From positions 1 to 37,954 of the forward strand of contig JADEXJ010000049.1 in assembly GCA_015207195.1 (NCBI GenBank): a stretch of 37,954 bases of DNA, read 5' to 3'. Both the position numbers and the translations under genes were made by a program. The notes under the pieces are model-generated. The model did no database searches and was not told the origin of the DNA. It saw only the letters and a program-made list of their open reading frames with translations. Positions within the stretch are counted from its first letter, which is position 1, and each line of letters begins with the position of its first letter. This stretch comes from Pleurocapsales cyanobacterium LEGE 10410. GTDB lineage: Bacteria > Cyanobacteriota > Cyanobacteriia > Cyanobacteriales > Xenococcaceae. Positions 1-37,954 of this stretch are shown in pieces.

Positions 1-12
1 GGAGGTATACAA

Positions 13-1032
13 ATGGTAGATATATCGACAACTTATCTAGGATTAGAACTGCGATCGCCTTTGGTGGTTGGGGCTGCTGCACCTTTGACTGAAAATATCG
101 AAAATATCAAACGTCTAGAAGATGGAGGAGCATCGGCAGTAGTATTACATTCTCTGTTTGAAGAACAGTTATTGGAAGAACGCTACGCTCTGTATCATCA
201 TCTCACTCACAATGCAGAAAGCCATCCCGAAGCTCTTTCCTACTTTCCCGACCGAGAAGTCTTTCATGTTGGCTCTGAGGCTTACCTAGACCAAATCCGC
301 TATGCCAAAGAAAATGTAAATATCCCCATAATTGCCAGCCTCAATAGCTCTACCATCGGTAGCTGGGGTGACTATGCCCAGAAGATCGCACAGGCAGGCG
401 CAGATGCGATCGAACTAAATATCTATTACGTTCCCACAGATTTAACCATCACAGGAGAACAGATAGAACAAAATTATTTGGACATCGTTCGTACAGTTAC
501 CCGCTCTGTAAACCTCCCCGTAGCAGTTAAGCTCAGTCCCTTCTTTAGCAACATGGCAAACATGGCAAAACGTCTTAGCGACGTGGGAGCAAGCGGTTTG
601 GTATTATTTAACCGCTTTTATCAGCCAGATATCGACTTGGTAACCCTAGAAGCAGATCCCAATTTACTGCTTAGTAGCTCCAGAGAAATGCGCTTGCCAA
701 TGCGTTGGATTGCAATTTTGTATGGAACTATCCCCGTCGATTTTGCAGCCACTAGCGGTATTCATACCGCCCATGATGTTATCAAAATGATGATGGTCGG
801 CGCAAACGTTACCATGCTGGTTAGCGTCTTGCTCAAGCATGGCATTCAACAGCTACAAAAAATCGAACAAGACTTAATTGAGTGGCTAGAGGTTAACGAA
901 TACAGCTCAATTTCTCAACTACAGGGCAGCATGAGCCAGATGAACTGTCCCGATCCTAGTGTCTTTGAACGAGTGCAATATCTTAAAGCGGTACAGACTT
1001 ATCATCCTAAATTTAGATTGATTAGTCGTTAG
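13..1032 (+). CDS. Dihydroorotate dehydrogenase-like flavoprotein
   Basis: A 339-aa protein of the dihydroorotate/dihydropyrimidine dehydrogenase FMN-barrel family. The N-terminus (ISTTYLGLELRSPLVVGAAA) is the usual first strand of the barrel. GADAIELNIYY near residue 130 and a VKLSPF strand near 172 fit the FMN/substrate side. The C-terminal GANVTMLVSVLLKHG is the typical phosphate-binding end of the barrel. GGAGG at bases 1-5 is a good ribosome binding site for the ATG at 13. From general knowledge, this cyanobacterial subfamily is often next to pyruvate:ferredoxin oxidoreductase (nifJ) and is probably not the pyrimidine-pathway PyrD. Upstream DNA is outside the window, so that neighbour cannot be checked. 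Substrate unknown. Confidence 0.85.
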   Translation: MVDISTTYLGLELRSPLVVGAAAPLTENIENIKRLEDGGASAVVLHSLFEEQLLEERYALYHHLTHNAESHPEALSYFPDREVFHVGSEAYLDQIRYAKENVNIPIIASLNSSTIGSWGDYAQKIAQAGADAIELNIYYVPTDLTITGEQIEQNYLDIVRTVTRSVNLPVAVKLSPFFSNMANMAKRLSDVGASGLVLFNRFYQPDIDLVTLEADPNLLLSSSREMRLPMRWIAILYGTIPVDFAATSGIHTAHDVIKMMMVGANVTMLVSVLLKHGIQQLQKIEQDLIEWLEVNEYSSISQLQGSMSQMNCPDPSVFERVQYLKAVQTYHPKFRLISR

Positions 1033-1042
1033 GGGAGCCACC

Positions 1043-1099
1043 GCATATAGCGAAGTCCTAAAGGATACACTACGCTATGTATCCCTTTAGGGATGGCGA
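1043..1099. repeat. Palindromic TCCTAAAGGATAC repeat unit
   Basis: The arm TCCTAAAGGATAC (1056-1068) faces GTATCCCTTTAGGGA (1079-1093), so the region can fold back on itself. It shares its core with repeats at 12331, 20971, 23690, 24475 and 37188. It lies between the dehydrogenase-like gene and pfkA. It might act as a terminator, but there is no T-tract. Confidence 0.6.
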
Positions 1100-1157
1100 C
1101 GTTATTGGTCATTAGTCATTGGTTGTTAGTTGAAAATTTAACCCGTCAGAAAATGAT

Positions 1158-2306
1158 ATGAGTAAAAGAATTGGAATCCTTACCAGTGGTGGAGATTGCC
1201 CTGGCTTAAACGCGATTATTCGTGCTGTAGTTAAATGTGCCAGTCAAAAGGGATGGGAAGTCTATGGCATTCCTTACGGTACGGATGGTTTTTTACGATT
1301 GGAAGACGGCAAGTGTCATTCTCAAGATTTTGAGTTAAAGGCAAACTGTTACGAACTTCCTGGATTGCTTCATGGAATTGATATCTTACAGTTTCTCAGC
1401 GGGAGTATTTTAGGCTCGTTGAGTAAAGGCGATCCTGGAGATCGGGCGATCGCCCAAACTATCATTAAAGGCTATCAAGACTTGAAGCTCGATGCCCTAA
1501 TCGCCGTGGGTGGAGATGGCAGCATAGATATTATCTACGATCTGGCACAACAGGGACAATGGAATATTGTCGCTATTCCGAAGACTATTGATAATGACGT
1601 ACCTTTTACTGAAAGATCCGTCGGCTTTGATACGGCGTTAGACAAAGTAACATCTGCTCTCTACGATCTTACCTTTACTGCTGCCAGTCACGATCGCACT
1701 ATGATTGTGGAAGTTATGGGACGGGATGCGGGTCATTTGGCATTAGCTTCGGGGATTGCTGGTGGTGCGGATGTTATTTTGATTCCCGAACTGATTTCTA
1801 AAATAGATGAAGATTTGATTACCGATCTGTGCATCCGTATTGCCAAACTGCGTCAGTCGGGACGTAAGTTTTCCCTCATAGTCATTGCCGAAGGAGTCAA
1901 AAACCAGACAGGAGAAAGACAGAAGGCAATTAGTGACTATTTAGCACAGCAAATTGACCGCGTTAGCCATCAATTATGCTTGACCGATAAGCCAGAATTT
2001 TGCGACCTCGATAAAATTGAAACGCGATCGCTAATTTTAGGTCACATCCAGCGTAGCGGTACGCCGTCCTCCTACGATCGCCTTTTAGCTGCTACCTTTG
2101 CTAAAAAAGCCGTAGATTTAATTGCCGATGAGAAATACAACCAGCTTGTCGTCTGGCAAAATGGCACGGTTCAAATTGAGTCTTTGGATGAAGTTGTCAG
2201 CTATATCAAACAACGCCATCAATTAGGTATCTGTCCCAGTCCTGTCGATCCCAACGGCTTGCTAGTTCAAACAGCGCGATCGCTCGGTATTTATCTAGGG
2301 GTTTAG
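1158..2306 (+). CDS. pfkA: 6-phosphofructokinase
   Basis: Phosphorylates fructose 6-phosphate to fructose 1,6-bisphosphate in glycolysis. At 382 aa it belongs to the group A PFK family. Visible motifs are the nucleotide-binding loop [14 protein letters not shown] (residues 9-22), GGDGS near residue 118, the catalytic PKTIDND near 141, and the substrate loop [10 protein letters not shown] near 185. GGDGS (Gly where PPi enzymes have Asp) indicates nucleotide rather than PPi as phosphoryl donor. The Lys of PKTIDND, however, is the form seen in PPi-type and 'mixed' enzymes, so this is the mixed-motif subgroup common in cyanobacteria and actinobacteria. No strong ribosome binding site precedes the ATG. 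It lies just left of the nested transposons and may belong with the pyruvate kinase and acetate genes of this island. Confidence 0.93.
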
Positions 2307-2413
2307 CTCGATCAAATTTAGATGTATTGAGTCGGCACGAACCAACTGCTGCTAAACTACGTTGGAGATAACTTTAAGATCGCGATCTAGGCGATCGCCT
2401 CAAAATTCTGCTG

Positions 2414-2474
2414 GGCGTTGCGACAGCAAACGGACAAAAAACAACGCTGGACGTATAATCAGAATTATTTAACT
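2414..2474 (+). repeat. Left terminal inverted repeat, outer transposon
   Basis: Begins GGCGTTGCGACAGC and matches the reverse complement of 11358-11418 over 61 bp with one mismatch (C against T at 2460). The match ends outward at 2414; base 2413 differs from the right flank. Confidence 0.92.
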
Positions 2475-2490
2475 TAAATTAGCATATATT

Positions 2491-2594
2491 CAACTGTGTA
2501 TATAAGTTCACTTGTACGTCGAGTTTTGCCCAACTGAACGTATAATTAAGAGAAATTAGCACTATTATCGACGGAAAAACTAAGCGTATAATTA
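2491..2594 (+). other. Candidate TnpI resolution site (IR1-IR2 core plus DR1, DR2)
   Basis: Four related ~17-18 bp motifs lie between the outer left repeat and tnpI. IR1 is 2491-2507 (CAACTGTGTATATAAGT). IR2 is 2510-2526 on the other strand (AAACTCGACGTACAAGT). DR1 is 2531-2548 (CAACTGAACGTATAATTA). DR2 is 2577-2594 (AAACTAAGCGTATAATTA, 15 of 18 identical to DR1). An inverted pair followed by two direct copies is the known layout of the Tn4430 internal resolution site, where TnpI acts on the inverted core. Function is inferred from layout and position. Confidence 0.65.
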
Positions 2595-2601
2595 CGCGCC
2601 C

Positions 2602-2650
2602 ATGCCATCTACATCTGAAGTTGCCGAAAATACAAAAGACTCGATTAATT
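2602..2650 (+). pseudogene. tnpI: 5' fragment of outer tnpI recombinase gene
   Basis: Starting at the ATG at 2602 this encodes MPSTSEVAENTKDSIN and the first base of codon 17, then is cut by the inner transposon at 2651. Deleting 2651-7504 joins base 2650 to 7505 in frame (TAT codon), giving a 305-aa recombinase. The fragment retains the original start codon and lies just after DR2 of the candidate resolution site. Confidence 0.85.
2646..2650 (+). repeat. Target site duplication TAATT, left copy
   Basis: TAATT directly before the inner left repeat; the same five bases follow the inner right repeat at 7500-7504. Five bp is the standard duplication length for Tn3-family insertion. Confidence 0.92.
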
Positions 2651-2719
2651 GGGGTAAAACTAGCGAAGCTGTCACCAGGGGCAATCTAGCCCGAAACCCA
2701 TGCCCCATAAGCATTTCAA
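2651..2719 (+). repeat. Left terminal inverted repeat, inner transposon
   Basis: Starts GGGGTAAAACTAGCGAAG and matches the reverse complement of 7431-7499 with about five mismatches in 69 bp. It contains an inner GGGGCA / TGCCCC dyad. Confidence 0.92.
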
Positions 2720-2735
2720 TCACACATTTTTTATG

Positions 2736-3314
2736 CTAACTCCATAATCCTTCAAATCTAGCTGCCGATAGCTGTGTATACCTAACAGTATTCTGAATAT
2801 TGGCATGACCGAGATAATCCTGAATAGTTCTCGTATCCACTCCTTTATTCGCCAGATAATAGCCACAAGCATGACGAAGCAAATGAGCATGAATCACAAA
2901 ATCAAAACCTGCCAGTAATCCAGCTTGATGAACAATGTGACTGATAGTTCTCTCGCTCAAAGGAGTGTGGCGATTGCCATTAAACACAAACGATGAAGGT
3001 GCATAATCTCTTTTCAGTCTTTTTAAAGCCCTCATCTCATCACCCTGAAGTGGATGACGACCAGAACGAGAACCTTTGATGCGTCTAATGTAAATTGTTC
3101 CTTCTTTTAAATCTACGTCTGACCATCGCAAACGAGCAGCTTCAGTTCGTCTCAATCCATGACGATAAATTATCAAAATCAGAACGGAATTTCTGTAGGA
3201 ATACCATCCACCTTTACTTTTCACTGCCTCAATCAACAATTTAACTTCAGAAGCAGTAAGATGGTCGCGAGAAGTTTTGCAGCTTTCAGTGCTTGGGGCA
3301 GTCAAAGTAGTCAT
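2736..3314 (-). CDS. Short (FimB/FimE-like) tyrosine recombinase
   Basis: A 192-aa phage-integrase-family recombinase that is essentially only the catalytic domain. The first catalytic Arg is in IYRHGLRRTEAARLRW (near residue 54), a beta-strand Lys in IRRIKGSRSGRH, the HxxR box in HAHLLRHACG, and the final His/Tyr box in YLGHANIQNTVRYTQ. It lacks the N-terminal SAM-like core-binding domain of XerC/D, as in FimB/FimE-type proteins of about 200 aa. GAGAGAGGG lies upstream of the ATG at 3314. Inside the inner transposon it occupies the position of a co-integrate resolvase, which is its likely role. The unrelated length and sequence of the outer TnpI show two independent resolution systems. Confidence 0.88.
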   Translation of the reverse strand: MTTLTAPSTESCKTSRDHLTASEVKLLIEAVKSKGGWYSYRNSVLILIIYRHGLRRTEAARLRWSDVDLKEGTIYIRRIKGSRSGRHPLQGDEMRALKRLKRDYAPSSFVFNGNRHTPLSERTISHIVHQAGLLAGFDFVIHAHLLRHACGYYLANKGVDTRTIQDYLGHANIQNTVRYTQLSAARFEGLWS

Positions 3315-3413
3315 CGCCAGCCCTCTCTCAAAGTTTTGTTATGCCTTCATTGTAGAAAAGGTTAAAAGAATTGAATCAGCTACTTTTGCAGTCTCTGGTT
3401 AGAAGCTGCAATA

Positions 3414-4469
3414 TTATCTTAATGGAGGCTGAATAGAAAAAGGGGCTAAAGCTGGACAATAATAGTTGGCAATTTCTTTTGCAATCGCATCAGGACGAAT
3501 AATTTTATCAAGATTGCAAAATAAAATAACGGTGAGGCGATCGTCGATAAAGCGGGTTATATTGCTAGCAAATCCCACAATCGATCCGTTATGAGCGACA
3601 ACACGTTTATTTTGGTAATCGGGCATGAACCATCCTAAACCCGCCCTCAAATATCCAGCATATCTTTCGGGTTGCCAAATCTTTCTAGATGAAGGAGGAT
3701 GATGTGTCCACATTAAATCAAGTGTCGATTGTTGTAATGATGTAGGATTGCATAACTCTCGTTCGTATTTCACCATATCTTCGATACTTGATAGCTGTCC
3801 GCCAGCAGAAAAAGTTACCGAAGGACTATAGTAAGGTTTGTTGATTAATTTATCTTTGTGCAAATGATAACCAGAAGAACGGTGAGGTACTATTTCGTTA
3901 GGATTATTCATTCTGGTAGCAGTCATATTTAAAGGCTTAAACAAACGCTCCTGCATCAAATCGGCGTAGGATTTGCCTGTTATCTGCTGAAGCATCATGC
4001 CTAACAGATAATAACCAGTATTGTCATAACTAGAATATTCTCCTGGCTGAAACATCAGAGGTAAATCTCTTACCAAGTCGATAATCTCTGTTTGAGATAA
4101 CCGATAGCGAATAACATCCGTCCAGTAATTGTCTACTTCTGTATAGCTAGGAAGTCCAGATTGATGAGATAATATATGTCTTACCGTTACTGAATGCCAG
4201 GCTTGAGGTAAATTATCTAGATATTCAGCGATCGCTCTATCCAATTCGATGACCCTTTCTTCCACCAACATCATCACCACAGAAGCAGTAAATGTTTTGC
4301 CTACTGAAGCAACCTCATAAACTGTCTTTTCTGTTGCAGGAACAGAATGCTCCAAATTAGCAATTCCATAACCTTTTACCAGTAACGGTTTACCTTCTTT
4401 GACAACCGCAACAGACATACCTGGTATCTGCTTTTCGGTCATTACATTTTGAATATACTCATCAATCAT
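3414..4469 (-). CDS. Beta-lactamase-family serine hydrolase (transposon cargo)
   Basis: A 351-aa member of the class C beta-lactamase / D-Ala-D-Ala carboxypeptidase / esterase fold. The nucleophile motif is SVGK (SxxK) near residue 56, in VYEVASVGKTFTA. The second motif YDNTGYYLLG near residue 149 gives the Tyr and Asn, and HNGSIVGF near residue 298 is the HxG motif. No signal peptide is visible: the protein starts MIDEYIQNVMTEKQ and enters the fold directly. Periplasmic beta-lactamases normally have an export signal, so a cytoplasmic esterase or peptidase role is as likely as antibiotic resistance. It is the only cargo gene of the inner Tn3-family element and is divergent from tnpA. Confidence 0.85.
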   Translation of the reverse strand: MIDEYIQNVMTEKQIPGMSVAVVKEGKPLLVKGYGIANLEHSVPATEKTVYEVASVGKTFTASVVMMLVEERVIELDRAIAEYLDNLPQAWHSVTVRHILSHQSGLPSYTEVDNYWTDVIRYRLSQTEIIDLVRDLPLMFQPGEYSSYDNTGYYLLGMMLQQITGKSYADLMQERLFKPLNMTATRMNNPNEIVPHRSSGYHLHKDKLINKPYYSPSVTFSAGGQLSSIEDMVKYERELCNPTSLQQSTLDLMWTHHPPSSRKIWQPERYAGYLRAGLGWFMPDYQNKRVVAHNGSIVGFASNITRFIDDRLTVILFCNLDKIIRPDAIAKEIANYYCPALAPFSIQPPLR

Positions 4470-4572
4470 GGTTAATCGATTAATCTTCGTAGTAGTGGGT
4501 AAGATAGTCAGGAATACTGTGCGTTTTATTTAGTTTAAGTTTGAATTATTATTCAGTAGTAAACAAGATAAT

Positions 4573-4598
4573 GAGAGATAGTAAACACAATATCTCTC
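4573..4598 (+). promoter_or_regulatory. Perfect 8-bp dyad just before inner tnpA start
   Basis: GAGAGATA (4573-4580) and TATCTCTC (4591-4598) are perfect complements around a 10-base spacer and end four bases before the tnpA ATG at 4603. No clear Shine-Dalgarno sequence is present, so a hairpin here could limit translation, or the dyad could bind a recombinase or repressor. Confidence 0.45.
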
Positions 4599-4602
4599 GT
4601 AA

Positions 4603-7422
4603 ATGAAACGCTCCTGGCAACCAGAAGAATTAATCGAACATTGGACACTGATTCCCATTGAATTAAATCTCTTAACCAAGAAAACAGCTACGAATCGCTT
4701 GGGAATAGCTTTATTACTTAAATATTTTCAGTACGAAGGTAAATTCCCCACATCTAAAGCTGACATTCCCCGTGATGTAGTTCGTTACGTTGCTCAATTA
4801 TTAAAGCTTTCTCCTGACAGATTCGATAATTATGATTGGCAAGGGCGAACCATCAAAGCCCACCGCGCCATTATTCGTGACTTTCTTGGTATCACCGAAG
4901 CAACAGTTAAAGATGCTGAAGAGCTTACGACATGGTTAGAAACCCAAGTATTGGCATACGATCTCAAACCTGAATCTCTCGAAATAGCAGCATCAGAACG
5001 TTTGCACCATCTCAAGATAGAACCTCCTACTCAAGAGCGACTACAACGCATTGTCCGTTCGGCTATTCGGCGTTTTGAAGATGGTTTTTGTGAAAAGACT
5101 TTTCAACAGCTACCATTACCAGTCCGTACCAAGTTAGACGAGCTATTAAAAACCGCTCCAGAGACTGATAACTCAGAAGAATCAGAAGAAACGAAAAATA
5201 CTGCTCCTCATAATACTCCTTCTCCTCTAGCTATTCTCAAAAGCGACCCAGGACGCATTGGTTTAGATAGCTTAATCTCCGAAGCTGCAAAGTTAGAACA
5301 ACTGCGCCAATTAGAATTACCAACTAACCTATTTGAGGGAATTTCCAATAAAGTTCTGCAAATCTACAAACAGCGAGTTGCTGTTGAACCACCAAGAGAA
5401 CTACGCCGTCACCCAGATAGCCGTCGGTACACTCTACTGTCTGCTTTCTGTTGGCTGAGAACTCAAGAAATCACCGATAAGAAGGAAGTAATTTATCCAG
5501 TTGTGGGCGAAACCACCTTGAAGAATCTGGTGCGGGAATTCAAATCAACGGGAACGGCATACAAGGAAAAGGTTTACACCGTTATGCGTTCTTCCTATGG
5601 CAATCACTATCGACGGATGCTGCCCTTTCTACTTAATCTTCTAGAATTTCGCTCCAACAATGAGATACACAAACCCGTCATTGAAGCCTTAGAGTTACTG
5701 AAAAAGTACATTGGCAGTCGGGAAAGATATTACGATGAAACGGAAAATGTTCCGACAGACGGGATTATTGGAGCTAGTTTATCAGAACTGATTTTAGAAA
5801 CCAAAGATGACGGCAGCGTTAAAATTAACCGCATCAACTACGAACTAGCAGTTCTTCAAGCTTTGCGGGATGGACTGCGGTGCAAAGAAATTTGGGTCGT
5901 CGGAGCAAATCGCTATCGTAACCCAGAAGAAGACTTACCCACTGACTTTGAGCAACAAAAAGAAGCCTATTATCAAGCACTTCAACAACCAGAAGATGTC
6001 GAAGCATTTATTAGTAATCTTCAGCAACAGATGACGAATGGCTTGGCAGAACTAGATCGAGGAATACCCAAGAACGATCCAGTAAAAATTCTCACTAAGA
6101 ACAACGGTTGGATTAAATTATCTCCTTTTACTGCTTTGCCCGAACCCTTGAATTTAAAACGCCTCAAGAAAGAAATTGAGCAGCGTTGGTCGATGACTAG
6201 TTTGCTGGATATGCTCAAGGAAACCGATCTACGAATCAACTTTACCAAGCATTTCAGAAGTGTTTCTAGTCGAGAAAACCTTAACCCCAAAGTATTACAA
6301 AAACGCTTGCTAATTGACCTCTATGGCTTAGGGACAAATACAGGCATCAAACGTTTGAGCTTAGGTGAATTAGGAGAAAAATATCAAGATTTACTCTATG
6401 TCAGACGTAAATTTATCCATAAGTCACAGCTAAGAAATGCCATTGCTGAGATTATTAATGCCACTTTTGCAGCCAAACTGCCTCAGATATGGGGAGAAGG
6501 CACAACCACTTGTGCCAGTGACTCCAAAAAGTTTGGGGCTTGGGATCAGAATCTAATGACTGAATGGCATATTCGCTATGGTGGCAGAGGAGTCATGATC
6601 TATTGGCACGTTGATAAGAATTCGGCTTGTATTTATTCCCAATTAAAGACCTGTTCTAGTAGCGAAGTGGCAGCCATGATTGAAGGTTTATTGCGTCACT
6701 GTACCAATATGAAAGTAGAGAAGAATTATGTTGACAGTCACGGACAGTCTGAAGTCGCTTTCGCCTTCACTCATCTGTTGGGATTTAATCTAATGCCCCG
6801 ACTTAAAGCGATTCACAAACAAAAATTGTATCTCCCTTCAACTGGTCAAAGTAATGCCTATCCTAATTTGAAACCAATTCTGAGTCGTTCAATTAATTGG
6901 GATTTAATTCGTCAACAGTATGACCAAATGATTAAATATGCGACGGCTTTGAGATTGGGTACAGCAGAAACAGAAGCCATACTCAAGCGATTTACTCGTT
7001 CAAATTTGAGCCATCCAACCTATCGTGCTTTAGCTGAATTGGGCAAAGTCATCAAAACTATTTTCTTATGTAAATATTTACATTCAGAAGCACTACGTCG
7101 GGAAGTTAATGAATCGCTAAATGTTGTGGAGAGTTGGAATAATGCCAATGGATTTATCTTCTTTGGTAAAGGGAAGGAAATAGCGACTAATCGCATGGAA
7201 GACCAAGAGGTAGCTATTTTATCTTTGCACCTATTACAGTCATGTTTGGTGTACGTGAATACGCTCATGATTCAGGATGTGCTATCTGAACCTGAGTGGA
7301 TGAATATAATGAAACCCGATGATTTGAGGGCATTGACACCTCTGATTTGGAGTCATGTTAATCCTTATGGTACTTTCCGCTTGAATCTTGATGAGAGGTT
7401 GCCAATTCAGATTGCTGCTTAA
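4603..7422 (+). CDS. tnpA: Tn3-family transposase TnpA (inner element)
   Basis: A 939-aa DDE transposase, near the ~1000-aa family norm. The N-terminal DUF4158-type DNA-binding region covers roughly the first 170 residues. The C-terminal catalytic part has the first Asp at about residue 640 (CASDSKKF), the second Asp at about 711 ([14 protein letters not shown]) and the Glu near 866-869 ([15 protein letters not shown]). The C-terminal [12 protein letters not shown] signature is also typical. It drives replicative transposition of the inner element by acting on the ~69-bp ends. The stop codon is 8 bases from the right inverted repeat. The gene appears intact. Confidence 0.95.
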
Positions 7423-7430
7423 TTACGATT

Positions 7431-7499
7431 TTGAAGTGCTTATGGGGCAAAGGTTTCAGGCTAGATTGCCCCTGGTGACAGCTTCGCTAGTTTCACCCC
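7431..7499 (-). repeat. Right terminal inverted repeat, inner transposon
   Basis: Reverse complement of the left repeat with about five mismatches, ending in CACCCC at 7499. TAATT (7500-7504) follows directly. Confidence 0.92.
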
Positions 7500-7504
7500 T
7501 AATT
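7500..7504 (+). repeat. Target site duplication TAATT, right copy
   Basis: Direct repeat of 2646-2650 immediately outside the right end of the inner transposon. Confidence 0.92.
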
Positions 7505-8373
7505 ATCGAGGTAATTTCGCGCAGTTTCTCATCGAATCAGAACGGAGTGCTTACACAATTAAAAACTATCTCTGCGATTTAGATAGTTTTGCCCTGTGGT
7601 TAAAATCCAAGGGCAACAGAGATTTTACTCCTGAATTAATTACGCCAACTGATCTAAGAGAATACAAACACTATTTAGACGAAACACTACAGTTAAAACC
7701 GAAAACCATTAATCGTAAGCTCTCCAGCCTCCGCAGCTTCCTCAATTGGGCGGGAATTGAAGGCTATTTTCCAGACAATCGTTTACCCCACATTCCCCAA
7801 CCGATAAAAGAACAAACTTCAGCACCCAAATGGTTGGATAGACTATCTCAATACGATCTGTATCGCATCGTCGAAAAAGGTAGAAAAACTAGAGACATCG
7901 CGATCGTCAAATTACTACTCAATACGGGATTGAGAGTTTCCGAACTCTGCGCTTTAACCTGGAAAGATATCAGAATTACTGCCAAAAAAGGACGCTTGAG
8001 CGTCAATCATGGCAAAGGTGCAAAAAGAAGAACTATTCCCCTGAATAAAGATGCGCGGTCTGTCTTAGTAGAACTGGGATATCACAATTCCAAAGATTCT
8101 GACAAACGAGTATTTATCGGTCAAAGAGGAGCAATGACTCCTAGAGGCATTGAAAGTACCCTCAAAAAATACGTTAAACAAACCGATTTAGAAGGAGTAT
8201 CGCCCCATCAACTCCGACATACATTCTGTAAAAATCTCATTGATGCAGGAGTGAGTTTAGAAAAAGTCGCGACTTTAGCAGGACATGACAATCTAGAAAC
8301 TACCCGCCGTTACTGCACTCCCAGCGAGCAAGATTTAGCAGCAGCCGTAGAACTAATTGGGGAGGAGGATTAA
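7505..8373 (+). pseudogene. tnpI: TnpI/Xer-like tyrosine recombinase, 3' part, interrupted by transposon
   Basis: Continues in frame from the 2602-2650 fragment. The N-terminal core-binding domain starts NYRGNFAQFLIESE and runs through a SFLNWAG segment. The catalytic domain carries Arg in LLNTGLRVSEL, the HxxR box HQLRHTFCKN and the box LAGHDNLETTRRYC. The reconstructed protein is 305 aa, the XerC/D size. After the insertion the frame is open only from 7465 and has no standard start before the ATG at 7834. That start could yield a 179-aa catalytic-domain-only protein. Full function is probably lost, although a FimB-like short form is conceivable because the inner element's own recombinase is just as short. 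Confidence 0.85.
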
Positions 8374-8385
8374 CACTGTAAAAAG

Positions 8386-11358
8386 ATGCCAGGACAATTC
8401 CTCACCAAAGCAGAACGAGAACGCCTTCAATCCTTCCCAGAACAAATTACCCCCGATGAAATCATCATTTTTTTTACCCTCTCAGATAAAGATTTAACTC
8501 TGGTTAAAAAACGCAGTGGCGACCACAATTTATTAGGGTTTGCCCTGCAATTAGGAACGCTTAGATACCTCAGTTTTATTCCCGATAACTTTCCTCAATT
8601 GCCACCAAAAGTAATTGAATATGTCGCCCAACAACTAAAAGTTCAAGCAGACGCGATCGCTGACTATGGAGAACGTTCTCAGACCAGAACCAGCCAACTA
8701 CAAGAGATTCAAGACTATTTGGGATTTCGCAAACCTAACAAAACAGACTATCAACAGTTAGAGAAGTGGTTATTAGAAAGGGCAATGGAACACGACCGTC
8801 CTTTGCTCCTGTTTCAACTGCTGATTAAAAAACTAGAAATAGCCAAAATTATCCGTCCAGGGCTAACGATTCTAGAGAGAATGGTAGCTTATGCCCGTAA
8901 TGAAGCTTGGACAGAAACGGCTCTTCGCTTGCAACCAATTTTGACTGATTCTCGCTCGCAGTTCTTGGATGGCTTATTAGAAGTAGAAGCAGAAAAACAA
9001 CGCACTCCTCTAGCTTGGCTGCGGACTGGTGCGGTGAGTAATTCTCCTAGAGCCATCAAAAATGCCTTAGCTAAACTAGACTTTTTGAACCAACAAAATG
9101 TCAAGGATTGGGACGTTAGCGTTCTCAATCCCAATCGCTTGAAGTTTCTGGCGAAATTAGGCAAAAAATCTCCCACTCAAGCCCTTTCTCGCACTCCCGA
9201 ACCTCGTCGCTACTCCATACTGATTGCCTTTTGCAGTCAAATTTATACTGAAATTATTGATGAAACCATTGACCTGTATATCAGTACCCTAGCCAATACT
9301 CATGCTCGTTCCAAGAGAGATCGAGATGTCTTTCAGCGTAAAATTGCTCAATCTCTCAATCAAAAAATCAAGCTGTTGAACAAAATCGGTCAGGTAATTC
9401 TGGATGAAGAAATTCAAGACGAACAATTGAGAGGGAAAATATACGACCAAATAACTCCTGAAGAGTTATCCCAAGCAATTACCGAGTGTAAATCTTTAAT
9501 CCGCCCTCATGCCGATGATTACTTCGATTTTTTTGCTTTACGCTATAGTTATCTGCGTCAATTTGTTCCCACTTTTTTAGCAGCTTTTAGCTTTAGAGCT
9601 AACCTAACCGATGACCCTCTGATTGAAGCCATTAAAATTATTCGCCATCTCGATACAAATGGCAAAAGAAAAGTTCCAGACCATGCCTCTCTTAAATTTA
9701 TCCCTCAAAGATGGTCGGAATATGTCATAAATCCAGAAGGTAAAATAGTTCGCAAATATTACGAATTATGTCTTCTCTGGGAATTGAGAACTGCTCTGCG
9801 TTCGGGGAATATTTGGATTATTAATAGTCGCAGATATGCCAATCCTGAAAGTTATTTAATTCCTAAACATCAGTGGTCAAAACTCAAATTAGAAGTTTGC
9901 CAACAAATACAAATTTCTGAAGTAGCCAGTCACACCATAGAGCTTAAAAAGCAAGAATTATCCCAGCTTTTGTCCCAATTTGATGCTACATTCCAGGATA
10001 ATGAACAAGTTCGTATCGAAAAGGACAGATTAGTAGTTTCACCGCTCAAAGCTGAAGAAGTTCCCGATAGCACGAAGCAACTGAGAAAACAAATTCGAGA
10101 ACGTTTACCTTGGATTGAGCTTACTAATCTGATAATTGAAATTGATAATCGGACGGGGTTTAGTCAGGCTTTAGTTCATGCAGCCGATACCGAAAACAGC
10201 ATCCCCGACATCAAACGTTATTTGTATGCTGCCATTATCGCTCAGGGCTGTAACATCGGTTTGGAGAGGATGGCACGGCTAGCTAGTCTGTCCTACCATC
10301 AACTTGCTTGGTGTAACAATTGGTATCTAAGAGAATCGACTTTGAAAGCTGCTAACACCAAGATTGTCAACTTTCAGTATCATCTCCCTCTCAGTCAAAT
10401 CTGGGGTGGTGGAACTCTCTCTTCTTCTGACGGACAGCGATTTCCTGTCTCAGTCAAAAACCGCATGGCTGTGTCTCTACCCCGTTATTTTGGTTATGGA
10501 CAGGGGGTGAGTTTCTACAGTTGGACGAGCGACCAGTTTTCTCAATATGGAAGCAAACCAACTATTTCCACTCTGCGCGACTCTACCTATGTTCTGGATG
10601 AGATTCTCGATAATGAAACGGAATTACCCATCATGGAACATACTACAGATACAGCAGGGTACACGGAATTAGTGTTTGCCATGTTTGATTTACTGTGCTT
10701 ACAATTTTCTCCTCGTATCAAGGATTTGGGCGGTCAGCGTCTCTATCGCGTCGAGCGCAATTCTGAATATCAGCATATCGAATCTCTGCTCTCAGGCACG
10801 ATTAAAACTGACAAGATTTTGGCTCGATGGGATGATATGCTGCGGGTAGCTGGTTCGCTCAAGCTAGGCTGGGTAACGGCTTCGTTGTTTCTCAGTAAGT
10901 TAAAATCTTTTCCCCAACAGAACGATCTAGCTAGTTCATTTGCTGAATACGGACGCATGATTAAAACTATTTTTATTCTGCGCTATTTGATGAATCAGCC
11001 CTATCGTCGAAAAATTAACAATCAGCTTAATAAAGGGGAAAGATTACACGATTTACGCCGATTTCTCTTTTTTGCTCATCAAGGAGCTATCAGACAGCGA
11101 CAAGAAGAGGAGTTGACCAATCAAGCTAGTTGTTTAAATTTAATTACCAATGCTGTAGTAACTTGGAACACCATTTATATGGAAGCTGCTATCAATCAAC
11201 TGCGAAGCGAAGGACACTCAATAAGTGATGAGGATATTAATCACTTGTCTCCTACTCGCTACGGACACGTTAATCCTTATGGCATCTATCCCTTTGATAT
11301 TGAGAAAGAATCAAAAAGAATAAGTCTCAGACCCCTTCGTAAACCGTCGGGCAATTGA
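8386..11358 (+). CDS. tnpA: Tn3-family transposase TnpA (outer element)
   Basis: A 990-aa transposase, close to the 987 aa of Tn4430 TnpA. Starting at MPGQFLTKAERERLQSFP it has the N-terminal DUF4158-type region. The catalytic acidic residues are Asp 682 (SSSDGQRF), Asp 755 (TTDTAGYTELVFAMFD) and the Glu cluster 907-909 (RQEEELTNQASCLNL), followed by the GHVNPYGIYPF signature. The start is 12 bases after the tnpI stop codon, with GGAGGAGG at the tnpI end, so the two were an operon. The stop codon touches the right inverted repeat by one base. The frame is intact, so the outer element may still transpose. Confidence 0.95.
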   Translation: MPGQFLTKAERERLQSFPEQITPDEIIIFFTLSDKDLTLVKKRSGDHNLLGFALQLGTLRYLSFIPDNFPQLPPKVIEYVAQQLKVQADAIADYGERSQTRTSQLQEIQDYLGFRKPNKTDYQQLEKWLLERAMEHDRPLLLFQLLIKKLEIAKIIRPGLTILERMVAYARNEAWTETALRLQPILTDSRSQFLDGLLEVEAEKQRTPLAWLRTGAVSNSPRAIKNALAKLDFLNQQNVKDWDVSVLNPNRLKFLAKLGKKSPTQALSRTPEPRRYSILIAFCSQIYTEIIDETIDLYISTLANTHARSKRDRDVFQRKIAQSLNQKIKLLNKIGQVILDEEIQDEQLRGKIYDQITPEELSQAITECKSLIRPHADDYFDFFALRYSYLRQFVPTFLAAFSFRANLTDDPLIEAIKIIRHLDTNGKRKVPDHASLKFIPQRWSEYVINPEGKIVRKYYELCLLWELRTALRSGNIWIINSRRYANPESYLIPKHQWSKLKLEVCQQIQISEVASHTIELKKQELSQLLSQFDATFQDNEQVRIEKDRLVVSPLKAEEVPDSTKQLRKQIRERLPWIELTNLIIEIDNRTGFSQALVHAADTENSIPDIKRYLYAAIIAQGCNIGLERMARLASLSYHQLAWCNNWYLRESTLKAANTKIVNFQYHLPLSQIWGGGTLSSSDGQRFPVSVKNRMAVSLPRYFGYGQGVSFYSWTSDQFSQYGSKPTISTLRDSTYVLDEILDNETELPIMEHTTDTAGYTELVFAMFDLLCLQFSPRIKDLGGQRLYRVERNSEYQHIESLLSGTIKTDKILARWDDMLRVAGSLKLGWVTASLFLSKLKSFPQQNDLASSFAEYGRMIKTIFILRYLMNQPYRRKINNQLNKGERLHDLRRFLFFAHQGAIRQRQEEELTNQASCLNLITNAVVTWNTIYMEAAINQLRSEGHSISDEDINHLSPTRYGHVNPYGIYPFDIEKESKRISLRPLRKPSGN

Positions 11359-11418
11359 GTTAAATAATTCTAATTATACGTCCAGCGTTGTTTTTTGTCC
11401 GTTTGCTGTCGCAACGCC
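11358..11418 (-). repeat. Right terminal inverted repeat, outer transposon
   Basis: Reverse complement of 2414-2474 with one mismatch. The outermost base (11418) forms the last base of the TAG stop that ends the broken pta frame. Confidence 0.92.
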
Positions 11419-12368
11419 TAGACGAGGACTCGATCTTCTAAGCACATAAAAAAGACCGAAGAAGCCAACTCATAGCCTGGTTTGGTTGTGATTAACTGCA
11501 AAGCTGGTCTGAGGGTATGGGCGGTAGTATGAACCGAACCAGATACCATACCGTCTGCGTCTCCCCCATAGACCATCATCGTCCCGAAGTAGGAGACATC
11601 CAGCAGATATTCCCGCACCATATCGGGGGTTGCACCTTTATGTTTTCGCAATTGATAAAACTGTTCGGCATAGAACTCGATTTTATTGGATGTTGCAGGA
11701 TCGATAATTTGTAACAGGCTAATGTCTAGGTCAATGTTGTTTTGCTCGATCTGTTGCGCGATTTTTTCTGGCTGACCTAAAAGAGTTAGCTCGACAATCT
11801 CTCGATTTGACAGCAAGGCTGCTGCCTGCAAAATTCTGATTTCTGTTCCTTCAGGAAGTACGATATGTCGTTTACGAGATTTAGCCTGCTGCAACAAGTT
11901 ATAAGTAAACATTTTGGGGGTAATCCCCTCGATCTTAATTGTATTAATCTGCTCTTCTAATCGATTCAAATTAACGTAATCATCAAATGAATGAATGCTA
12001 ATCGTAATTTTTTCGCGATCGCTAGCAACTAAGGAAGTATGAACTTGTTTGACTAACTCAGAGGTTTCATAAGTATCGGTAGGAACGGATAGAATTGGCA
12101 GGGGGTCGTAAAGTCCGTCAATCAGCTTGATAATTGATGCTTCTGGCTGCAAGTCGCCCGAAAGCAAAATCCCCGATAAATGAGGATAGTTGAGAGATTG
12201 ATGAGTCTGCAACAGACCGACAATAATATCACTGCGATCGCCTGGAGTAATAACTAAACTATCTTTTTTTAGTCTGGTAATGGCGTGTTCTAAGCGCATG
12301 GCAGCAATTACATAATCTAGCACTAAATTATCTAAGGATACCGCTTCGCATATCGCGCAGATAAACAC
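11418..12368 (-). pseudogene. pta: Phosphate acetyltransferase, truncated at both ends
   Basis: Encodes the DRTGG domain and the first part of the PTA_PTB domain (KRHIVLPEGTEIRILQAAAL, then GDADGMVSGSVHTTAHTLRP) of the long ~700-aa bacterial Pta, which makes acetyl phosphate from acetyl-CoA. At the 3' end the frame stops exactly at the outer transposon (VLV then TA from pta plus G from the element), so the last ~150 residues of the catalytic domain are lost. At the 5' end the N-terminal P-loop domain is missing. The first codons run through the TCCTAAAGGATACC-type repeat (12331-12353) and a repeated ATAAACACAG sequence. Activity is very unlikely. It lies downstream of acs in the same direction. 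Confidence 0.88.
12331..12353 (+). repeat. Copy of 25-bp repeat module within pta 5' end
   Basis: Twenty bases (12334-12353) are identical to positions 20976-20995 of the 25-bp module at 20971-20995. Nearby ATAAACACAGATAAACACAG is a short tandem repeat. Together they form the left side of the broken pta 5' end. Confidence 0.7.
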
Positions 12369-12435
12369 AGATAAACACAGATGGATGGATCGGCTTTTCT
12401 ACAAGTTGAATTGCGCTATGTACTAATTAAGCGAT

Positions 12436-14400
12436 TTAACTCCGTAGCTTGTCTAGCGCAGTGCGGTCTTCGAGGGTTGAAACATCTCCTGTAACTTCTT
12501 CTCCCGAAGCGATCGCCCTCAAGAAGCGACGCATAATTTTACCCGATCTGGTTTTGGGTAAGGCTTTGGCAAATTGAATCTCAGCGGGACGAGCGATCGC
12601 GCCTATCTCGTGAACTACATGCTGTTTCAAAGTTTGGGTTAGTTCTTCGGTGGCAACATATTCTGGTTTTAAAGTTATAAATGCCACTAGTTCTTCACCT
12701 TTGATTTCGCTCGCTCTACCTACTACTGCTGCTTCGGCGACGGCGGAATGGGATACTAAAGCCGATTCTACCTCCATAGTTCCCAGTCGGTGTCCAGCAA
12801 TGTTAATTACATCATCAACTCGACCGACAATCCAGAAATAGCCGTCTTCATCTTGGCGCGCCCCATCCCCAGTAAAGTAGAAATATTGTCCGTCTTTGGG
12901 GGCGATTTTTGTCCAATAGGTGCTTAGATAGCGGTCTGGGTTGTTATACACAGTACGAATCATCCCAGGCCAAGGCTGTTTGATCACCAAATAACCACCC
13001 TCGTTTACTGGGACAGGGTTGCCTGATAAATCCACTACGTCGGCAACAATCCCAGGAAAAGGTAAGGTAGCCGAACCAGGTTTAGTAGGAATTGCCCCTG
13101 GTAGGGGAGTCAACATTACTCCTCCAGTTTCAGTTTGCCACCAGGTATCGACAATGGGACAGCGACCTGCGCCAATTACGCGATGATACCACATCCAGAC
13201 GGTGGGGTTGATCGGTTCTCCTACCGTTCCCAGCAGTCGGATCGAAGACAAATTTCTCGATTGGGGTAACTCTTCGCCAAAGGTCATCAACAATCGGATT
13301 GCTGTGGGGGCAGTATAGAAAACTGTCACGCCGTATTTTTCTACCACATCCCAAAGACAACCAGGATTACCTGCATGGGGTGCGCCTTCATACATTACGG
13401 TGGTTGCACCATTAGATAGAGGTCCATAAACGGTGTAGCTATGTCCTGTAATCCAACCGACATCGGCGGTACACCAAAAGACATCTGTATCTTTGAGATC
13501 GAATGCCCATTTGGTAGTTAGATGAGTATAAAGGCTATAACCGCCAACGGTGTGAACTACCCCTTTGGGTTTGCCTGTCGTACCAGAGGTGTAGAGAATA
13601 AATAAGGGATCTTCACTGTCCATCGGTTCGGCAGGACAATCGCAAGAAGTGCCATTTTGTAGGTCTTGCCACCAGTAATCGCGATCGGGCTGCATATGGA
13701 TTCTTTGACCAGTACGGATTACGACGATTACGCTCTCTACACTGGGTACTTCTCCACTAGCTAAGGCTTTATCTACCTGAGTTTTTAGCGGGACAACCTT
13801 ATTTTTGCGCCAGCCACCATCAGCGGTAATCACCACCTTGGCTTCAGCATCGAGTAAACGACCTTTGATCGCTTCGGCACTAAAACCAGCAAAGATAACC
13901 GAATGAACTGCCCCAATTCTGGCACAGGCTAACATCGCGATCGCAGCTTCGGGAATCATTGGTAAATAGATCCCCACGCGATCGCCTTTAGTTACTCCCA
14001 ACTGCTTGAGGACGTTTGCCATCTGACAGACTTCTTGATGTAACTCAAAGTAGCTATAGGTGCGTGCATCTCCTGGTTCTCCCTGCCAAACTAAAGCAGG
14101 CATATTTTTGCTGCTAGCTGTCAGATGTCGGTCTAAACAATTATGAGTAATATTGAGCTTGCCACCGACAAACCATTTGGCATGGGGTGGCTGCCAGTCT
14201 AGTACTGTATCCCAAGTTTTAAACCATTGCAGTTCACTATCTGCCAATTCTGCCCAAAAGCGTTCGGGGTTTTCCTGGGCGCGATCGCAAAGCTTGTTAT
14301 ATTCTGACCTACTTTTAATGTATGAAGCTTGAGAAAATTTAGTTGATGGTTTAAAAAGGCGTTGTTCTTGCAGATTAGATTCTATTGTGGTTGTAGTCAT
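12436..14400 (-). CDS. acs: Acetyl-CoA synthetase (AMP-forming)
   Basis: A 654-aa acetate:CoA ligase that converts acetate, ATP and CoA to acetyl-CoA. Visible motifs are the P-loop [15 protein letters not shown] near residue 265, the core [11 protein letters not shown] near 415, [20 protein letters not shown] near 505, and the C-terminal [11 protein letters not shown]. The Lys of SGKIMRR is the one acetylated in regulated Acs enzymes. I chose ATG 14400 ([10 protein letters not shown]) because the longer frame from 14451 would overlap psbA by 35 bases. The gene starts 16 bases after the psbA stop codon and probably shares its transcript. It looks intact, so acetate activation survives although pta is broken. 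Confidence 0.93.
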
Positions 14401-14416
14401 GACTTTAGGTGTAGTA

Positions 14417-15496
14417 TTAATTAATTGAACTGACGATGATTGATTCGCCACCAGCCAAAACTAAGGGGAAATTATGAGCGTTAGGTGAGTGCATCGCTTG
14501 GATGCCCAAATTAGCCCGATTGAGTAAATCTGCATCGCTAGGAATTACCCGACCCTGACTATCCAAAATCGATTGATTGAAGTTAAAACCATTAAGGTTA
14601 AACGCCATCGCGCTTACTCCTGCTGCTGCACACCAAATACCAATAGTCGGAACGGCTGCCAAGAGAAAATGAAAAGCTCGATGGTTGCCACTAGCAAACC
14701 AAGGAATCAATAACCGACCCAAGAATCCATAGTGTCCAGCCATGTAGTTGTAGGTAACTTCTTCTTGACCAAATTTATAGCCTCGATCCGCAGATTCAGT
14801 TTCAGTGGTTTCGCGAATCAAGGTTGAGGTTACCAATGAACCGTGCAAAGCTGCTAATAATGCACCGCCAAATACTCCTGCTACACCTAACATATGTAGC
14901 GGATTCATCAAAATATTATGCTCGGCTTGGAACGCCAGCATAAAGTGGAAAGTTCCTGCAATCCCTAGGGGTAGCCCTTCAGAAAAGCTGCCTTGTCCGA
15001 GAGGATAAACTAGCAATACTGCGGTGGCAGCAGCTACTGGTGCAGAAAAGGCGACAGCAATCCAGGGACGTAAACCTTCACGATAGCTTAGTTCCCATTG
15101 CCTGCCGAGATAACACCAAATAGCAATTAGAAAGTGAAAGATAATTAGTTGATAAGCCCCGCCGTTGTATAGCCATTCCTCTAAAGAACTAGCTGCCCAA
15201 ATGGGATAAAAGTGTAACCCAACCGCAGCCGAAGTAGGAACGACGGCAGCAGTAATCATGTTGTTTCCTCCTAACAAAGAACCAATTACAGGTTCGCGAA
15301 TGCCATCAACATCAACACCAGGTGCAGCAATAAATGCCACGATAAAGCAAATGGTGGCAGCTAGCAAGGTGGGAATCATTAATACGCCAAACCAACCAAT
15401 ATAGATGCGATTATTGGTACTGGTAATCCAGCGACAAAACTGTTCCCAAACACCAAGGAAATCGGATTCAGAACGTTGTCTGATAAAAGTATTCAT
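14417..15496 (-). CDS. psbA: Photosystem II D1 protein, atypical rogue/sentinel and low-oxygen type
   Basis: A 359-aa D1 homologue with five transmembrane segments. In standard D1 numbering (this protein is +3 in the N-terminal half), Tyr161, His190, Asp61, Glu189, His198, His215, His272, His332 and His337 are kept. Mn-cluster ligands are altered: Asp170 is Glu, Glu333 is Ser, Asp342 is Val. Ser264 of the QB/herbicide site aligns with Ala, and one residue is inserted after His252. Trp131 is kept, so it is not the ChlF (chlorophyll f synthase) type. The triplet that defines the microaerobic D1' (Ala80, Leu158, Ala286) is present. Loss of Mn ligands is the mark of the 'rogue' or 'sentinel' D1 known from Cyanothece, thought to make PSII centres that cannot evolve oxygen in the dark. 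acs follows after 16 bp. Confidence 0.93.
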
Positions 15497-15560
15497 GGGT
15501 TAAATGCTCCTATTTAATACTTTCTCGAATTGGGTATGGTTAGTAGCTAGAATTTGAGTA

Positions 15561-15600
15561 ATAACTAACGACTAACGACTAACCACTACCTACTAACTAC
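15561..15600 (+). repeat. ACTAACG-type heptamer repeat array
   Basis: Degenerate 7-bp units (ACTAACG, ACTAACC, ACTACCT) lie between psbA and hspA. The hspA stop codon (15593-15595) is inside the array. Confidence 0.7.
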
Positions 15601-16060
15601 CTTCCAGTTTCACTTTCACAGATTTTTTCGGTGCGTCTTCGACTTTAGGTAAAGTAAGAGTCAAAACTCCTTTCTCGAAGTCGGACTTGATCTCGTCAGT
15701 TTTAACAGCTACAGGCAACGGAATAACTCGTTCAAACTTACCATAGTAAAATTCTGAGTGGAAGTAGTTTTTTTCTTTGTCTTCGGTTTTCTTCTCTTCT
15801 TTGTGTTCTCCCGAAAGAGTTACCCGATCTTCTGCTACTTCGACTTCTAAATCTTTGGCATCAATGCCTGGAATTTCGGCTTTCAGGATTAATTCTTTGT
15901 CTTGTTCTTTAATTTCAACGGCGGGAGTCCACATTCCCCCCATGTTGTGTAATCCCATCCAGTCGCGATCGCTAACCGAGAGCATATCTTCAAACAAGCG
16001 ATCCATTTGTTTTCTAATAGTGCTTAGTTCTCGGAATGGTTGCCATCTACTAAGTGTCAT
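15593..16060 (-). CDS. hspA: Small heat-shock protein, Hsp20/alpha-crystallin family
   Basis: A 155-aa ATP-independent holdase. The N-terminus MTLSRWQPFRELSTIRKQMDRLF is the usual class A sHSP start. The alpha-crystallin domain runs from about residue 43 (WTPAVEIKEQDKELILKAEI) to the GVLTLTLPK motif near 139, followed by a short tail. A longer frame exists, but GGAGGTTAATT directly precedes the ATG at 16060, which fixes the start. The C-terminal IXI motif usual in this family is not obvious. The tail ends inside the heptamer array, so the original C-terminus may have been replaced. It is upstream of psbA in the same direction with 96 bp between them. Its place beside the rogue D1 may reflect stress or dark expression. 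Confidence 0.93.
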   Translation of the reverse strand: MTLSRWQPFRELSTIRKQMDRLFEDMLSVSDRDWMGLHNMGGMWTPAVEIKEQDKELILKAEIPGIDAKDLEVEVAEDRVTLSGEHKEEKKTEDKEKNYFHSEFYYGKFERVIPLPVAVKTDEIKSDFEKGVLTLTLPKVEDAPKKSVKVKLEGS

Positions 16061-16229
16061 AATTAACCTCCATTCTACAAGTTGCAAATGTTTCAAGGTT
16101 GATATTTATAAACTAGATAAATAATTTGAGGATGTTGTGAGGGTTCGGAATTCGGCATCACCCAAACAAGCAGCACTTAGATTTGCAGCGATCGCTTGAA
16201 GTACAACTGAAATGATAACAATTAGGATA

Positions 16230-16562
16230 CTATTTGCTTGGTGGTTTGTATTCGGAGGTAACTGCGGATGCCTTTTTCATAGCTTCGATGCCTTCTCTCC
16301 AAGTCATCAATGGCGTAGTTTTAATAGATTTCAGCGCACCTCCAGCCCATCCAATCAGAGAAAAAGCAGCTTCACTAATGCGATCGGCAGCCTGGATGAT
16401 GAGTACAAAATCATACTCGCCAAATGCTAGCCAACCATCTACAATAGTTACACCCAGGTTTTCAGCGATCGCTCGATTTATTTCCAAGCGATTCTGAGGG
16501 TTTTTGACCATATCAGCCCATGCTTCGGGGGTATATGAACCTTGTATTAAATAGTAAGCCAT
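16230..16562 (-). CDS. GYD-domain protein
   Basis: A 110-aa protein of the GYD family (PF08734), small ferredoxin-like-fold proteins of unknown function common in cyanobacteria. MAYYLIQGSYTPEAWADMVKNP is the family N-terminus. VTIVDGWLAFGEYDFVLIIQAAD contains the name-giving GEYD motif. AAGGAG seven bases before the ATG at 16562 supports this start over the longer frame from 16622. It lies upstream of hspA in the same direction, 169 bp away. Function unknown. Confidence 0.85.
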   Translation of the reverse strand: MAYYLIQGSYTPEAWADMVKNPQNRLEINRAIAENLGVTIVDGWLAFGEYDFVLIIQAADRISEAAFSLIGWAGGALKSIKTTPLMTWREGIEAMKKASAVTSEYKPPSK

Positions 16563-16713
16563 TTGCCGTCTCCTTGATGTTCTTGAAACGGGAGTTTCAG
16601 GTTTTGTAAACAGCATTGTCACTTACTAAACATTATGTCTAACTCCCATCCTAATCTCCTATTCTTATAATCAAACTTAATCAACTAACACAAGCTGGTG
16701 GTGTAGCGCGAGT

Positions 16714-17079
16714 TCAGGATAGCGAGGCTCGCAACATTGCTAATTTTTGAGGCAAAATTCGATAGTAAATCCAGGTTCCTCGTCTTTCTCTTTCTAATAA
16801 ACCTACTTTGTGTAGCATTTTCAGATGATGACTTACTGTAGGCTGGGCTAATCCTAATGGCTCTGCCAGTTCGCAAGCGCAGACTTCTCGATCTGGTTGT
16901 GCTGCAATTAAACTAAGCATTTGTAATCGCATAGGTTCGCCTAATACACGAAAAGTTGCAGCTAGATCGACAGCCTCTTCTGGGGTCAGACGACCAGTTA
17001 ATAATGGGGTACAGCAGGGGAGTTTAGGTTTAGATATCTTCATACTTTTATATTGACACACATCGATATAGTTTGTCAT
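16714..17079 (-). CDS. arsR: ArsR/SmtB-family metalloid-responsive repressor
   Basis: A 121-aa winged-helix repressor. The core starts at RLTPEEAVDLAATFRVLGEPMRLQML. The metal-sensor motif EVCACEL in helix alpha-3 is the ArsR As(III) site (ELCVCDL in E. coli). The recognition helix is LAQPTVSHHLKMLHKVGLL, followed by the wing RRGTWIYY. Extra cysteines (PCCTPLL) near the N-terminus could add ligands. The start is uncertain: ATG at 17079 or ATG at 17043 (MKISKPKLPCCT). It is divergent from arsI with 53 bp between them and most likely represses both genes until arsenite or a methylated trivalent arsenical binds. Confidence 0.9.
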   Translation of the reverse strand: MTNYIDVCQYKSMKISKPKLPCCTPLLTGRLTPEEAVDLAATFRVLGEPMRLQMLSLIAAQPDREVCACELAEPLGLAQPTVSHHLKMLHKVGLLERERRGTWIYYRILPQKLAMLRASLS

Positions 17080-17132
17080 AATATTGATAGAGATAAATAT
17101 AGATACATACCAATATAAGGAGGTATAAAATC
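17080..17132. promoter_or_regulatory. Divergent arsR-arsI promoter/operator region
   Basis: Only 53 AT-rich bases separate the two start codons. Repeated ATATTGATA, AATATAGATA and CCAATATAA elements could form operator half-sites. AAGGAGGT (17116-17123) is the arsI ribosome binding site. The exact ArsR operator is not identifiable by eye. Confidence 0.45.
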
Positions 17133-17549
17133 ATGTCTCGCCTTCAACTAGCGTTAAACGTCAGTGACATTGATGTCGCCGTTGCTTACTACAGTAAATT
17201 GTTTAATACCGAACCAGCAAAGCGTCGTCAAGGATATGCTAACTTTGCCATTGCCGATCCCCCTCTAAAACTAGTGTTGTTTGAGAACTCTTCGACTGTT
17301 GGTAAGTTAAACCACTTGGGTATTGAAGTAGAATCTTCCGAACAAGTTACTCAAGCAGGCGATCGCTTGAGGCAAGCCAATTTGACCGTTAAAACCGAAC
17401 CCCAAACAACCTGCTGTTATGCAGTGCAAGACAAAGTTTGGACAACAGATCCAGACGGTGATGACTGGGAAATTTACACAGTTCTAGAAGATTCGGCAAC
17501 ATTCGCCTGTAGCAGTACCGAAGCGACTAGATCTGCTTGTTCATCCTAA
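17133..17549 (+). CDS. arsI: ArsI/CadI-family C-As lyase (VOC fold)
   Basis: A 138-aa extradiol-dioxygenase-like vicinal-oxygen-chelate protein. The ArsI family cleaves the carbon-arsenic bond of trivalent organoarsenicals such as methylarsenite and was characterised in Nostoc and Thermomonospora. Family marks are MSRLQLALNVSDIDVAVAYY, AKRRQGYANFAIADPPLKLV, NHLGIEVE and TTCCYAVQDKVW. Cys94-Cys95 form the arsenic-binding pair. Gln5, His61 and Glu113 are the likely Fe(II) ligands by family analogy. A Ser/Cys-rich tail (CSSTEATRSACSS) is a common variable end. AAGGAGGT lies upstream. Divergent arsR supports induction by arsenic. CadI is an alternative name for relatives, but the CC pair favours ArsI. 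Confidence 0.92.
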   Translation: MSRLQLALNVSDIDVAVAYYSKLFNTEPAKRRQGYANFAIADPPLKLVLFENSSTVGKLNHLGIEVESSEQVTQAGDRLRQANLTVKTEPQTTCCYAVQDKVWTTDPDGDDWEIYTVLEDSATFACSSTEATRSACSS

Positions 17550-17612
17550 ATCGGAAATAGAGCTTTTGGTTAGTTGTTATCTATAATCTATTAGTTTCAA
17601 ATCTAACCTCGA

Positions 17613-18086
17613 TCATTGATGAATAACTACTGGTGTACCAATTTTTGCCCAGTCAAATAACCATTCAGCATTACCAAGAGGAAGGTTAACGCAACCATGA
17701 CTCATGGTCGTACCAAAGTTGTGATGCCAGTTGGCTCCGTGTAGAGCATAACCGCGATCGTAGTACAATACGTTGGGTACATTTGGTATATCGTAGTCTG
17801 CCCCCCGCATCCTATCTGAAGTATATTTGCGCTGAATGGCATAAACTCCTGGATATGTCGGGGTTTCGGCTTTGCCTGTAGAGATTACGGCACTAAAATC
17901 TTGATTTTTGCCTGTCCAGGCAAATAAATGTTGTTCTGATAAATCGATTTCAATCCATTGTGTATCCGATTGTTTGAGGTTGTCAATTTTTAAAGCGATC
18001 GCATTTTCTAAACTGGGAGAAGCTAATACTGTATGAGAAAATAACCAAGATTCCCCAATAGTCAATGCTGCGATCGCACCAATCAA
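17613..18086 (-). CDS. L,D-transpeptidase (YkuD/ErfK), apparent frameshift in signal peptide
   Basis: The catalytic core shows the YkuD signature HGANWHHNFGTTMSHGCVNLP, with catalytic Cys in SHGCVNL near residue 133. It forms 3-3 peptidoglycan cross-links or anchors proteins. The open frame begins with a TTG at 18086 inside the hydrophobic segment. A better start is ATG 18124, which has AGGAGGTG upstream and begins MLKK, but it is out of frame and stops after 13 codons. One extra A in the A6 tract (18114-18119) would join ATG 18124 to the main frame and give a normal signal peptide (MLKKAGFGRGFTYLIGAIAA). This is therefore a sequencing error, a recent mutation, or slippage-controlled expression. 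Confidence 0.85.
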   Translation of the reverse strand: MIGAIAALTIGESWLFSHTVLASPSLENAIALKIDNLKQSDTQWIEIDLSEQHLFAWTGKNQDFSAVISTGKAETPTYPGVYAIQRKYTSDRMRGADYDIPNVPNVLYYDRGYALHGANWHHNFGTTMSHGCVNLPLGNAEWLFDWAKIGTPVVIHQ

Positions 18087-18336
18087 GTAGGTGAATCCGC
18101 GACCGAACCCAGCTTTTTTAGCATAATCGTTTCACCTCCTATTAGGAAGCTGTTTGGCACTCCTCTTCACCTAGCTTGTTCTAGTCTCAAAATAACAAAA
18201 TAGTTTGAGAAACTTGTGAAGATGTTGTATGCAAGGTTTGATCTGGCTTACGGCAGTCTATATTGGTCAATAAAATTTTGCCTGTTCAATGGTTGAACGC
18301 CCTCACAAATTCCCCAGACTTTTATACTGTCATTGA

Positions 18337-19248
18337 ATGCGAGTACGACAAAACAAAATTTTATCCAGGGCAAAGAAAATCATGATCCCCATTCAACTCC
18401 GCCAGTGGGTGAAGCGTCATCCTATCACCTCATTTTTTAGTCTCACCTATTTCTTGTCTTGGGGGATTTGGTTACCTCTAATAGTTGGTTACAAAGGCAT
18501 TCTCAGTAATGCGCTGTTTTTAGCTGGCATTTTCGGTCCTGCTTTGGCAGCAGGAATTTTGACGCAACAATCAAGGCGATCGATTGTTAGATGGCTTCGT
18601 GGCATTTTGCGCTGGAGAATTTCAATCCGATGGTATTTCATTGCTCTGGGATTTCCTATTCTATTGATTGGCACTGTAAGTTTGCTCTTTGCCCTTCTAG
18701 GTTATCCAGCTAACTTTTGGCTATTACTCGATCGCGGCTCTGACTATCTTTCGGAACTAATTTTCGTTGCCTTTCTCGGAGGAGGACAAGAAGAATTTGG
18801 TTGGCGGGGGTTCGCACTTCCTCATCTACAAAGGCGTTACAGTCCCGTTATTTCTACTTTAATTCTGGGAATTTTCTGGAGTTTTTGGCATTTGCCGATC
18901 GTCATGGTTAATCCCGAATTTCAGCATGGTTTAGCAATCGCCGATTTTCTCCCTGTTATCTTTATTACCTTCTATCAAGTCATTGGTTACGCTTTCTGTT
19001 TGACTTGGCTATTCAACCGAACCCAAAGCGTGCTACTTACGATTCTTCTCCATGCCAGTTTCAACACAGCCAATCAGCAATTAGTTCCATTACCTTTAGA
19101 GCAGATGCAGGGTAGCAATTATCAAGTTCTTTCAGTCATTATGACTTTAGTACTGACTATAGTTGTAATCGCTCTAATCACTAGCACTAAGGGAAAACTT
19201 GGTTACAAGGCTCAAGCTAAATCTGCCGAAACGAGAGCAAAAGTTTAA
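18337..19248 (+). CDS. CPBP (CAAX protease / bacteriocin-processing) membrane protease
   Basis: A 303-aa protein with about eight hydrophobic segments. The three conserved blocks of the Abi/CPBP family are present: EEFGWRGFALP near residue 152, FWHLP near residue 182, and HASFNTAN near residue 234. The Glu-Glu and His residues are the presumed catalytic set of the glutamic-type membrane protease. The start may be ATG 18337 or ATG 18382 (MIPIQLRQWVKRHP); neither has a clear ribosome binding site. It stands alone, with no bacteriocin genes nearby. Substrate unknown. Confidence 0.88.
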   Translation: MRVRQNKILSRAKKIMIPIQLRQWVKRHPITSFFSLTYFLSWGIWLPLIVGYKGILSNALFLAGIFGPALAAGILTQQSRRSIVRWLRGILRWRISIRWYFIALGFPILLIGTVSLLFALLGYPANFWLLLDRGSDYLSELIFVAFLGGGQEEFGWRGFALPHLQRRYSPVISTLILGIFWSFWHLPIVMVNPEFQHGLAIADFLPVIFITFYQVIGYAFCLTWLFNRTQSVLLTILLHASFNTANQQLVPLPLEQMQGSNYQVLSVIMTLVLTIVVIALITSTKGKLGYKAQAKSAETRAKV

Positions 19249-19487
19249 ATTCAAAGCGAGAACCATTCTTGAGCGATAATCAATCAGATTTATCTCGTAA
19301 AGATTTTTCTGTGAAAAGCGATCGCACATTGAGAAAATCAGACCTTAATTCAGCAACACTTTAAAAACAAATAAAAACTCGTTTTGCTCAACTAACTTCA
19401 CAATTTACTCAAATTATCAACCTATATTTAAAATACAAGCATGAGAATCGCAATTTAATTAAAGATCGATCGTGGCAGGAGTAGAAC

Positions 19488-20111
19488 ATGAGCAATAAGC
19501 AAAATCCTTATCTTCAACTAATCGACATTCCTCCAGGATGTCTCAATCTGATGGGTTACGTGGATGAATCAGAAGTAAATGGTCCAGGGTGTCGTGCGGT
19601 AATCTGGATGCAGGGTTGCTTAAGAGAATGTCCTGGCTGTTTTAATCCCGAATCTTGGTCATTTGAAATTAATCAGTTGATGTCAGTAGATCAACTGGTA
19701 GAGAAAATCACTAGTAATCCCCGACATGAAGGAGTTACCTTTTCGGGAGGAGAACCCTTTTGGCAAGCTCCAGCTTTAGCTAATTTGGCGCGTAAACTCA
19801 AAGCCAAAGGACTCAATGTGATGTCTTTTACTGGATTTACTTTAGAACGATTGCGATCGCAATATGCTCCTGCTGGTTCTCAAGATTTATTAGCTCAACT
19901 TGATATTTTGATTGATGGTCCCTATCTCCAGTCTGAAGCAGTTAATTCTGCTGATTCCCCTGTTGGTTCTAGCAATCAGCGAGTTCATATTTTTAATCCC
20001 GAATTGGAAGATCGCATAACCTGGGCTAGTGACCAAATTGAAGTTCATATTCTCCAAGATGGTAGTCGTCTTGTTACTGGTCATTTAGGGCAGCTATTTT
20101 TATCCGATTAG
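19488..20111 (+). CDS. nrdG: NrdG-like radical SAM activating enzyme
   Basis: A 207-aa radical SAM protein. The [4Fe-4S] motif is CLRECPGC (CX3CX2C) near residue 44 in VIWMQGCLRECPGCFNPESW. The SAM-binding GGE motif follows in VTFSGGEPFWQ. Length and the preceding GPGCRAVIWMQGC match activases of anaerobic ribonucleotide reductase (NrdG), which install the glycyl radical on NrdD. GGCAGGAG precedes the ATG by about seven bases. No nrdD or other glycyl-radical enzyme is present in the window, so the partner is elsewhere or is a different enzyme. An oxygen-sensitive activase fits an anaerobic role for this region. Confidence 0.82.
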   Translation: MSNKQNPYLQLIDIPPGCLNLMGYVDESEVNGPGCRAVIWMQGCLRECPGCFNPESWSFEINQLMSVDQLVEKITSNPRHEGVTFSGGEPFWQAPALANLARKLKAKGLNVMSFTGFTLERLRSQYAPAGSQDLLAQLDILIDGPYLQSEAVNSADSPVGSSNQRVHIFNPELEDRITWASDQIEVHILQDGSRLVTGHLGQLFLSD

Positions 20112-20160
20112 TATAGCCGTACAAAATTGTGGTTAGGACATATCAGTTATTTGCTCGAAA

Positions 20161-20202
20161 GTAGTAAGTAGCAAGTAGTAAGTAGTAAGTAGTAAGTAGC
20201 AA
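20161..20202 (+). repeat. AGTAGTA heptamer repeat array
   Basis: Six 7-bp units of GTAGTAA/GTAGCAA in tandem, between the nrdG-like gene and the ABC ATPase gene. Typical of cyanobacterial short tandemly repeated sequences. Confidence 0.85.
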
Positions 20203-20241
20203 TTTTACAAAGCGTCCTAAGCTTAAGATGCTGGAAAAAAC

Positions 20242-20940
20242 CTAACGACCGACCAAAGCCGTGTCCTTGGCTAATCTGCCATCTTCCATATGGACGATGC
20301 GGTCAGCGATATCTAAAATACGGTTATCGTGGGTCACCAACAGAATCGTACAGCCTTGTTCTTTGGCTAACTGCTGCATAATCTCCACAATATTGCGACC
20401 AGATTTACTGTCTAGGGCTGCTGTTGGTTCATCGGCTAATACTAATTGAGGCTTGCTGACCAAAGCACGAGCGATCGCTACTCGTTGTTGTTGTCCACCA
20501 GAAAGGCTATCTGGATAAAAGTTCAATCGATCGCTCAGTCCTACTTCTTCTAGAATGTGTGTCGTCATGGCGGTACGTTTGTCAAAGGGAATATCTTGAT
20601 GCAGCCTGAGAGACATCCGCACATTTTGTTCAACCGTCAGACAAGACAACAGATTATGGGATTGAAAGATAAAGCCAATCTGATTGCGAACCAGAACTAA
20701 TTCTGATTTACTTGCACCATAAAGTTCTTGTCCTAAAATTTTGACGCTGCCTGACTGAATCGATCGCAAACCGCCAATAAGAGTCAATAGAGTAGTTTTG
20801 CCACTACCAGAAGGACCAGTCATAATGACAATCTCCCCTGGGTCGATATTCAAATCCACGTCGAATAGTACGGGTTTGCGTAATTCACCTTTGCCAAAAG
20901 CATGATTGAGATGATTGATGGTGATGACTTGTTTAGACAT
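20242..20940 (-). CDS. ABC transporter ATPase, DevA/MacB type
   Basis: A 232-aa nucleotide-binding subunit. Walker A is GPSGSGKTT near residue 42, the Q-loop is FIFQSHNLL, the signature LSGGQQQRVAIARAL lies near 144, Walker B with catalytic Glu is LVLADEPTAALDS, and the switch His is in VTHD. Sequence style matches DevA, the ATPase of DevBCA exporters (glycolipid or peptide efflux), and the wider MacB/LolD group. Cyanobacterial devA normally follows devB and devC. Here the upstream gene is a CHAD protein and no permease or adaptor is present, so it is an orphan subunit. A heptamer/module repeat lies directly before the start codon. Confidence 0.9.
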   Translation of the reverse strand: MSKQVITINHLNHAFGKGELRKPVLFDVDLNIDPGEIVIMTGPSGSGKTTLLTLIGGLRSIQSGSVKILGQELYGASKSELVLVRNQIGFIFQSHNLLSCLTVEQNVRMSLRLHQDIPFDKRTAMTTHILEEVGLSDRLNFYPDSLSGGQQQRVAIARALVSKPQLVLADEPTAALDSKSGRNIVEIMQQLAKEQGCTILLVTHDNRILDIADRIVHMEDGRLAKDTALVGR

Positions 20941-21008
20941 GGTTAGTAGTTAGTCGTTGGTCGTTGGTCGTCCTAAAGGATACCGCTTCGCATATTGGTA
21001 GTTAGTTG
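20941..21008. repeat. GTCGTTG heptamer array interrupted by 25-bp module
   Basis: Heptamers of GTTAGTA/GTCGTTG run to 20970, then the 25-bp module (20971-20995, starting TCCTAAAGGATACC), then heptamers resume. The arrangement is repeated in inverse orientation at 24462-24525. It lies between the CHAD gene and the ABC ATPase start. Confidence 0.85.
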
Positions 21009-22007
21009 TTACTTTCCCTTTGCCTCCCGCTTTCCGCCTCCCGCTTCTAAAATTATTGCTTGTCTAAATTCTTCTCTGATTTTCTGCTCAAGAAATTGTT
21101 TTTGTAAGTTTTGCCATTCGAGCCAATTTTGATATCTGGTTTTCAAGCATAAATTGGCAAGTTCGGGCATTTGCTCGGCGATCGCCGACTTTAAGACTTT
21201 TTCTAAGACTTTTCTCAATACGTAGGCATCTTGAATTTGTCCAAGAACCTCTTGAAGCTGTTCGATTTGATGGAGATAGCGATGGTAAGTATCGCCATAT
21301 AATTGGGAAAATAGCTCCAAATTGTAGCGAGTTTTTTTTGCTGATTTACGCAGATCGTGCAGCAGGGCATCTTCACTGTTTAATAATTGTTCTATAGCCT
21401 CTTGGTTGAGTATCTGAGGAAATTGAATTTGTCCCTCTTCAAATTCTACCCCCACAAACCAGCCAGGATGAAGTAAAAATTGACTAATCTGAGGTAAAAG
21501 TAAGTCTGGCAATAACGGAGCGAGAGAACACTCACCTATTGTTTGATATTCAGGTCGATCTAACCAGTTTTTTAGCTCTTGTTCGAGATGAAAATAAAGT
21601 TTGCCCTCAAGAGTTTTGCGAACTTGTTTTACTTCTTTTCGACGCTGTTTCCTGAGATAATTGATCACCCGATCTAAATTCTTTTGTTCATTTTGGGGTA
21701 ATAGAGGTCGATAATCATCAGTTAGGGTGGCAAGCAAGACATCTAAATCTCTTAATCTGCCCACCGACCGACCGAGCTTGGCAAGATTTTTTTCGGTTAC
21801 TGTCTGGGGTAAATCAACAGCAGCTGCCAAACCTACAACCGCACTTCTCAATCTTCGCATTCCCACTCGCATTTGATGCAGGTCTTCTGGATCTTTATCT
21901 TGCAGTACCCTAGTTTGATATTTAAAGATCTTGCGACTGTGTTTGGCGATCGCCATGTAGCTCCATTCTTTTAAAGTAACTGGGCTGGCTTTATTGCTCA
22001 TCTTCAA
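21009..22007 (-). CDS. CHAD-domain protein
   Basis: A 332-aa, mostly helical, charged protein with the CHAD fold. The N-terminal HQMRVGMRRLRSAVVGL box supplies conserved His and Arg residues. A second half carries LHDLRKSAKKTRYNLELF. CHAD domains bind inorganic polyphosphate through this basic surface and often accompany polyphosphate metabolism. No CYTH triphosphatase domain is attached and no ppk or ppx is nearby. It is downstream of the pyruvate kinase in the same direction, with 65 bp between them. The C-terminus ends beside a heptamer array. Role in the cell not determined. Confidence 0.85.
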   Translation of the reverse strand: MKMSNKASPVTLKEWSYMAIAKHSRKIFKYQTRVLQDKDPEDLHQMRVGMRRLRSAVVGLAAAVDLPQTVTEKNLAKLGRSVGRLRDLDVLLATLTDDYRPLLPQNEQKNLDRVINYLRKQRRKEVKQVRKTLEGKLYFHLEQELKNWLDRPEYQTIGECSLAPLLPDLLLPQISQFLLHPGWFVGVEFEEGQIQFPQILNQEAIEQLLNSEDALLHDLRKSAKKTRYNLELFSQLYGDTYHRYLHQIEQLQEVLGQIQDAYVLRKVLEKVLKSAIAEQMPELANLCLKTRYQNWLEWQNLQKQFLEQKIREEFRQAIILEAGGGKREAKGK

Positions 22008-22072
22008 AATCCCCCTACTCTTCGGCAGTATTTGTTTGATTTAAAAGTTCTACTAACTACTAACTTGTTTAA

Positions 22073-23590
22073 TTACCAAGAATGTAATGCTCTTAACTGC
22101 GGTGTTTTTTTCGATTGATGTGCCTCCATACGAGTTAAAACATCATCTAAGATAGTTACCGCTTCAGTAATATAAGCTCCTTTATTTAGCATGACGCATT
22201 CGGCGCGTTCTGCCATAGCTGCATCGGTCATTTCTGCCCTAGAAGGGGTTTTCTTTTTAACCAAATTTTCCAATACCTGAGTTGCCCAAATTACTGGAAC
22301 ATGAGCAGCTTGACATATCCAGAGAATTTCTTCCTGAATCTCTGCTAAACGTTGATAACCAATTTCGATCGCCAAATCTCCTCTAGCAATCATCACGCCA
22401 AAAGGCTGTTTTCCAGCAGCACGTACAATCAATTCTGGAAGATTTGTAACTGCCTCAGGAGTTTCAATTTTTGCCACAATAGCTGGTTGATACGCATTAG
22501 CACCCAAACGTGCTTGTAATTCTAGCTGTAGCAATTCAATATCGGTAGCCTGCTGCACAAAAGAGTAACCAATAATGTCTGCATGAAGGGCAATAAAATC
22601 TAAATCCTGTTGGTCTTTACTAGTCAGAGGACTGAGATTGAGAACAGTGTCGGGGAAATTGATTCCTTTATCGGTACGCAACCTTTCACCCTTGCTTCGA
22701 GCGTGGCTAATCTCTAGGAGAACCCCCTCTGGTAATAACGAGATAACTTTTGCGCCAATTTTGCCGTCATTAATCCATACTTGGCGATCTACTTCTAGTT
22801 GGGACAAAATTTCGGGAATGGTGCAGTTAGCTTTAAATATGTGCTTGTCTGCAACAAGCGGTATGGATTTGGTTAATAATAATCTATCTCCTTGATGTAT
22901 GCGCTGCTTGTTTTTTGATAATAGTACAGTTCCCAAGCGAGGTTTTGGTCCTGCAATATCCATGTATACTTTACAACTCCGTCCTACTTCCGCTTCGGCT
23001 TGTCGGAGATGCTCAATCATTGCTAACCACTCCTGTTCAGTGTCGTGGGCGCAATTGATCCGCATACAGTCTGTTCCTCGCTGTACCAATTCTTTGACCA
23101 ACTGGTAGTTTTCAGCAGCCTCAGTTGGCAGAGTGACCATAATCCTAACTTGACGTTGGTTTGACCGCTTACCAAAAACTTCTTCGGTATGTTGTCTTAA
23201 AAGGCGATCGCCCGCTAAAAAATCCTCTAGTGACGGATGTTGCGGTAACAGAGCGGGTTCTTGGTGACACACCGCCCCCAACGTAGCAATTACGGCATCT
23301 AAGTTGGGTAAAACTTTTGCTTCGATGCGTCCTAGGGAAGATAAGCCCCAAGGCATTAGGGCTAACTGTAGCTGGCGTAAATCTTCGTGTCTGAGGGCTA
23401 AATAATAAGCTAAGTTTAAAGCACTATCGGCAAATGATTTTCGAGCGATCGTCGGTTGCCATTGACGAAATATTTTTTCTCCTTCATAAATTACCGTGTG
23501 TCGAATTCTCTGTAATTCATTGAGCAAGCTTTTGGGCTTGGTGAGTTGGTTCAGCCTAAAATTTTGATTTGGAGCGAGATAAGTTACCAT
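22073..23590 (-). CDS. Atypical pyruvate kinase with N-terminal extension
   Basis: A 505-aa protein. Residues ~1-145 are an all-helical extension of unknown function. From ~146 the pyruvate kinase barrel begins, with degenerate but recognisable motifs: MRINCAHD (for RLNFSHG), DIAGPKPRLG (for DTKGPEIRTG), VAKIETPEAV, VMIARGDLAIEIG, and WATQVLENLVKKKTPSRAEMTDAAMAERAECVMLNKG. The catalytic Lys and the Mg-binding Glu and Asp positions are kept. The C-terminal regulatory domain is missing. This differs from the standard cyanobacterial PK. It may convert phosphoenolpyruvate to pyruvate without the usual allostery, or act on another substrate. Its placement with pfk and acetate genes supports a role in dark glycolysis. 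Confidence 0.82.
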   Translation of the reverse strand: MVTYLAPNQNFRLNQLTKPKSLLNELQRIRHTVIYEGEKIFRQWQPTIARKSFADSALNLAYYLALRHEDLRQLQLALMPWGLSSLGRIEAKVLPNLDAVIATLGAVCHQEPALLPQHPSLEDFLAGDRLLRQHTEEVFGKRSNQRQVRIMVTLPTEAAENYQLVKELVQRGTDCMRINCAHDTEQEWLAMIEHLRQAEAEVGRSCKVYMDIAGPKPRLGTVLLSKNKQRIHQGDRLLLTKSIPLVADKHIFKANCTIPEILSQLEVDRQVWINDGKIGAKVISLLPEGVLLEISHARSKGERLRTDKGINFPDTVLNLSPLTSKDQQDLDFIALHADIIGYSFVQQATDIELLQLELQARLGANAYQPAIVAKIETPEAVTNLPELIVRAAGKQPFGVMIARGDLAIEIGYQRLAEIQEEILWICQAAHVPVIWATQVLENLVKKKTPSRAEMTDAAMAERAECVMLNKGAYITEAVTILDDVLTRMEAHQSKKTPQLRALHSW

Positions 23591-23950
23591 TGTTTTATTG
23601 CTCGCTAGAATACTTACTTTTTGATACTTTTATTGTCAGGGAAAAACTTGAAGAAGTTGTGAGTAAGATCGTAAAAGCCACAAAGGGCTTCCTAAAGGAT
23701 AGGGCGACCCATTAGCTGTGACCGTTGGTCAAAGAAAAGATTGACTTCAATAAGTTTAAGCTATTGCTAGTTCCGTCACCGTGCAGACAGAGCATAATAA
23801 CTATGGGAAATTTGAACTGGTGTAAATAGATTGGTTAAATAAACTCAAATAATTTTGTTTTGAGTGAGGACAATATTTATTTACTCTCTTTTTTAATAAA
23901 ATTCGAATATTTTCAATTGATTGAAATTGTTCTGTAGATTGAGGTCATAT
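23591..23950. other. Intergenic stretch between pyruvate kinase and RR relic
   Basis: About 360 bp without a recognisable gene. It contains a short copy of the TCCTAAAGGATA repeat (23690-23703). The rest is AT-rich DNA likely to hold the divergent promoters, but no specific site is recognised. Confidence 0.5.
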
Positions 23951-24346
23951 TTGAATATTCAAAAATGCGTTTTGCTAATTGATGATGACGAAGATTTCAC
24001 TACTTTATTAGAGTTCGTTTTTTCAGAAAATGACAATTGGCAGCTTATAACGACTTTAGATAGTAATGATGGTATTGCCAAAGCAAAATTAGAACAACCA
24101 GATGTAATTTTACTGAATGTAGTATTGCCGAATTTTAATGGATTAAAGGTATATAGATCGCTACAATCTTGTATGTTTACTTGTTAAATCCCGATTGTTT
24201 TTGTATCGGATAAAGGTATGATAAAAAAAATGATTGATACAGAAATTTCAACAGATGCCAAAGTGATTTTAAAGCCTTTTGACATTTTAGAACTACCAAA
24301 TTATCTGGATAAAGTGTGTAAAAATTATGAGGTTGTAAATCAATAA
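23951..24346 (+). pseudogene. Response-regulator receiver domain with premature stop
   Basis: A stand-alone CheY-like domain. From the TTG at 23951 (GAGG upstream) it reads LNIQKCVLLIDDDEDFTTLL, giving the acidic pocket. At the phosphorylation site LLNVVLPNFNG has Asn where active receivers have Asp. An in-frame TAA at 24185-24187 then interrupts it. The frame continues as IPIVFVSDKGMIKKM and VILKPFDILELPNYL to a stop at 24346, supplying the beta-5 Lys (LKPF). Both the missing Asp and the nonsense codon point to decay. Either half alone cannot fold as a receiver. Confidence 0.75.
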
Positions 24347-24461
24347 TCGATCGCAGCAACGAGAGAAATAATCTTTCTTTATTTTGATTTTGTTCTAAAT
24401 AATCTAAAATCCAAAAGAGAATGCTACATATGGAAAATGTGGGAGACAGCGAAAGGGGAGA

Positions 24462-24525
24462 CTACTAACGACTAATATGCGAAGCGGTATCCTTTAGGAC
24501 GACTAACGACTAACAACTAACAAAG
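24462..24525. repeat. Heptamer array with 25-bp module, inverted copy
   Basis: ACTAACG heptamers flank ATATGCGAAGCGGTATCC... (24475-24499), the exact reverse complement of the 25-bp module at 20971-20995. The whole block mirrors 20941-21008. The remaining DNA from 24347 to 24605 shows no gene. Confidence 0.88.
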
Positions 24526-24605
24526 ACGATTCCATTCGTAGCAAACATTTAGGCACTTCAGATAAGCATATGAGCAAACTAAGATAACAATAAGAATTTT
24601 TGTTT

Positions 24606-24869
24606 ATGTATTTAGAAGATAGAGCATTGAATAAATCATTAAACATAGTATTAACAAGAAAGCTCTTGCATTTAGCCACATCTACAGATTGTAAAATCTA
24701 CAAAGATTTTTCTGATAAGTGGATTTTCAGAGGTTGTAGACCTGAAGGAGAATGGACGCTAGAAGAGCATGAGGCTGGTCAATGGTTATTAAAATTTAAC
24801 GGTGCTGAAGGAATAATTCTTAATACAGGAGAAGTAATTAAATCTTTTGAAATAATTAGCAGTAAATAA
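24606..24869 (+). CDS. Hypothetical protein
   Basis: An 87-aa protein starting MYLEDRALNKSLNIVL. No family recognised. It has a moderately basic N-terminal half with two Cys (DCKIYKDF, RGCRPEG) and a C-terminal beta-rich half (GQWLLKFNGAEGIILNTGEV). No signal peptide or membrane segment. No clear ribosome binding site. It lies between the broken receiver gene and the Crp/Fnr pair in the same direction, so it may be a real small gene or an unconserved frame. Confidence 0.5.
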   Translation: MYLEDRALNKSLNIVLTRKLLHLATSTDCKIYKDFSDKWIFRGCRPEGEWTLEEHEAGQWLLKFNGAEGIILNTGEVIKSFEIISSK

Positions 24870-24938
24870 TCGACTTGTTATCATATTACACTTAGGGGAA
24901 TTATATAATTTAAGTAGGAAAACTAAGTTTCCTCTATA

Positions 24939-25613
24939 TTGAACGAACCTAAGAACAATCTCATACTTGCTGCACTATCTTCTCAAGAATACCAAAGGTT
25001 AATTGATAACCTCGAACCAGTGTCAATTGCTCTACACGAAATTTTGATCGAAGCTGGGTCAGAGATCGAATCTTTATATTTTCCGACTCAAGGAATTGTC
25101 TCTTTAGTTTCGACGATGAAAGACGGCTCTACTACAGAAGTTGGCTTGATTGGGAAAGAGGGAATGGTCGGGATATCTCAATTTCTCGGAGGAGGGGTAA
25201 CCTACAATCGCGCTGTGGTGCAAATTCAAGGTACAGCAATGCGAATCGATGCCCAAATGCTAAGAGTAGAATTTGAACGCGACAGTTCGCTGCAAAAAAA
25301 CCTATCGGGCTACGGCTTAAAATTATTCAATCAGGTGAGCCAATGTTCTGCCTGTAATAATCATCATTCAGTCGAACAGCGAACTGCACGGTGGTTATTA
25401 ATGCTCGATGACCGCGTTGATGATGAAACTTTCGTCATGACTCAGCAACTACTCTCACAAATGCTAGGTGTACGTCGTACTGGAGTATCAGAAATAGCCT
25501 CTGCAATTCAACAGCAGGGAATTATCGATTATAGTCGAGGTCGTATGAGGATTTTGAACCGTAAAGCTCTCGAAGCGATCGCCTGTGAATGCTATCAGAT
25601 TATCAAAAGTTAA
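24939..25613 (+). CDS. Crp/Fnr-family transcription regulator (paralogue 1)
   Basis: A 224-aa protein starting at TTG 24939 (MNEPKNNLIL). The cyclic-nucleotide-binding-like domain covers ~20-140 with ILIEAGSEIESLYFPTQGIVSL and EVGLIGKEGMVGISQFLGG. The C-terminal winged helix-turn-helix includes QQLLSQMLGVRRTGVSEIASAIQQQGII. The FNR iron-sulfur cysteine pattern is absent, so direct oxygen sensing is not expected; the ligand is unknown. The next gene is a tandem paralogue in the same direction 198 bp away, also with a TTG start, so the pair arose by duplication. It could control the adjacent anaerobic-type genes, but no target site was recognised. Confidence 0.9.
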   Translation: MNEPKNNLILAALSSQEYQRLIDNLEPVSIALHEILIEAGSEIESLYFPTQGIVSLVSTMKDGSTTEVGLIGKEGMVGISQFLGGGVTYNRAVVQIQGTAMRIDAQMLRVEFERDSSLQKNLSGYGLKLFNQVSQCSACNNHHSVEQRTARWLLMLDDRVDDETFVMTQQLLSQMLGVRRTGVSEIASAIQQQGIIDYSRGRMRILNRKALEAIACECYQIIKS

Positions 25614-25811
25614 CCAACGCTCCAATTTAACTTGAGATATTTTTGGGCTGTAGTTCCGCTAACGGACAGATAATTAGTATAATTGTTGGTAACTTAAATA
25701 GTTTGAGTTAAGTCGTTGATAATACCTATTTTGTCGCTCATCTTTTTGGCAGAATACTTACCTGTTATTGATTCATTGGCTCGGAGCGATCGAATTTAAG
25801 AAGCTAAAACA

Positions 25812-26531
25812 TTGTCTGCATCCAATTTAGATAAACCAATCAACCGACTGCTGGCTGCTCTACCCCAACAGGTGTATCAAAGTCTCGTTCCTTATTTGCA
25901 ACCAGTAGAGCTTCCCCAACATCAAATTCTCTACCATGCAGGGGAACACTATGATTATGCTTACTTTCCCTCTCACTCAATTGTCTCGACGGTAGCAATC
26001 ATGGAAAATGGTTCGACCACGGAGATTGGAGTCATTGGTAATGAAGGTATGGTAGGACTGCCAATAATTCTTGATACAAATTATACTAACTCTACTGCCA
26101 TAGTTCAGGTGGGTGACGGTGGATATAGAATTTCTGCCAAACATCTGCAACAAGAGTTGAATCTTTATCCAGAGCTAAAGCGTCTGTTGATGCGTTATGT
26201 TCAAGCTCGAATTATCGAACTCGGTCAAACTGCTGCCTGCAATCGCTATCATAGTATCGAACAGCGATTTGCTCGTTGGCTGTTAACGGTAAGCAAAAAC
26301 ATCCAAAAAGACGAATTTCAGTTGACTCAAGAGTTTATTGCCCAGATGATAGGCGTACGTCGTACGGGAGTGTCTGAAGTAGCTGGCAAATTTCAAAAAG
26401 AAGGTATCATTAGCTACAGTCGTGGCAAAATAAACATTCTCTCAGATAAGAAGCTAGAAGCATCAGCCTGCGAATGTTATAAATTAATCGATAGTGAATT
26501 TTCTCGGTTGCTGGGAGAACGCGAGCAGTAG
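25812..26531 (+). CDS. Crp/Fnr-family transcription regulator (paralogue 2)
   Basis: A 239-aa paralogue of the preceding gene, also starting with TTG (MSASNLDKPINRLL). Shared blocks are the YFPSHSIVSTVAIMENGSTTEIGVIGNEGMVGLP sensor region (two parts), the CNRYHSIEQRFARWLL hinge and the FIAQMIGVRRTGVSEVAGKFQKEGII helix-turn-helix. The recognition helix RRTGVSE is identical in both, so they probably bind the same or very similar DNA sites while differing in the sensor domain. The C-terminus is ~10 residues longer. Ligand unknown. Confidence 0.9.
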   Translation: MSASNLDKPINRLLAALPQQVYQSLVPYLQPVELPQHQILYHAGEHYDYAYFPSHSIVSTVAIMENGSTTEIGVIGNEGMVGLPIILDTNYTNSTAIVQVGDGGYRISAKHLQQELNLYPELKRLLMRYVQARIIELGQTAACNRYHSIEQRFARWLLTVSKNIQKDEFQLTQEFIAQMIGVRRTGVSEVAGKFQKEGIISYSRGKINILSDKKLEASACECYKLIDSEFSRLLGEREQ

Positions 26532-26711
26532 AAGATTTTTGAAGTCATTCCCCCTCAATTCTCATAGCGCGATCGTTGATGCTTGTTAGTGGGTAGGGTG
26601 GCGAAGCGGTTGTACGGAAGCCCGACGCAGCGATCGCTCTACCAGTTCGTCTATATTGCCTCGATACCCATTTACCCTCTGGTTGTTTTAGGACACAATC
26701 GAGGGAGATAG

Positions 26712-26771
26712 TTTTTTGTAAAAAAAGCCTCAGAACAAGAGGGGTGGACAGTAACCCACGATCCCGATCAT
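26712..26771 (+). pseudogene. Possible XisH-like relic
   Basis: After an in-frame TAG (26709-26711) the frame reads FFVKKASEQEGWTVTHDPDH. This resembles the N-terminal FVKKALEKEGWTITHDP region of XisH, an fdxN-element excision controlling factor protein. The similarity stops after ~20 residues. It is based on memory of the family and is tentative. The surrounding 26532-26850 has no other gene that I can support. Confidence 0.3.
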
Positions 26772-26850
26772 TTGTTTTCTAAAGCAATATGCCCTCACTA
26801 TAATAAAAAGGAAAACTGCCTAACTTTGCCAGCCAATTTATATTATAGTA

Positions 26851-27327
26851 ATGATATTTTTGCGTTATCTTGTTGTTACGGCGATCGCCATACTGTTTGC
26901 TTTTACCGTCTCTGCCACATCGGAAGTAGATGGACTGATTACACAGCCAAGTGCTAATTCCGTCGATGTAACCATAGAAAAGTTCGAGGAAGCAGCAACA
27001 AAAAGAGGACTTAAAGTTTTCGCCCGTTTAGATCATGCTGCTGCTGCGGAGTCGGTTGGTTTGGAAATGCCACAGGCAACTGTTATCGTGTTCGGCAATC
27101 CCCGTGTCGGTACCCCAGTTTTTATCGAAACTCCGACAGTGGCGATCGATCTTCCCCCCAAGGCAATGGTCTGGGAGGATTCTGACGGCAAAGTGTTTTT
27201 GAGCTACAATTCTGCTGAATTTCTGTTCGATACGATCTATGCTCGACACGGGATAGAATCCGATCGAGCGGTCAAGGCAAAAGTCGCCAGCCTATATGCA
27301 GACATTGCTGACGAGGCGGTGAATTAG
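26851..27327 (+). CDS. DUF302-domain protein, exported
   Basis: A 158-aa protein with an N-terminal signal or anchor (MIFLRYLVVTAIAILFAFTV). The mature part starts with VDVTIEKFEEAATKRGLKVFARLDHAAAAESVGLEM. The DUF302 core continues with TVIVFGNPRVGTPVFIETPTVAIDLPPKAMVWEDSDGKVFLSYN (two parts). DUF302 is a small alpha/beta domain of unknown function found in many bacteria, often alone or near redox or heavy-metal genes. The gene looks intact although its neighbours are relics. No ribosome binding site is obvious. Confidence 0.85.
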   Translation: MIFLRYLVVTAIAILFAFTVSATSEVDGLITQPSANSVDVTIEKFEEAATKRGLKVFARLDHAAAAESVGLEMPQATVIVFGNPRVGTPVFIETPTVAIDLPPKAMVWEDSDGKVFLSYNSAEFLFDTIYARHGIESDRAVKAKVASLYADIADEAVN

Positions 27328-27363
27328 GATAGTTAATAGCCTCTAGCCGATCCAAAACTGCCA

Positions 27364-27541
27364 TTAAATCTTCAATATTGGTAATCTTACTTCAAAAACA
27401 CTCCCTTGACCTATTTGACTGCGAACACTGATGTCACCTTGATGACGTTTGGCAATCTCATAGGCGATCGCCAGTCCCAACCCCAATCCTTTGTTCTGAC
27501 GCGATCGCTGTAGCCGAATTTTGTAGTAGTTGTTTGGCTCT
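27364..27541 (-). pseudogene. Histidine kinase C-terminal relic (HATPase end)
   Basis: The minus strand reads KGLGLGLAIAYEIAKRHQG, then DISVRSQIGQGSVFEVRLP and a TAA at 27364. This is the G2 box and last strand of a HATPase_c domain. Upstream residues (NNYYKIRLQRSRQN) lose the pattern, and the frame ends at the repeat-rich DNA at 27541. Only the last ~50 residues of a sensor kinase remain. It has no start and no H-box. Confidence 0.8.
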
Positions 27542-27616
27542 AATCATCAGATAATACTAAATCCTGTTCACAGAGGGGACTTATGTATCGCCCCCTATAT
27601 CCCCCACCTCTCCAAA

Positions 27617-27635
27617 CCTCTCCTGAAAGGAGAGG
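27617..27635. repeat. Short perfect hairpin at pseudogene junction
   Basis: CCTCTCC TGAAA GGAGAGG, a 7-bp stem with a 5-base loop, followed by a second palindrome CCCCTATAGGGG. It lies between the kinase relic and the truncated RND gene, as expected for a small repeat or deletion junction. No T-tract, so a terminator is unlikely. Confidence 0.55.
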
Positions 27636-27644
27636 CTCAGTTGA

Positions 27645-30252
27645 TGTCCCCCTATAGGGGGACTTATAGGGGATGTGGTTGAAGCAATTGAAGAACAGAA
27701 TTTGCAGGTAGGTGCGGGGCGAATCGGACAAGCACCAGTACCAGAGGGACAAGATTTTCAGATCACTCTACAAATTGCGGGACGTTTGCAGGATGTCTCA
27801 GAGTTTGAAGAGATGGTGTTGGCAACAGGAGAAGATGGCAGTTTAGTCAAAGTTAAAGATGTAGGAAGAGTAGAGTTGGGGGCAGAAAACTACAATACTT
27901 TTGCTCGCTACAATGGCTTACCTGCTTTTGGCAATCAGGTGTTGCAAGTTCCTGGTTCTAATGCCTTAGAAATTGCTAATGCGGTCAAAGAAAGGATGGC
28001 AGAATTAGCGGAAAACTTCCCTCCAGGCTATAGCTATGCTTTCCCTTACGACCCGACTCTATTTGTGATCGAATCGCGTAAGGAAACGGTTACGACTTTA
28101 ATTCAAGCAATTGTTTTGGTAGTTATCGTGCTGTTCTTCTTTCTGCAAAACTGGCAGTCTACCATTGTTCCTGCGGTAGTTATTCCCGTGTCGCTAATCG
28201 GTACTTTTGCCTTTATTAAAGTCTTTGGCTTCTCAATTAACTCCCTGACTCTATTCGGTTTGACCCTAGCAACGGGGATGGTAGTAGACGATGCGATTGT
28301 GGTGGTAGAAGATATTGCAGCCAAGGTGCAGCAACAGGGTATGAAGCCCCATTTAGCTGCGATTGAGGCAATGCGGGAGTTAACGGGGGCGGTAATTGCT
28401 ACTTCTTTAGTATTGCTGGCGGTATTTATTCCCGTAGCTTTCTTTCCAGGGACAACAGGGCAGCTATACAAACAGTTTGCCTTAACCATTGCCTTTTCAG
28501 TCATTATTTCTACTTTTAACGCTTTAACTCTGACACCTGCTTTATCAGCTTTGTTACTCAGAAGGGGACAACAGCCAGGAGGATGGTTAGGTAAGATTTT
28601 TAGTTGGGTTAACAGAGGGATCGATGCCACGCGGAGGGGATATAAAAAGTCTCTAGATGTCTTAACTAAAATGCGTCTGGTGGTTTTAGGCGGTTTTGCC
28701 GTCTTATTAGTGGCTGCTGGCTGGCTTTATACCAACGTTCCTACGGCATTTTTACCTGATGAAGATTTGGGCTTAATTATCAACATCGTCCAAGCACCTG
28801 AAGGAGTATCTTTGGACTATACCAGTAGAGTCTTAGAGAAGGTAGAACAAACACTATCAGAAGTACCAGAAATTGAGGGGACTTTTACTTTAGGTGGCTT
28901 TAGCTTCAATGGGAATACTGCCAATAACGGCATTGTCTTTGCCCCTTTAAGACCTTGGGGCGATCGCACTGCGGAAGAATCACAACAGAACGTAATTGCC
29001 AAAATTGCCGAACCCCTATCCCAAATTCAAGAAGCCAATATTCTCTCTTTTGGTCGTCCCGCCATTCAGGGCTTGGGTAATGTCGGAGGTTTTGTCTTCC
29101 AACTACAGGATCGGGGTAACAACGATATTCAGGTTTTTGTCGATGCCATGAATCAGTTAATCGCCCGCGCCAACGAAGCACCAGAACTTCAGGGAGTATT
29201 TAGTACCTATACCGCTAACTCTCCGCAAATGAGTATTGAAATCGATCGCGATCGCGCTCAGGCTCTACAAATTCCGATCGATGAAATTCTCAACACCATA
29301 CAGGGCTATATCGGTTCCCAATACGTCAATGACTTTAATGCTTTTGGGCGTACCTATCGGGTTTACGTTCAGGCTGACGGGGAGTTTCGCACCAATCCCC
29401 AGGCGATCGAAGCTCTATACGTGCGCTCTGATACAGGTGACATGATTCCTCTGGGAAATGTCTTGAGTTTTGAATCGACTACAGGACCACAAACTATTAA
29501 TCACTATAATCTCTTTCGCTCGATAGAAATCAACGGCAATGCTGCCGATGGCTACAGTTCGGGTCAGGCGATCGCAGCAATGGAAAGAATTGCAGCCGAA
29601 GTTTTACCTAATAATATGGGCTTTGAATGGTCGGGTATTTCACTAGAAGAACAAGAATCGGGGGGACAAGCACCGTTTATCTTTGCTCTGGGTTTGGTGT
29701 TCGTATTTCTGGTACTAGCAGCCCAGTATGAAAACTTTATCGACCCAATTATAATCATGTTAGCCGTCCCCCTAGCGATGTTGGGTGCGCTGTTAGCTGT
29801 TTGGCTGCGGGGCTTTCCCAATGATGTCTACTGTCAAGTGGGTTTAGTTATGCTGATCGGTTTGGCGAGTAAAAACGCAATTCTGATTGTGGAATTTACC
29901 AATCAGTTAAGAGAACAGGGGCTTTCTATTACTAAAGCAGCCTTACAAGCATCAGAACAACGTCTGCGCCCCATTATCATGACCGCTATCTCTACTTTAC
30001 TCGGTATCTTTCCCCTTAACTATCGCCACGGGTGCGGGGGCTGCTAGTCGTCAATCATTGGGTACGGCTGTTTTCGGTGGCATGGTAGTCGCTACTTTCT
30101 TGAGTCTATTTATCGTTCCCGTGTTGTATATCGTCATTGCTTCACTTTTCTGTCGTTTTAAAGATAACTGTCGCGATCTCTCGCCGATGAAGGAACAGGC
30201 AGACAAGATGAATGGTTCTCGTTCAAGACAGGAAGTAGGAAGTAGGGAGTAA
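27645..30252 (+). pseudogene. RND (AcrB/HAE1) efflux pump, truncated and frameshifted
   Basis: The open frame (start usable at GTG 27675) begins at VVEAIEEQNLQVGAGRIGQA, equivalent to about residue 190 of AcrB. The first transmembrane helix and much of the porter domain are missing. Most of the pump follows: KDVGRVELGAENY, TM helices from ~VVIVLFFFLQNW, and GMVVDDAIVVVEDI with the proton-relay Asp pair. At 30012-30015 a run of four C in place of three shifts the frame to a stop at 30045-30047. The true end (LTIATGAGAASRQSLGTAVF, then FGGMVVATFLSLFIVPVLYIV) continues in another frame to 30252, where the stop lies in a heptamer-like sequence. No membrane-fusion or outer-membrane partner gene is present. 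Non-functional. Confidence 0.88.
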
Positions 30253-30254
30253 CT

Positions 30255-30893
30255 CTACTCATTCTGAGTTTCCAACTGTGTCAGTCCCCGCTTGAGGGCT
30301 TCAATTACCGCCTGAGTGCGATCGCTGACATCTAGTTTAGCGAAAATATTGTTGATATGAAACTTAACCGTAGCTTCGGAGATAGTCAGTATATCGCCGA
30401 TTTCTTGGTTATTCCTACCATAAGCAATCTGTTGCAGAACTTCTGTTTCCCGTTTGGTTAAATTGGGTCGTTCTAAACGTTCTGCTAGCTTGAGGCTGAC
30501 CCCTGTAGGAATATAGCGTTTACCTCCATGAACGGTACGAATAATTTCTAAAATCTTCTCACAAGGCGTATCTTTCAAGAGATAAGACTTTGCTCCCGCC
30601 TGTAGCCCGCGATAGATATCTTCATCGGTGTCATAGATAGTGAACATAATAATGCAGGCAGTGGGAAACTCGGCACGGATGGTTTGAATTGCCTCTACAC
30701 CGCCAATCTGGGGCATCCGCAGGTCGAGAATGGCGATATCGGGCTGTAGCTCGCGATATTCGGCGATCGCCTCTCGTCCATTATTGAGTTCGGCAACCAC
30801 ATTCATGTCTTCTTGGTCATCCAGCAGTGCTACTAATCCCTGTCGGACAATGGGATGGTCGTCAGCAATAATAATCCGAATCTCTGAACTCAT
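30255..30893 (-). CDS. NarL/LuxR-family response regulator
   Basis: A 212-aa regulator. The receiver domain (1-120) has IIIADDHPIVRQG (acidic pocket), ILDLRMPQIGG with the phospho-acceptor Asp near residue 55, and SYLLKDTP with the conserved Lys. The C-terminal LuxR helix-turn-helix begins NLTKRETEVLQQIAYGRNN and continues ISEATVKFHINNIFAKL. It is the natural partner of the NarX-type histidine kinase at 32411-37045, which lies upstream in the same direction with a 1.5-kb block between them. It converges with the RND relic, with two bases between the stops. DNA targets unknown. Confidence 0.92.
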   Translation of the reverse strand: MSSEIRIIIADDHPIVRQGLVALLDDQEDMNVVAELNNGREAIAEYRELQPDIAILDLRMPQIGGVEAIQTIRAEFPTACIIMFTIYDTDEDIYRGLQAGAKSYLLKDTPCEKILEIIRTVHGGKRYIPTGVSLKLAERLERPNLTKRETEVLQQIAYGRNNQEIGDILTISEATVKFHINNIFAKLDVSDRTQAVIEALKRGLTQLETQNE

Positions 30894-31072
30894 GACGAAT
30901 TAAACGATTGAGAGTTTCCTGAATGGGTTAATAGCTTCAACACGAACTTTTATCATCCTAGACTTTCCTCAAGCAGATTTCAATCCCGAACTTCTCGCTC
31001 GCAAATCTTTTAGTTCTCGGTCAATAACCTTGTAGCCTTGCGTATTTAACGTCGGGACGCTTTAAAAAATTG

Positions 31073-31121
31073 CTACTCCCTACTCCCTACTCCCTACTCC
31101 CTACTCCCTACTTCCTACTTG
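31073..31121 (+). repeat. CTACTCC heptamer array (left of Uma2 cassette)
   Basis: Five exact CTACTCC units followed by CTACTTC and CTACTTG. The same unit in the same orientation occurs at 32390-32431. Confidence 0.9.
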
Positions 31122-31175
31122 TTTCACATCTTTGCTAGAATCAAACCATTACCAAACCACGTAGGAGAAAGACCC

Positions 31176-31889
31176 GTGGCGTTTTCATACCTCAATCGAC
31201 ATTTACCCAGTGCTGAGGAACTTCCCTGTTCGGATGATATTCCCGTGGATAATGAAGACCAAAATCTTTTGCCTAATCTACTGCTGTTGCTCTTGACTCA
31301 TGTATGGTCTGAGCGTTTAGATTGGTATTTTGGGGTAGATATGGCAATCTATCACACTACTGGATTAAATCCTCGCGTACCTGTCGTACCAGATGCGTTT
31401 TTGAGTTTGGGAGTAGAACGCAAAAAGGGGGGCAAATCGCGACGTAGCTACGTAGTTTGGGAAGAAGAAGGAATTGTGCCGATTTGGGTGCTGGAAATGG
31501 TTTCCCATCAGCCAGGCAATGAATATACAGACAAGATGGATCTCTATGCCAAGCTAGGGGTACTGTACTATGTAGTTTATAACCCTGAATTTTGGCAGCG
31601 CGATCGCCATCAACCCGTGGAAATATATAAGCTAGAGAATGGCAGCTATCAACTGCAAATCGGCGAACCCTACTGGATGAGCGAAGTGGGTTTGGGTATT
31701 GGTCGCTATGAAGCACAAATAGGGGGGATAACTCAAGAAATTCTTACCTGGTACGACGCGCAGGGCGATCGCCATTTGAGTGGAGAAGAACAGCAACGAC
31801 AAAGAGCCGAGCAGGAACGACAACGAGCAGAAAGGTTAGAAGCCTATTTGCGATCGCAGGGCATCGATCCAGAGCAACTACCAGAATGA
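31176..31889 (+). CDS. Uma2-family (DUF820) putative restriction-endonuclease-fold protein
   Basis: A 237-aa protein starting at GTG 31176 (VAFSYLNRHLPSAEEL), with TAGGAGA just upstream. A longer frame from 31119 has no ribosome binding site and overlaps the heptamer array. The DUF820 core has VPVVPDAFLSLGV with the catalytic-type Asp, WVLEMVSHQPGNEYTDKMDLYAKLGVLYYVVYNPE (two parts) with the PD-(D/E)XK-like Glu and Lys, and a charged QRQRAEQERQRAERLEAYLR coiled tail ending in GIDPEQLP. These are highly expanded in cyanobacteria and their function is unknown. The stop codon starts a heptamer array. Confidence 0.88.
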   Translation: MAFSYLNRHLPSAEELPCSDDIPVDNEDQNLLPNLLLLLLTHVWSERLDWYFGVDMAIYHTTGLNPRVPVVPDAFLSLGVERKKGGKSRRSYVVWEEEGIVPIWVLEMVSHQPGNEYTDKMDLYAKLGVLYYVVYNPEFWQRDRHQPVEIYKLENGSYQLQIGEPYWMSEVGLGIGRYEAQIGGITQEILTWYDAQGDRHLSGEEQQRQRAEQERQRAERLEAYLRSQGIDPEQLPE

Positions 31890-31911
31890 GTAGTGAGTAG
31901 TGAGTAGTGAG
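31888..31911 (+). repeat. GAGTAGT heptamer array
   Basis: Three GAGTAGT units plus GAG, starting within the Uma2 stop codon. Confidence 0.88.
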
Positions 31912-31916
31912 TTTTT

Positions 31917-32291
31917 TTACTTGTTTTGTTTTAGTTTTTTGGTGGTAGAAATAAGTATTTTGATTACTCTGTCAAGTTCTGGTAGCATTTTACTGAATCT
32001 AGCTTCAGATACGATATTGGAATCAATCATTACTTCAACCCAATATTGGCATTCAGAAGCCTCTTTTAGCGCAATAGAATATTTTGATAGAAAATCTGCT
32101 CTCGACTGAGCAAACTTGGCTTCTGCACAGTTCGCTCCAATAGAAGTACCAGAACGTAAGAACTGTTTGGCTAATACCTTTGCAGCGTCATCATAATGTT
32201 TTTTGTTTAATTCCACGTAAGCCTTTATCACTCTAATAGCAAATACTTTCGTTCTCTGTTGGATACTAATATCTTTACCATCATTACTCAT
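31917..32291 (-). CDS. Four-helix-bundle protein (23S rRNA intervening-sequence type)
   Basis: A ~124-aa helical protein starting MSNDGKDISIQQRTKVFAIRV (or 15 bases upstream at 32306). The hallmark FLRSGTSIGANCAEA motif near residue 50 and SIALKEASECQYWVEVM identify the IVP/PF05635 family. Members of this family occur in 23S rRNA intervening sequences of some bacteria, and elsewhere as free small ORFs, often in diversity-generating retroelements (Avd) or repeats. Here no rRNA, reverse transcriptase or template repeat is nearby, so it is a stand-alone copy of unknown function between heptamer arrays. Confidence 0.87.
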   Translation of the reverse strand: MSNDGKDISIQQRTKVFAIRVIKAYVELNKKHYDDAAKVLAKQFLRSGTSIGANCAEAKFAQSRADFLSKYSIALKEASECQYWVEVMIDSNIVSEARFSKMLPELDRVIKILISTTKKLKQNK

Positions 32292-32389
32292 ATATTGAGA
32301 TCGCAAAAAAAAACTTCACTTGCTACTTACTATTCCCAAAACCTATAAAAACTTTTTTACTCCCTATCTGATCCCCGAATGGGGACTTT

Positions 32390-32431
32390 CTACTCCCTAC
32401 TCCCTACTCCCTACTCCCTACTCCCTACTTC
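32390..32431 (+). repeat. CTACTCC heptamer array overlapping kinase 3' end
   Basis: Five CTACTCC units and CTACTTC. The stop codon (32411-32413) and last seven codons of the histidine kinase are made from this array. Confidence 0.9.
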
Positions 32432-35400
32432 CACAACAAGAGCAATTTTCGTACCTTCACCTAAAATACTACTAACAGTTAACTGTCCTCCCAAGTTCTT
32501 TGCCCGTTGCTGCATCCCCATAAGTCCAAAACCGAGGCTTTGCTGGCTGGTATCGAAACCAGTTCCGTTATCCCGCACTTGTAAAGATAGCTGTTGGGGT
32601 TCGTAGGTTAGTTTAATCGCGATCTTGCTGGCGTTGGCGTGTTTAAGAGTGTTGGCGATCGCTTCTTGGACGATTCGCAGTAAATTCATTCCCAGGCTAG
32701 CTTTAAGTGGGTAAGCTTCTCCTAAAATAGTCACTTCTATTTCCACCCCTGTATCGGCGGTTAAGTGTTGGGCGACTTTGGGGATTAGGGTTGCCAAGTC
32801 TTGATATTGTAAGTCGTCTTGATAGAGAAACCAAACGGTGCGTCTTGCTTCTGCTAGAGCATCTTGTGCCAGAATGCAGGCAGTATTGATATGGCTGCGA
32901 ACTTTTTCGGGCTTGCTATTAAAAAAGTATTCTGCTACCTGTAGCTGCATCAGGATACCGCCAAAGGCTTGAGCGAGGGTATCGTGTATTTCTCGCGCCA
33001 TGCGGGTACGTTCTGCGATGAGAGCCGATTTTTTAGCTGCTTCAGCTAAATTAGTCAGTTGAATGGCTAAAGATGCCTGATTGGTTAGGGCGTAGATTAA
33101 CTCCAATTCTTCGGGTTTGAGGGCTGATTTGTGGTCAAAAGCCAAACCTAGCATACCAAGGGGTTTGTCTCCAATCATTAAAGCAACAGCAGCAGCCTCT
33201 TGATGTCCCATGCGCCGATGCCATTCTATAGTTCCATCCCAAAATAGCTCGGAAGTGTCTGTAGTGTTAAGAGAAACAATTTCTCCTGTCTCCAACATAT
33301 ATTGAAAACCAGGGGTTATATCGGCTGCAAAAGGTGAATGGAAAAGAGTTGGATCGTGTTCGGCTGCTCCTTGGTAAATCCTACCATGCCTTACTGTCAG
33401 GCGTTGTTGAAGAGTATGATTATCGGCATCGTATAGGAAAATATGCCCACAAACCGCACCGACTTGGCGGGTAATTTCTAAAACTACCTCACCAAGAAAT
33501 TCATCTAGATCGGCAGTATCGGTTAGCTTACCCAAGCTTCGCGAAAGAACGGCATTTACTTTAGTTAATTCTGCTGCTTTTTCCTGGGCTGCTTGTTCCC
33601 GTTCGAGTATGATAGTTGTTTCAGCTTCTTCTCGTTGCTGTTGAATCTGCTGGCGGTAAATGGCACTACCCACACAGCTTGCTGCGGTTTTGAATACCGC
33701 AATTTCTGGTGGAGTTAAACGTCTAGCTTCTCGGCAAAAATCAATACCGAAAGTTCCCCAATAGTTACCATTAACAAAAATCGGTACGTTATAAAGAGAT
33801 TTTACTCCTAGTTCTATTTGTCCGCTACGAAACGGTTCTGGTAATTCTTCAATAATTCCACCAGCCCAGTCTTTTATTTTTTCTTTACTTAACCAGTCTT
33901 TTAGTTCTTCCCAAGGAAATTCAAGCCATTCTGTTTGAGAAATTTGACAACTGGCATAGGGAGAATCCCATTCGTAAATTAAACGCAAGAAACCTAAAGT
34001 CTCGCCTGTATTATCTTCAAAATTCTGCAAGATGCAGACACGATCGCAATCTAAACTTTCTCCCAACATCTTCAAGGCTGCATTAATTCCCGCATCGAGA
34101 TCGGGTGTTGCTAGTAAGCGGTTGGCTGCATTAGCGGTAGCTTCTAACCATCTATCTCGTAAAGATAAGACTTGGTTACTTTTTTCTAATTGTGCTACCC
34201 GTTGCCGTTCGGCTTCGAGTAATGCCTGTTGCGCTCGTTTGAGTTCCGTAATATCGGTTTGTGTTCCCCAACCACCAATTATGTAACCATCTTCCACTTC
34301 AGTAACTACGTTTCCCAGAAGATAGCGTCGGTTGCCTAAGCGATCTATTTCTTCTGTTTCTGCATTGTAGATTCTAAATTCATCACTAATTATTTTTCGA
34401 TTAATTTCTCGATTGACTTCTGAATTGGAGATATAAAAATCATTAACCTTATTCCCGATTACTTCTTCTAAACTTTCAAAACCATACTGTTGTGCAAAAA
34501 CCTGATTGGCAATAACAATCCGATTATTACGATAACCAAGTTCTAATCGTTCTTCAATCGGTAGCGATACGGGAATTGGTTCATCAAACTCAAACCGATA
34601 AATTCCCTCATTACTCAACTCAAATAGAGTGCGATAGCGTTTTTCGGATGCTTTTAACGCCTCGTCTTGTTTTTCTCTTTCTATGGCTGCGGAAATACTA
34701 TCTACTGCAATGGCAAAAACTGCTGTATCTGTCTCGGCAAATACTCGCGCTTCTCGGCAATAATCAAAACTAAACACGCCCCAAAATTCTCCCTGCACCA
34801 TAATGGGAACCGAGGTCATGGAAACATTGCCCTGTGCTTGTAAGATACTCTTAGCGGGTTCATCTAGCTCGTCGATCGAAAAACTATAAACTTCTCCTTG
34901 AGTAAGTTTGTCTTGAAATTGCGGAAAATCCGACCAAAGTAAGGCGGTTTCTAATTCTGGCGTACAGTCAACTGAAGCTCTAATTCCTTCTCGACACCAT
35001 TCAGCAAAGATTTTTACGGCTGCTTCACCCGTAACGGGATCGGGAACGTTTTGCACTAGGCTACAGCGATCGCTCTGGGCTGCTTCTCCTAAGATTTGTA
35101 AAACTTCTGGTAATGCGGTTTTGTAGTCTGGCGATCGCAACAGGGAATTAGCAACAGTAGCTACAGCTTGCAGCAGTTTAGCTCTCTCTTGCGCCGATCT
35201 TTCCCTTTCTAATAAAACATTGCGATCGGCTTGTTCTTTTGCCCGTCTGGTGCGTTCACGCTCGATTGCCCCCCCAATACAGGCAGCAGCAGTTTTTAAA
35301 ATGCTTAGTTCCGCTTCGCTACGGTGCGTTGCTTCCCGACAGTCATCAAAGCCAGTCGCTCCCCAGTATTCACCCTCTACGAAAATAGGAACTTCATAAA

Positions 35401-37045
35401 GCACTTTTACATCTAGTTTGGCTTGTCCGCTACGAAACGGTTCGGGCATTTCCTCTATTCGACAGCTAATGCTTTGCCCTTCGCTCAGAAGCTTATACCA
35501 TTCTTCTATTCCTTCCCAACTTCCCTGTGATACTTCTGAATGAGCAGACTGTGAAATAGCATAAGCTGAATTCCATTCGTATAGTATTTTCCAGTAGGGA
35601 ATCGATGGCTGGGATGGATTATGCCAATTTTCAATAACTGCAACCCGATCTGTATCGATAGTTTCTCCAATAATCTTTAATGCTGTATTTACCGCTTTAT
35701 CAAAATCCGCCCCCGTCAACAAAACATTAGAAGCTTCTGCGGTGGCTGCTAAAATCTTATCTCGCTGTTCTAAAACTCTGTTGTATTCGGCTAACTCAAT
35801 GGCTCTTTGTTGCGCTGCTTTTTCTCTTTCAAGTAAAATATTGCGATCGGCTTGTTCTTTTGCCCGTCGGGTTCGTTCTCGTTCAATTGCACCCCCAATG
35901 CAGGCAGCAGCAGTTTTTAAAATGCTTAGCTCCGCTTCGCTACGGTGCGTTGCTTCCCGACAGTCATCAATACCAACATTTCCCCAGTATTTGCCTTCAA
36001 TAAAAATAGGTACAGTATGAATGGTTTTTAAACCGATTTTCGCCATTTTGCTCCGAAAAGGTTCGGGTAGTTCTTCTAGCTGGCAGCTAATTGTTTGACC
36101 TTTAGTAAAAATTTCATACCATTCTTCTATTCCCTCGTAGCTTCCCTGTGCTACCTCTGGATGATTCATTTGGGAAATAGTATCTGGCGAATCCCATTCA
36201 TAGGTAATTTTCCAATACAGATATGAAAGATTGGATGGGTTATCAAAATTTTCTACAATAGCGATGCGATCTGTATCAATACTTTCTCCAATAATCTGCA
36301 ATGCTCTATTTACCGCCTCATCAAAATCTGCTCCCGTCAACAAAACATTAGAGGCTTCGGCGGTAGCTGCCAAAATGCGATCGCGCTTCTCTAAAACTCG
36401 ATTATGTTCTTCTAACTGGACTGCTTTTTGTTGTGCTGCTTTTTCTCTTTCTAATAGAAAATTGCGTTCCGCTGATTCTTTAGTTTGGCGATCGCGTTCT
36501 CTTTGGATCACACTCCCGATACAGGTAGCAGCAGTTTTCAGTACCGCAATTTCTGCCTCGCTCAATTCCCTAGCTAGGCGACAAAAATCTAAGCCAAGAA
36601 TGCCCCAGTATCTTCCCTCAACTGTAATAGGAATAGAATAGGTAGCTTTTACCTCTATTTTTTCTTGTCCACTACGAAATGCTTCGGGAAAACTTTCAAT
36701 TAAGCCACCCCAATGCTTACCTAATAAAAGCTGGTAGTGTTCTTCAGTAAATGTATCGCAGCTAACGCGGTTTAATTCGGGGTGATGAAGCTGAGAACTA
36801 GCATTAGGAGATAGCCATTCGTATTGTACAACTACATAACCTAAAGTTTGACTTGTCAGATCGTCATGTTGCTCTGCGATCGCCAACCTATCTGCATCCG
36901 CACTCTTTCCTAATATTTCTAACGCTCGATTAACACCCCGTTCAAAATTCTCATCACTCAGCAAGGTACTCGCACAATCTGCTGCTGCTTGAAGTAGGTT
37001 ATCGGTAGTTGAGTTGTTAGGGCGATCTGGTTGCTGTTGTCCCAT
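32411..37045 (-). CDS. Multi-GAF/PAS sensor histidine kinase, NarX type
   Basis: A 1544-aa cytoplasmic kinase with no membrane helices. Order: GAF1 (~15-175), GAF2 (~230-390), GAF3 (~440-595), GAF4 (~650-800), PAS (~815-960, ending GGWGTQTDITELK), GAF5 (~985-1135), GAF6 (~1175-1325), HisKA_3 dimerisation domain with AREIHDTLAQAFGG (phospho-His), and HATPase_c with EAIANTLKHANA and DNGTGFD, GFGLMGMQQRA. Helical linkers (LLEREKAAQQ) join the GAFs. GAF1-5 share YWG and FRSG motifs, so they arose by duplication. The Cys-His chromophore site of phytochromes was not seen in them. The cognate regulator is probably at 30255-30893. The C-terminal VEVGSRE is encoded by heptamer repeat DNA. Confidence 0.93.
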   Translation of the reverse strand: MGQQQPDRPNNSTTDNLLQAAADCASTLLSDENFERGVNRALEILGKSADADRLAIAEQHDDLTSQTLGYVVVQYEWLSPNASSQLHHPELNRVSCDTFTEEHYQLLLGKHWGGLIESFPEAFRSGQEKIEVKATYSIPITVEGRYWGILGLDFCRLARELSEAEIAVLKTAATCIGSVIQRERDRQTKESAERNFLLEREKAAQQKAVQLEEHNRVLEKRDRILAATAEASNVLLTGADFDEAVNRALQIIGESIDTDRIAIVENFDNPSNLSYLYWKITYEWDSPDTISQMNHPEVAQGSYEGIEEWYEIFTKGQTISCQLEELPEPFRSKMAKIGLKTIHTVPIFIEGKYWGNVGIDDCREATHRSEAELSILKTAAACIGGAIERERTRRAKEQADRNILLEREKAAQQRAIELAEYNRVLEQRDKILAATAEASNVLLTGADFDKAVNTALKIIGETIDTDRVAVIENWHNPSQPSIPYWKILYEWNSAYAISQSAHSEVSQGSWEGIEEWYKLLSEGQSISCRIEEMPEPFRSGQAKLDVKVLYEVPIFVEGEYWGATGFDDCREATHRSEAELSILKTAAACIGGAIERERTRRAKEQADRNVLLERERSAQERAKLLQAVATVANSLLRSPDYKTALPEVLQILGEAAQSDRCSLVQNVPDPVTGEAAVKIFAEWCREGIRASVDCTPELETALLWSDFPQFQDKLTQGEVYSFSIDELDEPAKSILQAQGNVSMTSVPIMVQGEFWGVFSFDYCREARVFAETDTAVFAIAVDSISAAIEREKQDEALKASEKRYRTLFELSNEGIYRFEFDEPIPVSLPIEERLELGYRNNRIVIANQVFAQQYGFESLEEVIGNKVNDFYISNSEVNREINRKIISDEFRIYNAETEEIDRLGNRRYLLGNVVTEVEDGYIIGGWGTQTDITELKRAQQALLEAERQRVAQLEKSNQVLSLRDRWLEATANAANRLLATPDLDAGINAALKMLGESLDCDRVCILQNFEDNTGETLGFLRLIYEWDSPYASCQISQTEWLEFPWEELKDWLSKEKIKDWAGGIIEELPEPFRSGQIELGVKSLYNVPIFVNGNYWGTFGIDFCREARRLTPPEIAVFKTAASCVGSAIYRQQIQQQREEAETTIILEREQAAQEKAAELTKVNAVLSRSLGKLTDTADLDEFLGEVVLEITRQVGAVCGHIFLYDADNHTLQQRLTVRHGRIYQGAAEHDPTLFHSPFAADITPGFQYMLETGEIVSLNTTDTSELFWDGTIEWHRRMGHQEAAAVALMIGDKPLGMLGLAFDHKSALKPEELELIYALTNQASLAIQLTNLAEAAKKSALIAERTRMAREIHDTLAQAFGGILMQLQVAEYFFNSKPEKVRSHINTACILAQDALAEARRTVWFLYQDDLQYQDLATLIPKVAQHLTADTGVEIEVTILGEAYPLKASLGMNLLRIVQEAIANTLKHANASKIAIKLTYEPQQLSLQVRDNGTGFDTSQQSLGFGLMGMQQRAKNLGGQLTVSSILGEGTKIALVVEVGSRE

Positions 37046-37449
37046 TGGGAATTAGTCCGATATACATTCTCCCATTATTAGGAGTTAGAGGGCTAAAGTA
37101 ATCATACCTACACTATCAATACCTTTCAGTTATTTTTGAGGCATTTTTCGGGTTGTGATAGCGAACGGGCGATCCGTTTATGCTGCGTCCCTAAAGGATT
37201 CCTAAAGTATATGTTTACGGTATCCCTTTGGGGACTTGCTACTTGCTACTTACGAACTAATAACTTTACTTGTCCCAACGTAACTTTGTACGGCTATAAA
37301 AGTCTAAGCAAACTCAAACAGCAAGACTGATAAAAAAACCACAATAAAAGGAAAGACATTTATCGATCTAACTAAGTAATGTAATCTCAATCGCAGTTAA
37401 AGCAGTCGATTCAGAAAATCATGTCTAATTTAGCAACTAAATTATTTTA
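37046..37449. other. Intergenic stretch with TCCTAAAG repeat copy
   Basis: 404 bp without a gene that I can support. It contains a diverged repeat copy (37188-37235: TCCCTAAAGGATTCC, then GTATCCCTTTGGGGA) and a short CTTGCTA heptamer run. It should hold the kinase promoter and the hydrolase promoter, but no site is recognised. Confidence 0.5.
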
Positions 37450-37954
37450 ATGAAAAATTTATTTATAGCTACTTCTACCATTGCCACACTTTTACTATCT
37501 TTATCCACGAAAGCCCAAGCAGCACAGGTTAAAGAAGTTACCTTTGAAAGTAACGACCAAACTTTAGTAGGCAATCTTTATCTTCCCGATGACTACCAAG
37601 AAGGAACTAAATTACCAGGGACAGTAATTACTGGGGCGTGGACGACAGTAAAAGAACAGATGCCTGCCAACTATGCCGAAGAGATGGCAGATCGCGGTTA
37701 TGCAGCCTTAGTCTTTGATTTCCGCAACTGGGGAGAGTCAGAAGGAGAACAGCGTCAGTTGGAAAATCCTGCAAACAAGACTGAAGATATCGTTGCTGCT
37801 GCTGGTTATTTAGCTACCAGAGAAGAAGTAGACGCAGGCAAAATTGCGGGTTTGGGAATCTGCGCCAGTTCTGGATATATGGCAGATGCAGCAGTCCAAA
37901 GCGAAGATATTCAGTCGGTGGCTTTAGTTGCACCCTGGCTACACGATCGCGAAC
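37450..37954 (+). CDS. Exported alpha/beta hydrolase (partial, runs off window)
   Basis: The frame is open from ATG 37450 to the window end (168 residues seen). MKNLFIATSTIATLLLSLST, followed by KAQAAQ, is a signal peptide with an AxA cleavage site. The mature part starts VKEVTFESNDQTLVGNLYLP. It then shows the alpha/beta-hydrolase core: PGTVITGAWTTVKEQMP (oxyanion strand region), YAALVFDFRNWGESEG and the elbow GLGICASSGYMA, where Ser lies in CASSG, or Cys in GIC takes the nucleophile place as in dienelactone-hydrolase-like proteins. Family: DLH/acylaminoacyl-peptidase-like hydrolases. The His of the triad is beyond the window. Substrate unknown. Confidence 0.85.
   Translation, partial: MKNLFIATSTIATLLLSLSTKAQAAQVKEVTFESNDQTLVGNLYLPDDYQEGTKLPGTVITGAWTTVKEQMPANYAEEMADRGYAALVFDFRNWGESEGEQRQLENPANKTEDIVAAAGYLATREEVDAGKIAGLGICASSGYMADAAVQSEDIQSVALVAPWLHDRE

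Follow-up and report, generated by a model that had tools for sequence, protein, structure and literature searches.

A Tn3-family transposon nested within a Tn4430-like transposon at a truncated pta gene in a Pleurocapsales cyanobacterium

Structure of the nested elements

How, and in which order, two Tn3-family transposons came to lie one inside the other beside a truncated phosphate acetyltransferase gene (pta) is the question raised by a 37,954-nucleotide stretch of DNA from Pleurocapsales cyanobacterium LEGE 10410 (contig JADEXJ010000049.1, termed the window). The inner element (2651-7499) is nested in the tyrosine-recombinase gene of the outer element and splits it at codon 17. A perfect TAATT duplication flanks it, with the left copy at 2646-2650 and the right copy at 7500-7504. 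Counting from the ATG at 2602, the insertion point lies after the first base of codon 17; the 5' part of the recombinase gene (2602-2650, forward strand) thus holds codons 1-16 and that base, and the remainder of codon 17 through to the stop codon is found at 7505-8373 on the same strand. A preliminary description of this DNA had proposed a transposon within a transposon exact to the base, and the inner ends, the duplication and the codon position are all borne out. Its reconstruction was recomputed with the same outcome, deletion of 2651-7504 joining 2650 to 7505 to restore an outer element of 4151 bp and a 305-amino acid recombinase frame lacking internal stops and carrying TGLR and HQLRH motifs. 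No evidence against the nesting was found in the analysis.

The outer element

The terminal inverted repeats of the outer element, at 2414-2477 (left, beginning GGCGTTGCGACAGCAAACGG) and 11355-11418 (right), match at 62 of 64 positions. Each contains a copy of a recombinase box, that on the left (GACGTATAAT) at 2450-2459 on the forward strand and that on the right at 11373-11382. The box consensus RRCGTATAAT occurs four times in the window compared with 0.30 expected, a count reached in none of 100 shuffles. Directly inside the left end, a putative TnpI recombination site of four boxes adjoins the tnpI-like recombinase gene (hereafter tnpI) on its upstream side and is intact despite the inner insertion. 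Its IR1-IR2 core (2492-2526) is an inverted pair with arms at 2492-2505 and 2512-2526 and a 6-bp spacer, identified by a pattern scan and by left-end alignment, and it is followed by two direct-repeat boxes on the forward strand, DR1 (2532-2545) and DR2 (2577-2591), placed by a box scan and the same alignment. Other outer-type copies are present on further contigs of the genome (C159, C283 and C213/C132), and the core pattern is found in four of five scanned copies (the window, C159, C283 and C213) and is absent from that in another genome, G147. Uninterrupted homologues of the outer tnpI occur in C159 (95% amino acid identity) and C283 (90%).

The outer transposase gene, tnpA (8386-11358, forward strand), encodes 990 amino acids with a DDE_Tnp_Tn3 domain (4.6e-140). 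The protein aligns with the Tn4430 transposase, the only one matched among PDB sequences, over residues 4-985 (2.4e-180; 605 bits compared with 222 bits for the inner transposase), nearly end to end yet clearly diverged; a named-organism scan with it gave no match. The full-length transposase and long inverted repeats place the outer element in the Tn3 family, and within it the element resembles TnpI transposons of the Tn4430 type in its collinear tnpI-tnpA order, its length after the join and its four-box site. The gene order is shared with the TnpI-carrying Bacillus transposons Tn4430 and Tn5401, as is a site upstream of tnpI that combines an inverted pair with two direct repeats, and box copies near both ends are described for Tn5401 in the relevant passages of PMC7157771. 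The outer element differs from both in its cyanobacterial host and its interrupted tnpI. Only three TnpI elements (Tn5401, TnBth4 and Tn4430) are named among the 190 Tn3 members surveyed, according to the same part of that paper.

The inner element and its cargo gene

The inner terminal inverted repeats (2651-2719, beginning GGGGTAAAACTAGCGAAGC, and 7431-7499) match at 64 of 69 positions and at 40 of the first 41. Adjacent to the left repeat is a gene for a compact, FimB/FimE-like tyrosine recombinase of 192 amino acids (2736-3314, reverse strand; Pfam Phage_integrase 1.4e-40), which consists of the catalytic domain only and is a putative resolvase; the NCBIfam models that fit it best describe tyrosine-type DNA invertases, with scores below their cut-offs. 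The inner transposase (939 amino acids; 4603-7422, forward strand) covers positions 1-389 of the 389 in DDE_Tnp_Tn3 (2e-139) and scores 917 bits against NF033527, where the cut-off is 500. With its full-length DDE transposase, inverted repeats and 5-bp duplication, the inner element is a member of the Tn3 family. Just upstream of its tnpA, a perfect inverted repeat with 8-bp arms and a 10-bp spacer (4573-4598), found by sequence comparison only and with similar sequence present in G015 and G004, is a possible recombinase or regulatory site.

Related Tn3 elements occur on cyanobacterial plasmids (Nostoc, Stanieria, Geminocystis and Gloeothece), where the near-full-length cyanobacterial transposases among the matches listed share 55-62% identity with that of the inner element. 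Compact tyrosine recombinases among the matches listed are 46-57% identical to that of the inner element, rising to 81% in Gloeothece verrucosa PCC 7822. The neighboring recombinase can differ, being an annotated resolvase-domain protein in Scytonema NIES-4073 and a 301-amino acid integrase in Nostoc commune, and the cargo of these plasmid elements also differs from that in the window.

The cargo gene encodes a serine hydrolase of the beta-lactamase/S12 fold (3414-4469, reverse strand; Pfam Beta-lactamase 2.2e-71; motifs SVGK, YDN and HNG). Next to it, sequence comparison identifies a stub of about 13 codons that has lost its start codon (4485-4524, reverse strand) and corresponds to the beginning of a 201-amino acid ORF occupying the same slot in G015 and G004. 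The hydrolase has taken the place of an older cargo gene. That it is native to the inner element family was considered and rejected, because the slot holds the 201-amino acid ORF in those two genomes and a hydrolase homologue at E <= 1e-60 is found in only one of 59 other genomes searched (G030, 60% identity). The preliminary description held that the nest reveals how a cargo gene entered the locus; this is half right, as the hydrolase did arrive on the inner element but occupies a slot there that belonged to an earlier gene.

Deletion in pta at the outer element

Abutting the right end of the outer element is the remnant of the host pta gene (11419-12368, reverse strand), which spans approximately positions 239-544 of a 708-position model and is cut by the element on its 3' side. 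It matches only positions 1-162 of 319 in the PTA_PTB model, stopping at the outer element, and is the only PTA_PTB match in the genome; the 3' half was not found elsewhere in the draft assembly of 392 contigs. The gene is doubly truncated, as the 5' third is gone in addition to the 3' part, and therefore a further deletion has occurred away from the outer element. An intact pta is present in G019 and G017, which share the arrangement DHOD-PFK-pta in the same order and orientation with 2.4 and 2.9 kb between PFK and pta. Compared with these relatives, the 3' part of pta and 2-3 kb beyond it are missing from the window, an arrangement read as an insertion with adjacent deletion. Two points weigh against the deletion step here, the loss of the 5' third as well and the left flank (2307-2413), for which neither relative gave a DNA match.

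A target duplication is lacking at the outer ends (TGCTG compared with TAGAC), whether the boundary is set at the first shared base or, by eye, one base further out. Neither the missing duplication nor the deletion was mentioned in the preliminary description. The loss can be explained by the pta deletion, which was presumably made by intramolecular (adjacent-deletion) transposition rather than by recombination between copies; as a further point against the deletion step, no strain was found with the outer element in an intact pta and a duplication. Exact 5-bp duplications flank only two of eight outer-type or miniature elements having both ends, although the ends used for G022 and G012, which are among the eight, are estimates. 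Such a proportion is in keeping with frequent rearrangement, but makes it harder to credit one explanation alone for the absent duplication.

For the deletion step alone, a less probable though still credible course is recombination, homologous or mediated by TnpI, between two copies of the outer element, which would have left it at the pta breakpoint with loss of the intervening DNA. The several outer-type copies in the genome would provide substrates, six of the eight related elements likewise lack a duplication, and the parts of PMC4133298 that treat the miniature elements termed TIMEs give duplications for four of 18 and propose copy-copy recombination for some. Against this, no second copy is known near pta or pfk, and the syntenic loci of G019 and G017 contain no match to the outer element when compared with the first 16 kb of the window.

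Empty sites and the order of insertion

The empty-site 13-mer CGATTAATTATCG is unbroken in eight distinct outer-type loci (seven of which were aligned), reading straight across the predicted join in C159, C283 and C213 and in one locus each of G006, G007, G013, G023 and G147. The preliminary description had set the join against such sites, and it matches in these eight loci. The proposed order, with the outer element first and the inner later, is upheld by the nesting together with the empty sites and is independently verified to the base. In a scan of 388 genomes, own included, in which two candidates were scored per genome, seven matches outside the genome reach TAATT, of which five read through and two diverge into other sequence. 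Two partial outer copies, one in G029 and one in G006 in addition to its read-through locus, retain the left side only and diverge exactly at the join. The 150 bases after these breaks gave no second copy in the five genomes given to each search, and by eye they begin unlike the Tn3 ends seen here. The TAATT of codon 17 is centered in the palindrome CTCGAT-TAATT-ATCGAG.

Joint acquisition of both elements as a prebuilt composite moved by the outer ends is unlikely. Both outer ends and tnpA look intact and a 9-kb composite could move as a unit, but none of the seven matches reaching TAATT outside the genome, in the scan with two candidates scored per genome, runs into the end of the inner element, and members of the outer family reside in this genome. 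An assembly chimera is highly improbable: although the draft is fragmented, with 12 Tn3 DDE-domain matches and with C159 and C283 ending within Tn3 elements, misassembly would not be expected to leave the inner element flanked by a perfect duplication, to keep the reading frame across the join and to agree with eight empty sites, and C159 repeats the same kind of event with a different duplication.

Two successive transpositions, of the outer element with the pta deletion and then of the inner element at TAATT, are very probably the best account of what is shown, namely both structures, the duplication around the inner element, the uninterrupted outer-type loci and the absence of part of pta. 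A Tn4430-like Tn3-family transposon (4151 bp, with inverted repeats enclosing a four-box TnpI-type site, tnpI and tnpA) would have entered or moved near pta. The element itself, or a subsequent intramolecular transposition or recombination in which it took part, would have removed the 3' part of pta together with the 2-3 kb separating pta from pfk, and no target duplication would have remained. A second Tn3-family element of 4849 bp, with compact tyrosine recombinase, serine-hydrolase cargo and tnpA, would afterwards have entered tnpI at the TAATT of codon 17, producing the usual 5-bp duplication.

A second nest and miniature relatives

C159 contains a second, independent Tn3-in-Tn3 nest, in which an element of 5606 bp lies in tnpA with a perfect TAATA duplication. 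This tnpA is broken by a frameshift as well as by the inserted element, and tnpI and the recombination site are kept. Among the Tn3 DDE-domain matches in 27 family genomes, own included, that of C159 is the only one split around another Tn3 transposase, in a table that misses nests outside the DDE domain, as illustrated by that in the window. The nesting had been thought unusual, a view weakened by C159 and by precedents in print, since passages of PMC7157771 describe Tn3 transposons that have taken up further members of the family. Nests on resistance plasmids, in the portions of PMC7157771 and PMC5142620 that address them, are similar in having one Tn3 member within another with a 5-bp duplication and different members sharing a replicon. 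They differ from the present case in its cyanobacterial host, TnpI-type outer element, other cargo and two independent nests in one genome.

The outer copy in the window retains both ends, the recombination site and tnpA, its tnpI being broken by one Tn3 element. With these parts seemingly intact, it may still form cointegrates, which it would be unable to resolve alone, and TnpI from C159 or C283 could act on it in trans. With tnpA preserved in the window copy and tnpI in C159, the two could complement each other. Two ideas are offered together, tentatively: TAATT in codon 17 may be a recurrent breakpoint, since the G029 and G006 partial copies end at the same place, and a TnpI-type transposon may persist as complementary wrecks, none autonomous, that together are able to transpose and resolve.

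Elements of about 325 bp (324-326 bp) with outer-type ends are found in seven loci (G004, G011, G012, G016, G019, G022 and G026), two with exact 5-bp duplications. The five that were aligned (G004, G016, G019, G022 and G026) retain a recognizable TnpI-type site, although one arm of its core is degenerate in G019. They resemble TIMEs in their Tn3-type ends and short size, and movement in trans is putative. For the Pseudomonas TIMEs a recombination site is only speculated in the text of PMC4133298 concerned, in contrast to the recognizable site in the cyanobacterial miniatures.

Nested insertion as such is well understood; what is surprising is to find two nests in one genome and an outer element that marks a deletion in a metabolic gene, the broken pta being a concrete cost of that element. 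The TnpI layout is extended to cyanobacteria, where miniature relatives of the element preserve a recognizable recombination site, and the genome is a natural setting in which to test whether broken copies of a Tn3 transposon can complement each other in trans.

Nested structure and the empty site

The outer element, a putative TnpI-type (Tn4430-like) member of the Tn3 family, extends from 2414 to 11418 with ends that match at 62 of 64 positions. It encloses the inner Tn3-family element at 2651 to 7499, which has TAATT on both sides and ends that agree at 64 of 69 positions. As read from the sequence, the inner element inserted in the middle of the palindrome CTCGAT-TAATT-ATCGAG, and joining 2650 to 7505 gives a 4151-bp outer element and a 305-amino acid tyrosine recombinase with zero internal stops. 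The preliminary description had predicted this join for the empty site, and the prediction is matched by the continuous sequence CGATTAATTATCG, which among the loci compared is uninterrupted in eight distinct outer-type copies (contigs C159, C283 and C213 of the same genome and genomes G006, G007, G013, G023 and G147; seven of the eight were included in the empty-site alignment). The proposed nest of two Tn3-family elements is correct and unusually well supported by the ends, the TAATT duplication, the join and the empty sites. Two partial outer copies, in G029 (L069, near 1330) and a second copy in G006 (L122, near 1315), retain the left side and diverge exactly at TAAT or TAATT, which is the same tnpI codon 17 site occupied by the inner element in the window. 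A search of five genomes for each gave no second copy of the sequence past the break.

Related copies in the genome

The genome (6.64 Mb in 392 contigs, the window being C258) contains no intact outer-type copy that could be found, those in the window, C159, C213/C132 and C283 all being broken or incomplete. The window copy is interrupted by the inner element and has a full-length tnpA. The C159 copy carries a 5606-bp Tn3-family element inside tnpA near residue 883 with the duplication TAATA and a further frame change near residues 111-125, and its contig includes neither the right end of the copy nor the initial 15 bases of the left end. A single copy, split in tnpA, is probably divided between contigs C213 and C132, which have 4 bp of the element in common and each enter foreign sequence at the contig end. 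The recombinase encoded in C213 falls short of full length by 15 residues. In C283 the contig end is reached within tnpA. Complementation in trans may be possible, because tnpI is full-length in C159 and C283 (sharing 95% and 90% identity, respectively, with the protein joined from the window) and tnpA is full-length in the window.

The C213 copy (L111, 1022-5320) holds a four-gene cargo between element bases 56 and 57, which lie towards the inner side of the left inverted repeat, ahead of the recombination site, with genes named from their translations as an AraC-type regulator, an alpha/beta hydrolase, an SDR and a SnoaL-like protein. Another Tn3-family element of ~5.2 kb with a distant transposase and the 5-bp duplication AATTA lies in C392 (L018, 7656-12883), and its compact recombinase is 48% identical to that of the inner element.

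Putative recombination site and miniature elements

The alignment of the outer transposase with that of Tn4430 covers almost its full length (2.4e-180, residues 4-985); in the same comparison the best stretch of the inner transposase is residues 328-927. Two boxes in inverted orientation and two direct boxes, with CGTATAA in common, lie upstream of the outer recombinase gene, and each outer terminal repeat contains one box copy; the window has four occurrences of RRCGTATAAT, where 0.30 would be expected. This layout is the same as the IR1-IR2 core, DR1 and DR2 given for Tn4430 and Tn5401 in the available text of PMC7157771, where Tn5401 also has a box copy near each end, a likeness shared by the outer element. 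The boxes are putative binding sites of the TnpI-like recombinase. The arrangement recurs, imperfectly, across the aligned left ends (n = 10), the exceptions being the second G006 copy, apparently without one direct box, G029 with one box substituted and G019 with a degenerate core arm. Of the five copies scanned, four have the core pattern (window, C159, C283 and C213); it is absent from the fifth, G147, where a deletion affects this stretch.

Seven relatives, counting those for which both ends are available, have miniature elements of 324-326 bp with outer-type ends; two of the seven have exact 5-bp duplications, and the putative recombination site is kept in the five aligned. Short elements with Tn3-type ends, known as TIMEs, are described in PMC4133298, as far as its available text goes. 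Loci L117-L121 are elements of 324-325 bp from five genomes, with outer-type ends and the TnpI-like site kept.

Cargo of the inner element

The inner element contains a FimB/FimE-like compact tyrosine recombinase (192 amino acids), a serine hydrolase and the transposase. In related sequences of G015 and G004 the hydrolase slot is filled by a 201-amino acid open reading frame, and by sequence comparison the window keeps a stub of it at 4485-4524, ~13 codons from its start with the start codon lost. The same divergent order of recombinase and transposase genes occurs in Gloeothece verrucosa PCC 7822, where no gene is annotated between them and the transposase gene is annotated as fragments, and a hydrolase homologue at E <= 1e-60 occurs in only one of the 59 other genomes searched. 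Together these comparisons indicate that the cargo was swapped within the inner element, either before or after it inserted here.

The pta deletion and the gene neighborhood

The ends of the outer element show no target duplication (TGCTG vs TAGAC). The adjoining gene is pta, encoding phosphate acetyltransferase, with positions 1-162 of 319 matched in Pfam PTA_PTB and the remnant covering 239-544 of the 708 positions in an NCBIfam model; a profile search of the 392-contig assembly gave no second PTA_PTB match. Two other genomes, G019 and G017, have DHOD followed by PFK, a spacer of 2.4 or 2.9 kb, respectively, and an intact pta on the opposite strand, and the window has the same DHOD-PFK-pta order and orientation. 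The pta alignment with both begins at 11419, the first base past the element and ~0.5 kb inside pta. Because G019 and G017 keep these parts, the comparison indicates that the 3' part of pta and the DNA as far as pfk are missing from the window, with the outer element at the breakpoint. Tn3 elements can make such deletions by replicative intramolecular transposition, and transposition of the outer element in this way could have made the pta deletion. Recombination between two outer-element copies would likewise produce it. The intramolecular transposition route is described in the available part of PMC5142620. A second deletion is needed to account for the 5' third of pta, which is absent as well; an acs-like gene (named from its translation) adjoins that side. 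A close pta is present only in G004 among the 12 same-genus genomes compared, some of them incomplete.

The region 1-26531 has a fermentation or low-oxygen flavor, with DHOD-like and PFK genes (profile matches) and the pta remnant, and by translation acs, a PFL-activating-enzyme-like protein, pyruvate kinase and two Crp-type regulators. A divergent psbA (14417-15496, minus strand) lies between the acs-like and Hsp20-like genes, both named from translations. In the alignment with D1 of photosystem II, three manganese-ligand residues, D170, E333 and D342, are replaced by E, S and V, and by its sequence the gene recalls the sentinel or rogue type of D1.

Discussion

That Tn3 transposons have taken up further members of their own family is stated in the available text of PMC7157771, whose set of 190 includes three named TnpI elements. 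Transposition immunity is a topic of PMC5142620 (available part), as is the presence of different family members within a single replicon. Calothrix sp. PCC 6303 and C. thermalis PCC 7203 have interruption elements in which Tn3 transposases are reported beside recombinases (PMC4874684, available part). Judged by title or the opening of the abstract, none of the open-licence papers listed for the Tn3 family, TnpI, Tn4430 or nested transposons in cyanobacteria describes the present arrangement. A Tn3-in-Tn3 nest is a standard event; the value added here lies in a further nest elsewhere in this genome, in an outer element of putative TnpI type that has a recombination site and miniature relatives, and in the pta deletion.
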